Shown in pieces: positions 1 through 64,000 of a DNA stretch of 64,000 nt (its first letter is position 1; every line of letters begins with the position of its first letter). Position numbers and translations under genes: made by a program. This stretch comes from a virus: IMG/VR virus record IMGVR_UViG_3300000553_000012, positions 32,390 through 96,389 of that record; one strand, given 5' to 3'. The notes beneath the pieces were generated by a model. The model was not told the DNA's origin, searched no databases, and worked only from the letters and a program-made list of their open reading frames with translations.

Positions 1-111
1 TTCTGACTCTAAAGCAACATGAAAATTATTTTTATATCGCCTGACGCCAAATCCATCATATTCCCAGTCACGTTTATCTGGATCGGGATGAAGTTCTGTA
101 TTGCTATGCAT
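1..111 (-). CDS. Hypothetical protein, N-terminal part only
   Basis: An open frame starts with ATG at 111 and runs off the left edge of the window without a stop, giving 37 visible residues rich in charged and aromatic amino acids. Its start overlaps the last codons of the gene ending at 104, the tight packing seen throughout this arm. I do not recognise the product. Only the continuation outside the window can show whether it is real. Confidence 0.5.
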   Translation of the reverse strand, partial: MHSNTELHPDPDKRDWEYDGFGVRRYKNNFHVALESE

Positions 112-544
112 CTGTTAATTCCTTAAGAATAAAATTGCCATTTTCTATAGTTATACCAATACGAGGATGATTTGCAGAACAACGAACATAATCTCGGCCA
201 CCATCAATCATATGACCATCCTTTTCAACATAATCATGCCGATAACGAGATACAAGCACTTCACCGTCTTCACAAAGAATCCCGGCAATAGGCTCTTCAA
301 AACAAGATTCCGCGTTTGTGATCATGACAGAATTATTTTGAATAAACATTCCAAAATAATTTGAATGACCTTTAGAACGATCCGGATTTTCTACATAAAA
401 AACATCCACAGGAGTTTCATTCCATCCTCCTGAAGGACGCTTAGTACACCAATATCCAACATATTTTGCATCATATTTGTCTTCAATAATTTTAATACCC
501 TTTTCATCAAAGAAATATCCATGCGGATCAATTTTTACAAACAT
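104..544 (-). CDS. Conserved hypothetical phage protein
   Basis: A 146-residue soluble protein with no signal peptide or membrane segment. The sequence has several tryptophan, tyrosine and glycine-rich stretches (GYWCTKRPSGGW near residue 30, MIDGGRDYV near 112). From memory it resembles an unnamed family found in T4-like marine phages, but no function is known to me. It is the last complete gene on the left of the leftward arm, and a hairpin that may act as a terminator lies just upstream. Confidence 0.75.
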   Translation of the reverse strand: MFVKIDPHGYFFDEKGIKIIEDKYDAKYVGYWCTKRPSGGWNETPVDVFYVENPDRSKGHSNYFGMFIQNNSVMITNAESCFEEPIAGILCEDGEVLVSRYRHDYVEKDGHMIDGGRDYVRCSANHPRIGITIENGNFILKELTDA

Positions 545-577
545 TGATTTTATTCTACTCCAATTCCATAATTAAAT

Positions 578-605
578 GCAACCTGTTTGGATATAGGCCG
601 GTTGC
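578..605 (-). terminator. Possible weak terminator hairpin
   Basis: Read on the minus strand, a 6-bp stem GCAACC/GGTTGC encloses a 16-base loop and is followed by ATTTAATT. It sits in the 74-base gap between the genes at 619-843 and 104-544. The stem is short and the U tract broken, so it could equally be a leader structure. Confidence 0.3.
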
Positions 606-618
606 CCACCTATTTTAA

Positions 619-843
619 TTACCCGTTAGAAATAAAATTATTAAGACCAAGCGCCTTATTAATAATATCATGTTCTGTTGGATATCGAGGAAGTTTAGGC
701 GCTTCTATAGATGTATGATCTTGAACCACCGATATCTTATAACTCCATTCTTGTTCAATTAAACTTCTCTTTGAATGGTATTCTTCCATAAGAAGATCCT
801 TGGCCATCTTAAGAAGTTCTAGTCTAATTAGATATGCATTCAT
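619..843 (-). CDS. Hypothetical protein (74 aa)
   Basis: A small charged protein, probably helical, with no motif I recognise. The ATG at 843 is preceded by a weak AGGAA ribosome-binding site. It lies directly downstream of the tmRNA gene, so it could be transcribed from the same late-type promoter if the RNA gene is not terminated. Function unknown. Confidence 0.6.
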   Translation of the reverse strand: MNAYLIRLELLKMAKDLLMEEYHSKRSLIEQEWSYKISVVQDHTSIEAPKLPRYPTEHDIINKALGLNNFISNG

Positions 844-917
844 TTTTTTATTCCTGTGTTTGTGTGTGTTAAATTGGGTCCGTTCTGGTGCTAGGTGGAA
901 CCCATACCCCGGAAAAC

Positions 918-959
918 TTACGCGGCTAAGCGGGTCTCCATAATACCATTATCGTTGGC
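918..959 (-). other. tmRNA tag-peptide reading frame
   Basis: The resume codon GCC is at 959-957 and the stop TAA at 920-918. The 13 codons give ANDNGIMETRLAA. The ANDN start and LAA end match alphaproteobacterial tags, and a hydrophobic LAA end is what ClpXP-type proteases recognise in known tags. GIMETR in the middle is not one I know from a host. Confidence 0.88.
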
Positions 960-1043
960 ATTTACACGTTTCTTGCGGTTAAGGTCGCTCGCTCACCTAT
1001 TCTCCACGCTTCTACTCATCGGCAATCGATACTAGTCGCCCCC

Positions 1044-1106
1044 GTCATGACTACACATAGCTGATAACTTTTGTACCCTCAGCCGCTGGCGCTTTATATG
1101 TAGTCA
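1044..1106 (-). other. tmRNA intervening segment, removed in processing
   Basis: The 63 bases between the acceptor CCA and the 5-prime G of the coding piece form a hairpin: TGACTACATA at one end pairs with TATGTGTAGTCA at the other. Such a stem brings both mature ends together for RNase cleavage, as in other permuted tmRNA precursors. Confidence 0.75.
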
Positions 1107-1172
1107 TGGTGGAGGCGGGGAGATTTGCACTCCCGTGTTACCAAACTTTTGTTACGCTTCAACGAATATTTT

Positions 1173-1180
1173 TATTTATA
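1173..1180 (-). promoter_or_regulatory. Late-type promoter (TATAAATA) for tmRNA
   Basis: A perfect T4 late box on the minus strand abuts the stop of the gene at 1181-1711. By analogy with T4, transcription would begin near 1166, exactly where the tmRNA acceptor piece begins. The phage encodes its own gp55 sigma factor. Confidence 0.65.
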
Positions 1181-1711
1181 TTATTTTCTTTCGAAATGAT
1201 AGATATTATAGTGATTAACTCTGTTTGAAAATTTATTTTTTTTCGAAATCGTTTCTGTTTTATGATTCCATCCTTTATCTCTCATAGATTTTTGAAAGTG
1301 CTTGTTGTCCATAAGCCTATCATACATAGTTCCCAATCTTGGATCTGCTCCGGTAAAATGTATTTTATTAATACCATGTTTATCAACAAGATGATGTATA
1401 ACATGCATCGATTTACCAAATGCACCTATAGGCCCACCATGAGGCTGTCTTTTATCACTATATGACGATATATCGGTTGATGGGTCTTGGCTTGTTCCCA
1501 TACCAACCTCTCCATCATTTGAGAGATAAACACAATGGTGTAAACCTTTATGCTTAAAGAAGGTATGATGAACACCCAATTCGGTCTTTGTTTCACCATT
1601 ATCCATTTCAGCATTTGTGCCAAACTTTGTAGGAGTGTCAACGATTGATTCAGATAAACACCACTGATCAAAAGATAACAATATATTTTTATCTAAAAAA
1701 ATGCTACTCAT
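1181..1711 (-). CDS. Hypothetical protein (176 aa)
   Basis: A soluble, histidine- and glycine-rich protein. The middle part (GGPIGAFGKSMHVIHHLVDK, about residues 92-111) resembles a compact alpha/beta fold but gives no catalytic motif I can name. A degenerate late box (CATAAATA, 1758-1751) and a perfect palindrome precede the ATG at 1711. The ribosome-binding site is poor, so the upstream RNA structure may matter for its expression. Function unknown. Confidence 0.7.
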   Translation of the reverse strand: MSSIFLDKNILLSFDQWCLSESIVDTPTKFGTNAEMDNGETKTELGVHHTFFKHKGLHHCVYLSNDGEVGMGTSQDPSTDISSYSDKRQPHGGPIGAFGKSMHVIHHLVDKHGINKIHFTGADPRLGTMYDRLMDNKHFQKSMRDKGWNHKTETISKKNKFSNRVNHYNIYHFERK

Positions 1712-1727
1712 ATTTCATTTTCATATA

Positions 1728-1751
1728 AATTGCTGGGTCGACCCAGCAATT
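1728..1751. repeat. Perfect 24-base palindrome
   Basis: The sequence reads the same on both strands, with arms AATTGCTGGGTC and GACCCAGCAATT. As RNA it would form a stable hairpin. It ends the candidate structured RNA on its right and stands 17 bases ahead of the ATG at 1711. It could be a terminator (the following U tract is poor), an RNA-processing site, or a leader hairpin. The late box CATAAATA overlaps its upstream edge. Confidence 0.6.
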
Positions 1752-2014
1752 CTATTTATGGCCCGCCCTATGCATCCGGATACCAGACACATTAATTTCT
1801 CGTCTGACCGACGGGCAATCAGACAATATTCTATCTACTAACAATATATTCCACGATAGAATATGGAATATAAAGATTGTCGTTAAGCAGTTTGGGAATA
1901 ACCCCTCATAGTGTGCATTCGACAATATCATTGGCTGCTGCTAACGCCATTTAACTCACTATCATCATCGCCGAGTTCAAAGCTACGGGCTGACTGTGTT
2001 GCACCATTAATATT
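1752..2014 (-). ncRNA. Candidate structured RNA, family unknown
   Basis: This stretch of about 260 bases has no convincing reading frame and looks richer in G and C than its neighbours. On the minus strand several stems can be drawn: AACTC/GAGTT, ATTGTCG/CGACAAT, ATATTCTATC/GATAGAATAT (10 bp), GTCTGA/TCAGAC and GCCCG/CGGGC. A sigma70-like promoter lies immediately upstream and a perfect palindrome closes the region. I find no tRNA or second tmRNA in it. It may be a trans-acting RNA or a long leader for the gene at 1181-1711. Confidence 0.5.
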
Positions 2015-2043
2015 AATATAAGCTTATTATGATTTATTGTCAA
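2015..2043 (-). promoter_or_regulatory. Sigma70-like promoter
   Basis: TTGACA (2043-2038) and TATATT (2020-2015) are separated by 17 bases on the minus strand. The -35 lies in the last codons of the small gene at 2027-2215. It would start transcripts near 2008 into the candidate structured RNA. Confidence 0.6.
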
Positions 2044-2215
2044 TATTTAAAATGCCATTTTTCCAATTTTCAGCAGCGGATTCTACATATTCAAGACTTT
2101 TCCTAGGAAAATATACGGTATCAGTTACATTTTCGTTTTCAATTAAATCCATAGCCCATATAGAAAAATGGTCATCTTTATAATGAATTTGAAATATCCT
2201 AGTCGTTCTAGACAT
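2027..2215 (-). CDS. Hypothetical protein (62 aa)
   Basis: A small acidic soluble protein with a good start context (GGAG about seven bases before ATG at 2215). No motif recognised. The downstream promoter is embedded in its 3-prime end. Confidence 0.6.
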   Translation of the reverse strand: MSRTTRIFQIHYKDDHFSIWAMDLIENENVTDTVYFPRKSLEYVESAAENWKNGILNIDNKS

Positions 2216-2234
2216 ATAATTTCTCCAATATATT

Positions 2235-2260
2235 GTCGGTCGCGATTAACATCCACCGAC
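2235..2260 (-). other. Hairpin in leader of small gene
   Basis: A 6-bp stem GTCGGT/ACCGAC lies in the 85-base gap between the DUF932 gene and the small gene at 2027-2215. On the minus strand it is followed by AATATATT, so it may be a weak terminator after the DUF932 gene. The gap holds no reading frame. Confidence 0.35.
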
Positions 2261-2300
2261 TCTAGCCACGGTTAGACCTGCGCCAGCTTTGTCGTATATA

Positions 2301-3275
2301 TTATGCCGCTTCAGCCATCTCTACAGCGAGATTGAGAGCTTGAACCTTCTTTGCTTGATTAGAACCAAACCAGGCACTAGTCATACGGGTATCAGCAGAC
2401 CTACCAAGCAGGTGATCGGTAAGATACGTGACACCGTTATAGGCCTGCCACCAGCTACCCTCAGCATACTTAGCCCCCGGCTGAGTTTGAAGAACATCTA
2501 TTGCTAGTTGTGCAGCCCGGCTGTTTGGCATATTTACGCGCTTAGACTCTTCCTTTTTATCGGAGGTCTTGGGAAAGACTCGGTTAAAATATTCGACAAT
2601 GGTTTCATTGGTATATCGCTTAGAACCAAGATAAGCCGCCATCTCCTTGTACTTGACCAACTTTTCACTGGCGACACCCAAAGTTTCCTTTACCGCATCA
2701 CCATCAAAGGCTCGGCGGTGATTAATCTTAACCATGCGCTGAGCAGTTGCACCAAGAGAAAGAGTTAGCGTATTGTTGCAAACCACTCGGATTGGAGTGA
2801 ATCGCACATCAATCGACTTACCAAATTGGTGAGGATTTGAAAAAAGAAGATAACCATCGACCTTATCACCACCAAAGAGTTCAAAAGAATCCTTGATCTT
2901 AGCCAGACCCCAAACATGGGTGCCACCCTTAAGTGATCCCGCCGTATGCATTTCCATATCACCTGCGGCCACAAAGTCATTGAAAAATTCAAAGGCTTCA
3001 CGATTTTGACATGGATTCCAACTATCCGTTACAATAGTTAGAACCGATCCGTCGGTTTCACGCACAAGCGCTTCGACTCCAGTGGCCACTTGGCGGCCCT
3101 TAAATTCGCCGTAAAGTGGAATCTTTTTAACTTCCCAATCGAGTCCAGCAGCTTCAAGCATTTGCTGAGGAGTCAAATCGGGAAGAACCTTTGTTCCTAA
3201 ACCATGCCAAGGTACTTCACCCACGTAAGCATGTGAATAATCACCATTGGATAGTTGTTCAAGCATATGCGCCAT
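2301..3275 (-). CDS. DUF932 family phage/plasmid protein
   Basis: A 324-residue soluble protein of the DUF932 family (phage/plasmid-like protein, TIGR03299 type). The N-terminal signature around VPWHGLGTKV (about residues 22-31) and the segment RFTPIRVVCNNTLTLSL (about 157-173) are typical, and the length is normal for the family. The biochemical role is unknown; members occur on phages, plasmids and other mobile elements. It has its own sigma70-like promoter (3320-3347), which suggests early expression. ATG at 3275 is chosen, with a second possible ATG three codons on. Confidence 0.85.
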   Translation of the reverse strand: MAHMLEQLSNGDYSHAYVGEVPWHGLGTKVLPDLTPQQMLEAAGLDWEVKKIPLYGEFKGRQVATGVEALVRETDGSVLTIVTDSWNPCQNREAFEFFNDFVAAGDMEMHTAGSLKGGTHVWGLAKIKDSFELFGGDKVDGYLLFSNPHQFGKSIDVRFTPIRVVCNNTLTLSLGATAQRMVKINHRRAFDGDAVKETLGVASEKLVKYKEMAAYLGSKRYTNETIVEYFNRVFPKTSDKKEESKRVNMPNSRAAQLAIDVLQTQPGAKYAEGSWWQAYNGVTYLTDHLLGRSADTRMTSAWFGSNQAKKVQALNLAVEMAEAA

Positions 3276-3319
3276 AATTTAGTCCTTTCAGTTGGTTGGT
3301 TTGTTTGATTAATAAGATT

Positions 3320-3347
3320 ATAATATCATATTTTTATTTTATGTAAA
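3320..3347 (-). promoter_or_regulatory. Sigma70-like promoter for DUF932 gene
   Basis: On the minus strand TTTACA is followed after 16 bases by TATTAT, about 45 bases before the ATG at 3275. The same TTTACA-16 arrangement occurs at 11734-11761 and 45174-45201. Confidence 0.55.
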
Positions 3348-3370
3348 TATGTATTTTGAAAAAAATGCAA

Positions 3371-3398
3371 TTGACATAAAATTATTTTGTGATAAGAT
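3371..3398 (+). promoter_or_regulatory. Sigma70-like promoter upstream of OMP gene
   Basis: TTGACA (3371-3376) and TAAGAT (3393-3398) are 16 bases apart. It overlaps a late box a few bases downstream, so the outer-membrane protein gene may be read both early and late. Confidence 0.5.
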
Positions 3399-3401
3399 AC
3401 A

Positions 3402-3409
3402 TATAAATA
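3402..3409 (+). promoter_or_regulatory. Late-type promoter (TATAAATA)
   Basis: A perfect late box on the plus strand gives a leader of about 70 bases before the ATG at 3488. It is one of only three rightward genes or sites in the left arm. Confidence 0.55.
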
Positions 3410-3487
3410 AGAGATAGGGTTGCTACTTAATAAGCACGTGGTGAGTTACGGTTAGCTCATCTTCTTTCAACAACATGGAGTTATAAT

Positions 3488-4048
3488 ATGAAGTCACTAT
3501 TTTTTAGTGTAGCCGCGGCGGCTATTTTAGTTGCAGCAACAGCATCGGTGGCCGGTACTCTTACTGGCGAAGTTCGCATTGGCGATATTGATGGTAATCC
3601 CGGATCGACAGAATATCGCGTCGATTATGGAGATACGTATCATAATGTAGTAATGTATGGCGGAGAAATCGCCGTAAAGCAAAACCAAAATGAAGGCGGT
3701 CTTAGTTCTAAGATTGTTGGTCGTGTCGGGCCAGTTCTTCCAGTAGTACTTGGCTTTGAACCAAAGGTCTATGGTGAATTTGGTGAATCTGTTTCTCAAG
3801 GTAATAATACCGAGTTTTGGGGTACATATGCTGGAGTAAGTCATCCGGTCTATGGTCCAGTTTCGGTAAACGTTGGATACCGACATCGTGAAGGCCTGCG
3901 ACAAGATGTTTCTTTTAACGAAAATCGTCTAAGTACAGGTCTTACATATAATCTAGGTAAGAGCAACACTCTTGGTGTAGAGTATTATCGAACGAGTGGT
4001 ACTACAACATCGGATGTCATTGGTATTTCCGCATCGCATAGTTTCTAA
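3488..4048 (+). CDS. Predicted outer-membrane beta-barrel protein
   Basis: A 186-residue protein starting with a clear signal peptide (MKSLFFSVAAAAILVAATASVAG, likely cut near residue 22). It continues with alternating hydrophobic and polar residues, many glycines and tyrosines, and ends in HSF, a C-terminal phenylalanine typical of barrels assembled by the BAM complex. The size fits an 8-strand barrel. It is rightward in a leftward arm, has its own promoters and ends at a strong terminator shared with the oppositely oriented barrel gene at 4103-4648. The likely site is the host outer membrane. A role in blocking superinfection or altering the envelope is inference. Confidence 0.75.
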   Translation: MKSLFFSVAAAAILVAATASVAGTLTGEVRIGDIDGNPGSTEYRVDYGDTYHNVVMYGGEIAVKQNQNEGGLSSKIVGRVGPVLPVVLGFEPKVYGEFGESVSQGNNTEFWGTYAGVSHPVYGPVSVNVGYRHREGLRQDVSFNENRLSTGLTYNLGKSNTLGVEYYRTSGTTTSDVIGISASHSF

Positions 4049-4068
4049 TACTTTTAATAGTTAAAGAT

Positions 4069-4101
4069 AAAGCCTCCGGAGAAATCTGGAGGCTTTTTTT
4101 A
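4069..4101. terminator. Bidirectional intrinsic terminator
   Basis: AAAGCCTCC and GGAGGCTTTTTTT form a strong stem-loop with an A tract on one side and a T tract on the other. It lies between two convergent genes and can stop transcription from both. Confidence 0.9.
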
Positions 4102-4102
4102 T

Positions 4103-4648
4103 TTAAAAATTCAACGATATACCGGGGCCAATAAGATCATTTGAATGATGTGAAAACTCATGAGAATATGAAAAATATAATGATATTTTATTGTTGATTT
4201 TATATGTAAAATCGGTTGAGCATTGAATTGCTTGCATATCATATTTTTTATTAAATGCATTTTGATATGTAATGTTTATATCAGCTTGTAATTTAGTTGT
4301 TATATTTTTTTGATATCCGACAACTGTATTATAAAACAATGTATTGTTTTGATTTAATTTAAAATTAGTAAAAGCATCGCCAATAACACCAGATACATAA
4401 AATTCTTTAGAAAGATTATATGTTCCCGAAACAGAAATTTGTTGATTTAAATTCAAACCAACTTCAGTACTAATATCTATACTAAATACTAATGGTATTT
4501 TTTTAAAATAAAGATTATCGATAAACGTATCGATATAAAGATTTTTTTCTCCACCGTAATTATTTTTATATTCTAATGATTGTGTCAATGTCCCGGCATT
4601 GACAAATGAACCATATAATACGGCTAAAATAAAAAAAAACTTATACAC
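4103..4648 (-). CDS. Predicted outer-membrane beta-barrel protein
   Basis: A 181-residue protein with an N-terminal signal peptide (MYKFFFILAVLYGSFVNAG, cut near residue 18), alternating beta-type sequence and a C-terminal phenylalanine (GISLNF). It is similar in size and build to the barrel at 3488-4048, but more AT-rich and asparagine/lysine-rich, and I see no close sequence identity. It is the last gene of a leftward group with a GIY-YIG protein and a zinc ribbon protein, likely driven by the late box at 5434-5441. The mature protein should sit in the host outer membrane. Confidence 0.7.
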   Translation of the reverse strand: MYKFFFILAVLYGSFVNAGTLTQSLEYKNNYGGEKNLYIDTFIDNLYFKKIPLVFSIDISTEVGLNLNQQISVSGTYNLSKEFYVSGVIGDAFTNFKLNQNNTLFYNTVVGYQKNITTKLQADINITYQNAFNKKYDMQAIQCSTDFTYKINNKISLYFSYSHEFSHHSNDLIGPGISLNF

Positions 4649-4650
4649 GA

Positions 4651-5091
4651 CTACTCCTGTATTGAAAATAATGATACAGTTTTATTTTTCTTTCTATACC
4701 AACGTGAAAGAATATTATCGTTATAATATTCTTCACTATTCAATACATCGCGTATAACTTGTTCTTTCATTTCATAATAATTTACATCGCCTCTGGAAAC
4801 ATGAAGAGAAAGGATCGTTCGGCTAAACGATCCTTTTCCATATAATTCTACGTCTTCTTTGAGAGACTTTGAACTTCCATAATATTTTTTCCAGTCGGAA
4901 AATTTACGAATAACTTTTCTTCTAGTTTTACCTTTTTGAACTACTCTGTTAGTAGAATAGAAGAATTTTTTTCCGATATATTTTTTATTTGTAATTTTAT
5001 TTTGTATAATATATACAAAACCAAAAGAATTGCCGATATGCTCTTCTCTAAAAGGTGTTCCGTTCCAAAGCCAGGGATTTTCATAATCCAC
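4651..5091 (-). CDS. GIY-YIG-like nuclease domain protein
   Basis: A 146-residue protein. The segment GFVYIIQNKITNKKYIGKK (about residues 24-42) is the GIY-YIG motif in a degenerate form (VYI...YIG), followed by WKKYYGSSKSLKEDVELYGK. Proteins of this build in T4-like phages are often called Seg-like endonucleases. There is no second DNA-binding domain, and catalytic competence is uncertain. The start is GTG at 5091, overlapping the TAG stop of the zinc ribbon gene, which implies translational coupling. Confidence 0.7.
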   Translation of the reverse strand: MDYENPWLWNGTPFREEHIGNSFGFVYIIQNKITNKKYIGKKFFYSTNRVVQKGKTRRKVIRKFSDWKKYYGSSKSLKEDVELYGKGSFSRTILSLHVSRGDVNYYEMKEQVIRDVLNSEEYYNDNILSRWYRKKNKTVSLFSIQE

Positions 5092-5246
5092 TAATCTTCT
5101 TCATCTTCTTCATCTTCCTCATAATCTTCTTCTTTTAAATCGAGTTCTGATCCACAAAATGGACAATATTCTGGAGTAGTTTCTCCTACTAAAGCTAGAA
5201 TTTTAAATTCTTCATCGCATACAGTACATGTAATCCAATCACTCAT
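5091..5246 (-). CDS. Small zinc ribbon protein (51 aa)
   Basis: Two cysteine pairs (CTVC near residue 7 and CPFCGS near residue 28) give a zinc ribbon, and the tail is a run of glutamate and aspartate. The ribosome-binding site AAAGGAG precedes ATG at 5246. Its stop overlaps the GTG of the downstream GIY-YIG gene. Similar acidic zinc ribbons occur in many T4-like phages; the role is unknown. Confidence 0.7.
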   Translation of the reverse strand: MSDWITCTVCDEEFKILALVGETTPEYCPFCGSELDLKEEDYEEDEEDEED

Positions 5247-5247
5247 T

Positions 5248-5346
5248 TTAGCTCCTTTTGTTTATAAATTTAGAATAATCTTTTTCATCTTTATATGGCG
5301 TCAAGTCTAAATTTGGTGGAGAATACTTCAAATTTTCATGACCCAA
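5248..5346 (-). CDS. Possible small protein (32 aa)
   Basis: An open frame with a TTG start reads NLKYSPPNLDLTPYKDEKD in its middle, which looks like a protein, and ends two bases before the next ATG. There is no good start codon or ribosome-binding site, so it may instead be the tail of a decayed gene. Confidence 0.3.
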   Translation of the reverse strand: MGHENLKYSPPNLDLTPYKDEKDYSKFINKRS

Positions 5347-5356
5347 ATTTTTTATA

Positions 5357-5440
5357 TTATATTAAATCAGAAACAAAAGAAGCATTTTCTATTTCAATAA
5401 GTCTAAAATAATCTGCTTCAGTTGCTTTACGAATATTTAT
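5357..5440 (-). pseudogene. Remnant of a GNAT acetyltransferase N-terminus
   Basis: A short frame reads INIRKATEADYFRLIEIENA and then stops at 5357. This is the typical beginning of a GNAT acetyltransferase (IRKAT.AD...L..IE). There is no usable start codon and nothing of the acetyl-CoA site follows. It lies immediately after nrdB and is overlapped by a late box. A complete GNAT gene sits on the other side of nrdB at 6550-7008, so this may be a leftover of duplication or exchange. Confidence 0.4.
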
Positions 5441-5441
5441 A
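5434..5441 (-). promoter_or_regulatory. Late-type promoter (TATAAATA)
   Basis: A perfect late box on the minus strand just after the nrdB stop codon. It could drive the zinc ribbon, GIY-YIG and beta-barrel genes down to 4103 late in infection. Confidence 0.45.
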
Positions 5442-6548
5442 TTAGAGTTTAAATCCAGAAAAAGTGTTTTCTGTAACATCTTGTTTAATTCCTCCAGAAA
5501 CATATGAAACAATATCTACTTCTTGCGGAGCCATTTGAACATCTGCTCCAGCAATCCATTTGGCAGTCCATGGAAGAGGATTTGATCCTGGGCGCCCATT
5601 TAATCCTATAGAGCCCATACGTTTTGCTGCAATATAATCTACATATTCACAAAGTAGTTGTTCATTTAATCCGATTATTGAACCGCCTTTAAAAAGATAT
5701 TTTGCCCATATTTTTTCTTGATTAATGACAGAATAAAACATATTAATACATTCATCTTTAGTTTCTTCTTTAATTTTTGCAAAGTCAGAATCTTCCTTTG
5801 GCAAAATCTTTATTAAATTTTGTGTTGCGGCTAAATGAATGTTTTCATCACGAGCAATCAATTTAATAATCTTAGCATTACCTTCCATCTTTTTGACTTC
5901 AGCAAATGACCATGAACAAGCAAATGATGTATAAAATCTAACGCCTTCTAGTGCATTGACTGCATTGAGACACAACCATAATGCTCTTTTATGATTATAG
6001 TTTCCTCCATATTCTAATCCTGCCGCATTATAAGAACTAGACAAATGTAAAAAATTATTTTGATGAATTAACTCATCATAATATTTGCTAATATCTTTAG
6101 CACAATCTACAATTTCAGAAATATTAAGCATTTCATCAAAAACTTTAGATGGATCTGAATAAACATTTCGAATAATGTGTGTATAAGAACGTGAATGAAT
6201 TGTTTCAAAATATGCCCAAGTTTGAATAAACGTTTCAAGTTCAGGAAGTGAACATATTGGTAAAAAAGCAAGACTTGGCGCCCTGCCTTGAACAGAATCA
6301 AGTAAAATTTGTCTTTTTAAATTTGAAGTAAAAATGTGTTTTTCATGATCAGAAAGACCTTTAAAATCTTTACCATCACGAGAACAATCTATTTCAGTAG
6401 GTTGCCAAAAAAATCCATTTTGCTTTTCAGTCAATTTTTCAAAAATAGGATATCGCTGCTTATCATAACGAGCAATATTGACTGATTTACCAAAAAAACA
6501 ATTTTGTTCAGTAGCATCAAATATATTATTATTAAAAATTGTAGTCAT
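5442..6548 (-). CDS. nrdB: Class Ia ribonucleotide reductase, small subunit
   Basis: The R2 subunit holds the diiron-tyrosyl radical used by NrdA to make deoxynucleotides. The 368 residues contain the family motifs at the same numbering as the E. coli enzyme: D84, E115, H118 and the radical tyrosine Y122 in ETIHSRSYTH, then a later DENIHLA (E..H) motif. All metal ligands I can check are present. It lies in an operon with nrdA, separated by a GNAT gene. Glutaredoxin at 40373 and ThyX at 9646 belong to the same deoxynucleotide supply. ATG at 6548 has GGAG 14 bases upstream. Confidence 0.97.
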   Translation of the reverse strand: MTTIFNNNIFDATEQNCFFGKSVNIARYDKQRYPIFEKLTEKQNGFFWQPTEIDCSRDGKDFKGLSDHEKHIFTSNLKRQILLDSVQGRAPSLAFLPICSLPELETFIQTWAYFETIHSRSYTHIIRNVYSDPSKVFDEMLNISEIVDCAKDISKYYDELIHQNNFLHLSSSYNAAGLEYGGNYNHKRALWLCLNAVNALEGVRFYTSFACSWSFAEVKKMEGNAKIIKLIARDENIHLAATQNLIKILPKEDSDFAKIKEETKDECINMFYSVINQEKIWAKYLFKGGSIIGLNEQLLCEYVDYIAAKRMGSIGLNGRPGSNPLPWTAKWIAGADVQMAPQEVDIVSYVSGGIKQDVTENTFSGFKL

Positions 6549-6549
6549 A

Positions 6550-7008
6550 TTATAATCTGATCTCCATTAGATAAGCATCTATAGAATTATTGTTATTGTC
6601 AATTCCATAATGTTTATTGATATAATTAATTTTTTCAAATCCTAATTTCTTATACATATCAATAGCCATTTTATTTCGTGTATATACATGAAGATTACAC
6701 GAAATTATGTTTTTTTGTTTAAGTATATCAATTATAAAATTCATTAAAGCTTTGGCATATCCTTTTTTACGAAAAGGTTGTCCTATAGCCAAACTATCTA
6801 TATAGGCAGTATTTTTTTTAGAATTAATTTTTATCAAAATATAACCGGTTATTTCAAAACCGACTGTATAAACATATATGTTTTTTTGTTTTAAGGCTAT
6901 AAAAAGTGGTTTATTTCTATTTTCATTGCCAACATTAAAACTTTCTTTTTCGATTTTTATAATATCATATAAATCCAATGTGTCGCCAAGACGAATTAGA
7001 TGTTCCAT
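6550..7008 (-). CDS. GNAT family N-acetyltransferase
   Basis: A 152-residue acetyltransferase of the GNAT fold. The acetyl-CoA binding motif is readable as AIGQPFRKKGYAKALM (the R/Q-x-x-G-x-G/A loop), followed by MAIDMYKKLGFEKI, the usual NxxAxxxYxxxGF-type C-terminal motif. I choose ATG at 7008 (AAAGGA seven bases upstream) rather than an earlier in-frame start at 7050. It lies between nrdA and nrdB. The substrate cannot be told; the build resembles RimI-like enzymes. Confidence 0.85.
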   Translation of the reverse strand: MEHLIRLGDTLDLYDIIKIEKESFNVGNENRNKPLFIALKQKNIYVYTVGFEITGYILIKINSKKNTAYIDSLAIGQPFRKKGYAKALMNFIIDILKQKNIISCNLHVYTRNKMAIDMYKKLGFEKINYINKHYGIDNNNNSIDAYLMEIRL

Positions 7009-7049
7009 TGCTATGTCCTTTATTATAGATATAACAACTGAGGACAGCA

Positions 7050-9320
7050 TTAAATTTTACAGCTATCACAATCCTCTTCTTCAATTTTTGTTGATGGCAA
7101 ATCTTTTATTTCAATTTCACCAGATTGATCATTGGTATTGAAATAATATAAATTTTTACCACCATATTTATAATACATCAAAATATGCCCAATCATTTCA
7201 CTTAAAGGAATTTTTTCTTCAGGATAAAATTTAGGATTGTATGAAGTATTTGTTGAGATTGCTTGATCGATATATTTTTGAAGTACCGCACAGATTTTTA
7301 AATAACCTTCTGGTGATTTAATATTCCAAAGAAGTTCATACTTGTTTTTAAGTCTACGAATTTGAGGAACTACTTGTTTTAAAACTCCATCTTTAGATTG
7401 TTTAACAGTAATCAATGATCTTGGCGGCTCAATACCGTTTGTTGAATTAGATATTAAAGCTGAAGTTTCTGCTGGCATTACAGCCATTAATGTGGCGTTA
7501 CGAATACCATATTGTAATAATTGATTACGAAGTTCATTCCACGGTAATCGTTCTTTATGTTCTACTAAATCATCAACATCTTTTTTATAGGTATCAATGG
7601 GTAATAGACCATTACAATATTTAACACAATCAGAAAATTGTAAAGCGCCTTTTTCTTGTGCTAAATCTGCGGAAGCTTTGATAAGATAATATGACCAAGC
7701 TTCCGCAAATTCATCTATAAGTTCTAAATTTGGTTGACTATACGTCATGTTATTAATAGCCATCCAGTAAGCAAGATTAATAATACCTATACCAAGAGGC
7801 CTATAAGCCATACTATGTTTATGCGCTGCTTTTATTGGATATTCTTGATAATCTAGTAAAGCATCAAGAGCCCTGACTGCTAGAGTACAGGGCTTTTCAA
7901 AATCTGATGGATTTTTAATCTTACCCCAGTTGATTGCCGAAAGTGTACACAGGGCAATCATACCGTTTTCATCATTTACATCATTTAAAGGAATGGTCCC
8001 AAGACATATTTCTTGACAAAGATTACTCATACGAATAGGAGCTTTTTCTTTTACAAATGATCCATGATCATTTACATGGTCTACATTTTGAAGATAAATT
8101 CTTCCCGTATCTTTTCTTTCTTGAATAAAAAGCGAAAAAAGGTCTCTAGCTGGAATTGTCTTTTTACGAATTTTTGAAGATCGCTCGTAATTATAATAAA
8201 GGGTTCTAAATTTTTCTGTATCAATAAAAAATGCTTCATATAAGTCTGGAACATCATGCGGCGAAAAAAGAGTGATATTTCCGTCATTAATAAGTCTTTC
8301 ATAGATAACTTTATTAAATTGAACAGAATAATCCATATGTCTAATACGATTTTCTTCTGTACCTTTATTGTTTTTTAATACTAAAAGATCCTCGATTTCA
8401 TAGTGCCAAATTGGGTAGTGAAGTGTCGCCGCGCCGGAACGAATAGAGCCTTGACTACAGGACTTAACAGCAGACTGAAAATACTTATAAAAAGGTATAA
8501 CTCCAGTATGACTAGCATCACCATTGCGAATGGGACTGCCAATAGCCCTAATACGCCCAGCGCCAATACCGATACCAGCTTTTTTAGAAACATATTTAAC
8601 AATTGCTGAAGCTGTTGCATTTATAGAATCCAAAGAATCGTCGGTTTCAATAAGTACGCAAGAGGAATATTGCCGCTGAGGAGTTCGAACTCCAGCCATA
8701 ATTGGCGTCGGAAGGCTGATATCAAAGAGAGAAATTGCGTCATAGTAGTCCTTTACCCATTTAAGTCTATCTTGTTTATATGAAGAAAATAAAACCATTG
8801 AAATAAGCATAAAAGTCATTTGTGGCGTTTCATATAAAGCGCCAGTTACACGGTTTTTTACTAAATATTTGCCTCTAAACTGCTCCATAGCAGCATATGT
8901 AAAAAGATCATCACGATCATGATTTATATAATCGTTTAATTCATTCCATTCTTCTTTTGAATATAGTGAATCAAGTTCCGAATCATAATATCCATATGAT
9001 TTTACTTTTAAATAGTGTTTTAATAAATCGATCGGCTCGTACTGCCCATATACTTCTTTGCGAATATGATAACTTATAAGTCTACCAGCTACATATTGAT
9101 AGTTTGGGGTTTCTTCTGTGATTAATTCTGAAGCTGCTTTGATAATTGTTTCTTGAATATCCGATGTTTTGATTTTATCATAAAATTGAATATGAGACTT
9201 TAGTGCAATTTCAGAAACAGAAACATTTGATATTCCTTCACACGCCCAAGCAATTACTTTATGAAATTTTTCAATGTTTAAAAGCTCTTTTTGACCGTTT
9301 CTTTTAATAACACTAATCAT
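7050..9320 (-). CDS. nrdA: Class Ia ribonucleotide reductase, large subunit
   Basis: The catalytic R1 subunit, 756 residues, close to the usual length. An N-terminal ATP-cone-like region is followed by the catalytic barrel. The active-site cysteines are visible in SSCVLIETDDSLDSI, NLCQEICLGT and LCTLSAINWG, matching E. coli C225, C439 and C462. The C-terminus ends CDSCKI, the swinging redox pair reduced by glutaredoxin or thioredoxin. It overlaps the small AbrB-like gene upstream by eight bases, so the two are probably co-translated. It acts with NrdB in the host cytoplasm to supply phage DNA synthesis. Confidence 0.97.
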   Translation of the reverse strand: MISVIKRNGQKELLNIEKFHKVIAWACEGISNVSVSEIALKSHIQFYDKIKTSDIQETIIKAASELITEETPNYQYVAGRLISYHIRKEVYGQYEPIDLLKHYLKVKSYGYYDSELDSLYSKEEWNELNDYINHDRDDLFTYAAMEQFRGKYLVKNRVTGALYETPQMTFMLISMVLFSSYKQDRLKWVKDYYDAISLFDISLPTPIMAGVRTPQRQYSSCVLIETDDSLDSINATASAIVKYVSKKAGIGIGAGRIRAIGSPIRNGDASHTGVIPFYKYFQSAVKSCSQGSIRSGAATLHYPIWHYEIEDLLVLKNNKGTEENRIRHMDYSVQFNKVIYERLINDGNITLFSPHDVPDLYEAFFIDTEKFRTLYYNYERSSKIRKKTIPARDLFSLFIQERKDTGRIYLQNVDHVNDHGSFVKEKAPIRMSNLCQEICLGTIPLNDVNDENGMIALCTLSAINWGKIKNPSDFEKPCTLAVRALDALLDYQEYPIKAAHKHSMAYRPLGIGIINLAYWMAINNMTYSQPNLELIDEFAEAWSYYLIKASADLAQEKGALQFSDCVKYCNGLLPIDTYKKDVDDLVEHKERLPWNELRNQLLQYGIRNATLMAVMPAETSALISNSTNGIEPPRSLITVKQSKDGVLKQVVPQIRRLKNKYELLWNIKSPEGYLKICAVLQKYIDQAISTNTSYNPKFYPEEKIPLSEMIGHILMYYKYGGKNLYYFNTNDQSGEIEIKDLPSTKIEEEDCDSCKI

Positions 9321-9474
9321 ATATTTTCTCTTTTATTGTAAATGTACCGTCTTCATTATCAATCCATTCTATTTCCGTGCCTTCATTCCAACCAAGAGAT
9401 TCAATAATATCATTTGGTATTTCTATATATGCCAGGCCTGTCGCAGGATCTTCTTGTATTACCAGTTCAAGCAT
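9313..9474 (-). CDS. AbrB/MazE-like small DNA-binding protein
   Basis: The 53-residue frame reads IPNDIIESLGWNEGTEIEW in its middle, the swapped-hairpin beta-barrel signature (I-P..I...LGW..G) of AbrB/SpoVT/MazE proteins. Such proteins bind DNA or act as antitoxins, but no toxin gene is apparent beside it. Its start overlaps the stop of the 55-residue gene upstream and its end overlaps the nrdA start, suggesting coupled translation. A regulatory role for the nrd operon is inference. Confidence 0.65.
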   Translation of the reverse strand: MLELVIQEDPATGLAYIEIPNDIIESLGWNEGTEIEWIDNEDGTFTIKEKIYD

Positions 9475-9641
9475 TAAGAAATTCTGCCAAGTCTATGATA
9501 TAGTTTTGTCATAGCCGCAAGCTTTTCAAATTCTACATCATTTTCTCTATTTTTTCTATCTTGAATATAAGATATAATTGCTTCTTTTATAAGAGAATAA
9601 TCATTTTGACTAAACACTGCTCTGGGTCTTTCATCATTCAT
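9474..9641 (-). CDS. Hypothetical protein (55 aa)
   Basis: A small charged, mostly helical protein without a recognised motif. ATG at 9641 is preceded by AAGGA, and the stop TAA overlaps the ATG of the AbrB-like gene. It belongs to the thyX-nrdA transcription unit. Confidence 0.6.
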   Translation of the reverse strand: MNDERPRAVFSQNDYSLIKEAIISYIQDRKNRENDVEFEKLAAMTKLYHRLGRIS

Positions 9642-9645
9642 TTTT

Positions 9646-10305
9646 TTATTCGTCCTTTAAAGCTTCAACTACACTAGGAAAATGATGACCAATAATGTCC
9701 CAACATAATAAAGCAATTTCTCTATGCTCTTTTTGTGTGGCTTTATCCATTCTTAATGTACAATAATGAATCCAGCTTCTAAGAGTACCAGCCATATATA
9801 ATGTAGTCTCAGTCATTCCTTCAGGTAAAACTACTCTTGCTTGTTCTTTTGCAATGCCATTTTCTAAAGCCCATTTATATTGTGTGATTGCTTCAGATTT
9901 TACTTTATTTTGACGCATATTCCATGTTTCTTGAAGTCTATGATCATCATTTTCAATAGAATTTTGACGATTCTTTAAATCTTGTAATCGAGCTTCTCGT
10001 GTAATAAAGTTTTCTGATATAGCATATCTTTGGCTAAATTCTTGAAATGAAAATGACCTATGACGAAGAATTTGTCTAGAAATATCTCTAGTCGTTTTAA
10101 TTTCCATTACGATGTGTACTAGTTCAAATGGCGACCAGTGCTCATTGTTAATAAGATATTTGACTAACTTATTTGCGGTCTTAGTATTATTTTGATTACT
10201 AGGATTTGATACTCTAGCTGCATATGCGACAAGATCATTTGCAGTCAAACAATCTGAATATGCTGTGGGTTTAGTAATTCCAATGAGATTGACTTTTGAA
10301 TTCAT
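9646..10305 (-). CDS. thyX: Flavin-dependent thymidylate synthase
   Basis: ThyX methylates dUMP to dTMP using FAD, NADPH and methylenetetrahydrofolate. The 219-residue protein carries the signature RHRSFSFQEFSQRY (about residues 80-93), which matches the ThyX motif RHRxxSxxxxSxRY. It lies upstream of nrdA and nrdB, and dCMP deaminase-type genes elsewhere in the window (29073, 54141) would make its dUMP substrate. The start at 10305 overlaps the preceding small gene. Confidence 0.96.
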   Translation of the reverse strand: MNSKVNLIGITKPTAYSDCLTANDLVAYAARVSNPSNQNNTKTANKLVKYLINNEHWSPFELVHIVMEIKTTRDISRQILRHRSFSFQEFSQRYAISENFITREARLQDLKNRQNSIENDDHRLQETWNMRQNKVKSEAITQYKWALENGIAKEQARVVLPEGMTETTLYMAGTLRSWIHYCTLRMDKATQKEHREIALLCWDIIGHHFPSVVEALKDE

Positions 10306-10499
10306 TCTTGATTAACACTTTCAAATCGTGTATTAATATCAAAAACATAATCACAACTTTCTAGAAAAGTTTTAAAATGATATAATAGATTATCAACAGT
10401 AGCATCTACGGTATCGATATTATAACTTGTATGTTTTGTTGCAGCACCTTCATAATCTGCATTATCATCATCATACATCGAAAAACTAAAACGTCTCAT
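10302..10499 (-). CDS. Hypothetical protein (65 aa)
   Basis: A small acidic protein beginning MRRFSFSMYDDD. No motif recognised. It overlaps both neighbours by four bases, as expected for a translated gene in this operon between gp61 and thyX. Confidence 0.6.
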   Translation of the reverse strand: MRRFSFSMYDDDNADYEGAATKHTSYNIDTVDATVDNLLYHFKTFLESCDYVFDINTRFESVNQE

Positions 10500-10687
10500 T
10501 TAAATCTCCATTTTGAAAAATATTTGATAAACTCTTGAATAAAAATTTTAATTACTATTAATGGCCATATAATTGATAATACTGGATGAATAATATCAGT
10601 AGTATCTCCATGCATCCATTTTGCAAGATACACTATAAATATACATATAACTACATATATATAAACAAATAAACCAAAATCCATCAT
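10496..10687 (-). CDS. Small membrane protein (63 aa)
   Basis: Two hydrophobic segments (about residues 4-22 and 35-52) flank a short polar stretch, so it is probably an inner-membrane protein. I choose ATG at 10687, which overlaps the TGA of the primase gene and has GGAG upstream, over a GTG at 10702. The function is unknown; a holin-like role is possible but nothing specific supports it. Confidence 0.6.
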   Translation of the reverse strand: MMDFGLFVYIYVVICIFIVYLAKWMHGDTTDIIHPVLSIIWPLIVIKIFIQEFIKYFSKWRFK

Positions 10688-11700
10688 CAGCACTTTCTCC
10701 ACTTATTGAATTCAAGCTTGGCTGACAAACCATTAAATGTTCTTTGATCAATAATATATTTAATATGTTCGATGTCAGCGCCATTGAGGATCATTTCATT
10801 AACATCTTTGCCTTTAAAGGTATTATCCCATATTACAACATTATAACCCTTTTCAATATAATTGTCAATTCGTTTGACTATTTCTTTATTTCTAGGTTCA
10901 TTATCAAAAACATATACAGGATCGATAAAAGAATTGTCTAAATGTACATCTGCACCAGCCATTGCTATAGAATTATTAATAAACATACTATCAAATGGGC
11001 CTTCAAATACATAGACTCTTTCTTTTTTATTTACAGAATCTAGACCAAAGATTTTAGGCCTATCTTCAAGCATAATAGTTATATATCTCATTTTGGATTT
11101 AGGATCAAGAGATCGCCCCTGATATCCAAACATAGTTCCATCTTCTCTGAGAAATGGTATAATAATTCTAGAATGTTCATTATTGAGTTGTAACTTTTCT
11201 GGAATCATACTATTAGTCCAAGCAGCAAATCTTTCACAAAAGAAAAGCTTGGCATGCCATGGAGTATCAATTTTTCTCGATACGATATATTGCTTTGCCG
11301 GATGATATGATGGTAGTTGAGAAATCTTTTTTAATTTACGTAATGGAGAACCAGCAGCTAAAAATTTTGGTGGAGATGGATTAATAATACTCTTTTTTGT
11401 TTCTATAACAGTTTCTTTATTAATAAACGTTTCAACTGTATATTCTTCATATAATGATGGATCTAATTTTTGAATAAATTTAGGAAATGTACAAGCAATA
11501 CCACAATTGTGGCACTTATAATACACATTTCCTTTATTTTGATAAATATAACCTCGGGCTTTAAATTTATTTTTTTCAGAATCACCACAAATTGGACATC
11601 TGAAATTAGCCATATAGGGATTTGTTTTTTTAATTTTGTAAAGATTTAATCGACTAGAAAGTATTCCAGCATATTTAATATCTATCCACACATTATTCAT
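10687..11700 (-). CDS. 61: DNA primase (T4 gp61-like)
   Basis: The primase lays down RNA primers for lagging-strand synthesis with the replicative helicase. The 337 residues are close to the T4 length. An N-terminal zinc finger has cysteines at about 35, 38, 63 and 66 (CPICGDSEKNK...CHNCG). A TOPRIM-like core follows, with the segment VYVFEGPFDSMF. It has its own sigma70-like promoter 30-60 bases upstream and heads the leftward gp61-thyX-nrd unit. Confidence 0.92.
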   Translation of the reverse strand: MNNVWIDIKYAGILSSRLNLYKIKKTNPYMANFRCPICGDSEKNKFKARGYIYQNKGNVYYKCHNCGIACTFPKFIQKLDPSLYEEYTVETFINKETVIETKKSIINPSPPKFLAAGSPLRKLKKISQLPSYHPAKQYIVSRKIDTPWHAKLFFCERFAAWTNSMIPEKLQLNNEHSRIIIPFLREDGTMFGYQGRSLDPKSKMRYITIMLEDRPKIFGLDSVNKKERVYVFEGPFDSMFINNSIAMAGADVHLDNSFIDPVYVFDNEPRNKEIVKRIDNYIEKGYNVVIWDNTFKGKDVNEMILNGADIEHIKYIIDQRTFNGLSAKLEFNKWRKC

Positions 11701-11733
11701 CTAGTATACCTTTATTATTGAGTCAGTATACTC

Positions 11734-11761
11734 ATTATAACTAATATCAATTTAATGTAAA
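11734..11761 (-). promoter_or_regulatory. Sigma70-like promoter for primase operon
   Basis: On the minus strand TTTACA is followed after 16 bases by TATAAT, about 34 bases before the primase ATG. Confidence 0.65.
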
Positions 11762-11768
11762 TGGGTAT

Positions 11769-12125
11769 TTAATTTAAAAATGGCGGAATCCACGGAATTA
11801 TTCCCATTTTAAAAAGAATAAATGCTATAAGCACTCCAATAATTAAAAATCCCATTTTATGTCGTGCTAAAGAATCTCTAATCAATATCATATCATCATG
11901 ATGTTTTTTATTTTCATCTTTAATTTCTTTTAATACATTATAAATATCAGATGTTATGTCATCTTGTTTAGTAAGTTTTACTTCATGAACAGCAAGTAAT
12001 TCTTTGATAGAAGACGAAACGTCTGATAATTTATCCATAGTCGTGTCTAATTTTGTAAAAAAACCAGACATTTGATCGATATCACGCTCAAGTATTGCTA
12101 CTCGTGTTTCTATTTCCCCTGCCAT
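11769..12125 (-). CDS. Coiled-coil, tail-anchored membrane protein (XhlA-like)
   Basis: A 118-residue protein: a long coiled coil (about residues 5-80) followed by one membrane segment (GFLIIGVLIAFILFKMG, about 94-110) near the C-terminus. This build resembles XhlA/hemolysin-type proteins of phage lysis cassettes. It lies immediately after the Rz1- and Rz-like genes, which supports a lysis role, possibly as a holin partner. The family assignment is inference from architecture and context. Confidence 0.6.
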   Translation of the reverse strand: MAGEIETRVAILERDIDQMSGFFTKLDTTMDKLSDVSSSIKELLAVHEVKLTKQDDITSDIYNVLKEIKDENKKHHDDMILIRDSLARHKMGFLIIGVLIAFILFKMGIIPWIPPFLN

Positions 12126-12133
12126 TTTTTCCT

Positions 12134-12400
12134 CTATTTACAAAACTTATTGATCCAAGCAATCACGCCATTATGATCGATGTTTAAATCATTATAAGAT
12201 TTGATATCAACAATCCATTGATCTAATATTTGTTTTTCAGTCATACTTCCATTTGGAAGTGGCTTTAGATCATTATGTTTGATCATGTATTCTTGCGGAG
12301 GAACACATGTTTTAGTTGTTACCGGTGGAGGCGCGTAAATTGTTGAGCACCCGAGTAACATCGGGGCCAACATCACAGCTAGAATTATCTTTAACTTCAT
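12134..12400 (-). CDS. Rz1-like outer-membrane spanin lipoprotein
   Basis: An 88-residue lipoprotein with a signal peptide and lipobox LLGC (lipidated cysteine at residue 18), then a proline-rich stretch (APPPVTTKTC). This is the form of Rz1-type o-spanins, which join with an inner-membrane partner to fuse the two host membranes at lysis. Its first 89 bases overlap, in another frame, the 3-prime end of the Rz-like gene, the classical overlapping Rz/Rz1 arrangement. Confidence 0.78.
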   Translation of the reverse strand: MKLKIILAVMLAPMLLGCSTIYAPPPVTTKTCVPPQEYMIKHNDLKPLPNGSMTEKQILDQWIVDIKSYNDLNIDHNGVIAWINKFCK

Positions 12401-12704
12401 TTGTAACTACCGTTGTTGCAACGTCAGCGGCATGCTGAACATTTTGTTTCTTTTTATTTATTACAACGACAGTTGGAACCGCTGCATTAATTTGATCCTG
12501 AAGATTCTTTTCTTTGATTATTTCTGCATCCAGTTGGCTCTGGATTGCGGCCTGGTGACATTTGTTAGATGCATTGGTATAACCTAAGTGATAGATGAAG
12601 AATCCCACAGAAAGGGCTCCAGCAAGCACCACACCCATGCCTATTAACTGACCGACAAAAGACTTGAAGACCAATCCAAGAATAAAATCAAATATCTTAT
12701 CCAA
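12312..12704 (-). CDS. Rz-like inner-membrane spanin
   Basis: A 130-residue protein with one N-terminal membrane segment (about residues 17-39) followed by a periplasmic, partly coiled domain with cysteines at about 49 and 109. It is the expected i-spanin partner of the overlapping lipoprotein at 12134-12400. The sequence is too divergent for a firm family assignment; position and topology carry the call. Confidence 0.7.
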   Translation of the reverse strand: MDKIFDFILGLVFKSFVGQLIGMGVVLAGALSVGFFIYHLGYTNASNKCHQAAIQSQLDAEIIKEKNLQDQINAAVPTVVVINKKKQNVQHAADVATTVVTNEVKDNSSCDVGPDVTRVLNNLRASTGNN

Positions 12705-13071
12705 GATTAACTCCAGTCACCATTTTTCTTAAAGCATTAATATTGTCTTCAACACCTTTTTGATTTTCTTTTTTATATTTTGTTTTAAAAACTGGAGGAT
12801 TATCTATACTGGGTTTAATTCCAGCCGTGCTATTTGTTGGAGCTCCAGAAGACATACCTGCGCCAGGCGCTCCAGCTGCCGGCGCCGCGCCATCTTCCTG
12901 AAGTCCGGCATGTTTAAGTGCAGACTTCTTAAAATCTGCACCAAAAAACTTTAATTTTTTCCCATTAGATGCTTTCCAGCCTTGGTCACCATTTGGAGTA
13001 GTATATGGTTTTACGTAAGGTTTGCCTTGTACTTCTGTAATATAATTTTGAATTTCCTTAAACGTTTTCAT
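12697..13071 (-). CDS. Hypothetical phage protein, possibly virion-associated
   Basis: A 124-residue basic protein with a disordered alanine/glycine/proline-rich centre (about residues 62-85). The N-terminus MKTFKEIQNYITEVQGKPY resembles the first residues of several T4-like head-associated proteins. I choose ATG at 13071, overlapping the TGA of the upstream gene, over the in-frame start at 13083. Function unknown. Confidence 0.6.
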   Translation of the reverse strand: MKTFKEIQNYITEVQGKPYVKPYTTPNGDQGWKASNGKKLKFFGADFKKSALKHAGLQEDGAAPAAGAPGAGMSSGAPTNSTAGIKPSIDNPPVFKTKYKKENQKGVEDNINALRKMVTGVNLG

Positions 13072-13469
13072 CAGCAATGCCACCGGCGTAAAGACATCGC
13101 TTTGCGCGTTGGTCTACCCTTTTCATCTTTCATTGGGCCTGGCATACCACCCATTCTAGCACAAAATGATTTTCTACGTTTAGCTGCTTTACTGCCGGGT
13201 TTTAGTTTACTTGGAGGAGTAGTGACTGCCGTATGTATGCCAAAGTGTTTAGCACCTTTACGAGTAAGTCCAGCACCAGATTCAGTAGAACGATAGTATC
13301 CTTTAGAGTCTGCACCACGTTCAAGCAGAGCATCTTCTTTGACTGGTACACAATTCGGAACTTCTTTACCGTCTTTCTTTTTCTTACCAATCATTTTATA
13401 CCCTTTCCAGCATGGATCGGGCTCTTTCATTTTTTTGTTTTCATTTATAAAAGAAGAAAATCGTTTCAT
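13071..13469 (-). CDS. Conserved phage protein, DUF6321-like
   Basis: A 132-residue basic protein. The stretch DPCWKGYKMIGKKKKDGKEV (about residues 18-37) and the C-terminal part KRRKSFCARMGGMPGPMKDE with RRWHC at the end are conserved in many T4-like phages. Five cysteines might bind metal. The role is unknown. It shares its N-terminal style (MKRFSSFINENKK) with virion-block proteins. Confidence 0.7.
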   Translation of the reverse strand: MKRFSSFINENKKMKEPDPCWKGYKMIGKKKKDGKEVPNCVPVKEDALLERGADSKGYYRSTESGAGLTRKGAKHFGIHTAVTTPPSKLKPGSKAAKRRKSFCARMGGMPGPMKDEKGRPTRKAMSLRRWHC

Positions 13470-13726
13470 TATGACATTTCTGCTGCAATATAATTTGCTA
13501 CAGTATCAATATAATCTTGAGCCATTGTGATTTTTGCATGACACCATTCAGGTAATTCATCATCTGATTTAATCATACCAAGAATTTTTTCAGAATTCAT
13601 AACAGTACTTTTTAGATAATTGATTGTCATATGTGTATCATGATCTGCTTTGACTTCTTCTTTCACACACTTGCAAGGAGAAGCATTGCATTCTGTACAT
13701 TTTCTCATTTCTTTGAATTTTTTCAT
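13469..13726 (-). CDS. Conserved small phage protein (85 aa)
   Basis: An N-terminal cysteine cluster (CTECNASPCKC, residues 9-19) suggests a zinc site, followed by a helical domain ending DDELPEWCHAKITMAQDYID, which recurs in T4-like phage proteins. Function unknown. A TATAAATA box at 13781-13788, inside the upstream gene, could drive it but may be chance. Confidence 0.65.
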   Translation of the reverse strand: MKKFKEMRKCTECNASPCKCVKEEVKADHDTHMTINYLKSTVMNSEKILGMIKSDDELPEWCHAKITMAQDYIDTVANYIAAEMS

Positions 13727-13727
13727 T

Positions 13728-14120
13728 TTAGATTTTCCTCAGTTTTTCTAATATATTCTCATCGGAGATAATATCTTTACTATTTATATTTTCACCTGTT
13801 AATCCTATATTTAATACCTTATCTGGCATAAAATGAAGAAATTCTAAAAAAGGTTTTAGATATTCTTTATATTCATATAACTTAAAAAATAACATTCTTG
13901 TCGCTGGAATTAATCCAAATATATTATAAATTATTATAATATGATTGAGTATAAGTCGATCTTTTAAATCACCGGTTTCTGCATATATGTTAAATAATCG
14001 TTTTAAATATTTAAATCGTTTGAGATCATCATAAAACTCGATGGTGTCATAACATTGTGGATTTTCATAATGTTTTGCTGAATATAATAAAAAATTAGTT
14101 TCATCAAGCTTTTCATACAT
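13728..14120 (-). CDS. Conserved phage protein (130 aa)
   Basis: An all-helical looking protein. The sequence NFLLYSAKHYENPQCYDTIE with later DDLKRFKYLKRLFN is, from memory, a well-kept family of T4-like phages without assigned function. It lies next to the virion-protein block. ATG at 14120. Confidence 0.7.
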   Translation of the reverse strand: MYEKLDETNFLLYSAKHYENPQCYDTIEFYDDLKRFKYLKRLFNIYAETGDLKDRLILNHIIIIYNIFGLIPATRMLFFKLYEYKEYLKPFLEFLHFMPDKVLNIGLTGENINSKDIISDENILEKLRKI

Positions 14121-14132
14121 TATAAAATAATA

Positions 14133-15401
14133 TTAAGAACCTATCGCCATCCAAAATACGTAATTATTTGTAGCAGAAGTTGTTCTGATAGTAAAAGTGG
14201 AGTTATTTACTGCAAATATATACGGAACATTGGCGGCCGCCGCTCCTGGTGTACTATTACTGGTAGCTGTTATACTATAAACATTTACAGAAAAAAGTGT
14301 AGTATTTGGAAAATTGATGGCGGCAGTAGATGAATTTGCGTTTGCCTGTCCCCACTGCATCTTTAGTCCATTTGACATCGTACTCCAACCATTTTGTGAA
14401 ATAGATGATGAACCTATAGAAATCGTTGTACTATTAATTACAACATTAGAAGTTGAATTGCCTATACTTAAATTAGAGGCACTTAATACAGCAGAAGTAT
14501 TTGTGGTTGTATTATATAATCCTTCAACAGTTGAATTTCCAAAACCATAAACAGTTGAATTTCCAACATTAGCCGAAGATGAAGTAATAATATATACACT
14601 TATATTACCACTACTATTTGCGGTAACTAAAGCTTCTGCTGTTGAATTTCCAAAACCATAACTAGTTGAATTTCCACTGTAAAAATGAGTTGAATTAGAA
14701 AAAGTATTTACTGTAGAATTTCCAACCGAGTATTGAATAGAATTTGCTGTAAACTTGGATCCAGCAGCCGAAGTATTACCGACTGTAAATGTGGCTGTGC
14801 TTGTCACATTACCAATATTGACATTACCACCAGCATCTATACGCATTCTTTCATTTGTAGAAAGAGAGCCACCTGTAAAAAAATTAATATAATTGGTTCC
14901 GCCACCAACAGAAGCAACCCCGATAGAAAGATTTGTGTTGCCAGAATACAAATAAGCATCTGAAGGGTTACTTATGGTCCATAGTGTATTAGACCACCCA
15001 GAAGATAATATTCCGATATCTACATAGTTATTTCCTATTGGGCCATTATTATCATAAACAGCAAAATCAGCGGAAGCAGAAGATTGATTGTTTGAATTCC
15101 AAATGATACCTTGAATATAATTGTTTTGATTCCCTACAAATTCAACAAGTGATAAATCTGTAGAATTCCAACCAATGACTGTATTGACTGTAGAATTGCC
15201 AACAGTTAATGTATTACTTACGGCTAAATTGCCTTGAAAAGTTGGAGAAGTATTATTAAAGACTCCAGCAAGTAAAGTACTCGGATTTATGGAAAAGGTA
15301 TTAAGAGTAGTTCCAGTATTTTGAACAATTACTAAGAGGTCAGCATTTGAAAATGATGAAGTAAGCGTTAAATTGCTTATTTTAATTGGACCGTTGGACA
15401 T
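14133..15401 (-). CDS. Fibre-like virion protein with GNST repeats
   Basis: A 422-residue protein beginning MSNGPIKISNLTLTSSFSNADL, a start typical of phage fibre or appendage proteins. The centre is a run of short repeats built on GNST (for example VGNSTV, YGFGNSTVEG), rich in N, S, T and G and probably forming a beta-helix or triple beta-spiral. The C-terminal 70 residues look like a folded tip. It belongs to the virion block and probably takes part in host contact; the exact position in the particle is not known. Confidence 0.75.
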   Translation of the reverse strand: MSNGPIKISNLTLTSSFSNADLLVIVQNTGTTLNTFSINPSTLLAGVFNNTSPTFQGNLAVSNTLTVGNSTVNTVIGWNSTDLSLVEFVGNQNNYIQGIIWNSNNQSSASADFAVYDNNGPIGNNYVDIGILSSGWSNTLWTISNPSDAYLYSGNTNLSIGVASVGGGTNYINFFTGGSLSTNERMRIDAGGNVNIGNVTSTATFTVGNTSAAGSKFTANSIQYSVGNSTVNTFSNSTHFYSGNSTSYGFGNSTAEALVTANSSGNISVYIITSSSANVGNSTVYGFGNSTVEGLYNTTTNTSAVLSASNLSIGNSTSNVVINSTTISIGSSSISQNGWSTMSNGLKMQWGQANANSSTAAINFPNTTLFSVNVYSITATSNSTPGAAAANVPYIFAVNNSTFTIRTTSATNNYVFWMAIGS

Positions 15402-15424
15402 ACTGACCTCTTAGTATTATAATA

Positions 15425-17740
15425 TTATGAATTTGGTGTCGTTGAATTATCAGCCGCATTCTCAGTAACATATGGACTTGTACCAGCTAAAGCAACAATA
15501 GTTTCTGACATTACTCGTCCAGATCGGCCGCCTAGTGTAACATTTACTGAATTACCAGAACTTGCACTAGCAAAAGATGCAGCAAAAGTAATACCAGAAC
15601 CAGTACCAGTACCGCCACTAGAATTAGAGTAAGTAAACACTAAATTAGCAGTGGTTAAACCGGAAGTAAATAGCCCCTGATTAGTAATTGTAATTGTTGA
15701 ATTGCTAACACTTGAGCTTGTAAGATTAGCCCTTCCTGCAACAATTTGGCCAGTAGAAGTCATTGATGTACTGGCGACGGTGGGATTGCCACTAACAGCA
15801 TATGTTCCAGCACCACCGGTCGTTCCGGATAATTGAGCTAAAATCTGTGTATTAGCTGCTACACCTGTACCAGCGATAATATTGCCCACAGAAATTGTGC
15901 CCGTTACTGAAGATGCTGTTAAAATATTACCAGTAATAACTCCGGTGAAACTTGCGAGATTATATGTACAAGTAACAGTAACAATATCACCAGCAACATA
16001 ACTTGAAGGTGTACCAGTAGCTGTCACATTTGCAAGGTGTATTTGCCGTTGATAGGTATACGTTAATGAACCAGTATTAGTAAATCCATAACCAGGATAA
16101 GCTACTGCAACTGAAGATATATTAGCTCCGGCCGTGCCGGATTGTGTATTTGTTGTAATTGTAAGAAGACCGTTTGCAGTACCTCCAGAAACAATAATTG
16201 TTTCGCCATTTGAATATCCTGAAGTAGAAGTACTATTAGGACTGGCTCCTGTAATTGGTCCAGTACCATATTTTAATTCTACCCAACCAGATGAAAGGCT
16301 GCGGCCATATACTGTTTTTTCATAAGATGAGAAAGTTATCGTATTGCTTGTAGCACCTCCGGTAGCATAAGCATTACTAGAAAGAACAATTGTTGTGGCA
16401 TTAACTGATACTACTTTTGGTATCACCGTTGACATAGTAACTGTAGCACCAGATGCACCATTTGAAATTGAATTGGCGCTTACAACATAGTTTCCAATAC
16501 CATTTGTTGCGGTAGTTGAAACTACATATGTGCCATTAGCGATAGCAAGAGTGCTATTAGCTAATATTTCTTGTCCAACAGCTAAAGGAGGACCGGTAAA
16601 AGCAGTGACATTTAAAATATTACCATTTGATCCAATGGTGCCATTTGAAATTGTACCAGTAATAGTAGTAACGGTTGTTGATGTAGTGCCGTTTAATTGT
16701 GATAGACTTGGAATATTATTTCCAGAAATAATCATGCCTGGTGCAATATATGTAAAGGTGCATGTTGCACTAGCATTAGTAAGATTTGATGGTGCTGATA
16801 AAAGAACCGCAGACGAATTAATGACATTTGCAACAGCAATTGTATTGGCCCATACTGGAAGGGCGCCGGTTGTATTGGCAGCAGTAGAATAAATTGCCAT
16901 GCCCGGAGCAATATTTGCAGTTGAGGCAATTCCGGTTAAAATAGTATTACTTTGGCTAAATGCAGCAGTAGTACTATATGATGTAGCTACGTTGCCTCCC
17001 TGATAAGTGGCATTTGCAGAATAATTAGTAAGAAAATTGTTTCCTGAAATTGTATTTGCTGTAATTGTAACAATATTTGGAATATTTAACATGTTCCAAA
17101 TACCAACCGCAGCGCCATTTTGAATAGCACCAGTTGTTGTGTTTTGATACATATTTTGACCACGAACACCATCATTATAGAAATTTACATTAGCACTTGT
17201 TACATTTGCATATGCCCATTGTTGAGACATTGTAACCGCAGTACTATTAATTATTGAAGTAACAATAGCTCCGGAAGATAAATTACCAAAAACAGTATTT
17301 GAATTAATAAGCATATTCACATTTATGCCAGAAGTAGAGGTTAAATTTCCAATAATATTACTTGTGGTAAAAGTCATATTTGCAGTTTGATTACTAATAG
17401 GAGAAGGCGAAGATAAAGTAACTGCTGTGGTATTAATAATATTAAGCACTGTTATAGCGCCATTTGACCAACTTCCACTACCAGTAGCATTGGTAGCAGC
17501 AGAATATAGCACTTGTCCCGGAAAAACATTTTGTGTAGATGGCAATCCAACCATAATTGAATTACCTTGAGCTACATTTGCAACAGATGTAGTTACAGTA
17601 TATGCAGTTTGATTTGATGTAAAAGTTGCATTAGAAATAGAAGTAACATTTGCTGTTTGTGCATATGCCTTATCTTTAGCTAATACACCAAGAAACTTGG
17701 GTGCACTATTGGCTTGGTCTGAGGCTCTCCATAATGGCAT
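15425..17740 (-). CDS. Large virion structural protein, fibre type
   Basis: A 771-residue protein beginning [16 protein letters not shown] and ending near [14 protein letters not shown]. From memory these ends match a structural protein family of marine T4-like phages. The body is made of beta-rich repeats, including segments such as [19 protein letters not shown]. Asparagine, serine and threonine are very common and lysine is almost absent, unlike the neighbouring genes. A late box lies 32-39 bases upstream and AAGGAG precedes ATG at 17740, so it is likely strongly expressed late. Confidence 0.78.
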
Positions 17741-17766
17741 TTTTTTTCTCCTTACGAGTGTTTATT

Positions 17767-17955
17767 CTATTTATTTATATGAAACATCTTAGAAACATAC
17801 TCAGAGGGTTTCTCGACGACATCTGGGTTATGCACAACAGTAATATTTATAGTAGGATCATCTGATATTTTTAAATGAACAGAATCATTGTGTTTAATCT
17901 TTGGCACGGCTTCCTGTCTATTTAATATAGTAATATTTTTATGTATGACCGGCAA
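17767..17955 (-). CDS. Hypothetical protein (62 aa)
   Basis: A small protein with beta-type alternation (ITVVHNPDVV near residue 37). It fits exactly between two virion-block genes in the same direction. The late box for the next gene lies inside its 3-prime end. No family recognised. Confidence 0.5.
   Translation of the reverse strand: MPVIHKNITILNRQEAVPKIKHNDSVHLKISDDPTINITVVHNPDVVEKPSEYVSKMFHINK
17772..17779 (-). promoter_or_regulatory. Late-type promoter (TATAAATA)
   Basis: A perfect late box on the minus strand 32-39 bases upstream of the ATG at 17740, overlapping the end of the small gene at 17767-17955. It drives a large virion protein gene, as expected for a gp55-dependent promoter. 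Confidence 0.65.
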
Positions 17956-17958
17956 GTA

Positions 17959-19008
17959 TTAATCCTTAACCAAATTCGGATTATTTCGACGCCATTCAGC
18001 TTCTTTAGCTTCTTCACGAATATTACGATTTTGAGCTATAATTTCACGAACGGCAGATTCTACTGCACGATAGCGATTAGCTTCGACATAAACAGAAGCT
18101 TTGGGTTCGACTTCTTCTTTCATAGGCTTCTTTTCTTGTCTGAGTAATTTAAAATCTTCTGAATCTAAATGGCCATTGTGATTTTTATCAAGTTTCTTTT
18201 GATTGCCTTTAAGTTCTTCTTCACCTACAATCTTAGCGGTTTTTGCTTTAATTTTTGCATCTGGATCATACGGTGCTTCTGGCGTAGGCATTTGTCCACC
18301 GCTTTTTCTTACTTTATCAAAATTTTCTTTAGAAGCTCCCATATGCTTTCTCATTCTATCTTTATCTGCTGGCTTTTCTGGTTTACCAAGATGATAAAGT
18401 GCGGCTGTAGCATGAGCCCTAGAAATATGATGAACATTATTATCATCAAATTTAACATGACCGCCTTCTCTACTATCAGCGGCCTTCCCTAATTGATCTG
18501 TGAATGAAGGTGGTTCAGATGGACCACCGGCTTCATCTGAAGTCATTCCAGCTCTTTTAGCAGCACCAAAAGATTTTGAACCTTTTGGTCGACCGCGGCC
18601 ACGCTTTACTGGAGCATCCTCTTCTTCAATAAAAGAACGGAACTTGCTGATTCCTGTTCCCCAAAGAGGAGCGGTCATTTCTTCAATTTTTACTTCTTCA
18701 TTTGCTTTTTCTTTTAATTCAGTCTCTTCTTTCTTTAATTCCGGGTGCATTCCATAATAAGCACCGAGAGCTATCTTCTTACGTTCTTCTTTTGACTTAC
18801 CAGCAAACTTAGGATCATCAGAGTGAACAAAATCATCAATGACATTGCCGGCCGTCATTTTCTTTGTTAGTTTTTCTGAAAGTTCAACGCCAGACTCAAT
18901 GCCGTGATCAAACATAACATCGGCAGATAAAATATCACCATCTTCATCATATACTTCTGTTGAATTGATGATATGTCCTTCGCCGAATTCTTCGTGGTAA
19001 ACTTTCAT
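17959..19008 (-). CDS. Virion-block protein with AT-hook and EF-hand motifs
   Basis: A 349-residue, highly charged protein that looks largely disordered. Residues 135-145 (KRGRGRPKGSK) form an AT-hook, a minor-groove DNA-binding motif. Residues 274-285 (DKNHNGHLDSED) match a calcium-binding EF-hand loop, with acidic or asparagine ligands at positions 1, 3, 5, 9 and 12 and glycine at 6. The C-terminus is a charged helix. The gene lies among virion genes, and an internal head protein is a reasonable guess. Function is not established. Confidence 0.7.
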   Translation of the reverse strand: MKVYHEEFGEGHIINSTEVYDEDGDILSADVMFDHGIESGVELSEKLTKKMTAGNVIDDFVHSDDPKFAGKSKEERKKIALGAYYGMHPELKKEETELKEKANEEVKIEEMTAPLWGTGISKFRSFIEEEDAPVKRGRGRPKGSKSFGAAKRAGMTSDEAGGPSEPPSFTDQLGKAADSREGGHVKFDDNNVHHISRAHATAALYHLGKPEKPADKDRMRKHMGASKENFDKVRKSGGQMPTPEAPYDPDAKIKAKTAKIVGEEELKGNQKKLDKNHNGHLDSEDFKLLRQEKKPMKEEVEPKASVYVEANRYRAVESAVREIIAQNRNIREEAKEAEWRRNNPNLVKD

Positions 19009-19042
19009 TGAAATCTCCTAAAATTATACTTCTTATTATTTA

Positions 19043-19486
19043 TTAAATTTTATTTTTAATGGTGGATCTAAGCATCCAAGAATGTTTTTTGTGAATATCG
19101 GTTCTGTCTTGTAAAAAATTACTGACACCAATTTCACCAACTTTTTCTGCTTCATTATACGCTTTTCTTAAAGATATTATTACTTTTTCATTATCATCTA
19201 ATAATTGACCGGCCATTGACACTCCATCGGGAATAGTTGTAGCATCTGAAATTGTAGTCAATTCGGAAAATCTACTAAATGATCCGGGAGCATATTCATC
19301 TAATGATCTAATATGTTCTGCCACTGCATCTGTGGCTTCCCAAACTTCATCATAGATTTTATTAAATAGCTTATGATATTCGTAGAAGTCTGCACCCTCT
19401 ACATTCCAGTGATAATTATGAGTTTTTAAATAAAATGCAAATGTATCAGCCAAAACAACTTTTAATGCATCAGTTAGTTTGCTCAT
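19043..19486 (-). CDS. dps: Dps-like ferritin, DNA protection protein
   Basis: Dps proteins form 12-subunit shells that oxidise Fe2+ with hydrogen peroxide and store the iron. The 147 residues have all inter-subunit ferroxidase ligands at the correct spacing: H26 (HWNV), H38, D53 and E57 (DAVAE). The start overlaps the end of the SOD-like gene by 17 bases, so the two are likely translated together. No basic DNA-binding tail is seen, so iron and peroxide handling is the safer reading. Being embedded in the virion block is unusual. Confidence 0.9.
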   Translation of the reverse strand: MSKLTDALKVVLADTFAFYLKTHNYHWNVEGADFYEYHKLFNKIYDEVWEATDAVAEHIRSLDEYAPGSFSRFSELTTISDATTIPDGVSMAGQLLDDNEKVIISLRKAYNEAEKVGEIGVSNFLQDRTDIHKKHSWMLRSTIKNKI

Positions 19487-20375
19487 TAGGATCTCCTTTT
19501 ATATAATTTCCACTCATATTACGAATAACAGAACCATCTTTTTGAGAAACCCAGCCAATGATAGTATATCCCCGTTCTTTCCAATCTGGAGCTTGTGATA
19601 TCAAAGATTTATTATATATTACAACAAATTGTTTTATACCACTTCTATGATAGTATTTATTTGATAAAATATAAGCACGATCATTTGGATCTTGTTGTTG
19701 AGAAGCCATATGTTCTGCGGCTTTATATGCTTCTAATTTATTATTATGCATTAATCCCGGATTTTTCAAAATATCTTGTTCTTGGCCGGGGGAACCGGCA
19801 GGAATTGCATTAACCGAAGAATCTTCTTTTAATACGGAAATAAATCGAGAACTTATTACTGACCAATCTATAATTTTATAAATGTTTTTTAGATATTCTT
19901 TTTTATCGGCCCGATAATCTAAAGCCCAGGCGTGTTCCCACCAATCAATCAAAAGCATAATCTTCATGCCCGGATGATATTCGTGATTATGAATTACATG
20001 AATTTTACAAGAATCATCAAGATAAATCCAACCAGACCCTTGAATTTTCATAGCTTCTTCTTCAATTTTATCTTGAAGATTTGCAAAAGAACCATATATT
20101 GCTTCTATTTTATTTTTTACAGTCCCTGTAAAGTTTGATTTATTCGGTTCACAGAATTGACTAAAATATAAATTATGAAGAATAGCCCCCCCAAAATTAA
20201 AGTCTTTATCGCCTTCATTTTTATTATACCTTTCAACATACTTAGATGCTAGACCACGATAATGATAATCTATGGTATCTTTACTCATAACGGGTTCCAA
20301 GTCAAAATCTTGATATCTCAATTTTTTTTGAACTAGTTTTATTTTTTGTTCTGTAAATGATCCAAAATTTTTCAT
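19470..20375 (-). CDS. Fe/Mn superoxide dismutase-like protein with extra C-terminal domain
   Basis: The first 200 or so of 301 residues follow the Fe/Mn SOD fold. The four metal ligands can be placed at H38, H67, D144 and H148 (IDWWEHAWALDY), with the usual GSGW motif at about 113. The metal cannot be told by eye. About 100 more residues follow the SOD part and match nothing I know. I choose ATG at 20375, overlapping the stop of the fibre gene upstream, over the in-frame start at 20405. With Dps just downstream it forms a likely oxidative-stress pair; a virion role is also possible. Confidence 0.82.
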   Translation of the reverse strand: MKNFGSFTEQKIKLVQKKLRYQDFDLEPVMSKDTIDYHYRGLASKYVERYNKNEGDKDFNFGGAILHNLYFSQFCEPNKSNFTGTVKNKIEAIYGSFANLQDKIEEEAMKIQGSGWIYLDDSCKIHVIHNHEYHPGMKIMLLIDWWEHAWALDYRADKKEYLKNIYKIIDWSVISSRFISVLKEDSSVNAIPAGSPGQEQDILKNPGLMHNNKLEAYKAAEHMASQQQDPNDRAYILSNKYYHRSGIKQFVVIYNKSLISQAPDWKERGYTIIGWVSQKDGSVIRNMSGNYIKGDPNEQTN

Positions 20376-22252
20376 TATAATTCTTCTATGAAATTCCAAG
20401 AACAAACAACGTTAGCGGTTCCTCCAATACTGCCCGGCAAGTTTTGAATACAAAGAGTTAATGTGGCAGGATTTCCATTTATATCAGAACCCAGATTGTA
20501 TGTTCCGGGTATACCATCAAATGTTGTTGATCCTGCGCCAGAAGCTGTTAATCCAGATAATATAGTCAATCCGCCGGTTATTGTAGCAGTATTACTCCAA
20601 GTCCAATATCGACTAGACCTACCAGTATTTGCATTAATTAATGCAGAATTTCCATTATAGGCATAAGTTCCATTAACATTTGCATTATATACTATAGTGT
20701 ATAAAAATGTATCTGCTGTAGCATTTTTTCCTTGATTATTTTGATCTATAATTGTAAATTCTCCAGGAGAAATATCAGAACCTATCCAAGGAGAACCTGC
20801 TCTAAGCCCGATAGTCAAAACAGGCGTTAATGTAGTACCAGGAATATATCCAGAAACATTGTATGCTGTTGTAGGAGAAGGATTACTTGACAATTCCGCG
20901 TCTGATTGAAAAGCAATTCCTGACATATTAAATACTGGTGTTGTTGTGGTAAATGAACCGGTAGATCCATTTAATATTTCACGTCTTAATGGAAGACTAT
21001 TATCAGTAATAAATGTAGTATTACCTATAAGTGAAGGAGAAGAGTAACTTTGAATATGGACAATTTGTGGTCCAATTGGTGTTCCTAGACCAAATCTAAC
21101 TCTTCCAGTTCTTCCTCCAATTAAATCAAACCAAAAAGTATAATATTTGTTCAATCCAGTAGTAAAGATATTCATACCAGATGGTCCTGTACCATCTAAT
21201 TTATCTTGATTAAAGCTATTAGCATATACTCTATCTTCAACAATAGAACCATTTGCCACTTGACGCCTTACAACTACTGCTAAAGTATTTGCTGATGTGT
21301 TTCCTTGTTCCCAATATATTCCATTATTAATATCAAAAAGTCCAGTTCTACGAATAACACCAGATTCTCCAGCAGTAACTTCATAGTTTACTGTAGTATA
21401 AAGAGTATGTGATGTTCCTGGTATAATTTTATATCTATTATATGTTTGTTTATATGCATACCCACCAGCAGTATTACCACTCGTCATTTGTATTTCTGAT
21501 GTATTGGCAAGGAATATACTATTAGAATTAGTTCCATTCAGTATTTGTGACCACCTGTATAGTATATCATCATCAACTACAGGAACGAACCAATTCTGAC
21601 TACTAGTAGTAGATATTCTTAATTTTGATAGCGCGTCTGTGGACCACGTAGGCGCCTGTTGAGTATATACATAGTTTGTTGTATTTGATATAACATCAAC
21701 AGGTATTGGAGCCGAATTACTTACGGGTATTGTATTAGCAAAATACAATAAACTGTTTACTGAATTTGGAAAATTATTAATCGCAACAGGTAATGCTTCG
21801 GCAGCAGTTATACTATCGCCATTGCTTTGATATATTGATATTTGATTAGAAGTTTGTATAAAAACATTGCCTATAACTTCAGTAGTAAAAGGACTGAATG
21901 TAGTAAATAAAGGATTAACATTGTTAATAGATGAGCCATCACTATTAAAAATGAGAACATTAGATGTACTTGGAAAATTATTAATCGCAACAGGTAATGC
22001 TTCGGCAGCAGTTATATTATCGCCATTGCTTTGGTGTATACTTACATTAGATGCTGTGGTGACATTGACATTGCCACTGATAGAGATAGTATTATTACCA
22101 ATATCTACAGGAAGTCTAGATGAAGCATTAATAGCTGAACCATTACTATTAAAAATAACAACATTACCAGTAATTGGAAGCGGTTCTGTATTGCTAATAG
22201 AATTTGTATTACTATTAAAAATAGAAACAGAATTTGTAAATACATATGACAT
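20375..22252 (-). CDS. Virion structural protein, fibre type, with N-terminal repeats
   Basis: A 625-residue protein. The N-terminal 200 residues repeat a unit like SIHQSNGDNITAAEALPVAI followed by VLIFNSDGSSINN. The remainder (from about residue 210) looks like a globular beta-rich domain with a receptor-binding or tip character. The repeats are so recent that their DNA is almost identical. It is translated in overlap with both neighbours. A tail-fibre or appendage role is inferred from composition and context. Confidence 0.72.
   Translation of the reverse strand: MSYVFTNSVSIFNSNTNSISNTEPLPITGNVVIFNSNGSAINASSRLPVDIGNNTISISGNVNVTTASNVSIHQSNGDNITAAEALPVAINNFPSTSNVLIFNSDGSSINNVNPLFTTFSPFTTEVIGNVFIQTSNQISIYQSNGDSITAAEALPVAINNFPNSVNSLLYFANTIPVSNSAPIPVDVISNTTNYVYTQQAPTWSTDALSKLRISTTSSQNWFVPVVDDDILYRWSQILNGTNSNSIFLANTSEIQMTSGNTAGGYAYKQTYNRYKIIPGTSHTLYTTVNYEVTAGESGVIRRTGLFDINNGIYWEQGNTSANTLAVVVRRQVANGSIVEDRVYANSFNQDKLDGTGPSGMNIFTTGLNKYYTFWFDLIGGRTGRVRFGLGTPIGPQIVHIQSYSSPSLIGNTTFITDNSLPLRREILNGSTGSFTTTTPVFNMSGIAFQSDAELSSNPSPTTAYNVSGYIPGTTLTPVLTIGLRAGSPWIGSDISPGEFTIIDQNNQGKNATADTFLYTIVYNANVNGTYAYNGNSALINANTGRSSRYWTWSNTATITGGLTILSGLTASGAGSTTFDGIPGTYNLGSDINGNPATLTLCIQNLPGSIGGTANVVCSWNFIEEL
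21767..21829. repeat. Direct repeat, copy 1 (63 bases)
   Basis: This 63-base segment within the fibre gene recurs at 21971-22033 with one difference. It encodes SNGDNITAAEALPVAINNFP-type sequence. Such recent duplication can change fibre length by recombination. Confidence 0.85.
21971..22033. repeat. Direct repeat, copy 2 (63 bases)
   Basis: Second copy of the repeat at 21767-21829, 204 bases away start to start (68 codons), so recombination between them would keep the reading frame. Confidence 0.85.
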
Positions 22253-23091
22253 TATATAATTCTCCAGCCACTACGATAGATAAATGTCAAACTCATATTA
22301 TTGATACCCATTATTACCGTTGTATTATTATCTATAGAGCCGCCCGCAGGAGCAGTTACAGTTATATTATTTATTGAACAATTTCCACTCTCATCTTTTA
22401 TTATTATTTGTAAACCGTTTTTATTTGTTTTTGGTAATGTAATGGTACATGCTGTTGGACAATTAACTCCAATATAATAATCTTTTTTATTGGCTGTATA
22501 ATCTGTAGTTACTAAAACTGTTCTAAGCGTAAGTTCATCAATAGAGCCTGCTCCGCCGCCGCCCATTTGTGAAATGCGTGAAGCAAATTGATGTAAATCC
22601 AAAACTGATTTTTTAAGAAGATCCATTTCTTTGCGAAATGCTGGAGGAACTTCATCTTTTGGTAATTCATCTGCTGGAATTTTATCAATAGATTTACTGA
22701 TAGCTTCTACTGATTTACTGACAAAATCATCTGGAAGTTGAGGTTGTTTTTCTACTGGTGTATTTACTGGTTGAGTTATTTGTCTTGTTGTAGAATTTCT
22801 TGCATCTACAAAAGACTCTTCTACAGGAGTATCTTCTTTTATTTCTTTTATTTCTTCTAAATCGAGTATTTCTTGAATAGCTGGTTGTTCAATTACCTTT
22901 ATGGGTTCATGATCAATAACTTTTACAGGTTTAATTCCAAGAAGAGCATTTTCAAAACTTTCTAGTAGTTTTCTTTCTCTTTCTTTTTTTTGTATATTTT
23001 TTTCAATTTTTTCAAATGTAGAATCAGAAACTTCCGGATTACCTAGAAGTCTAGACCAGCTATCTAGAAGTTTCTGTTCTTTTTCATTCAT
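22252..23091 (-). CDS. Virion-associated protein with C-terminal beta domain
   Basis: A 279-residue protein. The first 170 residues are charged and helical with possible coiled coils. The last 85 form a beta-rich domain (about YYIGVNCPTACTITLPKTNK) of the kind that ends or trimerises phage fibres. It overlaps both neighbours by one base or so, showing tight coupling. A role as a fibre connector or short fibre is inference. Confidence 0.65.
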   Translation of the reverse strand: MNEKEQKLLDSWSRLLGNPEVSDSTFEKIEKNIQKKERERKLLESFENALLGIKPVKVIDHEPIKVIEQPAIQEILDLEEIKEIKEDTPVEESFVDARNSTTRQITQPVNTPVEKQPQLPDDFVSKSVEAISKSIDKIPADELPKDEVPPAFRKEMDLLKKSVLDLHQFASRISQMGGGGAGSIDELTLRTVLVTTDYTANKKDYYIGVNCPTACTITLPKTNKNGLQIIIKDESGNCSINNITVTAPAGGSIDNNTTVIMGINNMSLTFIYRSGWRII

Positions 23092-24752
23092 TAGTGGCCC
23101 GAACTTCCACTTTTACCTGGTGGTAACATATTAATTGTTCCATCTGCCATTCTAATAGGAACAAGAGATGAGAATACTTTTTTACGTTTACCAGACGTAC
23201 CTTCTGGTACAGATAATTCAGTTACAACATTATCATCATATTCTATTTCATTATTCAAACGCATACCTGAACGAGCAGGCCCAAATAATGGTGAAGGTTC
23301 TTGAGAAGGTGGATTATTTTGAAATCTTTTTATAAGTTTATCTTTTAATCTTTGTCTCTGAGGAGACTTTGGATCTTTTGGTGAAGTACTAATAGCAGAT
23401 GAATATGCAGAAAGCATTGTTCTTCGACTAAGTTCATCAATATTTTCAACTTCTTCTTTTACGATAGAAAGATATTTTAATCCACTGTGGGGTTCATTAT
23501 GTAAGGATCTTTGAAGTTTAGCCAAAGCATCGTGTTTATTTGGTGATCTAATATAATGATGAACGGTTTCACGTTCTTCTGTTTCTGGATTATATGTATT
23601 AGATTTTAATTTATGAAGCGGCCATTGTAAGTTTGATCGGCGCTCATCTGTTCCAACTTTTTCTTTTTGTATTTTTTTTATAACTCTTTGCATGGCGCCC
23701 TTTGCTTTTGCTTTCATTGGACTGCCTTTGGCGCCTTCCTCAATATCGTGAGGCTTTACTATTTTAGAATTCATTTTCTTTTTTCCTTTTGCTTTTTCTG
23801 GAACAGTTATTAAATTATCCATTTTATCATATATTGGAAATCCATCTCCGGCAGCACCTCCGGTATCACCTCCACCAGTAGGTTCAGTGAACCCGCTCTC
23901 TCTGACATCTTTAAATTTCTTTTTTAATTTATAATTTTTAGAATCAGGATTTTTTGATAAAATATAATTTTTTCCTCCATCTTGGCGGCCGCCATCTACT
24001 AAATCTGCTCCACCCCATCCGCCCGACGTACCTTCTCCGCCGATACCCTCTTCATCCACATAGGTTTTTACGATCTTCATGGCTTTACGTCTCTGAAGTT
24101 GTTTTTTATTATCTTCGGGTTCTACAGTCTTATCATAACCGATTGGTTTATCTTTTGCGCTTTTTCTATCAAAAGGAACGTTGTAACGAACCGATTCATA
24201 TGGATTATCTGTTACTTGAGTAGTATTGCCTGCGCCAGAACCCGATTTATTGCCAAATGTAGCATTCATTCCCATTATTTGCTTATCCTTAAAATTTGGC
24301 GCCTTTTTATACTTCTTTGGTTTGGTCTCTTCAAACTGATTTTTAGATCCGGCATTTTGAGGATTTTGAGGTTGAGCGGGTCTCGTTCTAGCATTATTAG
24401 CGTACTGTATACTCTGATTGTGTAGTTGACCAGCATGTATTTCTTGTTTATTATGCGCTGTTGTAATTTTTGCCCTTTGTGCTGCAGCTTCTGCTGTTCT
24501 CTTGGCTGAAGCTTGTACGGCTGCTGCTGCTAACTTAACGACCTTGGCGCTGTTTTTTGCCGCCTGTGATGCTTTCTGAATAGAAGCTTTTTGATAAGCT
24601 ACCGCTTCTGGTGGAGTAGACACTTCTGGTTTACTTCTAAATCCAGGAGCATTTCCAGTCCTAAAACTCGTCTTAATGGGTTTATTAGTCTTAGGAATGC
24701 TAGTAATAGCGGCTGAAGTCTTAGAAGAAGTGGGTTTGCTTGAAGATTCCAT
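23091..24752 (-). CDS. Large charged virion-block protein, function unknown
   Basis: A 553-residue basic protein. Residues 50-100 are alanine-rich and likely helical (KASQAAKNSAKVVKLAAAAV), followed by long disordered, lysine-rich stretches. The segment ENIDELSRRTMLSAYSSAI near residue 433 resembles a short motif common in T4-like head-associated proteins. I do not recognise an enzyme fold. It lies in an operon with the nucleotidyltransferase-domain protein upstream and a fibre-type protein downstream. Confidence 0.65.
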   Translation of the reverse strand: MESSSKPTSSKTSAAITSIPKTNKPIKTSFRTGNAPGFRSKPEVSTPPEAVAYQKASIQKASQAAKNSAKVVKLAAAAVQASAKRTAEAAAQRAKITTAHNKQEIHAGQLHNQSIQYANNARTRPAQPQNPQNAGSKNQFEETKPKKYKKAPNFKDKQIMGMNATFGNKSGSGAGNTTQVTDNPYESVRYNVPFDRKSAKDKPIGYDKTVEPEDNKKQLQRRKAMKIVKTYVDEEGIGGEGTSGGWGGADLVDGGRQDGGKNYILSKNPDSKNYKLKKKFKDVRESGFTEPTGGGDTGGAAGDGFPIYDKMDNLITVPEKAKGKKKMNSKIVKPHDIEEGAKGSPMKAKAKGAMQRVIKKIQKEKVGTDERRSNLQWPLHKLKSNTYNPETEERETVHHYIRSPNKHDALAKLQRSLHNEPHSGLKYLSIVKEEVENIDELSRRTMLSAYSSAISTSPKDPKSPQRQRLKDKLIKRFQNNPPSQEPSPLFGPARSGMRLNNEIEYDDNVVTELSVPEGTSGKRKKVFSSLVPIRMADGTINMLPPGKSGSSGH

Positions 24753-24754
24753 GA

Positions 24755-26338
24755 TTAATCCTTATGTACTTTACATCCAACACGGCCACACTTATCGCAA
24801 GGTTTTTCTTTAGATGGTTTTGGAGGAGCTAATCCAGAACGAACATCATCATACATCTTCTTCACATCGTCTGGTTTCATAGTGCTGGGTGCACCCGCTG
24901 CAAAGTTTTCATATTTACCGTTTTGTGCATGTAGTCTTTGATTTGAAGCAGATACTCCAGCAGTGCCTTCGGCATCCGGATCTCTTTCCCCTGCTGAATG
25001 TAGATTTACTGATTTAAAATTATAATACCCATGTGTACCATGCTGGCCATTATATTGATTTATGAGTTTTTCATACTCTGGAATGCGATCAGATCCAGCA
25101 ACCATATGTAAGTCTGTAACACCGTTTTCATGAAGTCTAGAAAGTTGATGTAATAGGGTTGGATGATCTTTGTCTGCTACCTGAGTAACGACATCTGGAA
25201 AAGCTTTCTTAGCGTGTTCTTCTTTTTGTTCTGGAGTAAGAGGATTCTTCTTGTTATCATGAGTCCTAGATAAAATCATACTAGAAGTACCGTTATATTT
25301 TTTAGCAAGTTTCTTGACTAGATTATACGCAACTTCATGCCCAGCGTGTGGTGGATTGACTCTACCAAAAAACATCACATGATGCCGACGATGCATATTT
25401 GTCGGATCAACAGATTCGGCCCATTTTGTAGGAGCAGTAGAAGGAGGAGTAGCCGTTTGTGTGGTTTGATCAGTATGCCCCAAAGCTTTTTTGATAGAAT
25501 TTCTATCTTCTTGGTTTTCAAGATTGATATTGGATGGATTTAATTGTGTTGGAGAAAACTGTACAGTCAAATTCCCCGATGAATGTTTTCCTCTAACACG
25601 AAAACGTCCCGTTCCAGTTGCAGGAGGAAGATTAGTTCCTGTTCTATCTTTTTCTTGGGATAATCCTGCTCTATATGTTCCATGTGTTCCAACATGAAGT
25701 ACGTCTACACCATGATCTTTCAAATAGGCATGCATGGGAGATAAATCTGTTTCTTGACTATAAACATTACTTTGCCCGCTCAATGATCTTGTGCCTCTAG
25801 TTGGAGGAGGAACAGTTTCATTGATGTGGTCTAAAAAAGATTTTCCACTCTCATGATGCGAATTTTCTATTGCCCTAGCAAATTCTGGATGCTGTCTTCT
25901 AACATTATCAGAAATATGCCATTCGCCTTTTTCTGGATCATGGTTTAGCGTAAGTTGTCCAAATGCCGCTCTAGTGCCGCTGTGTTTAACTTCACCATGA
26001 TACACATTTGGTTCGTCTTCACCTGCTTTTTCTCTTTTATTGAGAAGTGAAAAATCAATACCTTTGGTAGATCCGGGAGGCTTTTCATCTGAAGATATCA
26101 TATTATCATTTTTTAAAACATCATGAAACTTCCCTTCATATGTAATTCCTCGATTTTCTTCATTAAGTATTTTATATGATATAAACTTTGCAAAACTTTC
26201 AGTTCTCATTTGAACGTCAGGATTAACTAGAATTTGATTGGGATGTTCACCAGTCATAGTTCTACCATTATTGATAGCATTACTTTGACCCTTAGCAGCG
26301 TTAAGTCGCTTCATAATTTTGTCGAGAAAATCTCCCAT
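24755..26338 (-). CDS. Large protein with cytidylyltransferase-like C-terminal domain
   Basis: A 527-residue protein. The C-terminal third (from about residue 320) starts MFFGRVNPPHAGHEVAYNLV, a nucleotidyltransferase phosphate-binding motif with the HxGH signature, and continues as a Rossmann-type domain. The last residues (CDKCGRVGCKVHKD) form a possible zinc finger. The N-terminal two thirds resemble nothing I can name. The gene sits in the virion block. A modifying enzyme carried in the particle is possible but unproven. Confidence 0.7.
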   Translation of the reverse strand: MGDFLDKIMKRLNAAKGQSNAINNGRTMTGEHPNQILVNPDVQMRTESFAKFISYKILNEENRGITYEGKFHDVLKNDNMISSDEKPPGSTKGIDFSLLNKREKAGEDEPNVYHGEVKHSGTRAAFGQLTLNHDPEKGEWHISDNVRRQHPEFARAIENSHHESGKSFLDHINETVPPPTRGTRSLSGQSNVYSQETDLSPMHAYLKDHGVDVLHVGTHGTYRAGLSQEKDRTGTNLPPATGTGRFRVRGKHSSGNLTVQFSPTQLNPSNINLENQEDRNSIKKALGHTDQTTQTATPPSTAPTKWAESVDPTNMHRRHHVMFFGRVNPPHAGHEVAYNLVKKLAKKYNGTSSMILSRTHDNKKNPLTPEQKEEHAKKAFPDVVTQVADKDHPTLLHQLSRLHENGVTDLHMVAGSDRIPEYEKLINQYNGQHGTHGYYNFKSVNLHSAGERDPDAEGTAGVSASNQRLHAQNGKYENFAAGAPSTMKPDDVKKMYDDVRSGLAPPKPSKEKPCDKCGRVGCKVHKD

Positions 26339-27486
26339 TAGACTTTAGCTCCTAGTGTCTTTGATGCTCTAAGTACCGCTGAGCGGGCCCTATTTGCTGC
26401 CGAAAATCCCTTGCGATCTACAATCTTTAAACCACCCGCGACAAATCCTTCTGGGCCAGTTTCTTCTCCGTTAATCGCATGGCCATATCCACCATGGGCA
26501 GTCTTTGCTAATGCTTTAGAAAGCAAATTGGTTGCTTCTTGAACATGACCATGGATTTTAAATGATTTGTCAAATGCCTTTTTATTTTTATTTACATGTG
26601 CTAAAGCAGCATCTCTTTCAGCGGCTTTGACATCTTTTGTTTTTTGTGTTTTTACAGAATCGATTCGTTTTTGATGATGCTTATTTAAATGATTAATATA
26701 TCCTTCAGTTGTTGGAGTTTCTCCACTAGTAACAGTAGAATTGATATATGATCTAAGAGTATCTTCGTGTCCTACATGATGATCATGAGTATGATTATTC
26801 ATGAGTTTTTGAGCCTGATTCAAATGATTTAAAACCCGGCGTTTCATTACAGGATCAATATTATGCTGTTCATCATGAGATACTAGATGACTTACAAGAT
26901 GAACATCAGGATGCTCTCCAAACTCAGAAAGGTCCGTAACAGGATGAGCTTCCCTGTTCGGACCCGTAAGTTCTGAATGAATAACCGTACTGACTTTAGA
27001 TTGTTGAAGTTTCTTACCCTCTTTGGTGTTAGTCGGTACAGAATATTCAATTGTATTTGGTGTATGACTTATTCTTCCATTAGAGATAGTCCTTGTAGAT
27101 GGATCGCTCATATATCCGCCTTGCCATTCTCCTTCACGTTTAGGAAGAACTTTAGGAAGATGCTCTAGAAGAAGTTTTAATGGGTGTGCTAAGTAAGGTT
27201 TATGACCATGTTGTTTATCAATGTCTTCTGGACTAAAATTGTATTGAGCACCAGCGCCCTTATACTTTACACCAACTCTGCCATCTTTATCTCGCATGAC
27301 TTGATAAGACAGCTTATCATCAATTTTACGCGAAATAGGAGTAGAACTTTCGGTTGCACCCTTAAGAGTATCTATAGCATGTTGAGCAGCATCGTGGCCA
27401 TCAAATGTTCTATCGGCCGGGTGTTCAATATGCTGTATGCCACCTGCGGGTGATCCTTCAATCAAAAAAAACTTGAATGTAAGCAT
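26338..27486 (-). CDS. Conserved phage protein, DUF6267-like
   Basis: A 382-residue protein beginning MLTFKFFLIEGSPAGGIQHI. The segment HIEHPADRTFDGHDAAQHAI (about residues 19-38) is, from memory, a hallmark of DUF6267. Residues about 54-78 (RKIDDKLSYQVMRDKDGRVG) look like a degenerate KxDG nucleotidyltransferase/ligase core, so an old ligase fold is possible. It begins a leftward virion unit and is preceded by a late box overlapping a hairpin that would cover its ribosome-binding site. Confidence 0.65.
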   Translation of the reverse strand: MLTFKFFLIEGSPAGGIQHIEHPADRTFDGHDAAQHAIDTLKGATESSTPISRKIDDKLSYQVMRDKDGRVGVKYKGAGAQYNFSPEDIDKQHGHKPYLAHPLKLLLEHLPKVLPKREGEWQGGYMSDPSTRTISNGRISHTPNTIEYSVPTNTKEGKKLQQSKVSTVIHSELTGPNREAHPVTDLSEFGEHPDVHLVSHLVSHDEQHNIDPVMKRRVLNHLNQAQKLMNNHTHDHHVGHEDTLRSYINSTVTSGETPTTEGYINHLNKHHQKRIDSVKTQKTKDVKAAERDAALAHVNKNKKAFDKSFKIHGHVQEATNLLSKALAKTAHGGYGHAINGEETGPEGFVAGGLKIVDRKGFSAANRARSAVLRASKTLGAKV

Positions 27487-27490
27487 GATT

Positions 27491-27516
27491 ATACCTTATT
27501 TAAGAATATAAGGTAT
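27491..27516 (-). promoter_or_regulatory. Hairpin sequestering the ribosome-binding site
   Basis: ATACCTTAT and ATAAGGTAT form a perfect 9-bp stem with an 8-base loop, just before the ATG at 27486. The only Shine-Dalgarno-like sequence, AAGG, lies in the second arm. The late box at 27514-27521 overlaps the first arm, so a late transcript would start inside the stem and escape it. Confidence 0.6.
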
Positions 27517-27521
27517 TTATA
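27514..27521 (-). promoter_or_regulatory. Late-type promoter (TATAAATA)
   Basis: A perfect late box (TATAAATACC) on the minus strand, directly after the stop of the next gene upstream, driving the virion unit from 27486 leftward. Confidence 0.65.
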
Positions 27522-28058
27522 TTATAACCAATCTGGCTTTTCTCTTTTTTTCCAAGCATGAAGATGAATTTTTGCTCGTTTATAATATTGGCGATAATTT
27601 TCTATTGGATTATCGCTGATAATATATTCTGGTGCCATAGCAGAAGGTGGAATAGTAAAGTCCCAATCTTTTAGATTATACGGTGGTGATTGTAAATGAA
27701 ATCCTAATCCACTAGATTTGACTTTATGAATTTTTTCATATCGATATTGATATTCATCCATAAGGGCAAACATATGATCTACAAGCCAAGAATAATTTTC
27801 AATCGATCGCCGACACCAAACGGCACTAGGATGATTGGTGTGTGTGGCCGAGTACATAATGTTTTCACGGGCATCATTTAATCTCCACCGCTTAACTTTA
27901 CGTCCAGTCTGTGTTTGATCAACATATTGTTCACCATCAAGAACACGGTGTGCTGTTGACAATAATTGCGCCGACTCAAGAATCATTTTTACACAATGTT
28001 TATCAACTAGACACTGTGCGGCAATATTAGGATTAGAATCTACATAAAAAATATTCAT
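27522..28058 (-). CDS. Conserved phage protein (178 aa)
   Basis: The sequence NPNIAAQCLVDKHCVKMILESAQLLSTA (residues 9-36, read in parts) and the C-terminal YYKRAKIHLHAWKKREKPDW are conserved in a family widespread in T4-like phages. The invariant DKH and multiple H and W residues suggest an enzyme or nucleic-acid binding, and some members have been compared with pyrimidine-dimer glycosylases, but I cannot confirm this. Soluble, no signal peptide. Confidence 0.65.
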   Translation of the reverse strand: MNIFYVDSNPNIAAQCLVDKHCVKMILESAQLLSTAHRVLDGEQYVDQTQTGRKVKRWRLNDARENIMYSATHTNHPSAVWCRRSIENYSWLVDHMFALMDEYQYRYEKIHKVKSSGLGFHLQSPPYNLKDWDFTIPPSAMAPEYIISDNPIENYRQYYKRAKIHLHAWKKREKPDWL

Positions 28059-28078
28059 AATTTATCTATTTGGATTAA

Positions 28079-28366
28079 TTAATCGTCATAATTAATTACA
28101 TTAACAAATTGCCACTTTTTTTCGGTTGTCCAATCTTTAAGATACTCATTATCTCTATCAAAAAGTTTTAGATATTCATCATCAGCAATTTCACGAGAAG
28201 ATGTAATCGTTTCTCCAATATGATATTGTGAAAATTCTTTAAAATTTTCATTATAATCGCCCAATATATTCATTGTAACTTCATCAAGAGCATGTTCTTC
28301 TTCTTTTGCTTCTATGACATATCGCTCACGAAACATAGAAATTGTTTCCACCAAATATCGCGGCAT
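28079..28366 (-). CDS. Conserved phage protein (95 aa)
   Basis: Begins MPRYLVETISMFRERYVIEA, followed by an acidic helical part. From memory this start is shared by small proteins of many T4-like phages. The function is unknown. ATG at 28366 has AGGAGA upstream. Confidence 0.65.
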   Translation of the reverse strand: MPRYLVETISMFRERYVIEAKEEEHALDEVTMNILGDYNENFKEFSQYHIGETITSSREIADDEYLKLFDRDNEYLKDWTTEKKWQFVNVINYDD

Positions 28367-28369
28367 AAT

Positions 28370-28474
28370 TTATCTCCTAAAAAAATTTTTAAATATAATA
28401 AACAATATTACAAAAGATACTAAAAATACTGTAATGTGTGGTTCAATATTAAGATTCGTTCTTTGTATATCCAT
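28370..28474 (-). CDS. Very small membrane protein (34 aa)
   Basis: The frame from ATG at 28474 encodes MDIQRTNLN, then one hydrophobic segment (about residues 14-29) and a basic end FFRR. It overlaps the 3-prime end of the larger gene by 26 bases. The longer frame reaching to 28612 lies wholly in the coding sequence of that gene and is rejected. Plausible but unproven. Confidence 0.4.
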   Translation of the reverse strand: MDIQRTNLNIEPHITVFLVSFVILFIIFKNFFRR

Positions 28475-28811
28475 TACTCTTAGCCCATAAATGTAAATCT
28501 TTTGAGGTATAAATTGCATTATGAAGTTCCATATATCCACAATCCATACCAATACCATATGACTCGGGTCCAAAATTAAATACATCATATAACACCCAAC
28601 GATATGTTCCATGATCTTTTAATTCACCCTGAACCAATCGCTTAATTACAGAATAAAATGCTTTAAGCTGATCATCATAAGATAAATTTTCCCAGAATTC
28701 ATTGTTGGCTTTTTCTTCCTCAAGTGTTGCTTTTTTGATATTTTCAGTAAGTTCTTTATATTCTGGGCTACTAAAAAAATCTTTCATACTGGTTTTGTTT
28801 TCTTCAGACAC
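28449..28811 (-). CDS. Conserved phage protein (120 aa)
   Basis: A soluble protein with helical N-terminus. Its centre VLYDVFNFGPESYGIGMDCG (about residues 73-92) is well kept in T4-like phages as far as I recall. No enzymatic motif recognised. It overlaps the upstream gene by eight bases. Confidence 0.65.
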   Translation of the reverse strand: MSEENKTSMKDFFSSPEYKELTENIKKATLEEEKANNEFWENLSYDDQLKAFYSVIKRLVQGELKDHGTYRWVLYDVFNFGPESYGIGMDCGYMELHNAIYTSKDLHLWAKSNGYTKNES

Positions 28812-29076
28812 GGGATTTCTTTCTTTTAGATTTAACTTTAGCTTGTTCTTCTTCGGCTCTTTGATATTTTTTTTCTAATTCTTCAGCCACTCTTTTTTTA
28901 ATAGCACCCATTATATCATCTTTATTATATTCTAACACATAAATCCACATATGTTTTTTTTCATCATATATTGGATTTTCTAATATTGGCCAACCTAATG
29001 CATCTCTACACCATCTACAATGAATAAATGCTCCAGTTTTTGTATATGCTGAAAATGTAGATTTTACCAAATTCAT
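28804..29076 (-). CDS. Hypothetical protein (90 aa)
   Basis: A small protein with a CRWC pair near residue 20 and a strongly basic, helical C-terminus (KVKSKRKKSRV), suggesting nucleic-acid contact. It overlaps the deaminase gene upstream by four bases. Function unknown. Confidence 0.6.
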   Translation of the reverse strand: MNLVKSTFSAYTKTGAFIHCRWCRDALGWPILENPIYDEKKHMWIYVLEYNKDDIMGAIKKRVAEELEKKYQRAEEEQAKVKSKRKKSRV

Positions 29077-29480
29077 AGATAATCATATCCTTCTTCATCA
29101 AGAGAATAACATACATTTTTAATGTTAAACGTAGCTATTGCCCTTTGGCAACCTACACACGGCTTTGCTAATCCCGATATAAGACGTCGTTTTTTCTCGT
29201 TTTCCCACTTAATTCGATATACATACAACGTCGATTTCGATACGATTTCGGCGTCATATTTACGAATTGCATTATAAATTGCATCGGTTTCTGCATGAAG
29301 AAAAATGGCATCAGAATTTGTGCCATATTTTTTTTGAAAAGGATGAGACTTGTTTTTGTTGGTTCCAATTGAGATAATGTCATTTTTATAAACTAAACCG
29401 GCGGCTAGCCGGGCCCTCGCAAAAGGTTCAACTGATTCCGCAACTTTCGAAAGTGCGTTCATTATATCTGTATCGTTCAT
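29073..29480 (-). CDS. Cytidine/deoxycytidylate deaminase family protein
   Basis: A 135-residue zinc deaminase. The catalytic motifs are HAETDAI (H and E at about residues 62-64) and KPCVGC (zinc cysteines at about 107 and 110). It is shorter than typical dCMP deaminase and differs from the second deaminase of this phage at 54141-54608. The probable role is to make dUMP for ThyX, but RNA or other substrates cannot be excluded. The start at 29480 overlaps the small gene upstream. Confidence 0.82.
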   Translation of the reverse strand: MNDTDIMNALSKVAESVEPFARARLAAGLVYKNDIISIGTNKNKSHPFQKKYGTNSDAIFLHAETDAIYNAIRKYDAEIVSKSTLYVYRIKWENEKKRRLISGLAKPCVGCQRAIATFNIKNVCYSLDEEGYDYL

Positions 29481-29598
29481 TTAGATTCAAAATCCATCCT
29501 TTAGTCGGGTCAAAATATGTTACATAATCATCATATCTACAAGATGATAAAAAATCAACCATTTCTTTTTGTTGTTCAAATTTTACTTCATATTGCAT
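29428..29598 (-). CDS. Hypothetical protein (56 aa)
   Basis: ATG at 29598 has GGAG upstream and lies 24 bases after a perfect consensus promoter, so it is likely translated. The product is small, acidic and aromatic (YDDYVTYFDPTKGWIL near residues 22-37). Its last 53 bases overlap the deaminase gene in another frame. Confidence 0.5.
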   Translation of the reverse strand: MQYEVKFEQQKEMVDFLSSCRYDDYVTYFDPTKGWILNLNERYRYNERTFESCGIS

Positions 29599-29621
29599 TT
29601 TGTACTCCTATTCATAATCTC

Positions 29622-29650
29622 ATTATATTATATTTTAATATAAATGTCAA
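29622..29650 (-). promoter_or_regulatory. Consensus sigma70 promoter
   Basis: TTGACA, 17 bases, TATAAT on the minus strand, a perfect match. The TGA stop of the endolysin gene lies inside the -35 box. It drives the small gene at 29598 and the deaminase. Confidence 0.8.
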
Positions 29651-30105
29651 CTAGGATACCATGTTCCGGCAAAAAGTTTATTTTGATCGGACACAGGAAT
29701 AAATTGAATATGATCCATATCTCTAAATGTGTGAGGCTTATTTGGTTCTCCCCAATCACCTCCCCATATTAAACCTTGATTTTTTGCTAACTTACCGAGA
29801 AATGAAAAGTCACCAAAAAAGGAAGGTTCGCCATTGACTTTTTTTACAATATCAACAGCCAACCCGTAATGATGTACACCAACAGTTTTTAATTGTGTGG
29901 CTTTTGCCTCATATAACTGAAGTTGTCTTTCACTGCTTCTAAAAGTTTCTAAAACCATAAGAGGCGCTTCATTCTTTTCAGATTCAATAAGCAATGCCTC
30001 TATTTTTGTTCTAAATGCAGGAAACAACATATTAAGATCATTGACTCTATTTGTAGTATGAAATAAAGGACTTTTTTGAATTACATCTATATAAAAATTA
30101 CTCAT
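29647..30105 (-). CDS. M15-family peptidase, endolysin
   Basis: A 152-residue peptidoglycan peptidase of the VanY/M15 type. The zinc motif HHYGLAVD (about residues 90-97) fits HxxGxAxD, and DHIQF (about 131-135) gives the third zinc ligand; ETFRSSERQ (about 53-61) is the usual arginine-bearing segment. There is no signal peptide, so it would need a holin to reach the wall. A second wall hydrolase of another family is at 41001-41501, and spanin genes are at 12134-12704. Confidence 0.88.
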   Translation of the reverse strand: MSNFYIDVIQKSPLFHTTNRVNDLNMLFPAFRTKIEALLIESEKNEAPLMVLETFRSSERQLQLYEAKATQLKTVGVHHYGLAVDIVKKVNGEPSFFGDFSFLGKLAKNQGLIWGGDWGEPNKPHTFRDMDHIQFIPVSDQNKLFAGTWYPS

Positions 30106-30116
30106 TAATTACTCCA

Positions 30117-30293
30117 TTAATATTTTTTATAATAAAGATGTCTAGGACCGGCTTCTCCAAATAAGCATTTAGATAAAAAAAGAGCATCTTTTAGAGTCGT
30201 AGAGTTTAATTCTAACATCTCTATTTTTTTATTATTAGGATTAACATATGCTATCATATATTTTTTTACGTATTTCTCAGATTGTTCTTCCAT
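30117..30293 (-). CDS. Hypothetical protein (58 aa)
   Basis: A small basic protein read from ATG at 30293, overlapping the exonuclease gene by 17 bases and filling the gap before the endolysin gene. The N-terminus is charged and the C-terminus tyrosine-rich (LYYKKY). No motif recognised. Confidence 0.5.
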   Translation of the reverse strand: MEEQSEKYVKKYMIAYVNPNNKKIEMLELNSTTLKDALFLSKCLFGEAGPRHLYYKKY

Positions 30294-30969
30294 TGCGTTT
30301 TAATCCATGATAGTCATAATAACTATTAATGATATTTATTGCTTTATCAATCCACCTATCACGCTTTTGCTGAAAAAATTGAGGACTATCATTGTCTACA
30401 GCTATTAAAACGCCAAGATTAGTTATAGGATTGCCTGTACATTCTTCATACATAACTGCATAACACGCGGTTTGCATAAAATACCCATCAATCCATTCTA
30501 TTTTTTTTGGACGATTGGACGTTTTCCAATCTAAAATAAATCGCTTATTTCTAAACTTAGCTACACAATCTACCGTTCCCGCTACTCCAAGATGTTTTGA
30601 AAATAAAGGAACTTCTATTCCATAAACTTCTTCAATATCATCTAAATATTCTTTAACAGAAGTAAAAAGATCAATTGTTCCTATATCTAATGATTTAAAA
30701 TCAATTTGCTTATTATTAAGATAATCTTCAATTATAGAATGAAGCTTTGTTCCTCGATTTGCCGCTTTAGTTGAAATTCTATTGGCTTCTTCTTCACCAA
30801 CTCTTTTACGCCATTCTATTAAACCTTCTTTTTTTTCCCAACCAAGAACGGTAGTAACACTGGGCGCTTTAGTTCCATCAGGAAGAACATAAAAGCGCCC
30901 AGCATCAGTATCTTCTCTATTGAGCAAAAGCGGGGTGTAAAGGTTGTGCGCGAATTGTTTTTGATTCAT
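30277..30969 (-). CDS. PD-(D/E)XK family exonuclease
   Basis: A 230-residue nuclease of the RecB/Cas4/MGME1 type. The motif set is visible: NRGTKLHSIIEDYL (about residues 71-84), then GVAGTVDCVAKFRNKRFILD-WKTS (about 128-151), which supplies the D...DxK active site, and a glutamine-bearing helix (MQTACYAVMYEE). It overlaps phoH by 53 bases. T4-like marine phages often carry this gene beside phoH. It probably processes DNA ends in recombination or host DNA breakdown. Confidence 0.85.
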   Translation of the reverse strand: MNQKQFAHNLYTPLLLNREDTDAGRFYVLPDGTKAPSVTTVLGWEKKEGLIEWRKRVGEEEANRISTKAANRGTKLHSIIEDYLNNKQIDFKSLDIGTIDLFTSVKEYLDDIEEVYGIEVPLFSKHLGVAGTVDCVAKFRNKRFILDWKTSNRPKKIEWIDGYFMQTACYAVMYEECTGNPITNLGVLIAVDNDSPQFFQQKRDRWIDKAINIINSYYDYHGLKRNGRTI

Positions 30970-31672
30970 ATTGTTCTTTTCTAATAATATATTCTTTTAT
31001 CATTTTACTTCGGACTATGTCCTCAATATCAAATTCAACTATTCCAAAACTATTCATTCCCGAAAGAATTTTTACAAATTTATAAAATCCACTTTCTTCT
31101 CTTCGAAGGTCATTTTGATTGCAATCGCCGGAAAAAATAATTTTACAGTTTTCTCCAACTCGTGTAATCACTGAATGAAGCTCTTCAAAATTCATATTTT
31201 GAAATTCATCTACTATAACTATACAATCTTTTAATGTAATTCCTCTAACAAAAGAAGAAGTCATAAACTCTATGACGCCTTTTCTTTTGAGTAATTCATA
31301 TGCATCTCCACGCCCTAAAAGCTCGGTGCATATTGAATAATACGGTGATTCATATACTAAGGCTTTTTCTCTAGCACTCCCGGGTAAAAATCCCATATCT
31401 CTGGTTGGGACTACCGATCTAACAATGACTACTTTATTGTATTCTGATTGTTTTGATAATAATTCTTCAAGTGCAAGATAAAGCGCACAAAACGTTTTAC
31501 CCGTACCTGCTGTTCCATATAATAACAAATTTTTATCATCATCATATAAATCAAAGGTTCGTCTTTGATTTTCTGTTATTGGTGTTATTCTGGCTAATTT
31601 CAAATTGTTTTGTTCTTCAAGTGGTTTTACTCTTAATAATTTATTTTGTTTTCTTGAAGTTCTGTTAGCCAT
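30917..31672 (-). CDS. phoH: PhoH-like ATPase
   Basis: A 251-residue P-loop ATPase. Walker A is GTAGTGKT (about residues 53-60) and Walker B IVIVDEFQN, with a helicase-type sensor IFSGDCNQND. PhoH-like genes are frequent in marine phages; their link to phosphate stress is historical and the action on nucleic acid is not settled. AAAAGGAG lies before ATG at 31672. It is translated in overlap with the exonuclease. Confidence 0.93.
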   Translation of the reverse strand: MANRTSRKQNKLLRVKPLEEQNNLKLARITPITENQRRTFDLYDDDKNLLLYGTAGTGKTFCALYLALEELLSKQSEYNKVVIVRSVVPTRDMGFLPGSAREKALVYESPYYSICTELLGRGDAYELLKRKGVIEFMTSSFVRGITLKDCIVIVDEFQNMNFEELHSVITRVGENCKIIFSGDCNQNDLRREESGFYKFVKILSGMNSFGIVEFDIEDIVRSKMIKEYIIRKEQYESKTIRAQPLHPAFAQ

Positions 31673-31720
31673 GGGACTCCTTTTAAGGTTACTATTGAGT
31701 CACTTGCACATAAAAAATTT

Positions 31721-32032
31721 TTATACCATCGATCCCCCGAGTTTCTTACGAACTCTGTTAAGAGCATTTCTGGTTTTACTTTCTTTGATGCCTTTTGAAC
31801 CATATCTTTCGGCAAGTGGTGTTGTTGGATTGGCTTCAGCAATCCTAGAAAAAACTTCTTTCATTCCATTATCGGGACGTATACGATCTCCGACACCACC
31901 AATAAGATTTATAGATACAGGAACTTTTTTAATATGTGGATTTTTTTCTAAAAAAACATCTGCCTCAGAGATGCCCATTAAATCATCCCATTGTTCTCCA
32001 GTATTATTATCATGGAACGTATAAATTGGCAT
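31721..32032 (-). CDS. Conserved phage protein (103 aa)
   Basis: Begins MPIYTFHDNNTGEQW and contains ISEADVFLEKNPHIKKVP, a sequence type that resembles FmdB-like regulatory proteins of T4-like phages without the zinc cysteines. The second of two adjacent ATG codons (32032) has better spacing from GGAG. Positive C-terminus. Function unknown. Confidence 0.65.
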   Translation of the reverse strand: MPIYTFHDNNTGEQWDDLMGISEADVFLEKNPHIKKVPVSINLIGGVGDRIRPDNGMKEVFSRIAEANPTTPLAERYGSKGIKESKTRNALNRVRKKLGGSMV

Positions 32033-32196
32033 CATGTCTCCTTTAAAGTATTTATTTCATCTAATACTTCTATCACAAAATAATCAGATTCATTCCAATA
32101 GGCTCTAAATTTTCCAGGATAAGAAATTCTCTCTGCGGCATGAGTATAAACATAATGTAATGACTTAGCTTGTTCATTATCAAATTTTAAAATCAT
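32032..32196 (-). CDS. Hypothetical protein (54 aa)
   Basis: An open frame from ATG at 32196, which overlaps the TAA of the decarboxylase gene, to a TGA overlapping the next start. The product is small and soluble. The exact overlaps at both ends argue that it is real. Function unknown. Confidence 0.55.
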   Translation of the reverse strand: MILKFDNEQAKSLHYVYTHAAERISYPGKFRAYWNESDYFVIEVLDEINTLKET

Positions 32197-32558
32197 TAAT
32201 CTGCCTGTCTTGTAATAAATGTTTTTCTAATTTTATTTGGTTTAAAATATTGATTTACTGTATCTATCACGTCTTGTATATTATATTCTTGACACGAAAA
32301 AACATCGAGATACAATTCACAACTATTATCACAAAAATGTGCCGTTATATTACTAGTTTCAATGAGTTGAATCACAGTCCAACCGGCAAGATGTTCTTCA
32401 TTATGCCCAAAATGAACAATTTGTGGTTCTCCATATGGAATCATATTGATTTTTTTTACTAAATATTCAATCCACGATCTTAAAATTTCCGGAGATGTAA
32501 TTGATCTCTTATCACATCCTGAGCAATCGAGAAGGGTATGATATCCCCAATATGACAT
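32196..32558 (-). CDS. speD: S-adenosylmethionine decarboxylase-like protein
   Basis: The 120-residue protein resembles the short SpeD proteins of T4-like marine phages. The motif LIETSNITAHFC (about residues 64-75) would hold the serine that becomes the pyruvoyl group, and ELYLDVFSC (about 81-89) is the second conserved block. SpeD makes decarboxylated AdoMet for spermidine synthesis; polyamines are bound by phage DNA. It sits amid small unknown genes. Activity has not been shown for this protein. Confidence 0.8.
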   Translation of the reverse strand: MSYWGYHTLLDCSGCDKRSITSPEILRSWIEYLVKKINMIPYGEPQIVHFGHNEEHLAGWTVIQLIETSNITAHFCDNSCELYLDVFSCQEYNIQDVIDTVNQYFKPNKIRKTFITRQAD

Positions 32559-32571
32559 AATATATTACTCC

Positions 32572-32745
32572 TTATTCATAATCATCATCGGATAACCGAA
32601 TTAAATCATCGATACTTTTTGTTTTAATAGCAGAAGTAATTCGCTTATTCTTTTTTCGTTCTCGATATTCTTCATAAGCATAAGAATCATATTCATCTTC
32701 ATTATAATCATCATAATATTTATTTACTTTTCTACTTTTGCTCAT
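32572..32745 (-). CDS. Conserved small charged protein (57 aa)
   Basis: Starts MSKSRKVNKYYDDYNEDEYD, then a basic helix and an acidic end (SIDDLIRLSDDDYE). From memory this charge pattern recurs in T4-like marine phages. It is too short for most gene callers. Role unknown. Confidence 0.6.
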   Translation of the reverse strand: MSKSRKVNKYYDDYNEDEYDSYAYEEYRERKKNKRITSAIKTKSIDDLIRLSDDDYE

Positions 32746-32763
32746 TTTTAGTTTAGTCCATCC

Positions 32764-33255
32764 TTATGCTGGAATTTTTGCTTTTGGTTTTGTTGCTGGC
32801 TTTTTTGGAGTTAAAGTTTCTTGTTTAATTTCCAATTTTTGTGGAAGTAATTGTGGAAATGTATCTCTTACTAAATCTTCATCAATATTTGAATAAGGCA
32901 ACTTTTTATCTTTTACAGCTAAAATTAATTTGGCATCTGCTGGATCAAGAGACTCAAGCATATTTATAAAAAGTGCTTCTCTTTTTGCACGAGAAACATT
33001 TGGATTTCCGTCTCCAATAAACAAATACATTTTCCTAAGACTTTGATAAAGCATTGCCTGTTGATCTCCATATTGGCACGGCTTATATGGAGGATCGCCT
33101 GCAGGAAGATTAAATACAAGGTTTGGATCATACGCTAATCTTAGAATAGCCATTACTCCTTGATTTTGAATATATCCCGCCAACATGTTTTGTCTTGTAT
33201 TACGATCTTCTTGCAAATCAATTTTATCAAAAATTTCTGATATACCTAATTGCAT
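32764..33255 (-). CDS. Conserved phage protein, DUF6433-like
   Basis: A 163-residue protein. The helical region with NMLAGYIQNQGVMAILRLAY (about residues 23-42) followed by YDPNLVFNLPAGDPPYKP is, from memory, a family found across marine T4-like phages. The C-terminus is proline- and lysine-rich (PKKPATKPKAKIPA). No enzymatic motif. The start overlaps the stop of the next small gene. Confidence 0.65.
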   Translation of the reverse strand: MQLGISEIFDKIDLQEDRNTRQNMLAGYIQNQGVMAILRLAYDPNLVFNLPAGDPPYKPCQYGDQQAMLYQSLRKMYLFIGDGNPNVSRAKREALFINMLESLDPADAKLILAVKDKKLPYSNIDEDLVRDTFPQLLPQKLEIKQETLTPKKPATKPKAKIPA

Positions 33256-33410
33256 TATTTTTCTCCAAATATAGTTTTAAAATATAATGTAGCATCTTTA
33301 GCGTATTGTATCCATAGCTTTTGATCTTTAATTGGCAATTTATAATAATTTGATTTTTGATATCTCATGGTATATAAATTAAATGCAATTTTGTTATAAT
33401 CAAAAGTCAT
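33255..33410 (-). CDS. Hypothetical protein (51 aa)
   Basis: Read from ATG at 33410 (overlapping the end of rnh by 11 bases) to TAA sharing a base with the next ATG. The product is tyrosine- and lysine-rich and probably helical. It lies in the rnh transcription unit. Function unknown. Confidence 0.55.
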   Translation of the reverse strand: MTFDYNKIAFNLYTMRYQKSNYYKLPIKDQKLWIQYAKDATLYFKTIFGEK

Positions 33411-34245
33411 TTAGGTGTTCCATTAAATTTTTGAGTTTATTAGCTACAAAATAATTAAAAAGTTTACTACGATCTTTATTTTGAGAAGAATATTGTTCTA
33501 AAATTTGATTTGCAATATCATCAGGAACAAAATCTAAATCAATAAGTTGTTGATTGCGCTTATAATTTCTAAGCATATATTCATCACAAAAATTTTTCGG
33601 TTCTTGTAAAATCCAGCCAGCCAACTTTTTTGAAGTAACCGGCGTTTGTCTAATTCCCATTACAAATGCATTATCTGGAGATAAAAAATTTGGTATACCA
33701 TCTCCAGCATCACCTCTAATAATGTGTTCCTTTAAAAAGAGGTCTGGATTGTCACAGACAATAAATCTTTTTAGAATAGGACTATATTGCTTAACATTTG
33801 GATATTTTTGCAATTGAGCAAAATCTTTATCACCAGAAAGAATTAAAATCTTTTCTTGATAAGAAAATTCTTTAGTTAAAGTTGCAACGATATCATCGGC
33901 TTCAGCATGATCTACCTGAATTACCTTATAAGGCATAAAATCTTTTATTTCTTGGCGAATTTTATTTAAGATTTCAAATAGTGAATTCCAATCTAGTTCA
34001 GAAGCATCACGATCTTTTTTGCGATTGGCCTTATAATAAGGATATATTTCTTTACGCCAATAATGCTTATCATCACAAGCAATAATCATTTCTCCATAAT
34101 CATTAGAAAATTTTAATCTATGATTACGAAGAGAATTCAGAATCATATGTCTGACAATATTTTCTTCTATTTTAATGTTTTTATGATTACCAATCTGCGC
34201 CATTAGCGTAGAAATCATAATCTGAGAAAAGTCAACGATTATCAC
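33400..34245 (-). CDS. rnh: RNase H (T4 Rnh-like 5-prime nuclease)
   Basis: A 281-residue FEN-type nuclease that removes RNA primers and flaps in lagging-strand repair. The metal-binding motifs are clear: MIIVDFSQ at the N-terminus, HAEADDIVA (about residues 112-120) and LSGDKDFAQL (about 135-144). The length is close to T4 Rnh (305). It has its own sigma70-like promoter. It would act with gp43, gp61 and gp32-type proteins at the replication fork. Confidence 0.92.
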   Translation of the reverse strand: MIIVDFSQIMISTLMAQIGNHKNIKIEENIVRHMILNSLRNHRLKFSNDYGEMIIACDDKHYWRKEIYPYYKANRKKDRDASELDWNSLFEILNKIRQEIKDFMPYKVIQVDHAEADDIVATLTKEFSYQEKILILSGDKDFAQLQKYPNVKQYSPILKRFIVCDNPDLFLKEHIIRGDAGDGIPNFLSPDNAFVMGIRQTPVTSKKLAGWILQEPKNFCDEYMLRNYKRNQQLIDLDFVPDDIANQILEQYSSQNKDRSKLFNYFVANKLKNLMEHLNDF

Positions 34246-34273
34246 AATGTTACCTCAATTAATTTATATTCTA

Positions 34274-34301
34274 ATTATATAATATCAAAAATAAATGTCA
34301 A
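34274..34301 (-). promoter_or_regulatory. Sigma70-like promoter for rnh
   Basis: TTGACA, 16 bases, TATAAT on the minus strand. The TGA stop of the gene at 34298-34639 lies inside the -35 box. Confidence 0.7.
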
Positions 34302-34639
34302 TCGTCATTTTTAAAATCTATAAGTTCTTCTGCTGCTATTTGCAAGCCATGATTTATGCCCATTGATTTTAATATAAGAGATTTTAGAGATTCTGATACA
34401 AACATCATATCTTTTATATAAGCAGCATCATTAAAATCAAATCCTACAATATTCAATTTAAAAAAAAGTTCTTCTAATATATCAGACACCATAAATTCTA
34501 CAAAATCTATTCTATTTTGAGTAGCTTGCTCCATAAGTTCTTCTAATGAAGCAGAATTTATAAAATTTTTATTAATGCCTGGAAATTGAATTATATTTGT
34601 TGTTTTTGATTCATTTATGACTGGAGCAGTATTTTGCAT
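34298..34639 (-). CDS. Conserved phage protein (113 aa)
   Basis: A helical acidic protein with the segment TTNIIQFPG near residue 13 and a long region typical of small T4-like proteins. No catalytic motif. It ends within the rnh promoter. Function unknown. Confidence 0.6.
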   Translation of the reverse strand: MQNTAPVINESKTTNIIQFPGINKNFINSASLEELMEQATQNRIDFVEFMVSDILEELFFKLNIVGFDFNDAAYIKDMMFVSESLKSLILKSMGINHGLQIAAEELIDFKNDD

Positions 34640-34690
34640 AAAATTATCTAAACCCCATCATTGTTATTTGTTTAATGTATATTTTCAAGA

Positions 34691-35656
34691 CTATTTTATT
34701 GATGCTGGATTAATGACATTCACCATATTACGCCAGGCGGATGCACCAGTAGAAGATAAAGGCCATGGCGCATTAGCATGTCCAGCATTTTCACCGCCGG
34801 GACAATCGAAAATCAAAAGCATATTAAAATTGACGGGAACTTGATATGACGTTTTACCGAGTAAGTAGTTTGTTATTGAATTAAAAAAAGCCGATTGATT
34901 TTGTGGTAAAGCCGCAGTTTCAGCAATACCACATGATTTGCCTCGATTACACCAATATGTTAAATTTGCTGGTAAAGGATTAGTTGTTGCTGTAAAATCT
35001 TCTTCTTCTGTTCCAGCAGGATAATGATCAAACATTATTCTATCTACATATACATCTCCAGGATAAAAAGGAAGTACCGCGGCCGGAACTCTCGGGGCGG
35101 CTGGAACCCAAGCCCATAATACATTTGTTGCTCCTTCTTGAACAAATATATCATGAATATGCTGCCATCCTGCAACAAACCCGGCGGGATTGCTTTGAGT
35201 ATTACAGCTATGAATATCAGAAATATTAAATTCCCACCCCGTTCCTCTAAATAAAATAGGATGACCAAAGGCGGCGGCCGCTTTAGCAAAATTACGATAA
35301 TATACATCATCCGCGCCGGCCAATAATCTAGCCGGAGTATCACATCTTACATTAAGAACTGGAGTAATTCCCAAAGCATACATTTTATTTAAACTATCAA
35401 TTGGAAATTTTCCTGGATCTTTTGGATCAACTACACCATTATTAATCCAACAATGAGCATACGTTGGATATGTTCCTGTCAAACTTTTAAACGCGGCCAT
35501 TTGACGAACTGTTCTAGAACAATCATCTATGTCTGATTTTTGCACAGATAATCCTTCTGGATTAACATATGCTCCAAAATAAACGGCTGGTGTGGCCAAT
35601 GCGGGTTTACATATTAACAAAGTTGCCAAAATAGCAAATATTTGTAATAGTTTCAT
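34691..35656 (-). CDS. Exported GH26-like glycoside hydrolase
   Basis: A 321-residue protein with a signal peptide (MKLLQIFAILATLLICKPALA, cut near 21). The remainder resembles GH26-type (beta/alpha)8 enzymes: RGTGWEFN gives a likely acid/base E142, GATNVLWAWVPA and FYPGDVYVDRIMFDHY are typical of the family, and GIAETAA gives a likely nucleophile E246. It would be exported to the host periplasm or outside and cut a beta-linked polysaccharide such as a mannan; the substrate is not readable. It flanks the heptose island. Its DNA is richer in G and C than its neighbours, hinting at recent transfer. Confidence 0.72.
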   Translation of the reverse strand: MKLLQIFAILATLLICKPALATPAVYFGAYVNPEGLSVQKSDIDDCSRTVRQMAAFKSLTGTYPTYAHCWINNGVVDPKDPGKFPIDSLNKMYALGITPVLNVRCDTPARLLAGADDVYYRNFAKAAAAFGHPILFRGTGWEFNISDIHSCNTQSNPAGFVAGWQHIHDIFVQEGATNVLWAWVPAAPRVPAAVLPFYPGDVYVDRIMFDHYPAGTEEEDFTATTNPLPANLTYWCNRGKSCGIAETAALPQNQSAFFNSITNYLLGKTSYQVPVNFNMLLIFDCPGGENAGHANAPWPLSSTGASAWRNMVNVINPASIK

Positions 35657-35712
35657 TATGTTTTCCTTTATTAATTAATAAAACATATTTTTTATAGTTT
35701 TATGTATTTATT

Positions 35713-36699
35713 TTAACACTCGCAATTGATACGACTTCCATGATCATAAAAAGCAAAATCATAAATTCTACATTCAGTATCAGTGGTGATTGATTTAATC
35801 ACTTTTTCTCTTTTATCTTTAGGAACATAAAAAACAAAGAATCCTCCGCCGCCGGCGCCCATCAATTTACCACCAAGAGCTCCATTTTCCATAGCTTTTA
35901 AGTATATCATATCAAAATAATTGCTAGTAATATCTTTTACAACTTCTTTTTTATCTATCCAAGATGAATGAAGCATATCACCAAAACTATCAAAATCCCC
36001 ATCAGCAAGATATTTAGAAGCACTATAAGCTTTATCTCTAGAACGACAAACTAATTTAAATTTATCAGCATCTTTCATGGCGGTTTGTTGTTTTTGCAAA
36101 ATGCTATTGGCGGATCGGCTTTTTCCACTATATACCAATAAAAGATTATCTTCTAATTTAGTAATATCTTTACGCAATATATTTATACTATTAATAGAAA
36201 CATTTCCATCTTTTTCAAATTCGAATAAATTAAATCCACCATATGCGGCTGCATATTGATCTTGTTTACCAACCGGATAATTACACTTATTCATTTCAAT
36301 TTCACATGCTACATCGGCTAAATACTTTCGAGATGAAATTTCCCAACGAGAAGATGATAAAGCATTAACTAATCCGACAGTAAATGCAGAAGAAGAGCCT
36401 AATCCTGAGCCTTTTGATATAATATCAGATATTGAAGCAATGGTAATTTCTTTATCTATAGAATAGTATTTTAGTGCTTCTTTAGTAATTAGATGTTGCA
36501 TATCCTCAATATCTTTAAACTCTTCAATTGAGTCATACATAATTTTGATTCCAAGATGAGGAGTTTTGTGAACCATAACATAAATAAATTTATTGATAGT
36601 TACGGATAATGCAGCACCTTTTTCTTTACTATAAAATGATGGCATATCACTTCCACCAGAGAAGAAACTTAAACGAAGTGGAGTTTTTGAAATGATCAT
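35713..36699 (-). CDS. hddA: D-glycero-D-manno-heptose 7-phosphate kinase-like (GHMP)
   Basis: A 328-residue GHMP-superfamily kinase. The start MIISKTPLRLSFFSGGSDMP and the ATP loop KGSGLGSSSAF (about residues 95-105) are those of HddA-type heptose kinases, and MGAGGGGFFVFYV near the C-terminus is the third motif. HddA adds phosphate at C1 of heptose 7-phosphate. It overlaps the glycosyltransferase gene by four bases and is the last gene of a leftward island with GmhA-, GmhB-, transaldolase- and nucleotidyltransferase-type genes. A different sugar phosphate is possible, but the neighbours favour heptose. Confidence 0.85.
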   Translation of the reverse strand: MIISKTPLRLSFFSGGSDMPSFYSKEKGAALSVTINKFIYVMVHKTPHLGIKIMYDSIEEFKDIEDMQHLITKEALKYYSIDKEITIASISDIISKGSGLGSSSAFTVGLVNALSSSRWEISSRKYLADVACEIEMNKCNYPVGKQDQYAAAYGGFNLFEFEKDGNVSINSINILRKDITKLEDNLLLVYSGKSRSANSILQKQQTAMKDADKFKLVCRSRDKAYSASKYLADGDFDSFGDMLHSSWIDKKEVVKDITSNYFDMIYLKAMENGALGGKLMGAGGGGFFVFYVPKDKREKVIKSITTDTECRIYDFAFYDHGSRINCEC

Positions 36700-37703
36700 G
36701 GTGTTGTCTTAAAAATAAACATTTCTTTAGGCTTTTTTCGTGATTCAATAGTTGGATATTGTTCAAGCAATGCTTTTAACATAATTTCCCATTGGGTTTT
36801 AATTCTGTTAATGTTATATCTACCATCGACAAAAAATTTATTGAATCCGATTATATCAGAATAGTTTTCATCTTTAATTAGTTGTATTGCAGCATCTAAA
36901 TGACTGGAAAATATGTTGGCATGTATATTCTGATCTTCACGATTTCCTTGATACATAAGATTTAATCCACCAGATGTTTCTGATAAAGCTCCATAATTTG
37001 GATGAACACAAAGAAGTCCCGCAGACATTGATTCAAGCATAGCTCTACAACTCGTTTCAAGCCATATCGATGGATATGCAAAAATATGATATCCATTTAA
37101 CTCTTCTCTAAGTTTATCGTTTGGTACAAATCCATGATATGTCATTTGAGGATGATTAATGACCTCATTATATAAAGGCTCAAACGATTTATCTGCATCA
37201 TCCCAGCCATATATCTTAAAACTTGAATATACATGAAGATGAAGTTCTGGATATTTTTTGGCCAAATGTTTAAATACAGGAATTAATATTTCTAGACCAC
37301 GCTGGGGCGTAGATGTATAAACTAAATGTATCTTACTATCATTTGGTTTAATCAAGGCAGATGATGGAGCCGGATCAATACCAGACTCTAATACAATAGA
37401 TTTATTATCATAAGGAATTCTATGAATAAGCTGATATCGTTGATATTGCCAATTACTAATAAAAACATATTTATGAAAATTGTCTTGAAACTGTTTATCT
37501 TGGAATTTTTGTGATTCTGGATCTTCTGGCAAATCATGACACCAAAAAATACGGATCTTTTCCATATCTAAATCTCTTGGGCGAGAACAAATAATTTGAA
37601 AATTACTTAAAAGTTCTGGATCAAGTAATTCTGCAAGCTTACGTTTAGCAATTTCTGTTCCGCCATTAGCTTTAGCTGAAATTTCATTTTCTTCAAATGC
37701 CAT
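36696..37703 (-). CDS. GT4-type glycosyltransferase
   Basis: A 335-residue GT-B glycosyltransferase. The C-terminal half carries YTSTPQRGLEILIPVF and the acidic motif ETSCRAMLESMSAG (E-x7-E, about residues 213-226) that binds the nucleotide sugar. The N-terminal acceptor domain is divergent. It overlaps hddA, so it most likely uses the activated heptose made by this island. The acceptor could be lipopolysaccharide, a virion protein or DNA; nothing in the sequence decides it. Confidence 0.82.
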   Translation of the reverse strand: MAFEENEISAKANGGTEIAKRKLAELLDPELLSNFQIICSRPRDLDMEKIRIFWCHDLPEDPESQKFQDKQFQDNFHKYVFISNWQYQRYQLIHRIPYDNKSIVLESGIDPAPSSALIKPNDSKIHLVYTSTPQRGLEILIPVFKHLAKKYPELHLHVYSSFKIYGWDDADKSFEPLYNEVINHPQMTYHGFVPNDKLREELNGYHIFAYPSIWLETSCRAMLESMSAGLLCVHPNYGALSETSGGLNLMYQGNREDQNIHANIFSSHLDAAIQLIKDENYSDIIGFNKFFVDGRYNINRIKTQWEIMLKALLEQYPTIESRKKPKEMFIFKTTP

Positions 37704-37726
37704 ATTTTATTTACCTTTCATACATT

Positions 37727-38458
37727 TTATATAGTGTAGCCTGATGCCACAGCATCATTAAAGAACATTTGACAAGTTTCTTTAGAAAATTGTGTTGGAT
37801 TTTTAATGCCAAATCCATGAACTTTCTTAATTAGATCGGGCGTCATTGTAATAATATGACAGCCACAACCATCCGCTTCAATATAGTTAAATGCCTCACG
37901 GGAACTGGCCCATAGAAATTCACATTTATTATGATTTGTATATTCATAACAATAATCAATACCATCTACAATAATATTAACGGGGTCAATACCAATATCA
38001 GCAAGACGTCCGGCAAATACCGACACAATACTTGGAACTTCTGTATTTAGATTATTAACAGCATTTTTAATCTGTTCAAGCGTAAACACTGCCGTGACAT
38101 TTAATGAAATGCCTTCATCGCTGAGTTGCTTAATAAGATTGTATGTAGGTGTACCGTCTGTATGCATAATAGGGATCTTAACATATACATGATAACTATA
38201 CTTTTTGCCCCAGCTATCAATTAGACGGGCCTGACGAATAATATCTGAATCATTATCCGCAAAAACTTCAAGACTTAAACATGTGTCAGGACGAAGACTT
38301 GCTAATTTTGCAATCAACGTATTGGCAAATTCTGTATAATCAGTAACACCGGCTTGACGCATAAGAGTAGGATTAGTAGTAAATCCTAGTATATTTGGAT
38401 TGGCGGCGGCTTCAATGATACCATTCATATCGGCACCATCGGCAAATAATTTAATCAT
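37727..38458 (-). CDS. talC: Transaldolase (TalC-like)
   Basis: A 243-residue transaldolase. The N-terminus IKLFADGADMNGI and TTNPTLM are typical, and the Schiff-base lysine is K94 in VYVKIPIM. The enzyme exchanges three-carbon units between fructose 6-phosphate and erythrose 4-phosphate, giving sedoheptulose 7-phosphate and glyceraldehyde 3-phosphate. In cyanophages TalC is tied to the pentose phosphate pathway. Here it sits in the heptose island and probably supplies sedoheptulose 7-phosphate to GmhA. Stop and start overlap gmhB by four bases. Confidence 0.9.
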   Translation of the reverse strand: MIKLFADGADMNGIIEAAANPNILGFTTNPTLMRQAGVTDYTEFANTLIAKLASLRPDTCLSLEVFADNDSDIIRQARLIDSWGKKYSYHVYVKIPIMHTDGTPTYNLIKQLSDEGISLNVTAVFTLEQIKNAVNNLNTEVPSIVSVFAGRLADIGIDPVNIIVDGIDYCYEYTNHNKCEFLWASSREAFNYIEADGCGCHIITMTPDLIKKVHGFGIKNPTQFSKETCQMFFNDAVASGYTI

Positions 38459-38982
38459 TTATTTAGACTCCATATCAGTGAACAAGCTTCAAAAACATTT
38501 TCTGCCTCATAATCGGGCTTAATATTTTCATATTCTTTTGGGCATTCATATTCATCGAATATGCCATTTTTAATCCATATAGTTTTCAGACCGGCATTGT
38601 GGCCGCATACCACATCTCTCCACCTATCGCCAACAAAAAAACTCTTAGAGATGTCTACATTATGAATACTACGTAAATAATCTATCATACCTGTATTGGG
38701 TTTATAACTATTTGATCCACGTATTCTAGATGAAATAACATCATCAAAACAAAAATATGTCATATAGAGTTTCATCATTTCATCATGAAATTCATCTGTA
38801 ACTTCAGGATCGGGTTGATTAGTCACCATAAAGGTTTTATATCCAAGGTCTTGAATTAGAAGAATAGCTTGTTTTGAATTATTAAAAAATATAATATCTT
38901 TCATATTCCAAGCACCATGTGGTGGTGTGCCAACCATAGGCGATAATACACCATCTTTATCAAAAAAGACCGATTTTACCAT
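38455..38982 (-). CDS. gmhB: Heptose bisphosphate phosphatase-like (HAD family)
   Basis: A 175-residue HAD phosphatase. Motif I is FFDKDGVL (nucleophile D8, acid D10), motif II VTNQPD, then KPNTGM and motif IV FFVGDRWRDV. This is the GmhB pattern, which removes the C7 phosphate of heptose 1,7-bisphosphate. The zinc-loop cysteines typical of E. coli GmhB are not obvious. It overlaps both gmhA-like and talC genes. Confidence 0.85.
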   Translation of the reverse strand: MVKSVFFDKDGVLSPMVGTPPHGAWNMKDIIFFNNSKQAILLIQDLGYKTFMVTNQPDPEVTDEFHDEMMKLYMTYFCFDDVISSRIRGSNSYKPNTGMIDYLRSIHNVDISKSFFVGDRWRDVVCGHNAGLKTIWIKNGIFDEYECPKEYENIKPDYEAENVFEACSLIWSLNK

Positions 38983-39560
38983 TTCGTTTTATTCATTTGA
39001 AGAATTGGATGAGATACTAAACAATGCCATACTACTGCCTGAAAAGCTTCTGAGTGTGGTGTTATTCTAGTAGGTTCTACTATAGGTATGATAATAGAAA
39101 CATCGCTATTGTGGGCTGCATATCCATCGGATTTTCCAACAATACTAAGAACTGTTCCAGTTTTTTCTTTAGCGTATTTGATTGCTTTGATCAAACCAAT
39201 CGAAACATTCTTTTCTTCATTACCGCCTCCAACCGATAAAACAAAAATAGTATCATTTTTATTAAATCGACTTACTTGAAGAAACTGTTCAAAGATTGTA
39301 TCAAACCCTTCATCGTTTGTTCGAGCAGTTAGCTCACTTGAATTATCTGTCGGGGCGTAAGCTTCAATATTACATAATTTACGAAGATCATTGACCATAT
39401 GAGAAGCATTACCGGCCGAACCGCCTACACCAAGAACAAATACACGACCTTTATTAATTTGTGTTTTATGAAGGCTCTTGGCTATATCTTCAATTTTATT
39501 GGTATCAATTTGTGTTGCAATATCTACTACTTCATTAAAAAAAATATTACTAAAACTCAT
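38976..39560 (-). CDS. gmhA: Phosphoheptose isomerase-like (SIS domain)
   Basis: A 194-residue SIS-domain isomerase. GVGGSAGNASHMVNDL (about residues 43-58) is the GmhA phosphosugar motif and SVGGGNEEKNV the second. GmhA converts sedoheptulose 7-phosphate to D-glycero-D-manno-heptose 7-phosphate, the first step of nucleotide-heptose synthesis. It is placed between gmhB and the nucleotidyltransferase with almost no spacing. Confidence 0.87.
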   Translation of the reverse strand: MSFSNIFFNEVVDIATQIDTNKIEDIAKSLHKTQINKGRVFVLGVGGSAGNASHMVNDLRKLCNIEAYAPTDNSSELTARTNDEGFDTIFEQFLQVSRFNKNDTIFVLSVGGGNEEKNVSIGLIKAIKYAKEKTGTVLSIVGKSDGYAAHNSDVSIIIPIVEPTRITPHSEAFQAVVWHCLVSHPILQMNKTKW

Positions 39561-39561
39561 A

Positions 39562-39969
39562 CTATTTAATCCTTTTTCTCAAATCAGTTGAACTATATGA
39601 ATGCATTCTGGGAGAATTGAAAAAGATTGTGATTCCTTTATGGTCACAAATATCTTTACCAGTAAAATTAGTTTTATTATATTCATAACCCAAGAATCTA
39701 ATATTTATGGGTAATGTGGCCATCATATTTTCTAAGTCTTTTTCTGTATCATATGGTACTATTTTATTAACAAACTTACATGCTGTTAATTGAATATATC
39801 GTTCAAAAACTGATTGAATGGGTCTTTGCTTATCATTTGGCCTATCAATAGTTGGATCTGTGTGTAGTCCAACTATTAAATAATTACAATTATTTTTACA
39901 TTCTTCTAGCATTGTAATATGCCCGGGGTGTAATAGATCAAATGCCCCACAAGTAAATCCTACAATCAT
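39562..39969 (-). CDS. Heptose-phosphate nucleotidyltransferase-like protein
   Basis: A 135-residue cytidylyltransferase-fold protein. It has FTCGAFDLLHPGHI with the HxGH catalytic signature (about residues 5-18) and ends with YSSTDLRKRI, the usual second motif. It resembles the C-terminal domain of HldE and TagD-type enzymes. In this island it would join NTP and heptose 1-phosphate; whether the nucleotide is ADP, CDP or another cannot be told. The lone domain without the HldE kinase half fits the presence of a separate HddA kinase. Confidence 0.83.
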   Translation of the reverse strand: MIVGFTCGAFDLLHPGHITMLEECKNNCNYLIVGLHTDPTIDRPNDKQRPIQSVFERYIQLTACKFVNKIVPYDTEKDLENMMATLPINIRFLGYEYNKTNFTGKDICDHKGITIFFNSPRMHSYSSTDLRKRIK

Positions 39970-40148
39970 AATTTATTAATTTCTGGTTCTTCAATTTCAA
40001 TATCTTCAATATATCTATCTTGATAATCTTTTGCTACTTCTAGACAAAAAGATAATACTGCCAATGGACTAATACGAGCAGCAATATTAATTATAATCCA
40101 TTTTGCGACTACTGCTCGTATATATTCCCACCGTGTCAGTTTAGACAT
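39966..40148 (-). CDS. Small membrane protein (60 aa)
   Basis: A hydrophobic stretch at about residues 13-37 (AVVAKWIIINIAARI with LAVLSF) and an acidic tail (IEDIEIEEPEI). It overlaps both neighbours by a few bases at the head of the heptose island. Possibly membrane-associated; function unknown. Confidence 0.5.
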   Translation of the reverse strand: MSKLTRWEYIRAVVAKWIIINIAARISPLAVLSFCLEVAKDYQDRYIEDIEIEEPEINKL

Positions 40149-40380
40149 TTTGATACACTACAAAATTAATTATAGAATCCTTACGAAACGATCTCCAGTT
40201 GTTTGCTTCGGTATCCCAAACTGAAACTACATCTGTATTTTCTTTACGTTTTTGTGCTTGTTCTTCGGGATTAATTTGAATGGGTAAATATTTTTCATTC
40301 AAGGTACACAACATATTACGAATTGCACCATCTTTTTTTGTAAACTTGATTTGACAAATATTAGACTTTAAATCATCCAT
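40141..40380 (-). CDS. Sm-like/WYL_2-type small phage protein
   Basis: A 79-residue protein with IKFTKKDGAIRNMLCTLNEK and VSVWDTEANNWRSFRKDSI, the pattern of a DUF2693/WYL_2 SH3-barrel family common in T4-like phages. I choose ATG at 40380, overlapping the glutaredoxin stop, over an in-frame start at 40419. These proteins may bind nucleic acid; the role is unknown. Confidence 0.65.
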   Translation of the reverse strand: MDDLKSNICQIKFTKKDGAIRNMLCTLNEKYLPIQINPEEQAQKRKENTDVVSVWDTEANNWRSFRKDSIINFVVYQNV

Positions 40381-40627
40381 ATAGTGTATTGGTAGTATCA
40401 TTATTTTTAATCCTTTCAACTAATTCATTATATCCACCAATATATTTTCCGTCTTCAAAGATTTGAGGAACAGTTTTTGCGTGTGGTACTTCAGTAAGAA
40501 GCATCTCCTTAAAATATTCAACTTTTTCAATATTAAATTCCACATAAGGAATATTCTTAGAAGTCAAAAGATTTTTTGCCGCGGTACAATAACTACAATT
40601 TGTTTTTGTATATATCCAATATGACAT
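40373..40627 (-). CDS. grxC: Glutaredoxin
   Basis: An 84-residue glutaredoxin with the redox motif CSYC (residues 11-14), the cis-proline segment TVPQIF and GGYNEL. It likely reduces the C-terminal CDSC of NrdA and so supports deoxynucleotide synthesis. It lies just left of two tRNA genes and starts at ATG 40627. Confidence 0.94.
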   Translation of the reverse strand: MSYWIYTKTNCSYCTAAKNLLTSKNIPYVEFNIEKVEYFKEMLLTEVPHAKTVPQIFEDGKYIGGYNELVERIKNNDTTNTLYG

Positions 40628-40650
40628 ATGGTTCCTTTCTTATAGAATTT

Positions 40651-40725
40651 TGGTGCGCCCGGAAGGATTTGAACCTCCAACCAGACCGTTATGAGCGATC
40701 GGCTCTACCGTTGAGCTACAAGCGC
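40651..40725 (-). tRNA. tRNA with CAU anticodon (Met or Ile2)
   Basis: A 75-base cloverleaf with acceptor GCGCTTG/CGGGCGC, D arm GCTC/GAGC, anticodon loop CTCATAA, T loop TTCAAAT and an encoded CCA. CAU may read AUG or, if the C is modified to lysidine, AUA. It is separated by four bases from the UAU tRNA. Confidence 0.93.
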
Positions 40726-40729
40726 AAAT

Positions 40730-40804
40730 TGGTTGTCCCGCCGGGAATCGAACCCAGATCCTGCAGTTATAAGCTGCGCGCACTAACCGTTATGCTACGA
40801 GACG
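40730..40804 (-). tRNA. tRNA-Ile (UAU anticodon)
   Basis: A 75-base cloverleaf: D stem GCAT/GTGC, anticodon loop CTTATAA (anticodon TAT), T arm CTGGG TTCGATT CCCGG, discriminator A and an encoded CCA. AUA is a frequent codon in this AT-rich phage. The first acceptor pair is C1-A72, a mismatch, leaving six pairs. Confidence 0.88.
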
Positions 40805-40812
40805 TCAACATG

Positions 40813-40998
40813 TTATGATATAAAAGATATTTGTTTTTCCATATCTTTCATTTGAGAATATAATGCATTTACTTCTTTGCGTAGATTTTCAATTTCTTCA
40901 ATAGCATCAAAAGCACAATTGGCTTCGGTATAAGCTCCTAATATATCACAAACTTCAGCATATGCACGAAGTCTATCAATAATGTCAGGCTTTTCCAT
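40813..40998 (-). CDS. Hypothetical coiled-coil protein (61 aa)
   Basis: A small acidic, fully helical protein (ENLRKEVNALYSQMKDMEK near residues 37-55). It lies between the tRNA pair and the wall hydrolase gene. Function unknown. Confidence 0.55.
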   Translation of the reverse strand: MEKPDIIDRLRAYAEVCDILGAYTEANCAFDAIEEIENLRKEVNALYSQMKDMEKQISFIS

Positions 40999-41000
40999 GA

Positions 41001-41501
41001 TTAAATTTGTTCCTTATAAAAAATCATTGGTCCGAGTTGTGTAGTTTTAATCATATGTTTCCAATTTGGATGAACATATATTGCGTGAAAAAATAATGCT
41101 CCGTTAGAAACATCATATGTGTTTTTTCTATATACATATTCAGCAATTTTATAGGCCTTTTGATAGACCTTTTGATTAATGTGAGGAAGCTTATTTGAAC
41201 ACACCCAAGAAAATTGGCAATGATTTCCGTGCTTTTGATATACAACACCACAAGGAGTATCTGAAAATATTTTATTATATTTGGTTCTATTTATAATTAC
41301 ATTACTAACTGCCATTTGACTCTTTATTGGTTGATTTCCGGCTTCAAAATAAGCGTTGTCAGCCATACATTTAATTTGTCTTTCATCATTTAGATTCATT
41401 ATATTAGTTTGTATTGGATTTGCATATGTGCTATATACTCCAAATATAAATGATAATATAGCCAATAAAATTAGTACAATTAATTTATATTTGTTTAACA
41501 T
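41001..41501 (-). CDS. SleB-like cell wall hydrolase
   Basis: A 166-residue protein starting with a membrane/signal segment (MLNKYKLIVLILLAILSFIF), then a hydrolase_2 (SleB) domain: ADNAYFEAGNQPIKSQMAVS (catalytic glutamate at about 61), VIINRTKY, CGVVYQK and QFSWVC. SleB-type enzymes cut peptidoglycan glycan strands. The signal suggests export or signal-anchor release. I choose ATG at 41501 (AGAGGAC upstream) over an earlier in-frame start at 41564. A long structured leader precedes it. Confidence 0.82.
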   Translation of the reverse strand: MLNKYKLIVLILLAILSFIFGVYSTYANPIQTNIMNLNDERQIKCMADNAYFEAGNQPIKSQMAVSNVIINRTKYNKIFSDTPCGVVYQKHGNHCQFSWVCSNKLPHINQKVYQKAYKIAEYVYRKNTYDVSNGALFFHAIYVHPNWKHMIKTTQLGPMIFYKEQI

Positions 41502-41713
41502 TTTAGTCCTCTTAGTAAATGATTTTGGTTCAGATCCAAAAATCTGACTACTAAGAAGATACAAAGACCTTCATCGTCCATCCCTTTCGACTTAGGAATG
41601 CAAAATCATTAGTGTTTTCGTTGGTGGAATTATCATGAAGATAATTCCGCTTTCTAGCCATCTATGACATTGAAGCTTGCGTCGAATAGTATGGAAGAGT
41701 GATCTTCCACTTA
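41502..41713 (-). promoter_or_regulatory. Structured leader of the SleB-like gene
   Basis: About 210 bases with no convincing gene. Several strong hairpins can be drawn on the minus strand: GGAAGA/TCTTCC, GGAATTATC/GATAATTCC (9 bp) and a long one CTTAGTA...TACTAAG enclosing CAGAT/ATCTG. The last stem ends directly at the ribosome-binding site AGGAC. A late box sits at the upstream end. Confidence 0.5.
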
Positions 41714-41721
41714 TATTTATA
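41714..41721 (-). promoter_or_regulatory. Late-type promoter (TATAAATA)
   Basis: A perfect late box on the minus strand at the start of the structured leader of the wall hydrolase gene, right behind the upstream gene. Confidence 0.6.
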
Positions 41722-41723
41722 TG

Positions 41724-42098
41724 TTATCGTCTCATACTTGCTATTTCTTTTGCCTTTTCTTTGTTATCAGCAAAAATCGGCACCAAATTAGATTTATGCA
41801 TAACAGCCACACCGATAAGTTTATTTTCTCCGGAATAAACCATTGCTTTTGGTTTAACCGCCACTCCACTAGGAATAATATCTGATGTCTTTGGCGTGTA
41901 TCTATCAATAGGACTAGAATACATACCATAGCTATTGGAGGGGCTTGGAGTGGGTTGTTTATTATTAGATGAGGTATATCCCATCTTTTTAAGATGCTTA
42001 TCTAGCTCTTTCTGTGCAGCTATAATTTTAGCAGTTTTTTTTGATGTTTTTCGCCTACGAGTGTTTGTTGTGGTAAAATAAACCGGCATTAACGTCAT
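41724..42098 (-). CDS. Conserved phage protein (124 aa)
   Basis: A basic N-terminus with RRRKTSKKTAKIIAAQKELD, a disordered serine/proline centre and a C-terminal fold ending VAVMHKSNLVPIF...ASMRR. From memory similar ends occur in T4-like marine phages. I choose ATG at 42098, which has GGAGG upstream, over an earlier in-frame ATG at 42110. Function unknown. Confidence 0.65.
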   Translation of the reverse strand: MTLMPVYFTTTNTRRRKTSKKTAKIIAAQKELDKHLKKMGYTSSNNKQPTPSPSNSYGMYSSPIDRYTPKTSDIIPSGVAVKPKAMVYSGENKLIGVAVMHKSNLVPIFADNKEKAKEIASMRR

Positions 42099-42121
42099 AT
42101 CAACCTCCATATTAGAAGATT

Positions 42122-42149
42122 ATAATATCATATGTTAAATTAATGTCAA
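42122..42149 (-). promoter_or_regulatory. Sigma70-like promoter
   Basis: TTGACA, 16 bases, TATTAT on the minus strand. The TGA stop of the HNH-like gene lies inside the -35 box. Confidence 0.6.
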
Positions 42150-42622
42150 TAATCAAAAACAGCAATTAAATCTGGAAGTTCTCCTAAGTCTGAATTATGG
42201 TGTGCAGAGTTAAACATTTTAAAATCATCTTTGATATATTTTTGAACTTGCCAAATTGGATAAGGAACCCTATGAATTCCGTGATTTTTTCCTCTATGAT
42301 GCGACATACATAACACTTTCATATTATACGGACTATCTATAAAATCTTCCGATTCTTTAAATGAAGACCAATCAAAATCAGGATGATCTATTTTTACTTT
42401 ATTCCAATCAATAGCATTAGCATATGCCCATTCTATATAAAAATGATGACATTCTCTGTTTTCTTTAGATCCACATATCCAACAAGGAATATCTTCTTCT
42501 TTTATTAATTTTTTTACTGTACGTTTAAATGTGGAAGAAGAAGTTCTCTTTTCATGGTAAGGATACCACACATCAATTTCAAAACTATCTTTTACTTCAT
42601 GCCGATCTAGTGAGTTTGTCAT
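42146..42622 (-). CDS. HNH-like endonuclease
   Basis: A 158-residue protein with the zinc pair CWIC (about residue 48), ECHHFYIEW (HH of the HNH motif, about 58-66) and VLCMSHHRGKNHGIH near residues 103-117. This order fits HNH/recombination endonuclease VII-type folds. Start ATG at 42622 overlaps the stop of the preceding gene. It could be a homing nuclease or a host-DNA nuclease. Confidence 0.75.
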   Translation of the reverse strand: MTNSLDRHEVKDSFEIDVWYPYHEKRTSSSTFKRTVKKLIKEEDIPCWICGSKENRECHHFYIEWAYANAIDWNKVKIDHPDFDWSSFKESEDFIDSPYNMKVLCMSHHRGKNHGIHRVPYPIWQVQKYIKDDFKMFNSAHHNSDLGELPDLIAVFDY

Positions 42623-43044
42623 TAGTCCCAAAGTGCTCTAAAATATTTACCAAATAGTCGAAGACCATTATCAATTCGCGCACAATATGAATTATATTTT
42701 TCTATATCAAATACTGATTTTGATTCCCAACAAGAATTTGAAATTTCGCCAAAAGTAGAAATCATTTCATCAAGAACCCAAGTCCAACGGGCGTCAAAAT
42801 TATCATCAATGTCCCATTCATTTATTTTTTCAGGGGCCGCGGTTGAACGAATATCTTCAGGTACATCTTCATCATCTACAAAAGGTGTACCGTGTTTAGT
42901 TTCTTTTAATTGAATAAGCATTGGATGAATAATTAAAGAAAGCGTGTGATCCATATTCCAAGTATCCCATGGATCGATTTTGATTTCAATCTTACGTTCT
43001 TTTCCAGATTCAAAGCTGGGAAATCTACCTAACTTAATTTTCAT
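42622..43044 (-). CDS. Conserved phage protein (140 aa)
   Basis: A tryptophan-rich acidic protein. IDPWDTWNMDHTLSLIIHPM and WTWVLDEMISTFGEI are, from memory, strongly conserved across T4-like marine phages. No known motif. It overlaps the basic gene at 43034 upstream and the HNH-like gene downstream. Confidence 0.7.
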   Translation of the reverse strand: MKIKLGRFPSFESGKERKIEIKIDPWDTWNMDHTLSLIIHPMLIQLKETKHGTPFVDDEDVPEDIRSTAAPEKINEWDIDDNFDARWTWVLDEMISTFGEISNSCWESKSVFDIEKYNSYCARIDNGLRLFGKYFRALWD

Positions 43045-43297
43045 TAGTAGCTTCTTTCTTTGGTTTTGGATTACCCCAATATGTATTAGTCTTAACTTTA
43101 ATAAACCTACGGTTAGTTGCTGATTTATCTGGATTTGGTATGGTAATCCATGGATTCTTCAATTGTTTCCATGCAATTGAAATATTTTCTAATTTTTGTA
43201 AATAAGTTCTATCTGCTCGAATAGATTGGCAAATTCCGCGAGAAACTGTAGAATGAATTCCTTTTGATGTATACTTTTTTCGTGTTTTTACTGCCAT
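43034..43297 (-). CDS. Conserved small basic protein (87 aa)
   Basis: A basic protein starting MAVKTRKKYTSKGIHSTVSR. The rich lysine and arginine content suggests nucleic-acid binding. It lies directly downstream of tRNA-Gly. Function unknown. Confidence 0.6.
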   Translation of the reverse strand: MAVKTRKKYTSKGIHSTVSRGICQSIRADRTYLQKLENISIAWKQLKNPWITIPNPDKSATNRRFIKVKTNTYWGNPKPKKEATNEN

Positions 43298-43321
43298 TTT
43301 ATATTCCTTTAATTATTAAAT

Positions 43322-43395
43322 TGGAGAGACCGGAGAGAATCGAACTCTCATCTTTGGCTTGGAAGGCGATTATAATACCATTATACTACGGTCTC
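43322..43395 (-). tRNA. tRNA-Gly (UCC anticodon)
   Basis: A 74-base cloverleaf: acceptor GAGACCG/CGGTCTC, T arm GAGAG TTCGATT CTCTC, anticodon loop CTTCCAA (anticodon TCC), CCA encoded. The anticodon stem (ATCGC/GCCAA) has two mismatches and the D stem only three pairs, so it may be a weak or decaying tRNA. Confidence 0.8.
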
Positions 43396-43396
43396 G

Positions 43397-43618
43397 TTAC
43401 GGAAGCATATCATAAAATTTGCCGGAATTTTGGCCGATTGCTCTTACTCTATTTTTTGGATATCTTTTTTTAGCATATTCTAATGCTCTAGCTATAGATT
43501 GGGGCCTATTAGCTATGCCTCCTTCTATTTTTCTCCATGTATTATCTATACCTAAGACTTCAATTATAATTGTTTCATATTTTTCTGAAGCTTCATTGAA
43601 ATCTTTAAAATTTTTCAT
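43397..43618 (-). CDS. Hypothetical protein (73 aa)
   Basis: A small basic protein with beta-type start (KYETIIIEVLGIDNTWRKIE) and a helical second half (RALEYAKKRYPKNRVRAIG). It resembles small phage proteins of unknown role. It overlaps the gene upstream and ends two bases from tRNA-Gly. Confidence 0.55.
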   Translation of the reverse strand: MKNFKDFNEASEKYETIIIEVLGIDNTWRKIEGGIANRPQSIARALEYAKKRYPKNRVRAIGQNSGKFYDMLP

Positions 43619-43845
43619 TAGACTGCCATTTTTGGAGTTGCTGGTGATAATGCATTTAAGGAATCGAATAACATAGCATCGGCTGATTCTTGACTACCAA
43701 AACTAATACCTAATCCTCGTCTAGCATATGCAGCCATTACTGTAGCCAATACTGTAAGCTCTTCGCCAGTTTCACATTCCATAATTATTTCATCTAATTT
43801 ATTTAAGAAATGCTTTACTTTTAGTTCTAATTCAATATCATCCAT
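43618..43845 (-). CDS. Hypothetical protein (75 aa)
   Basis: A small acidic helical protein (LELKVKHFLNKLDEIIMECE at residues 5-24). No motif recognised. It sits between tRNA-Thr and the next small gene, sharing a base with it. Confidence 0.55.
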   Translation of the reverse strand: MDDIELELKVKHFLNKLDEIIMECETGEELTVLATVMAAYARRGLGISFGSQESADAMLFDSLNALSPATPKMAV

Positions 43846-43882
43846 CTTAATTCCTTGATAAGAGTTTTAAATAATTATACAT

Positions 43883-43957
43883 TGGTGCTCTCACTCTGAC
43901 TTGCACAGAGAATAAGGGGTTACAAAACCCTCGGTATACTACTTTACCTATGAGAGC
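43883..43957 (-). tRNA. tRNA-Thr (UGU anticodon)
   Basis: A 75-base cloverleaf: acceptor GCTCTCA/TGAGAGC, D arm GGTA/TACC, anticodon stem AGGGT/CCCCT with one mismatch, loop TTTGTAA (anticodon TGT), T stem CTCTG/CAGAG, discriminator A and CCA. The T loop is TGCAAGT, with G where nearly all tRNAs have T at position 55. Its 5-prime end abuts the stop codon of the gene at 43958. Confidence 0.85.
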
Positions 43958-44239
43958 TTACTTTTCATTATAATATTCTACAGCATAATCTTTTATAAAA
44001 ATCAAATCATTATTATCAATATGCTTTTGAACACAGGTATCACATAAAATAGCGCCATTATGATAATCTACTTCTTCTACAAATTTCCAAACTTGTAGAT
44101 CAATAATATTTGATCCATAATGTCCAAAAAGTCTTCCTGTGCTTTTTTGATATTCAGAAGAACAATTTTTAGCTTGAGTTTCAGAATAATAGTTTTCATA
44201 TTTTATATTACAACTATCACATTTTACATATTTTTTCAT
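43958..44239 (-). CDS. Zinc-binding hypothetical protein (93 aa)
   Basis: Two cysteine pairs, CDSC (residues 7-10) and CDTC (about 70-73), plus a histidine-rich end suggest a zinc-stabilised fold. No enzyme motif. It overlaps the HAD gene upstream and runs directly into tRNA-Thr, so the two RNAs are probably one transcript. Confidence 0.6.
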   Translation of the reverse strand: MKKYVKCDSCNIKYENYYSETQAKNCSSEYQKSTGRLFGHYGSNIIDLQVWKFVEEVDYHNGAILCDTCVQKHIDNNDLIFIKDYAVEYYNEK

Positions 44240-44856
44240 TATATACTCGTTGTTGTTATAGACGTTTTTCCTGAATGATCATCATGATTGACATGATGTG
44301 CGTGAAAATTGACATCCGGATGATCTTGTTTTAATGATAAAAACGAAGAAAGATTGTCTTTAGAATCATCATATAAATGAACAGACTTATAGCCATGTTG
44401 TTTAATTAGATTAGAAATAACTTTTCTTTTTGTTTCGGGTGGACGGCCTTCCATATTTCCGGCGCGTCTTACATGAACTTTATTAATATCTATACCATAT
44501 TTATTCATAAACTCTGAAAACTTTGGCTGATCATCAAAATCTGATCTAGCAGTTACAATTTCTGTTTTACCTCCCTGTCTATGTATTGCTTTTAGTTTAG
44601 CAAGCATTTTACGGATTGGTTTTGCAGTTTGATTGAGTTTGTTAGCTGATCTAAAATCGCTAAAATCATAACTATGTCCTGATGGAAGCTTATGATTATT
44701 GAATTCTTGATTAGTAAGAGACTGTACTCTTTCTCCTTGAGGATTTAACACATGAATTTGTAATTTACTTGGATCATGCGCAAAAAGAGTTTCATCCATA
44801 TCAAATGCATGAAGTGTATTATTAGACTCATATACAAATTGAACAAAAGATGTCAT
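44239..44856 (-). CDS. HAD-family phosphatase
   Basis: A 205-residue HAD hydrolase. Motif I is FDMDETLF (nucleophile D19, acid D21), motif II VTARSDF, and HLYDDSKDNL gives motif IV. T4-like phages have related genes near RNA-repair functions, but no kinase domain is present here. The C-terminus is histidine-rich. It lies directly after tRNA-Arg on the leftward transcript. Confidence 0.8.
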   Translation of the reverse strand: MTSFVQFVYESNNTLHAFDMDETLFAHDPSKLQIHVLNPQGERVQSLTNQEFNNHKLPSGHSYDFSDFRSANKLNQTAKPIRKMLAKLKAIHRQGGKTEIVTARSDFDDQPKFSEFMNKYGIDINKVHVRRAGNMEGRPPETKRKVISNLIKQHGYKSVHLYDDSKDNLSSFLSLKQDHPDVNFHAHHVNHDDHSGKTSITTTSI

Positions 44857-44882
44857 TTTTTATCCTTTTTGGATATTTATTA

Positions 44883-44957
44883 TGGCGCGTCTGCTAGGAA
44901 TCAAACCTAGAATAAAAGTTTAGAAGACTCTTGTGATATTCATTTCACCACAGACGC
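44883..44957 (-). tRNA. tRNA-Arg (UCU anticodon)
   Basis: A 75-base cloverleaf: acceptor GCGTCTG/CAGACGC, D arm GTGA/TCAC, anticodon stem AGAGT/ACTTT, loop CTTCTAA (anticodon TCT), T arm CTAGG TTTGATT CCTAG, discriminator G and CCA. It reads AGA, a common codon in AT-rich phages. Confidence 0.93.
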
Positions 44958-44963
44958 CAAAAT

Positions 44964-45140
44964 TTAATATTTTTTAATTTTTTTGTCTAATGAAATTTCA
45001 GCCCAATCCAGCCAATCGAGTTCTTCATTATCTAATCGTTCACCATGCTTATATCTTTTCATAAGCTCATCTCGCATTTGTTTGATGGCGCTTACTCCAT
45101 TTTTATATGTCGGTAAAGAATATTGTTTGACACTCATCAT
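44964..45140 (-). CDS. Hypothetical protein (58 aa)
   Basis: The first gene of the leftward arm, read from ATG at 45140 with AAAGGAAA upstream; an earlier in-frame start at 45182 lacks a ribosome site. A charged helical protein (MRDELMKRYKHGERLDNEEL). No motif recognised. Confidence 0.55.
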   Translation of the reverse strand: MMSVKQYSLPTYKNGVSAIKQMRDELMKRYKHGERLDNEELDWLDWAEISLDKKIKKY

Positions 45141-45173
45141 GCTAAGTTTCCTTTCATATTCATATTTAATATC

Positions 45174-45201
45174 ATTATACAATCTTTTTAATTAATGTAA
45201 A
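45174..45201 (-). promoter_or_regulatory. Sigma70-like promoter of the leftward arm
   Basis: TTTACA, 16 bases, TATAAT on the minus strand. It is back to back with the rightward late box at 45205 and marks the strand switch of the window. Confidence 0.6.
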
Positions 45202-45204
45202 TAG

Positions 45205-45212
45205 TATAAATA
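45205..45212 (+). promoter_or_regulatory. Late-type promoter (TATAAATA)
   Basis: A perfect late box 22 bases upstream of the tail-tube-like gene. Confidence 0.65.
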
Positions 45213-45233
45213 AAAAAGAATTTGGAGAAATTT

Positions 45234-45749
45234 ATGACAACACCATTTCAACCATCAGATATTAATTTTTTATCTCCTCTTGGTTTTAAATTTCAAATTA
45301 CAAAGCTTCCTAATTTTGACTATTATGTTCAAAGTTTTGATTTTCCAGGTCTTACTCTAAATGAAACAAAAGATTTACAAACCCCGTTTAATAAAATAAT
45401 TATTCCGGGTGATCATACAACATGGGATCATTTTTCTGTTACATTTAAAATTGATGAAAATATGAACGGATATTTTGAAATTTATAATTGGATAATCGGA
45501 ATTGGCAAACCCGACAATTTTGGCCAATATGCGGCTTTAGCATCTCAACCAAATGGCTATGGAGTAGAAATTGATGCTGATCTTATAATTTTAAATGGAA
45601 CAATGAATCCCAATATAAAAGTAACTTTTCTTGATGTAATACCTGTCAGATTGTCAGGATTCAAATTTGATTCTACAGAAATAGATGTAAACTATATTAC
45701 AGCTACAGCAGAATTTAAATATCGAGAATATGTTTATTCTTTAGTTTAA
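45234..45749 (+). CDS. Tail tube-like protein (gp19/gp54-type fold)
   Basis: A 171-residue protein. YYVQSFDFPGLTLNETKDLQ and IIPGDHTTWDHFSVTFKIDE match the beta-sandwich sequence style of T4-type tail tube proteins. True start ATG at 45234 follows TTTGGAGAAA; an upstream in-frame TTG is rejected. It has a late box, as a virion gene should. It stands apart from other tail genes, next to uvsY. It may be the tube itself or a tube-end protein such as gp48/gp54. Confidence 0.7.
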   Translation: MTTPFQPSDINFLSPLGFKFQITKLPNFDYYVQSFDFPGLTLNETKDLQTPFNKIIIPGDHTTWDHFSVTFKIDENMNGYFEIYNWIIGIGKPDNFGQYAALASQPNGYGVEIDADLIILNGTMNPNIKVTFLDVIPVRLSGFKFDSTEIDVNYITATAEFKYREYVYSLV

Positions 45750-45765
45750 TTACAAAAAATAGTTA

Positions 45766-45794
45766 TTGACAATTCAAATGTTTTATTGTATAAT
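45766..45794 (+). promoter_or_regulatory. Consensus sigma70 promoter for uvsY-uvsW
   Basis: TTGACA, 17 bases, TATAAT: a perfect match. It starts the rightward recombination/replication unit. Confidence 0.85.
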
Positions 45795-45840
45795 GAGTAT
45801 AACGTGAAAAAATACTATACTATATTATGGAGAATATTCT

Positions 45841-46275
45841 ATGAAATTAGAAGAAATATATGATCTATGGAAAGAAGATTCAAATATTGATATTACAATT
45901 ATCGATAAAGTAGCGGTAAGTATTCCAAAACTTCATCATAAATATTATCAGATATTTTCTAATGAAAGACTTATTCTAAGAAAATTAGAAGCAGATTATA
46001 AAAAGTTATATCTATTAAAATTTGATTATTTTATGGGAGTACTTGATAAAGAAACTCTTGAAGAAAAGAGATGGAAACCTAATCCAAGAAATATCTTAAA
46101 ATCTGATATTCCAATGCATATCGATGCTGATGAAGATATTATCAATTTAACGTTAAAAATTTCATATCAAAAAGAAAAAATATTTGTTTTAGAGTCTATC
46201 ATTAAACAAATTCATGAAAGAGGATATATTGTTAAAAACTGGTTAGACTATCAAAGATTTATTAATGGAGCATAA
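45841..46275 (+). CDS. uvsY: UvsY-like recombination mediator
   Basis: A 144-residue protein in the size range of T4 UvsY (137). It begins MKLEEIYDLWKEDSNID and is helical with KARLDY-like spacing (LLKFDYFMGVLDKETLEEK). UvsY loads UvsX onto single-stranded DNA covered by gp32. Its place directly before uvsW and the presence of uvsX in the window support the call. It overlaps uvsW by one base. Confidence 0.8.
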   Translation: MKLEEIYDLWKEDSNIDITIIDKVAVSIPKLHHKYYQIFSNERLILRKLEADYKKLYLLKFDYFMGVLDKETLEEKRWKPNPRNILKSDIPMHIDADEDIINLTLKISYQKEKIFVLESIIKQIHERGYIVKNWLDYQRFINGA

Positions 46276-47726
46276 TGGACGATATAATAAAAATCTCTAA
46301 AGTAAATGAGACACACATAAAAATAGATTGCGATGCATCCGTAGCCATGGAGCTATCGGATCATTTTACATTTATGATTCCAAATGCTAAATTTCATCCA
46401 TTAGTTAAAAATAAAATCTGGGATGGGAAAATAAGATTAATGAATATAATGAATCGGCAAATATATGCTGGTTTATTAGATAGTGTTAAAGACTTTGCTA
46501 AATCTAGAAATTATGAAATAGAATTGTTGTCAGATTTTAATGATAATGAATATTCTTTAATAGAAGCTGAAAAATTTATTAAATCTCTTAATATACCATT
46601 TGAACCGCGGGATTATCAAATATCGGCTTTAGTTCATGGCATACGTAAAAATAGAGCATTGTTATTATCTCCAACAGCATCAGGAAAGTCATTAATTATA
46701 TATTTACTAATGAGATATTATAATGCGAGAACTCTTATTATTGTGCCAACTGTTTCTTTGGTTCATCAACTTGCTGGTGATTTTGCTGATTATGGGTTTA
46801 TGGATGGTGATAGTATTCATCGCATTACTTCTGGTACCGATAAACAATCAGATTGTAAAATTGTCATATCAACGTGGCAAAGTTTATACAAGATGGATAA
46901 AAAATATTTCTCGCAATTTGATGTGGTGATAGGAGATGAAGCACATCTTTTTAAAGCAAAATCTCTCACATCAATTATGGAAAAATTAACAGAATGCAAA
47001 TATAGATTTGGATTTACGGGAACGCTAGATGGCAGTGAGACAAATAAGCTAGTTCTTGAAGGTCTTTTTGGTGCAGTTAAAAAAGTTGCTTCTACTGTAG
47101 ACTTAATAGAAAAAAAATATTTAGCAGACTTAAAAATAAAAGTTCTTATGCTCAAATATTCTGATGAAGTAAAAAAACAAAATAAAAGAAATGATTATCA
47201 AACTGAAATAGATTTTATAGTAAGACATACAGGAAGAAATCGATTTATCAAAAATTTAGTGTTATCATTAAAAGGCAATACACTTTTATTATTTCAATAT
47301 ATCGATAAACACGGTAAAGAATTATATTCTGAAATTAATAATGAAGCTGTAGATAGAAAAGTATTTTTTATTCATGGTGGAATAGACGGAACAGATAGAG
47401 AAGAAATTCGTAAAATAGTTGAAAATGAAAAAAATGCTATAATTATAGCATCATCCGGCACATTTTCAACAGGAGTAAATCTTAAAAATTTACATAATGT
47501 CGTATTCAGTTCTCCAAGTAAGTCTAAAATAAAAACACTACAATCAATTGGCCGCGGCCTTAGAAAATCAAATACCAAAGAATTGATGACTCTTTTTGAT
47601 ATAGCAGATGATTTATCTTGGAAATCTAAAACAAATTATACTTTAGAACATTTTAAAGAAAGATTGAAAATTTATGCATCTGAAGGATTTGATTATAAAA
47701 TTTATTCAATCGATATCAAAGAATAA
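46275..47726 (+). CDS. uvsW: UvsW-like DNA helicase
   Basis: A 483-residue SF2 helicase that rewinds and branch-migrates DNA and resolves R-loops. Motif I is LLLSPTASGKS (about residues 133-143), motif II VVIGDEAHLF, motif III FGFTGT and motif VI SIGRGLRKS. The N-terminal 100 residues match the UvsW extra domain in length. It sits in an operon with UvsY. Confidence 0.92.
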   Translation: MDDIIKISKVNETHIKIDCDASVAMELSDHFTFMIPNAKFHPLVKNKIWDGKIRLMNIMNRQIYAGLLDSVKDFAKSRNYEIELLSDFNDNEYSLIEAEKFIKSLNIPFEPRDYQISALVHGIRKNRALLLSPTASGKSLIIYLLMRYYNARTLIIVPTVSLVHQLAGDFADYGFMDGDSIHRITSGTDKQSDCKIVISTWQSLYKMDKKYFSQFDVVIGDEAHLFKAKSLTSIMEKLTECKYRFGFTGTLDGSETNKLVLEGLFGAVKKVASTVDLIEKKYLADLKIKVLMLKYSDEVKKQNKRNDYQTEIDFIVRHTGRNRFIKNLVLSLKGNTLLLFQYIDKHGKELYSEINNEAVDRKVFFIHGGIDGTDREEIRKIVENEKNAIIIASSGTFSTGVNLKNLHNVVFSSPSKSKIKTLQSIGRGLRKSNTKELMTLFDIADDLSWKSKTNYTLEHFKERLKIYASEGFDYKIYSIDIKE

Positions 47727-47730
47727 TAAA

Positions 47731-48090
47731 ATGGAAGAATATGAATACATCATGTTAAAATTAGTCAGTGGTGAATTGATAATTTCTAGGATCGATTCTT
47801 CTACAGAAAATGAATACATTCTTGAATATCCTACAATAATCAATTATACACATGATTTTTTTAATTTTAAGACTCAAATATATTTTGTGGCGGTAAATCC
47901 TTTTAATATAATGCAAAAGCTGTTTACTTTAAATAAAAAGCATGTTATGATGGTATTTGATGTTGATATTGAATTAATAATGCATTATGAAAAAACTATT
48001 AGAAAAAAAATTAATCAATATGATGAATCAGAAGAAGAAAACTATTCATTAGAAGAATTTGAAATAACTCCAAATACCAGTATGAATTGA
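47731..48090 (+). CDS. Hypothetical Sm-like phage protein (119 aa)
   Basis: The N-terminus YEYIMLKLVSGELIISRID is beta-type and resembles Sm-like barrels found near gp55 in marine T4-like phages. The end is acidic. I choose ATG at 47731 (after TAATAAA) over an in-frame ATG at 47674, which lies inside uvsW. Function unknown. Confidence 0.6.
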   Translation: MEEYEYIMLKLVSGELIISRIDSSTENEYILEYPTIINYTHDFFNFKTQIYFVAVNPFNIMQKLFTLNKKHVMMVFDVDIELIMHYEKTIRKKINQYDESEEENYSLEEFEITPNTSMN

Positions 48091-48097
48091 GAATTAT

Positions 48098-48631
48098 ATG
48101 ACTAAACCACATTATGTAGACAATAAATCATTTTATTTAGCTTTAGTAGAATATAAAAAGAAAAAAATTGAAGCGGAAGCATTGGGCAAACCCATGCCAA
48201 GAATTCCGGAATATATTGGAGTATGCATTTTTAAAATAGCTACCAGACTTGCTTCAAAAGGAAATTTTGTAAATTATTCATATAAAGAAGAAATGATATC
48301 TGATGGAATTGAAAATTGCATAAATTATCTTCATAATTTTGATCCGGATAAATCAAACAATCCATTTGCATATTTTACACGAATTCTTTTTAATGCATAT
48401 GTTCTTCGAATTCAAAAAGAAAAGAAACAACTTTATATTAAATATAAGTCATTTGAAAATGCCGTTCTTGTTGGAGGATCACAAGATTTAAATTCTAGAG
48501 ATATGAAAGATTCTACTAATATGTCAGTAACAGACAATATGACTGAATTTGTAAATGATTATGAAAACAAATTAAATGAAAAAAAGATTCCGAAGAAAAA
48601 AGGAATTGAAATTTTTATTGAAGGAGATTAA
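48098..48631 (+). CDS. 55: RNA polymerase sigma factor for late transcription (gp55)
   Basis: A 177-residue sigma70-related protein in the T4 gp55 size range. The helical core YKEEMISDGIENCINYLHNF with FDPDKSNNPFAYFTRILFNA (about residues 66-107) is the region-2-like sequence that reads TATAAATA. It directs host RNA polymerase to the late boxes listed here, working in T4 with gp33 and the gp45 clamp. No gp33 homologue was recognised in this window. Confidence 0.92.
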   Translation: MTKPHYVDNKSFYLALVEYKKKKIEAEALGKPMPRIPEYIGVCIFKIATRLASKGNFVNYSYKEEMISDGIENCINYLHNFDPDKSNNPFAYFTRILFNAYVLRIQKEKKQLYIKYKSFENAVLVGGSQDLNSRDMKDSTNMSVTDNMTEFVNDYENKLNEKKIPKKKGIEIFIEGD

Positions 48632-48632
48632 A

Positions 48633-48827
48633 ATGAAAACGTCGAGAGAAAATATTCCAGCAATAGTACAACAAATTGGCAATAGTATATTAGATTCTAC
48701 TAATAAAATTTATGTGCGTGAAAATTATAGAATGACTTTAGTATCTATTCGTAATTATTGTGATGAGATTATTGGAACATATGATAAAAATTCTCTTAAA
48801 GAAGAAGCTAAGAAAAAGAGGGCTTAA
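48633..48827 (+). CDS. Small hypothetical protein (64 aa)
   Basis: A small charged protein with AAGGAG before ATG at 48633. Its TAA overlaps the gp47 start. It contains RENYRMTLVSIRNYCDEII, helical, no motif. The longer frame from 48576 lies in gp55 and is rejected. Confidence 0.6.
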   Translation: MKTSRENIPAIVQQIGNSILDSTNKIYVRENYRMTLVSIRNYCDEIIGTYDKNSLKEEAKKKRA

Positions 48828-49903
48828 TGAAAATAGCTGTTCTTGGCGATACTCATTTTGGAGCCAGAAACGATAGTTTAATTTTTCATAATTTTTTTAA
48901 GAATTTTTATAATGAAGTATTTTTTCCATATCTTGTAAAGAATAATATCAAATATTTTATTCAAGTAGGCGATCTATTTGATAGAAGAAAATATATTAAT
49001 TTTAATACATTACAATTATGTAAAGAATATTTTTTTGATAAATTAAAAGAATATGATTTAACTATGATTGTTTTTCCTGGCAATCATGACATTTTTTATA
49101 AAAATACTTTAAAAGTAAATTCTCTTAATTTACTTCTACAAGAATATAAAAATAAAGAAATTATTATAGTTGATCGTCCAGTAGATATGTTTTTTGGAAA
49201 AAATTATGAATATAAATTAGCTTTACTTCCATGGATATGCGATGATAATGATGTAGAAACCTTTGAATTTATAAAAAATACAACCTCACAAATTTGTCTT
49301 GGTCACTTAGAATTAAGTGGTTTTGAAATGTATAAAGGAGCACTTCATAATGAAGGCATGGATTCGGCTCTATTTAATAAATTTGATATAGTTCTTTCTG
49401 GACACTATCATCATCGATCTACTAAAAACAATATTACATATTTAGGAACACCTTATGAAATAACTTGGTCAGATTATAATGATCCTAAAGGTTTTCATAT
49501 TCTAAATCTAGAAAATAGACATTTGACATTTATTGAAAATCCTTATAGAATATTTTATAAGATAATATACGATGATTCAAATACTGATCTAAAATCATTA
49601 ATGAATACCGACTTTAGCAAATATAACAATACCTATGTAAAAGTTGTTGTTATATCAAAAAATAATCCTTATTGGTTTGATCTTTTTATTGATGCAATAG
49701 AAAATGCTGGAGCAGTTAATATTCAAGTAGTAGATGATAATCTCAATCTTCAAATGGTGCCAGATGAAGATTTGGTGAATGAAGCAGAAGATACATTGAC
49801 AATTCTTAAACACTACATTGATAATCTTGAAATGGAAACAGATAAATCAGCATTAGACAATCTAATGAGATCATTATATGAAGAGGCTTTGAGTATAGAG
49901 TGA
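48827..49903 (+). CDS. 47: Recombination nuclease subunit gp47 (SbcD/Mre11-like)
   Basis: A 358-residue metallophosphoesterase. The motifs are GDTHFGARND, GDLFDRR, GNHD and GHYHHRS in order, as in Mre11. With gp46 it resects DNA ends for UvsX-dependent recombination and helps degrade host DNA. The length is close to T4 gp47 (339). It overlaps the gp46 GTG start by four bases. Confidence 0.95.
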   Translation: MKIAVLGDTHFGARNDSLIFHNFFKNFYNEVFFPYLVKNNIKYFIQVGDLFDRRKYINFNTLQLCKEYFFDKLKEYDLTMIVFPGNHDIFYKNTLKVNSLNLLLQEYKNKEIIIVDRPVDMFFGKNYEYKLALLPWICDDNDVETFEFIKNTTSQICLGHLELSGFEMYKGALHNEGMDSALFNKFDIVLSGHYHHRSTKNNITYLGTPYEITWSDYNDPKGFHILNLENRHLTFIENPYRIFYKIIYDDSNTDLKSLMNTDFSKYNNTYVKVVVISKNNPYWFDLFIDAIENAGAVNIQVVDDNLNLQMVPDEDLVNEAEDTLTILKHYIDNLEMETDKSALDNLMRSLYEEALSIE

Positions 49904-51621
49904 TTTATTTTAAATATGTACGCTGGCGCAATTTATTAAGCACAGGGAATACTTTTACTGAAATTCAACTCAATAAAAATCCCACTACACTTATAATCGG
50001 TGAAAACGGTGCAGGAAAATCGACTCTTATAGAGGCTATCTCTTACGGATTATATGGTAAGCCATTTCGTAAGATTAATAAACCACAGTTGATAAATTCT
50101 ATTAATAACAAAAATATGTTAGTAGAAGTAGAATTTAATATTGGTTCTAAAGAATATCTTATTCGCCGTGGAATTAAACCAAATATATTTGAAATTATAG
50201 TGGATGGAAATCTTTTAAATCAAGACGCTTCCGTGCGTGACTATCAAGAAATACTTGAAAAAAATATTTTAAGATTAAGTCATAAATCATTTTCTCAAAT
50301 AATTACTTTAGGTGCGTCTACTTTTATTCCATTTATGCAGCTTCCAGCACATTCTCGTCGTGAATTTATTGAAGACCTTCTTGATATTCAAATATTTTCT
50401 ACAATGAATATTATTCTCAAATCTCGTATTCAAGAAAATAAAGACAATATTGCTGATTGCTCATCTAAATTATCTTTGTGTGAACAAAAAATTGAACTCA
50501 GTAAAAAACATATAAAAACTCTTCAACAAAATACAGAAGAAATGATATCTATTAAAAGAAAATCTATTAATGAACAAGAAGAAATCAAATGGAACATTTC
50601 TAAAAAAATAGACAATAACAGAATAATTATTGAATTAGAAAAACAAAAAGAAATAGATGCAATTTATCCAAATATTACAAAAAGAGATAAGTTTATTTTA
50701 TTAGAACAACAATTAAGAAATAAATTAGATAAGATTAATTCTGATATTGAATTTTATGATAAGCATAAAACTTGCCCTAAATGTAAACAAGATATAGATC
50801 ATAATTTTCATTCTGATATACAGGATGAAAATCAACAGAAAAAAACAGAAACAGAAAATGGTCTTTCTAAAATCAAAGAACAAATAGACGATTTAAATTT
50901 ATTTGTAGAAAAGATTAAAACATTAAAAAACGATATTATTATATTATCAAATGAAATGAAATCGTGGGATCGCGATATTATTGGTATTGACAATTATATC
51001 AAAAATCTTGTAATAGAGATTGAAACATTACAACAGCAAAAACAAAAAATTGAAGAAGATTCTATTGAATTAAATTCTGCCAAAGATGAACTTATAGATA
51101 TTCAAAAGAAAAAAGAAAATTTGACAAATGAACGATCTGTTTTAGGAATGGCTGGAATATTATTAAAAGATGGAGGTATCAAAACTCAAATTATAAAGCA
51201 ATATGTGCCAATTATGAATAAATTGATCAATAAATATTTGGCTTCTTTAGATTTTTTTGTTGATTTTCAACTAGACGAAAATTTTGAAGAAAAAATAAAA
51301 TCTAGATTTCGTGATGAATTCTCATATGGTTCATTCTCTGAAGGTGAGAAGATGAGAATAAATTTAGCACTATTATTTACATGGAGAGCAGTATCAAAAC
51401 TTCGTAATAGTGCAAGTACAAATCTTCTTATTATGGATGAAGTATTTGATAGCTCATTAGATACATCTGGAACTGAAGAATTCTTTAAAATTCTAGAAAG
51501 TGTATCCACTGATAATAATATATTTGTGATATCACACAAAGGAGAGCAATTGATTGATAAATTTAGTAATATAATTAAGTTTGAAAAAACAAAGAATTTC
51601 AGTGTAAAAATAGAACAATGA
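49900..51621 (+). CDS. 46: Recombination ATPase subunit gp46 (SbcC/Rad50-like)
   Basis: A 573-residue SMC-type ATPase. Walker A GENGAGKST (about residues 34-42), a long coiled coil with a zinc hook CPKC (about 292-295), the signature FSEGEKMRINLALLF and Walker B LLIMDEVFDSS. It drives the gp47 nuclease. The start is GTG at 49900, overlapping the gp47 stop. Confidence 0.95.
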   Translation: MIYFKYVRWRNLLSTGNTFTEIQLNKNPTTLIIGENGAGKSTLIEAISYGLYGKPFRKINKPQLINSINNKNMLVEVEFNIGSKEYLIRRGIKPNIFEIIVDGNLLNQDASVRDYQEILEKNILRLSHKSFSQIITLGASTFIPFMQLPAHSRREFIEDLLDIQIFSTMNIILKSRIQENKDNIADCSSKLSLCEQKIELSKKHIKTLQQNTEEMISIKRKSINEQEEIKWNISKKIDNNRIIIELEKQKEIDAIYPNITKRDKFILLEQQLRNKLDKINSDIEFYDKHKTCPKCKQDIDHNFHSDIQDENQQKKTETENGLSKIKEQIDDLNLFVEKIKTLKNDIIILSNEMKSWDRDIIGIDNYIKNLVIEIETLQQQKQKIEEDSIELNSAKDELIDIQKKKENLTNERSVLGMAGILLKDGGIKTQIIKQYVPIMNKLINKYLASLDFFVDFQLDENFEEKIKSRFRDEFSYGSFSEGEKMRINLALLFTWRAVSKLRNSASTNLLIMDEVFDSSLDTSGTEEFFKILESVSTDNNIFVISHKGEQLIDKFSNIIKFEKTKNFSVKIEQ

Positions 51622-51932
51622 ATTATTATGATCCAAAAAAAATTAAAATAGGTGATAGATTATTAGTAACAATTGATTCAATTTTAACAACTTCACACGA
51701 TTATATTGTACTAACCGATGATAAAAATCATAGTAGTTTATTTTCAATCAATGTTCAAAAATATTTACCTGAAAAAGTTGAATTTAAAATTGGAGATATT
51801 GTAAAAACAATACATACACAAGAAGCAAAATACACAATTGATGCTTTATATGAAGATTGTATTTGGCTTAGATATGATCAACTTCCACAACTATATGTTT
51901 ATGATAAACAAGATGTTTATTTAGTAGATTGA
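51618..51932 (+). CDS. Hypothetical protein (104 aa)
   Basis: A beta-rich soluble protein (KIGDRLLVTIDSIL, FKIGDIVKTI) that may be a small OB- or SH3-like barrel. It overlaps the end of gp46 and converges with the DUF1003 gene, their 3-prime ends overlapping by 16 bases. Function unknown. Confidence 0.6.
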   Translation: MNYYDPKKIKIGDRLLVTIDSILTTSHDYIVLTDDKNHSSLFSINVQKYLPEKVEFKIGDIVKTIHTQEAKYTIDALYEDCIWLRYDQLPQLYVYDKQDVYLVD

Positions 51933-52327
51933 TTTCTGGGTTTTTTAGATTTTGTTATTTCTAAATTATCAATTCTTGTATTAAGCAAATGAAAATGATT
52001 ATCTAAATGATCTATAAGAAATTGAAGCCTTTTATGATCATCTGATTCTAAATTATATATTGCAATATTTCTTTTTCTATCAATGTCTTCTTTTCGATTG
52101 GAAGACATCATAATAGCAGGAGCAGTATAAGCAGCTTGAAAACTAAGAAATAAATTTAATAATATAAATGGATATGGATCAAATTTGAAAGATGCAAATA
52201 GATTAATTATTATCCAAAACGCAATGAGAATTGATTGAATAATGATAAAACGCCATGAGCCTACTATAGAGGCAACTTTATCAGCTAAATGCTGGCCAAA
52301 TGTTAATGGTAGATTAGATTCTGCCAT
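51917..52327 (-). CDS. DUF1003 membrane protein
   Basis: A 136-residue protein of the DUF1003 family. FGQHLADKVASIVGSW precedes two membrane segments (about residues 26-45 and 53-75, the second beginning FDPYPFILLNLFLS), then the coiled-coil AIMMSSNRKEDIDRKR typical of the family. In bacteria these are inner-membrane proteins of unknown role. It is the only leftward gene in the right arm and carries its own late box and strong RBS (TAGGAGGAATTTATG). It may be a recent acquisition. Confidence 0.88.
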   Translation of the reverse strand: MAESNLPLTFGQHLADKVASIVGSWRFIIIQSILIAFWIIINLFASFKFDPYPFILLNLFLSFQAAYTAPAIMMSSNRKEDIDRKRNIAIYNLESDDHKRLQFLIDHLDNHFHLLNTRIDNLEITKSKKPRNQSTK

Positions 52328-52350
52328 AAATTCCTCCTATAAGATTTTTA

Positions 52351-52358
52351 TATTTATA
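52351..52358 (-). promoter_or_regulatory. Late-type promoter (TATAAATA) for DUF1003 gene
   Basis: A perfect late box on the minus strand, 24 bases before the DUF1003 ATG. Its match to orientation of the lone inverted gene is good evidence that TATAAATA is a real promoter here. Confidence 0.7.
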
Positions 52359-52374
52359 TATTTTGGAGAATATA

Positions 52375-52893
52375 ATGACTATACTTACGTTGGTAGATAA
52401 TACCGATCAGATTTTAAAAACCAAACTAGAACCATTTAATTTTTACACTCCTCCGTGTGATCCTATTAAATTAGCAAAAGATTTGACTGAAACGATGATT
52501 TCAAATCACGGATTGGGTTTGGCGGCAAATCAAGTCGGTCTTCCCTATCGAGTATTTGTTCTTACTGGTGAGCAAGTTTATGCTTGTTTTAATCCAAGAA
52601 TAGTTGACATTTCTTCAGAAATGGTGTATATTAATGAAGGCTGTTTGAGTTATCCTGGTATGGTAGTAAAGATTAAACGACCAAGAGCAATCAAAGTAAG
52701 ATTTACTATGCCTAACGGTGAAACTACAACAACAAAGTTTGATGGACTTACCTCCAGATGTTTTCAACATGAATTAGATCATTTGAATGGCATATGTCAC
52801 TTAGACATTGCACATCCATTTCATAAAGAAAAGTCTCTTAAACTACTTAAGATACACAATCGAATCCTTAAAAAGACAGGAACTAAAAAATGA
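52375..52893 (+). CDS. pdf: Peptide deformylase
   Basis: Removes the formyl group from nascent proteins. The three motifs are GLGLAANQVG (about residues 45-54), EGCLSYPG (about 88-95) and the metal site QHELDHLNG (about 131-139). The protein is 172 residues long. I choose ATG at 52375 with GGAG upstream over an in-frame TTG at 52363. Deformylases are common in marine phages. Confidence 0.94.
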   Translation: MTILTLVDNTDQILKTKLEPFNFYTPPCDPIKLAKDLTETMISNHGLGLAANQVGLPYRVFVLTGEQVYACFNPRIVDISSEMVYINEGCLSYPGMVVKIKRPRAIKVRFTMPNGETTTTKFDGLTSRCFQHELDHLNGICHLDIAHPFHKEKSLKLLKIHNRILKKTGTKK

Positions 52894-53234
52894 GTAAACC
52901 CACAGTCGAAGAATCTTCTGAATATGAAAACTGTTTAGATACAGAGAATGTATCATATGGAGTTTCTAATTTAAATGATTTTTTTCCTGAAAATGCAACA
53001 GAAGAACAAAATGATACTAAGTGGAAAAAACATTGGGTAGGAATGCCCGAATACAAGCAAGAAGACAATCCAACATATAAAACAATCTATGTTCATTTTA
53101 GAAACGAAGAAGATTACCAAGAATTCGCAAACATAATTGGTCAATCTTTGACAAAAAAGACAAAGAGTATTTGGCATCCACGACTAGATCGCGATGCTAA
53201 TGCATTACGTAGGTGGATTGAAACGGATGACTAA
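52890..53234 (+). CDS. Conserved phage protein (114 aa)
   Basis: The segment KKHWVGMPEYKQEDNPTYKT with IYVHFRNEEDYQEFANIIGQ is, from memory, found in T4-like phages alone or fused to ParB-like and methylase domains. It overlaps both neighbours. A role in DNA modification is a guess from context. Confidence 0.65.
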   Translation: MSKPTVEESSEYENCLDTENVSYGVSNLNDFFPENATEEQNDTKWKKHWVGMPEYKQEDNPTYKTIYVHFRNEEDYQEFANIIGQSLTKKTKSIWHPRLDRDANALRRWIETDD

Positions 53235-54144
53235 TCCAAAATATCCTGTCTATATTATTAGTAAGGGTCGGCACGAATCAATGCTAACCTCTCGTTCTTT
53301 GTCTCGTATGAAAGTACCCCATTATATTGCGATTGAACCACAGGACGAAGAGCTGTATGAACAAGCTCTAGATAACTTCGACATTCGTGAATATGTTACA
53401 CTTTTGATTGCTCCATTCAGCAATCACGGTGATGGTCCTGGTCGTGCTAGAAATTGGTGTTGGGATCATTCTATTTCTATTGGCGCAACTAGTCATTGGG
53501 TGATGGATGATAATATCACGGACTTTTATCGTCTCCATGAAAACAGCCGTATACGTGTTGAATCTGGTGTAATATTCAAAGCAGCAGAAGATTTTGTTGA
53601 TCGATATGAAAATGTTCTAATCTCTGGTTTTCAATATAGATTTTTTATTGCTCCTAATCAAAAATATCCACCTTATGTGACAAACACCCGCATCTATTCA
53701 ACTTTGCTTATTCGAAACGATTGCAAACATCGCTGGCGCGGCCGTTACAATGAAGATACTGATATCTGTCTTCGTGTATTGAAAGATGGTGATTGCACTA
53801 TTCAGTTTAACGCTTTTCTTCAAGGTAAAGCGGCGACACAAACAGTAAAAGGTGGCAACACCAGTGAATTTTATCATGCTGAAGGAACACAAGATAAGAC
53901 TCACTGGAGAGACGGGCACCTTAATCCAGAGGGCACCATCAATAAATCACAGATGCTAGTGGACATGCATCCAGACGTTGCCAGAATGGTTTTTCGATAC
54001 GGTAGATGGCATCATTACGTTGATTATAGCTCATTCAAGAAAAATCAACTTAAGCTAAAGTCTGATATTGATTTAAAATCTTTACCTAAAATTAATAATT
54101 ATGGAATGAAATTGATTAAATTAGATAAAAGTGATGTTTCATGA
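53227..54144 (+). CDS. TAGT-like glycosyltransferase
   Basis: A 305-residue protein starting MTNPKYPVYIISKGRHESML, with HWVMDDNITDFYRL (acidic DDN in place of the DxD metal site), RWRGRYNEDTDICLRVLKDG and RYGRWHHYVDY. These blocks match the TET-associated glycosyltransferase (TAGT) family, proposed to glycosylate modified bases in phage DNA. No TET/JBP-type dioxygenase gene or hydroxymethylase is visible in the window. ATG at 53227 overlaps the upstream gene by eight bases. Confidence 0.75.
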   Translation: MTNPKYPVYIISKGRHESMLTSRSLSRMKVPHYIAIEPQDEELYEQALDNFDIREYVTLLIAPFSNHGDGPGRARNWCWDHSISIGATSHWVMDDNITDFYRLHENSRIRVESGVIFKAAEDFVDRYENVLISGFQYRFFIAPNQKYPPYVTNTRIYSTLLIRNDCKHRWRGRYNEDTDICLRVLKDGDCTIQFNAFLQGKAATQTVKGGNTSEFYHAEGTQDKTHWRDGHLNPEGTINKSQMLVDMHPDVARMVFRYGRWHHYVDYSSFKKNQLKLKSDIDLKSLPKINNYGMKLIKLDKSDVS

Positions 54145-54608
54145 TATCTACAAGTAATTGGAATAAACGATATTTAGAACTAGCAAAACACGTATCTTCG
54201 TGGTCTAAAGATCCTTCTACTAAAATTGGATCCGTAGCTGTTGGAAATGGAGGACAAATATTATCATTAGGATATAATGGATTTCCTAGAAACATTGAAG
54301 ATGATCATCGATTGATTGATAGAGAAATTAAATATTCTTTAGTAGTACATGCTGAAATGAATGTCATTTACAATGCATCTTTGAATGGAGTATCTTTAAA
54401 AGATTCTACACTATATGTACATGGTCTGCCTATTTGTTCAGAATGTGCTAAAGGCGTTATTCAAGTTGGTATTAAAAAAGTAGTTATGCAGTTTGATAAA
54501 AATATTAATAAAAAATGGACAGATTCCTTCAAATTGACGAAAAATATGTTCACAGAATCTAATATTTCTTTTATAGAATATGATGAGGAATTGATAAACG
54601 ATGGATAA
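54141..54608 (+). CDS. Deoxycytidylate deaminase
   Basis: A 155-residue zinc deaminase with SKDPSTKIGSVAVG, the catalytic HAEMNVI (H70, E72) and the zinc pair PICSECA. This is the dCMP deaminase pattern, making dUMP for ThyX. It overlaps both neighbours. A second deaminase-like gene lies at 29073. Confidence 0.9.
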   Translation: MISTSNWNKRYLELAKHVSSWSKDPSTKIGSVAVGNGGQILSLGYNGFPRNIEDDHRLIDREIKYSLVVHAEMNVIYNASLNGVSLKDSTLYVHGLPICSECAKGVIQVGIKKVVMQFDKNINKKWTDSFKLTKNMFTESNISFIEYDEELINDG

Positions 54609-55050
54609 AAAATTTGATACTGATGGCTGGGTTATTCCTGTAGACAATGCATTACACGGTAAAGAATATGATGATTGGGAACATGCGAACTCGATGAAAA
54701 CTCTTGGCCGAGTTACAATTTCTTCTAGTCTTTCAGATGAAAGTTTATTGAATGTTTCTCATACCAACATTCAATATAAATACAATGAGGATGAAGTTTT
54801 AGAAGAACTTAAATCCTATATTAATGCTACATACGGTCAGCATTATTCTCAAAATAAATTTCAAGCTACAGAGTTTATTATTGATTCTGGCCATGGCATA
54901 GGATTTTGTATTGGGAATATGATGAAGTATACTCAGCGATATGGACGAAAGGGAACACCCGAACAGTGGCGGCAGGATATTCTTAAAGTAATTCATTATG
55001 CCATTATTCAACTTTATGTTCATGATTCAGAACACAGACTATCAACGTGA
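54601..55050 (+). CDS. DUF3310-like protein (149 aa)
   Basis: The C-terminal part, ATEFIIDSGHGIGFCIGNMM, then KYTQRYGRKG and RQDILKVIHYAI (about residues 96-140), fits DUF3310, a small helical domain of phages often linked with nucleotide metabolism. The N-terminal 70 residues are acidic and unassigned. Overlaps the deaminase gene by eight bases. Confidence 0.7.
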   Translation: MDKKFDTDGWVIPVDNALHGKEYDDWEHANSMKTLGRVTISSSLSDESLLNVSHTNIQYKYNEDEVLEELKSYINATYGQHYSQNKFQATEFIIDSGHGIGFCIGNMMKYTQRYGRKGTPEQWRQDILKVIHYAIIQLYVHDSEHRLST

Positions 55051-55143
55051 AATGTTTCATATTGACTAAATTGTGGTTGGTATGAAAGAAAAATAATCAA
55101 AAGAGACCAAAATGGTCGATTTACAAAAGAAAGGTAATATAAT

Positions 55144-56106
55144 ATGGAAGTGAAAATTCCCGTAGAAGAATTAAGGAAAAGAAAGCTTTTTGTTGCCACG
55201 CCGATGTATGGAGGCATGTGCGCTGGTATGTTTTGTCGAAGCACAAACGATCTATCAGCCATCGCGGTGCATTATGGTATTGAAGTAAAATACTATTATC
55301 TTTTCAATGAATCCCTTATTACTCGTGCTAGAAATTATTGTATTGATGAATTCATGCGATCAGATTGCACCCATCTTTTATTCATCGACTCAGATATTGG
55401 GTTTAATGCAAATGATGTTCTGACAATGCTTGCTCTTCAATCTGATGAAAGCGAGTATGATATTTTATGTGCTCCATACCCCAAGAAGTGTATTTCTTGG
55501 GAAAAAGTTAAGACTGCGGTTGATAAAGGAATTGCAGATGAAGATCCAAATATTCTAGAAAAGTTCGTTGGAGATTATGTTTTTAATCCCGCCAATGGCA
55601 CAAATGAAATTAAGATTGCTGAACCCGCAGAAGTACTAGAGTCTGGCACCGGGTTCATGATGATTCGTAAGGAAGCACTTCTAAAAATGGGACGTGAATA
55701 TCCTCATCTTATGTATCGACCGGATCATGTTAGAACTGCTGCATTTGACGGTTCCCGAGAAATCATGTGTTTATTTGATGCTCTTATTGATAATAAACAT
55801 GCTCAAATTGTTCCTGAAATTCGCGAGTTTTATAAACAAAATCCAAATGCCACTCAAGAAGAAGTTGTCGCATTTATCGATGATGTTAAGAATAGTGCGT
55901 TTGGATTTGAATATTCAAATCGTTATCTGTCAGAAGATTACATGTTTTGTCAATGGGCCCGTAAGATTGGATTAAAGGTTTGGTTGTGTCCATGGATTGG
56001 ATTACAACATGTTGGATCATATGTCTTTGGTGGTTCTCTTGCTGATTTAGCGGCGGTGGGGGCGGCTGCCACGGCTGATCCTTCTAAACTTGGAAAAAAG
56101 GCTTGA
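55144..56106 (+). CDS. GT-A-type glycosyltransferase-like protein
   Basis: A 320-residue protein. KLFVATPMYGGMC opens a Rossmann-like start, HLLFIDSDIGF (about residues 78-88) gives a DSD metal motif, and YLSEDYMFCQWARKIG a typical C-terminal acceptor region. T4-like marine phages carry this gene near gp45. Acceptor unknown; with the TAGT-like enzyme it may act on DNA or virion proteins. Its TGA stop forms part of the gp45 promoter. Confidence 0.75.
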   Translation: MEVKIPVEELRKRKLFVATPMYGGMCAGMFCRSTNDLSAIAVHYGIEVKYYYLFNESLITRARNYCIDEFMRSDCTHLLFIDSDIGFNANDVLTMLALQSDESEYDILCAPYPKKCISWEKVKTAVDKGIADEDPNILEKFVGDYVFNPANGTNEIKIAEPAEVLESGTGFMMIRKEALLKMGREYPHLMYRPDHVRTAAFDGSREIMCLFDALIDNKHAQIVPEIREFYKQNPNATQEEVVAFIDDVKNSAFGFEYSNRYLSEDYMFCQWARKIGLKVWLCPWIGLQHVGSYVFGGSLADLAAVGAAATADPSKLGKKA

Positions 56107-56131
56107 CATTAATTTTATAGTGATATATTAT
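56103..56131 (+). promoter_or_regulatory. Sigma70-like promoter for gp45
   Basis: TTGACA, 17 bases, TATTAT, 32 bases before the ATG at 56163. The stop TGA of the glycosyltransferase gene lies inside the -35 box. Confidence 0.75.
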
Positions 56132-56162
56132 AGATTATATTATAATAAAGGAGCTTTATATA

Positions 56163-56819
56163 ATGATTTTAAGTAGTGATACTTTACTAATTTTGAAGAA
56201 TTTTTCTTCTATTAATTCAAGCATTTTGTTTCGTGAGGGAAACATTATTAGAACTATTTCTCCTCAAAAGACAATTATGGCCAGCGCAAATATTGCCGAA
56301 ACTTTAACAAAGAATTTTGCAATTTATGATCTACCAAGATTTTTAAGTGTTATTTCTTTGTTTGATAATCCCGAACTAATTCTTAATGATAATGATGTAA
56401 CAATTGTATCCGATAAGCGTAAATTAGTATATACATATGCTGATCCTTCTACTTTTGTTACACCACCAGCAAAGGATATTACTTTTCCAATTGCAGACAT
56501 TAGCTTTGAATTAAAAAATGAAGACCTGCAAAAGGTTCAACGAGCAGCTAATGTTCTACAACTTCCTGAAATTTCAGTGTTTGGTGATGGTTCTACTATT
56601 TCTTTAAGAGCATATGATAGTAAAAATCCTACGGCGGATTCATATAGTTCGGATATTGGAGAAACTAATAGTAATTTTAATGCAATTTTTAAAAATGAAA
56701 ATCTTAAGATCATTCCTAATGATTATACTGTAGATATTTCATCTCGAGGTATTTCTCGATTTAGTTCGTCTAATGTAACATATTTTATTGCTACAGAGGC
56801 AACTAGCACCTTTTCTTAA
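56163..56819 (+). CDS. 45: Sliding clamp (gp45)
   Basis: A 218-residue clamp, near T4 gp45 (228). The two-domain beta sequence (IIRTISPQKTIMASANIAET; later TVDISSRGISRFSS) is in the expected order. The clamp tethers gp43 and also activates late transcription with gp55. AAAGGAGC precedes ATG at 56163. It starts the gp45-gp44-gp62-regA unit. Confidence 0.9.
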   Translation: MILSSDTLLILKNFSSINSSILFREGNIIRTISPQKTIMASANIAETLTKNFAIYDLPRFLSVISLFDNPELILNDNDVTIVSDKRKLVYTYADPSTFVTPPAKDITFPIADISFELKNEDLQKVQRAANVLQLPEISVFGDGSTISLRAYDSKNPTADSYSSDIGETNSNFNAIFKNENLKIIPNDYTVDISSRGISRFSSSNVTYFIATEATSTFS

Positions 56820-56825
56820 TTTTGA

Positions 56826-56864
56826 ATGCTGCGCCAGCAGAGTTATTGGAGAATAGTGCGGCAT
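56826..56864 (+). promoter_or_regulatory. Hairpin between gp45 and gp44
   Basis: ATGCTGCGC and GTGCGGCAT can form a 9-bp stem with wobble pairs, in the 94-base gap. The gap is G+C rich compared with the genes. It may lower read-through so that more clamp than loader is made, or stabilise the gp45 message. No reading frame is seen. Confidence 0.4.
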
Positions 56865-56913
56865 CCTTTCTCGCGAATAACATTTAATTTTATTTTATCA
56901 TGAAAGGTGAACT

Positions 56914-57852
56914 ATGCTTGAAGACTATTTGTGGGTCGAAAAATATCGACCAAAAACTATTAATGATTGTATTTTACCAGAAAAATTAAAAGCTACGTTT
57001 CAACAATTCGTAGATCAAAAAAATATTCCAAATTTACTTTTAACTGGTGGTTCTGGAGTTGGTAAAACTACTGTGGCGCGTGCTATGTTGGAAGAACTTG
57101 ATTGTGACTATATTGTAATCAATGGTTCACTTAATGGAAATATTGATACATTGCGTAATGAGATTATGCAATTTGCATCTAGTGTATCATTCAAGGGTGG
57201 TAGAAAATATGTCATTCTAGATGAGGCAGATTATCTCAATATTCAAAGTACTCAGCCCTCTCTTCGTAATTTTATGGAAGAGTTTAGTAGAAATTGCGGT
57301 TTTATTTTAACTTGTAATTTTAAAAATAGAATTATTAAGCCGCTTCATTCCAGATGTTCTGTAGTAGAATTTAAAATTGCAAAAAAAGATAAACCAGAAC
57401 TTGCTGTTCAGTTTATGAAAAGAGTATTAAATATTCTAAACACAGAAAGAATTGTGTATGACAAACAAGTTGTTGTTGAACTCATTAATCAACATTTTCC
57501 GGATTGGAGAAGAATTCTTAATGAATTGCAAAGACATTCTGCTTCGGGTAGCCTCGATTCGAGTATACTTAGTAGTTTTATTAGTGATGGTTATAAAGTA
57601 CTCATTTCATCTTTAAAAGATAGAAATTTTGTCACTGCTCGTAAATGGGTGGCAGAAAATTCAGATATTGATAGTGCTGAGTTATTCAGACACATATATG
57701 ATAATATTTCCGATATTGTTAAGCCAGAATCAATTCCTCAACTAATACTTCATCTTGCAGAATTTCAATATAAAGCCGCTTTTGTTGCTAATCAAGAAAT
57801 CAATTTGGCCGCCTTTATTGCTTCAATCATGAGTGACTGTGAGTTTCGATAA
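56914..57852 (+). CDS. 44: Clamp loader large subunit (gp44)
   Basis: A 312-residue AAA+ ATPase, close to T4 gp44 (319). YRPKTINDCIL opens box II, Walker A is GGSGVGKTT (about residues 45-53), Walker B VILDEADYL, and HSRCSVVEF carries the SRC motif with the arginine finger. It opens the gp45 clamp with gp62. One-base overlap with gp62. Confidence 0.95.
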   Translation: MLEDYLWVEKYRPKTINDCILPEKLKATFQQFVDQKNIPNLLLTGGSGVGKTTVARAMLEELDCDYIVINGSLNGNIDTLRNEIMQFASSVSFKGGRKYVILDEADYLNIQSTQPSLRNFMEEFSRNCGFILTCNFKNRIIKPLHSRCSVVEFKIAKKDKPELAVQFMKRVLNILNTERIVYDKQVVVELINQHFPDWRRILNELQRHSASGSLDSSILSSFISDGYKVLISSLKDRNFVTARKWVAENSDIDSAELFRHIYDNISDIVKPESIPQLILHLAEFQYKAAFVANQEINLAAFIASIMSDCEFR

Positions 57853-58343
57853 TGGATATATTTGATGTTATGAATAAATCTGAAGAGGTGATAGAAGAAT
57901 CAAAAGAAAAAAATATTCCATCTTTTCCATACACAATATTTGATTATATTAATAGTATTAGTAATAATAAAAATATATTCAACAATTCAGATGATCCAGA
58001 ACTTTTAGAAAAAAATTATCAACCCTGGCAAGTTAATCGCGGTTTATCATTTTATACTGATACTATACAATATGTTAATATAATTAACGAAAATTATCAT
58101 ATTGATAAAAAATTGCAATATGACTTTCTAATAAATACTATTAGACCAAAGAAAAGATATTCAAAATGGTTTAAAAAAGAAAAAGTAGGTGATATAGATA
58201 TTGTAAAAACAGCTTTTGGTTATTCTGAAAAAAAAGCTGAAATTGCGTTATCTGTGTTATCCGCCGAGCAATTAAAAGAAATAAAAAGAAGACTGAGTCA
58301 AGGTGGATTAAAAGATGAGATTAACAGTAGATACATTAGTTGA
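57852..58343 (+). CDS. 62: Clamp loader small subunit (gp62)
   Basis: A 163-residue protein between gp44 and regA. The sequence KNYQPWQVNRGLSFYTDTIQ (about residues 54-73) is typical of gp62 in T4-like phages. It is slightly shorter than T4 gp62 (187). It shares a base with gp44 and overlaps regA by 29. Confidence 0.88.
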   Translation: MDIFDVMNKSEEVIEESKEKNIPSFPYTIFDYINSISNNKNIFNNSDDPELLEKNYQPWQVNRGLSFYTDTIQYVNIINENYHIDKKLQYDFLINTIRPKKRYSKWFKKEKVGDIDIVKTAFGYSEKKAEIALSVLSAEQLKEIKRRLSQGGLKDEINSRYIS

Positions 58344-58710
58344 AGTTCTTTTAAAAGAACCCGATGATTTCTTAAAAGTAAAAGAAACTCTTACACGTAT
58401 TGGTATTGCATCTCGTAAAGATAAAACTCTTTATCAATCTTGTCATATTTTACACAAACAAAAAAAATATTATATTGTTCACTTTAAAGAATTATTTGCA
58501 TTAGATGGAAAACCCACAGATTTTTCAGATATAGATGAAGCAAGAAGAAATACTATAATAAATTTATTAGTTGAGTGGAATTTAATTAAACTTGTTAATT
58601 TAAAACAAACAAAAGAACCAATTGTATCATTAAGTCAAATAAAAGTTCTTTCATTCAAAGAAAAATCTGAATGGGAACTAATTGCAAAATATAATATTGG
58701 AAAAAAATAA
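58315..58710 (+). CDS. regA: Translational repressor RegA
   Basis: A 131-residue RNA-binding repressor. LLKEPDDFLKVKETLTRIGI and LYQSCHILHKQKKYYIVHFK match T4 RegA closely. RegA binds start regions of early messages, including those of its own operon. The start chosen, ATG at 58315, gives about nine more residues than T4 at the N-terminus. Confidence 0.93.
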   Translation: MRLTVDTLVEVLLKEPDDFLKVKETLTRIGIASRKDKTLYQSCHILHKQKKYYIVHFKELFALDGKPTDFSDIDEARRNTIINLLVEWNLIKLVNLKQTKEPIVSLSQIKVLSFKEKSEWELIAKYNIGKK

Positions 58711-58725
58711 TTTTTAGGTGTTTAT

Positions 58726-59400
58726 ATGTTAAATTATGATGATAAGTGCCATATTATTGAAAGTAATTTGGATAATAAAAAATATTGGCTTTGGCCAAAA
58801 GAAGACCGCGATCTTTGGGGTCATTGCTCTAATGAATGGCCTATGTTAAAACAGATGTGGGAACAATTCATCGACAAATACGATGTATGCATTCAAGCGG
58901 GTGGTGCATGTGGTATGTATCCTAGACTTCTTGGAGAAAAATTTAAAAAGCTATATACATTTGAACCAGAACCATTAAATTTTACATGTTTGGTTTTTAA
59001 TTGTCAAAATGATAATATTCACAAATATAACGCCGTTTTAGGCGATAAACACACTACAGTTAAATTGGTTAGTAGAGAAGATTATATATACAATCGTGGA
59101 ATGTATCACGTAGGAATCGATGGAACCTACGAAATTCCAATGTTAATGATAGATGATTTTAATTTATCTGATTGTGATTTTATTCAATTGGATATTGAAG
59201 GCTGTGAATTAATGGCGTTAAATGGTGCTAGAAATACTATAGAAAAATTTAAACCTGTAATTTCTTGTGAAAATGGAACAGAAGATATTTTGCGCTTTCT
59301 TCAATCTATAGCACCATATAAACATGTAGCCAGATTACAAACAGGATATGATCATGGAACTAAACTAGGAAGATATGATGATACATATAAGGTGATTTAA
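58726..59400 (+). CDS. FkbM-family methyltransferase
   Basis: A 224-residue SAM-dependent enzyme. CIQAGGACGMYPRLL is motif I, LYTFEPEPLNF motif II and FIQLDIEGCELMALNGA (about residues 146-162) the FkbM signature. These enzymes O-methylate sugars or other small acceptors. Methylation of a phage or host glycan would fit the glycosyltransferases here. It follows regA closely. Confidence 0.85.
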   Translation: MLNYDDKCHIIESNLDNKKYWLWPKEDRDLWGHCSNEWPMLKQMWEQFIDKYDVCIQAGGACGMYPRLLGEKFKKLYTFEPEPLNFTCLVFNCQNDNIHKYNAVLGDKHTTVKLVSREDYIYNRGMYHVGIDGTYEIPMLMIDDFNLSDCDFIQLDIEGCELMALNGARNTIEKFKPVISCENGTEDILRFLQSIAPYKHVARLQTGYDHGTKLGRYDDTYKVI

Positions 59401-59576
59401 TGCCGGAACCGTGGGATCCAGTTTGGGTTCAAGCCTCTCCACCGCCTAAACCAATATGGATTTGTAAACTTTTGGGAAATACTATTAATGTATATTCTAA
59501 TATACCTTGGTGGAGAAGAATATTAATATCTATAATTTTTGGAATAAAATGGGAAACCCCCCATTGACAATTTGAT
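59400..59576 (+). CDS. Possible small protein (58 aa)
   Basis: A frame starting in the TAATG overlap with the methyltransferase stop. It reads MPEPWDPVWVQASPPPKPIW, then a less protein-like end. The overlap supports translation; the end sits in a promoter-like region. Uncertain. Confidence 0.4.
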
Positions 59577-59591
59577 ATTAATACATAAATA
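59565..59591 (+). promoter_or_regulatory. Promoter region before Hsp20 genes
   Basis: TTGACA (59565-59570) and a late-like box CATAAATA (59584-59591) lie together. A hairpin CAGTCA/TGACTG (59596-59625) follows. The stretch to 59652 is the leader of the small membrane gene and probably of hsp20. Confidence 0.45.
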
Positions 59592-59652
59592 ATAACAGTC
59601 ATTGATCGCTTCGGGATGGTGACTGATAACCCTTGCTAAACAGGAGGATAAT

Positions 59653-59745
59653 ATGCAAGTTACTTTTCTAGAAGTCATATCCTTGACTTCAGCGCTCATT
59701 TGGTTTTCAATGTTATTTTATACATTAATTCCAAATGAAGATTAA
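59653..59745 (+). CDS. Very small membrane protein (30 aa)
   Basis: Preceded by CAGGAGGATAAT, an excellent ribosome site. It has one hydrophobic helix (about residues 8-26: ISLTSALIWFSMLFYTLI) and an acidic end NED. Its leader carries the CCCTTGCTAA element also found before hsp20. Too short for most gene callers, but the strong RBS argues that it is real. Confidence 0.6.
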   Translation: MQVTFLEVISLTSALIWFSMLFYTLIPNED

Positions 59746-59778
59746 AATTCAATCCCTTGCTAATTTTAGGAGGAAAAT

Positions 59779-60210
59779 ATGTTACTATCAAATGTAAATC
59801 CATTTTTTATTGGCTTTGAAGATACTGTGAGGCGTCTTAATTCGATGCAAGAAGCAATGTCTAAGCAAGTTACCGGATATCCCCCATATAACATCTGTAA
59901 AACAAATAATACTGATTATATTATTGAATTTGCGGTTGCGGGATTTTCCGAAAAAGATATTGATATTGAACTTGAAGAAAATGTTCTCAAGATTAAAGGA
60001 AAACTTGAAACTACTGATGATCTTGTTGAAGGCGGTATCAATAAGACATATTTTTATAAAGGAATTGCCGACCGCGCATTTACTCGCCAATTTACTCTTG
60101 CTGATGATGTAGAAGTAAAAGAAGCAAAATTAATTAATGGTATGCTTAAAATTTATTTGGAACATATTATTCCAGAATATAAAAAGCCTAAACGAATAAC
60201 CATCAAATAA
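59779..60210 (+). CDS. hsp20: Small heat-shock protein (Hsp20)
   Basis: A 143-residue alpha-crystallin protein. YIIEFAVAGFSEKDIDIELE with VLKIKGK begins the crystallin domain, NGMLKIYL closes it and ITI is the C-terminal anchoring motif. Marine T4-like phages usually carry Hsp20. AGGAGG with the CCCTTGCTAA element stands upstream. A terminator follows. Confidence 0.94.
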   Translation: MLLSNVNPFFIGFEDTVRRLNSMQEAMSKQVTGYPPYNICKTNNTDYIIEFAVAGFSEKDIDIELEENVLKIKGKLETTDDLVEGGINKTYFYKGIADRAFTRQFTLADDVEVKEAKLINGMLKIYLEHIIPEYKKPKRITIK

Positions 60211-60217
60211 TGTTACT

Positions 60218-60242
60218 GGGGGAGAGAATATCTCCCCCTTTT
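60218..60242 (+). terminator. Intrinsic terminator after hsp20
   Basis: GGGGGAGA and TCTCCCCC form an 8-bp stem with a 5-base loop followed by TTTT. Confidence 0.88.
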
Positions 60243-60302
60243 ACTATGTACTATTATTATATATTGTAGTATAATATATTATGTTATTTGCGTGGAGTTT
60301 AT

Positions 60303-62816
60303 ATGAATTTTTATAAAAATATATTTCAACTCGGTAATCACATTTTTGTTCGAGCAATTGAAAATGGAAAAAATGCAAAATATCGAGTAGAATATTCTCC
60401 TTATCTTTTTGTTCCAACAAAAAAAACAACCGCAGAATATAAAACACTTTTTGGAAAAAGTGTAGATAAGCTTAGTTTTAATAATATTAATGAAGCGAAA
60501 GATTTCATAAAATCATATAAAGACGTTTCAGGTATGGAAATTCACGGCCTAGATTCGTTTCTTTATCCATATATCAATGATGTTTGGCCAAGAGAAATAA
60601 ATTACGAACGCGATTTGATTAATATCGGACTCATTGATATTGAAGTTGAATCTGATAGTGGATTTCCTAATATTGAAAAAGCTGATAAAGCCATAACGGC
60701 CATTTCAATAAAAGTAAAAGATAAGATTTTTACTTTAGGTTGCGGAGAATTTATTTCTGATGATCTTACTGTAAAATATATTAAATGTAGAGATGAAAAG
60801 GCTTTACTTGAAAATTTTATTGATACCTGGCGTTTTTTGAATCTAGATGTAATATCTGGATGGAATGTTGAATTTTTTGACATTCCATATCTAGTAAATC
60901 GAATCTATAGAGTTCTTGGAGAAGAAAGAGGTAAAATGTTATCTCCATGGAATATGATCCATGAAGGTAAAGTAAAAGTCAACGGAAAAGATCAACAAAC
61001 ATACAATATTCGTGGAATTTGTATTCTTGATTATCTTCAACTTTATAAAAAGTATACCTATAGCAATCAAGAATCTTATAAGTTAGATCATATTTGTTCT
61101 GTAGAAATTGGTGAAGGAAAAACAGATTATTCTGAATATGATAATCTTTTTGATCTCTATAAGCAAGATTTTCAAAAATTTATTGAATACAATATTAAAG
61201 ACGTAAATCTGGTCGATAAATTAGATAAAAAGCTTAATTTTATCGATCAAGCATTAACTATTGCTTATGACGCCAAAATAACATTTGATGATGTTTTTAG
61301 CCCAGTTAAAACTTGGGAAGTCATTATTCACAACTATCTTATGGAACAAAAGATTGTAGTTCCACCAAAGAAGACTACAGAAAAAAGTATGCAATTTGCC
61401 GGAGCATATGTCAAAGATCCGCTTGTCGGGTTACACGACTGGGTAGTTTCTTTTGATATTAATTCTCTCTATCCATCTCTTATTGTACAATACAATATTT
61501 CTCCTGAAACTTATGCTGGTAAGATTAAATATGATTTTTCTGTGGATCAACTTTTGGGTGGTGCTTTTGGCGAAGATGAAATTCAAGATATTCTAAAAAA
61601 ACAAAATATGGCTATAACCGCCAATAGCTGTCTTTGGAATAAAGAACAGAAGGGCGTAATGCCGGCATTGGTAGAAAAAATGATGGCCGAGCGAAAACTG
61701 TTTAAGAACAAAATGATCGAGGCGCAAAAAGAATATCAGACAAATAAAACCAAACAACTATTCAATGATATAGCCAGATATAATAATATGCAGATGGCCC
61801 GTAAGATCCTTCTTAATAGTCTGTATGGTGCTTTAGGAAATCAGTACTTTCGCTATTTTTCTATTGAATTTGCTGAAGCTATTACTCTTACTGGCCAATT
61901 TGTAATTAGATGGATTGAAAGAAATCTAAATGAATACTTGAATAAGACAATAAAAACGACAAATAATGACTATATTATTGCTGTTGATACAGATTCGAAC
62001 TATTTAAATCTTGGTCCATTAGTTTCTACGCTAATTCAAGATGCATCTAATACAAAAAATACAAATAAAATTGTAGATATCGTTGATAAAATGTGTCAAA
62101 ATCGTATAGAACCCTTTATAGACTCGTGTTTTAATGATTTGGCTCAGCATACTAATGCATATATCAATTTTATGAAGATGAAACGTGAAAGTATAGCAAA
62201 TAAAGGCATTTGGACCGCAAAAAAGCGATATATTTTGAATGTTTATGATAATGAAGGTATAAGATATGCTGAGCCAAAACTCAAAATGATGGGAATTGAG
62301 GCTGTAAAATCATCTACACCCGCAAATTGTCGTGAAAATATCAAAAAAGCACTAAAATTGATCATGGAAACCAATGAAACCGTTCTTCAGAACTTTATTC
62401 AAGACTTTAAATCCAAGTTTATGACGATGAGATTTGAAGATGTAGCTTTTCCAAGAGGATGCCGCGGTCTTTTAGAATATGGAAATAAAACCGATATATA
62501 CAAAAAGGGTACTCCAATTCATGTTAGAGGAGCTTTAATGTATAATCATCTATTAAAGAGCTACAATTTGACTAACAAATATCCATTAATTCAAGAAGGT
62601 GAAAAAGTCAAGTTTTGTTACATGAAAACACCCAATCCCATAAAGGAAAACATCATAGCCACACCAAGTATATTACCGAAAGAATTTAATCTGGATAAAT
62701 ATATAGATTATGAAATGCAATTTACAAAATCTTTTATAGATCCTTTAAACAGCATTTTAGAAGTCATTGGATGGTCTCCAGAAAAACTATCTACATTGGA
62801 GGATTTCTTTGGTTAA
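60303..62816 (+). CDS. 43: Family B DNA polymerase (gp43)
   Basis: An 837-residue replicative polymerase (T4: 898) with proofreading. Exonuclease motifs are LIDIEVES, NVEFFDIPYLVNR and YNIKDVNLVDKL. Polymerase motif A is SFDINSLYPSLIVQYN, motif B RKILLNSLYGALGNQYFRYF and motif C AVDTDSNYL, with VDTDS where many have GDTDS. True start ATG at 60303 with GTGGAG upstream; an in-frame TTG at 60288 is rejected. It works with gp45, gp44/62 and gp61. Confidence 0.97.
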   Translation: MNFYKNIFQLGNHIFVRAIENGKNAKYRVEYSPYLFVPTKKTTAEYKTLFGKSVDKLSFNNINEAKDFIKSYKDVSGMEIHGLDSFLYPYINDVWPREINYERDLINIGLIDIEVESDSGFPNIEKADKAITAISIKVKDKIFTLGCGEFISDDLTVKYIKCRDEKALLENFIDTWRFLNLDVISGWNVEFFDIPYLVNRIYRVLGEERGKMLSPWNMIHEGKVKVNGKDQQTYNIRGICILDYLQLYKKYTYSNQESYKLDHICSVEIGEGKTDYSEYDNLFDLYKQDFQKFIEYNIKDVNLVDKLDKKLNFIDQALTIAYDAKITFDDVFSPVKTWEVIIHNYLMEQKIVVPPKKTTEKSMQFAGAYVKDPLVGLHDWVVSFDINSLYPSLIVQYNISPETYAGKIKYDFSVDQLLGGAFGEDEIQDILKKQNMAITANSCLWNKEQKGVMPALVEKMMAERKLFKNKMIEAQKEYQTNKTKQLFNDIARYNNMQMARKILLNSLYGALGNQYFRYFSIEFAEAITLTGQFVIRWIERNLNEYLNKTIKTTNNDYIIAVDTDSNYLNLGPLVSTLIQDASNTKNTNKIVDIVDKMCQNRIEPFIDSCFNDLAQHTNAYINFMKMKRESIANKGIWTAKKRYILNVYDNEGIRYAEPKLKMMGIEAVKSSTPANCRENIKKALKLIMETNETVLQNFIQDFKSKFMTMRFEDVAFPRGCRGLLEYGNKTDIYKKGTPIHVRGALMYNHLLKSYNLTNKYPLIQEGEKVKFCYMKTPNPIKENIIATPSILPKEFNLDKYIDYEMQFTKSFIDPLNSILEVIGWSPEKLSTLEDFFG

Positions 62817-63075
62817 TAAAGACATTAAAGAGATAAATGATTTTGACTTTGGATTTACTAGCATTCCTGAAGAAAATTTTATTAAACCAGAAATAATTGA
62901 TGCTACAGAAGAAAAATATAAAAAAATCATTGATCAAATGCTAAAGGCAATTAATCCTTTGCTCAATAATTTGGCTAAAGACGCCGATAAGACAGTTTAT
63001 ATTCATTGGCCAAATAGAAAAGAAAAGATTGATGAATTTAGAAAGAAATTATATACTATTGCTGGTAAAAATTGA
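62809..63075 (+). CDS. Conserved phage protein with TTG start (88 aa)
   Basis: The frame overlaps the end of gp43; its TTG at 62809 has GGAGG eight bases upstream and is a better start than an ATG at 62767 inside gp43. The segment NDFDFGFTSIPEENFI is, from memory, shared by T4-like marine phages between gp43 and UvsX. Its TGA lies in the uvsX promoter. Function unknown. Confidence 0.65.
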   Translation: MVNKDIKEINDFDFGFTSIPEENFIKPEIIDATEEKYKKIIDQMLKAINPLLNNLAKDADKTVYIHWPNRKEKIDEFRKKLYTIAGKN

Positions 63076-63100
63076 CAATAATGTACATATAATGTATAAT
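63072..63100 (+). promoter_or_regulatory. Consensus sigma70 promoter for uvsX
   Basis: TTGACA, 17 bases, TATAAT: a perfect match, 20 bases before the uvsX ATG. The stop codon of the upstream gene is inside the -35 box. Confidence 0.87.
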
Positions 63101-63119
63101 GAATGAAAAAGGAATCATA

Positions 63120-64000
63120 ATGAGCATTTTAGAAAAACTAAAAAAAACTTCAACTATCAAAGAAACGTCTATTCTTTCTGACTCAAAGTTTTTTGAAAAG
63201 AAAGATATGATCACAACATCTATTCCAATGCTAAATGTGGCGTTATCAGGAAGATTAGATGGTGGATTGGTTCCGGGCCTTACTTTGATTTGTGGTCCCT
63301 CTAAACATTTCAAGACGTGTTTTAGTCTTATTATGGCCAAAGCCTATATGGATAAGTATCCAGAATCGGCTTTATTGTTTTATGATTCTGAGTTTGGATC
63401 TCCTCAAGCATATTTTAAGACTTTTGGCATTAATCCTGAACGGGTATTGCATACACCGATCACTGATCTAGAACAACTTAAGTTTGATATCACTCGACAA
63501 ATAAATGAACTAGGAAGAAATGATAAAGTCATTATTATTCTAGACTCATTGGGTAATTTGGCTTCTAAGAAAGAAGCAGAAGATGCTCTAGAAGGTAGAG
63601 GCGCCGCTGATATGAGTCGGGCTAAGCAAATTAAAAGCTTGTTTCGTATTGTAACGCCGCATTTGACTATGAAAGATCTTCCATTTATTGCGGTCAATCA
63701 TATCTATATGGAACAGGGGTTATACCCAAAAGCGGTGGTCAGTGGAGGATCGGGCCCATATCTATCGGCTGATACTATCTGGATTCTTGGCCGCCAACAA
63801 GAAAAAGACGGTAAGGACCTTACAGGATATAATTTCATTATTAATATTGAAAAGTCTCGATATGTTCGTGAAAAGTCTAAGATTCCAATCGAAGTATCAT
63901 TTGAAGGCGGAATTTCTACTTGGTCCGGTCTTTTAGATATTGCTCTAGAGTCTAAACATGTCATCAAGCCAAGTGTTGGTTGGTATCAAAAGATTGATCC
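63120..64000 (+). CDS. uvsX: UvsX recombinase (RecA-like), C-terminus beyond window
   Basis: The open frame from ATG at 63120 runs off the right end, giving 293 of about 390 residues. Walker A is GPSKHFKT (residues 59-66), Walker B VIIILDSLGNL, and the segment FIAVNHIYMEQGLY follows as in T4 UvsX. It pairs homologous DNA and, with UvsY, UvsW and gp46/47, starts recombination-dependent replication. Confidence 0.95.
   Translation, partial: MSILEKLKKTSTIKETSILSDSKFFEKKDMITTSIPMLNVALSGRLDGGLVPGLTLICGPSKHFKTCFSLIMAKAYMDKYPESALLFYDSEFGSPQAYFKTFGINPERVLHTPITDLEQLKFDITRQINELGRNDKVIIILDSLGNLASKKEAEDALEGRGAADMSRAKQIKSLFRIVTPHLTMKDLPFIAVNHIYMEQGLYPKAVVSGGSGPYLSADTIWILGRQQEKDGKDLTGYNFIINIEKSRYVREKSKIPIEVSFEGGISTWSGLLDIALESKHVIKPSVGWYQKID

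Follow-up and report, generated by a model that had tools for sequence, protein, structure and literature searches.

A conserved six-gene module in a T4-superfamily virus that probably makes nucleotide-activated heptose

Bacteria activate heptose by a GDP-heptose route (HddA, GmhA, GmhB and HddC) or an ADP-heptose route (GmhA, HldE and GmhB). The product of HddA is the alpha anomer, whereas HldE-type transferases use the beta anomer. Heptose genes are already known in phages, including the Caulobacter phage Cr30 (NC_025422), a member of the T4 superfamily, the cyanophage SynMITS9220M01, which has been described with heptose-related lipopolysaccharide (LPS) genes and talC (PMC7378029), and the viruses surveyed by Tang et al. 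(2024), whose heptose enzymes were shown to make ADP-heptose according to the summary in PMC11461863. Recent work still asks what viruses use heptose for (PMC11573728), and our literature search found no report of a near-complete heptose module in which both the isomerase and the activating enzyme are unusual.

The window analysed here is a 64,000-nucleotide stretch (positions 32,390 to 96,389) of the IMG/VR record IMGVR_UViG_3300000553_000012, and the locus of interest lies on a 96-kb contig of a T4-superfamily bacterial virus. A check of the open reading frames places six genes on the minus strand, from position 39969 down to 35713, in the order nucleotidyltransferase (NTR), isomerase (ISO), phosphatase (HAD), transaldolase (TAL), glycosyltransferase (GT4) and kinase (KIN). 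A sequence-only reading had described six leftward genes with almost no spacing, and this is confirmed, with intergenic gaps of +1, −7, −4, +23 and −4 bases in transcription order. The family matches are significant (GHMP N and C, Glycos_transf_1, TAL_FSA at 1.6e-36, HAD-IIIA, SIS_2 and CTP_transf_like) and PHROG matches occur across the module (phrog_34407, phrog_2170, phrog_440 for the transaldolase and phrog_7878 for NTR), but no module protein scores as high as the NCBIfam equivalog thresholds of HddA, GmhA, GmhB or HldE domain II, and the names are therefore used by similarity.

All six genes recur in identical order in 40 of 48 distinct IMG/VR loci that cover the whole slot from glutaredoxin to RNase H, and the median dN/dS of the individual genes in related loci is 0.06–0.11, indicating purifying selection. 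Given this synteny and constraint, the arrangement is more than chance, and what had been called a phage island is not a private insertion but a module that a phage lineage has conserved. The conserved unit is wider than the six genes: upstream, on the minus strand, are a glutaredoxin-like gene (40373..40627), which opens the slot in related loci, and a small WYL_2/DUF2693 protein (40141..40401, minus strand; PF10902, 7e-17), present in most of them, whilst downstream the slot is closed by a T4-type RNase H (33400..34245, minus strand) whose DNA matches RNase H genes of T4-like phages, S-PM2 among them; SpeD is often part of the unit. A GH26-like neighbour was rejected as a module member, being absent from every related locus.

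Cr30 offers a close comparison: an isomerase, an HddA-like kinase (37–39% identity) and a GT4 (43%) lie together beside glutaredoxin, and its TagD-like NTR (48%) is located near RNase H. In Cr30, however, NTR stands apart, an epimerase/dehydratase-like gene is present and the cluster annotation names neither a transaldolase nor a HAD gene. The cyanophages SynMITS9220M01 and Bellamy also carry an HddA-like kinase (about 30% identity) in sugar clusters, although in Bellamy the annotated nucleotidyl transferase near the kinase is of another type (GT-A, HddC-like by eye) and there are many further sugar genes.

KIN (35713..36699, minus strand, 328 aa), the last gene in the module, encodes a GHMP kinase of the HddA/WcbL type. 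It matches NF049969 (HddA) at 2.2e-47, with 162 bits against a cut-off of 600, and the PDB heptokinases 3k85, 4usk, 4usm and 4n3o at 1e-35 to 1e-37. WcbL activity is abolished by mutating R13, D22, S118-120, Q162 or D163 (PMC4691232), and in the alignment KIN retains all of these essential residues (as R9, D18, S102-104, Q146 and D147) together with the WcbL sugar-binding residues, in agreement with the earlier assignment of an HddA-type kinase. In support of this reading, bacterial relatives of KIN are usually found near isomerase and phosphatase homologues, commonly less than 10 kb from ISO- and HAD-type genes. The module resembles the bacterial GDP-heptose route in kinase type, active-site residues and linkage of isomerase and phosphatase to the kinase, and differs in its isomerase residues, which are non-canonical, and in having NTR in the place of HddC. 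It departs from the ADP-heptose route in having a GHMP kinase rather than the HldE kinase domain.

ISO (38976..39560, minus strand, 194 aa) is a SIS-domain, phosphoheptose-isomerase-like protein (PF13580, 2.8e-10), and the closest solved structures to its profile are those of GmhA (1tk9 at 1e-23, 5i01 at 2e-23). The GmhA zinc site, H64, E68, Q175 and H183, is described as completely conserved, and a Q175E mutant of Burkholderia pseudomallei GmhA as inactive (PMC5705639). In ISO these positions are occupied by H54, D58, E171 and H179, so that two of the four GmhA-defining residues differ; H-D-E-H is found in 68 of 68 phage ISO homologues, and the Cr30 isomerase has this form. The deviation bears on the refuting condition of the sequence-only reading, a placement of kinase and isomerase outside the heptose clades. 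As read from a global alignment, the variant is also common to bacterial isomerases adjoining HddA-like kinase genes, and it marks a group of bacterial genes that neighbour heptokinases without being canonical GmhA.

The altered metal site raises the alternative that the isomerase uses another ketose phosphate or yields another stereoisomer, so that the module would activate some sugar different from D-manno-heptose. The missed heptose equivalog cut-offs point the same way, as do the relatives of NTR found in many Streptomyces phages, whose hosts lack LPS. Against this, KIN keeps the WcbL sugar-binding residues, bacterial H-D-E-H isomerases recur next to HddA-like kinases, and the presence of TAL in the operon points to a seven-carbon substrate, as does a marine alphaproteobacterium in which a transaldolase gene overlaps an isomerase gene near a KIN homologue and a PF00483 transferase. 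A different sugar is considered unlikely.

TAL (37727..38458, minus strand, 243 aa) belongs to the TalC family (PF00923, 1.6e-36), scoring 245.6 bits against TIGR02134 (cut-off 281.95). Its Schiff-base lysine K94, E64 and F148 are near-invariant. FSA has Gln/Tyr where transaldolases have Glu/Phe, and by these residues TAL is of the transaldolase rather than the FSA type. Transaldolases are already familiar from phages as a gene family (phrog_440), and the genes could in principle support general carbon metabolism through the pentose phosphate pathway, as proposed for cyanophage talC, with the heptose link incidental; the fact that 40 of 48 loci keep TAL at a fixed position, after HAD and before GT4, within an operon whose genes overlap makes this very improbable. 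HAD (38455..38982, minus strand, 175 aa) is a HAD-IIIA phosphatase (TIGR01662, above cut-off) and a candidate heptose bisphosphate phosphatase, an enzyme reported as absent in viruses in the survey by Tang et al. (2024). Its catalytic set is intact, with D8, D10, T54, K94, D119 and D123 near-invariant, whilst its scores against the NCBIfam GmhB models (44.8, 38.5 and 29.7 bits) lie below the respective cut-offs of 178, 250 and 149.6.

NTR (39562..39969, minus strand, 135 aa), the first gene, encodes a TagD/HldE-C-like nucleotidyltransferase (PF01467, 4e-14; phrog_7878, 2.9e-34), distantly similar to the C-terminal domain of HldE and scoring 73.9 bits against TIGR02199 (cut-off 181.5). It is the sole nucleotidyltransferase in the cluster, where no HddC-type PF00483 transferase was found. 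H14-x-G16-H17 and R121, S126, S127, L130 and R131 are invariant. The heptose-type (F/L)xxGxSTT motif is absent and R-x-H-x-(Y/W)-S-S stands in that register; compared with the TagD pattern (HxGH and RTxGISTT), the HxGH and the arginine are present and the remainder, RxHx(Y/W)SSx, differs. The enzyme is a lone TagD/HldE-like transferase and not HddC, as proposed earlier, although the arginine in the C-terminal motif is of the TagD type and does not suit an HldE-type label. Since NTR carries this arginine and not the heptose motif, the nucleotide source is tentatively taken to be CTP. It is conceivable, though we hold it only tentatively, that an alpha-anomer HddA-type kinase and a TagD-type cytidylyltransferase together yield an undescribed nucleotide sugar, CDP-alpha-D-glycero-D-manno-heptose or a stereoisomer, by way of a sedoheptulose 7-phosphate isomerase that belongs to a separate H-D-E-H class, and that in the course of infection the phage attaches this sugar to a glycan or to a protein of the virion or host.

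The best reading is that the module makes NDP-heptose, which we consider probable. TAL would convert fructose 6-phosphate and erythrose 4-phosphate to sedoheptulose 7-phosphate, ISO would convert this to an aldoheptose 7-phosphate, KIN would phosphorylate C1, HAD would remove the 7-phosphate and NTR would activate the heptose 1-phosphate with a nucleotide, for which CTP is the probable and ATP a possible source. The earlier outline, from fructose 6-phosphate to NDP-heptose, is kept in that TAL can supply sedoheptulose 7-phosphate, and amended in that the transaldolase also needs erythrose 4-phosphate. By eye, no HldD-like epimerase was evident in the lists of open reading frames. GT4 would then use the heptose, or a close relative of it that the host too is able to synthesise, to modify something other than DNA. 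The likeliest acceptor is a surface glycan of the host, and its modification could change the receptor and exclude rival phages; a virion or host protein is the second choice.

GT4 (36696..37703, minus strand, 335 aa) is a GT-B glycosyltransferase (PF00534, 1.6e-10) that is retained between glutaredoxin and RNase H even where the sugar genes are missing; there have been at least two losses of the donor genes in which GT4 was kept. As GT4 persists without the module, its donor need not be heptose. Glutaredoxin is also annotated near the glycosyltransferase in Cr30, DLP6 and phiM12. Separately, a protein of about 360–390 aa neighbouring the glycosyltransferase gene in Cr30, phiM12, RHph_I1_18 and OC forms one family, which has no Pfam match in the two members scanned and no BLAST match in the module region of the window. 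The predicted structure of GT4 (AlphaFold pLDDT 91) matches GT4 enzymes in Foldseek, and the best matches include the protein-glycosylating SdgB and GtfA. Together with the acidity of GT4 (pI 5.4–6.6 in 78 sequences; 6.0 in the window) and of its N-terminal domain (net charge −4), unlike many membrane-bound lipid transferases, and with no other polysaccharide gene apparent on the left side of the contig, these matches could suggest that heptose goes on virion or host proteins rather than glycans. However, SdgB and GtfA share about 15% identity with GT4, on a par with GT4 enzymes that act on wall teichoic acid, lipids or small molecules, the search against the PDB brought no single acceptor class to prominence, and no acceptor gene, for a protein or otherwise, is linked to the module; we regard a protein acceptor as rather doubtful.

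DNA had been named beside LPS and the virion as an acceptor, and GT4 might attach heptose to hydroxymethylated bases in phage DNA, comparable to glucose in T4 and arabinose in RB69. A TET/JBP dioxygenase in 11 of 13 large contigs with the module slot, and also in Cr30 and DLP6, at first strongly suggested this; the window phage encodes a TET-associated glycosyltransferase (TAGT; PF20691, 2.1e-45), and RB69 arabinosyl-hmC is a precedent for sugar donors made by a phage (PMC6024577). The T4-like phages RB69 and Thanatos probably produce an activated sugar themselves, by phage-encoded enzymes, for DNA pentosylation (PMC6024577, PMC12838424), but the enzymes are others, Thanatos has a putative dCMP hydroxymethylase, and there is no sign that the GT4 of the module acts on DNA. 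The suggestion is weakened by GT4 without TET in three isolates (phiM12, RHph_I1_18 and OC) and in the window contig, where TET gives no match although the syntenic locus is present; in these the transferase is not accompanied by a base hydroxylase. Two relatives that lack TET also have no match to the gp45-side gene and are therefore uninformative about TET. Moreover, the DNA-modification locus is separate (gp46-gp45) and its type differs among module carriers, being TET with TAGT or TET with a kinase and ADDT, and the acidic GT4 contrasts with TAGT at pI 8.8. No C5-methyltransferase (PF00145) or thymidylate-synthase-type hydroxymethylase (PF00303) was found in the window contig or 13 relatives. 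Because GT4 occurs without TET and alongside two types of DNA modification, and is acidic, DNA is now the least likely of the acceptors named, and for GT4 distinctly improbable; a host surface glycan or protein is likelier.

Synteny, dN/dS, the residues of KIN, TAL and HAD, the bacterial linkage and the retention and acidity of GT4 count for a heptose module. Counted against it are the two deviating ISO residues, together with the inactivity of Q175E, the missing heptose motif of NTR and the alpha anomer of HddA against the beta anomer of HldE-type transferases, and further the outliving of the module by GT4, the lack of a linked acceptor gene and a fold search without one acceptor class. On balance, we infer with even confidence that the six genes form a single compact module which both builds and uses nucleotide-activated heptose, with a GT4 acceptor other than DNA. 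As the module is compact, conserved in order and nearly complete, a single experiment could reconstitute the pathway with its five small proteins and look for the acceptor.

The 96,389-base IMG/VR virus record that contains the window carries T4-superfamily genes, among them an RNase H gene recognised through its DNA match and gp43- to gp47-like replication genes, which were picked out by eye among the ORFs and then confirmed via synteny with relatives. The six leftward, almost unspaced genes described in the sequence-only reading (39969 to 35713) are all real and lie on the minus strand, in the transcription order nucleotidyltransferase (NTR), isomerase (ISO), HAD phosphatase, transaldolase (TAL), glycosyltransferase (GT4) and kinase, with intergenic gaps of +1, −7, −4, +23 and −4. 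Family searches match the proposed enzymes in outline, but no module protein reaches the NCBIfam equivalog cut-off for HddA, GmhA, GmhB or HldE domain II.

The best solved-structure relatives of the kinase are heptokinases and HddA-like kinases, and all residues essential in WcbL (PMC4691232) are retained, as are the catalytic residues of the phosphatase and transaldolase. The nearest solved relatives of ISO are GmhA enzymes, whose H-E-Q-H zinc-site set has been described as completely conserved (PMC5705639), whereas these positions read H-D-E-H in all 68 phage sequences. Since the isomerase of phage Cr30 also has H-D-E-H, as do 15 of the bacterial isomerase genes retrieved along with HddA-like kinases, the variant looks like the mark of a real subfamily tied to the HddA-like kinase rather than of decay. 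NTR can be aligned to glycerol-3-phosphate cytidylyltransferase across its full length, and CTP is favoured as its nucleotide because the invariant R121 corresponds to the Arg of RTxGISTT rather than to the Phe or Leu that opens the heptose motif (F/L)xxGxSTT (PMC11461863).

IMG/VR scans using the kinase, GT4 and ISO gathered ~155 related loci, with the recurring order glutaredoxin, WYL_2, (SpeD), module and RNase H. In the 48 distinct loci spanning the whole glutaredoxin–RNase H slot, 40 hold the complete set in identical order, two lack a recognisable NTR, and the others have NTR-ISO-GT4 (one), HAD-GT4 (two) or GT4 only (three); median dN/dS of the module genes is 0.06–0.11. In a maximum-likelihood GT4 tree the GT4-only loci nest among module carriers, and their placement calls for two to three changes; loss of the donor genes with retention of GT4 thus probably happened at least twice. 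GT4 relatives in Cr30, DLP6, phiM12 and RHph_I1_18 adjoin glutaredoxin or lie between it and RNase H. An S-adenosylmethionine decarboxylase (PF02675; 32196-32558, minus strand) lies near the module, and a similar-looking gene sits within the slot in several relatives. A secreted-looking GH26-like glycoside hydrolase of the mannanase family (34691-35656, minus strand) adjoins the module and was not found in the related loci or the viral contig scan. Close to the glycosyltransferase gene in alphaproteobacterial T4-like phages is a family of ~355-390 aa proteins (L163, 7919-9085; L164, 7912-8979; L002, 1644-2741; L166, 7287-8369), with no Pfam match in the two members scanned.

The phage lineage appears to modify its DNA. 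A TET/JBP dioxygenase occurs in 11 of 13 large slot-carrying contigs. In some of these a TAGT glycosyltransferase comes next, whereas others have members of a P-loop kinase family (PF18751) and of an amino acid:DNA transferase family (PF18724; E-value 5e-22 for L184) there. The gp46-gp45 interval of relatives L181-L188 is a swappable DNA-hypermodification locus, with TET/JBP in 8/8, TAGT in 2/8 and the kinase and transferase families in 5/8, the latter transferase identified by Pfam in L184. Its target may be thymine, since neither a C5-methyltransferase nor a thymidylate-synthase-type hydroxymethylase was found in these contigs. The window has a TAGT gene (TET-associated glycosyltransferase, PF20691, 2e-45; 53194-54144, plus strand) in the same interval, and despite this no TET/JBP hydroxylase was found in the 96-kb contig. 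Directly upstream of the gp45-like gene, a phrog_1574 protein (55144-56106, plus strand) gives a weak glycosyltransferase signal (Pfam Glyco_transf_21), with very many viral contigs among the matches listed. An FkbM-type methyltransferase (PF05050; 58726-59400, plus strand) is flanked by replication genes, and a candidate Dps/ferritin-like protein was noted by eye at 19043-19486 (minus strand).

The sequence-only reading had listed lipopolysaccharide, virion and DNA as alternative acceptors of the transferred sugar. DNA is unlikely as the GT4 acceptor, because GT4 is found in phages that lack TET (phiM12, RHph_I1_18 and OC), co-occurs with both the TAGT and the PF18751-PF18724 types of modification, and is acidic where TAGT is basic. 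The fold search decides nothing about the acceptor: the AlphaFold model of GT4 (pLDDT 91) resembles, at ~15% identity, GT4 enzymes with very different acceptors, namely SdgB and GtfA (protein acceptors), TarM, HepE, BshA and PimA.

Phage heptose genes are already known: the Cr30 annotation includes them, SynMITS9220M01 carries them with talC (PMC7378029), and a pelagimyophage has rfaE (PMC7029224). The enzymological work of Tang et al. 2024 on viral heptose enzymes is cited here through PMC11461863 and PMC11573728, the former of which states that viruses lack the phosphatase. In the openly licensed literature, no report was found of a six-gene form this close to complete, phosphatase and transaldolase included, of its conservation or of its two non-canonical enzymes.

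In bacterial genomes, homologues of ISO and HAD are common neighbours of kinase relatives, with glycosyltransferase- and epimerase-like genes, judged by eye, around them. The overlapping TAL and ISO genes of a marine alphaproteobacterium (L234), which score highest for these two enzymes, lie close to a kinase and a PF00483 transferase. These neighbourhoods and the TAL-ISO pair support a seven-carbon pathway acquired from bacterial glycan loci.
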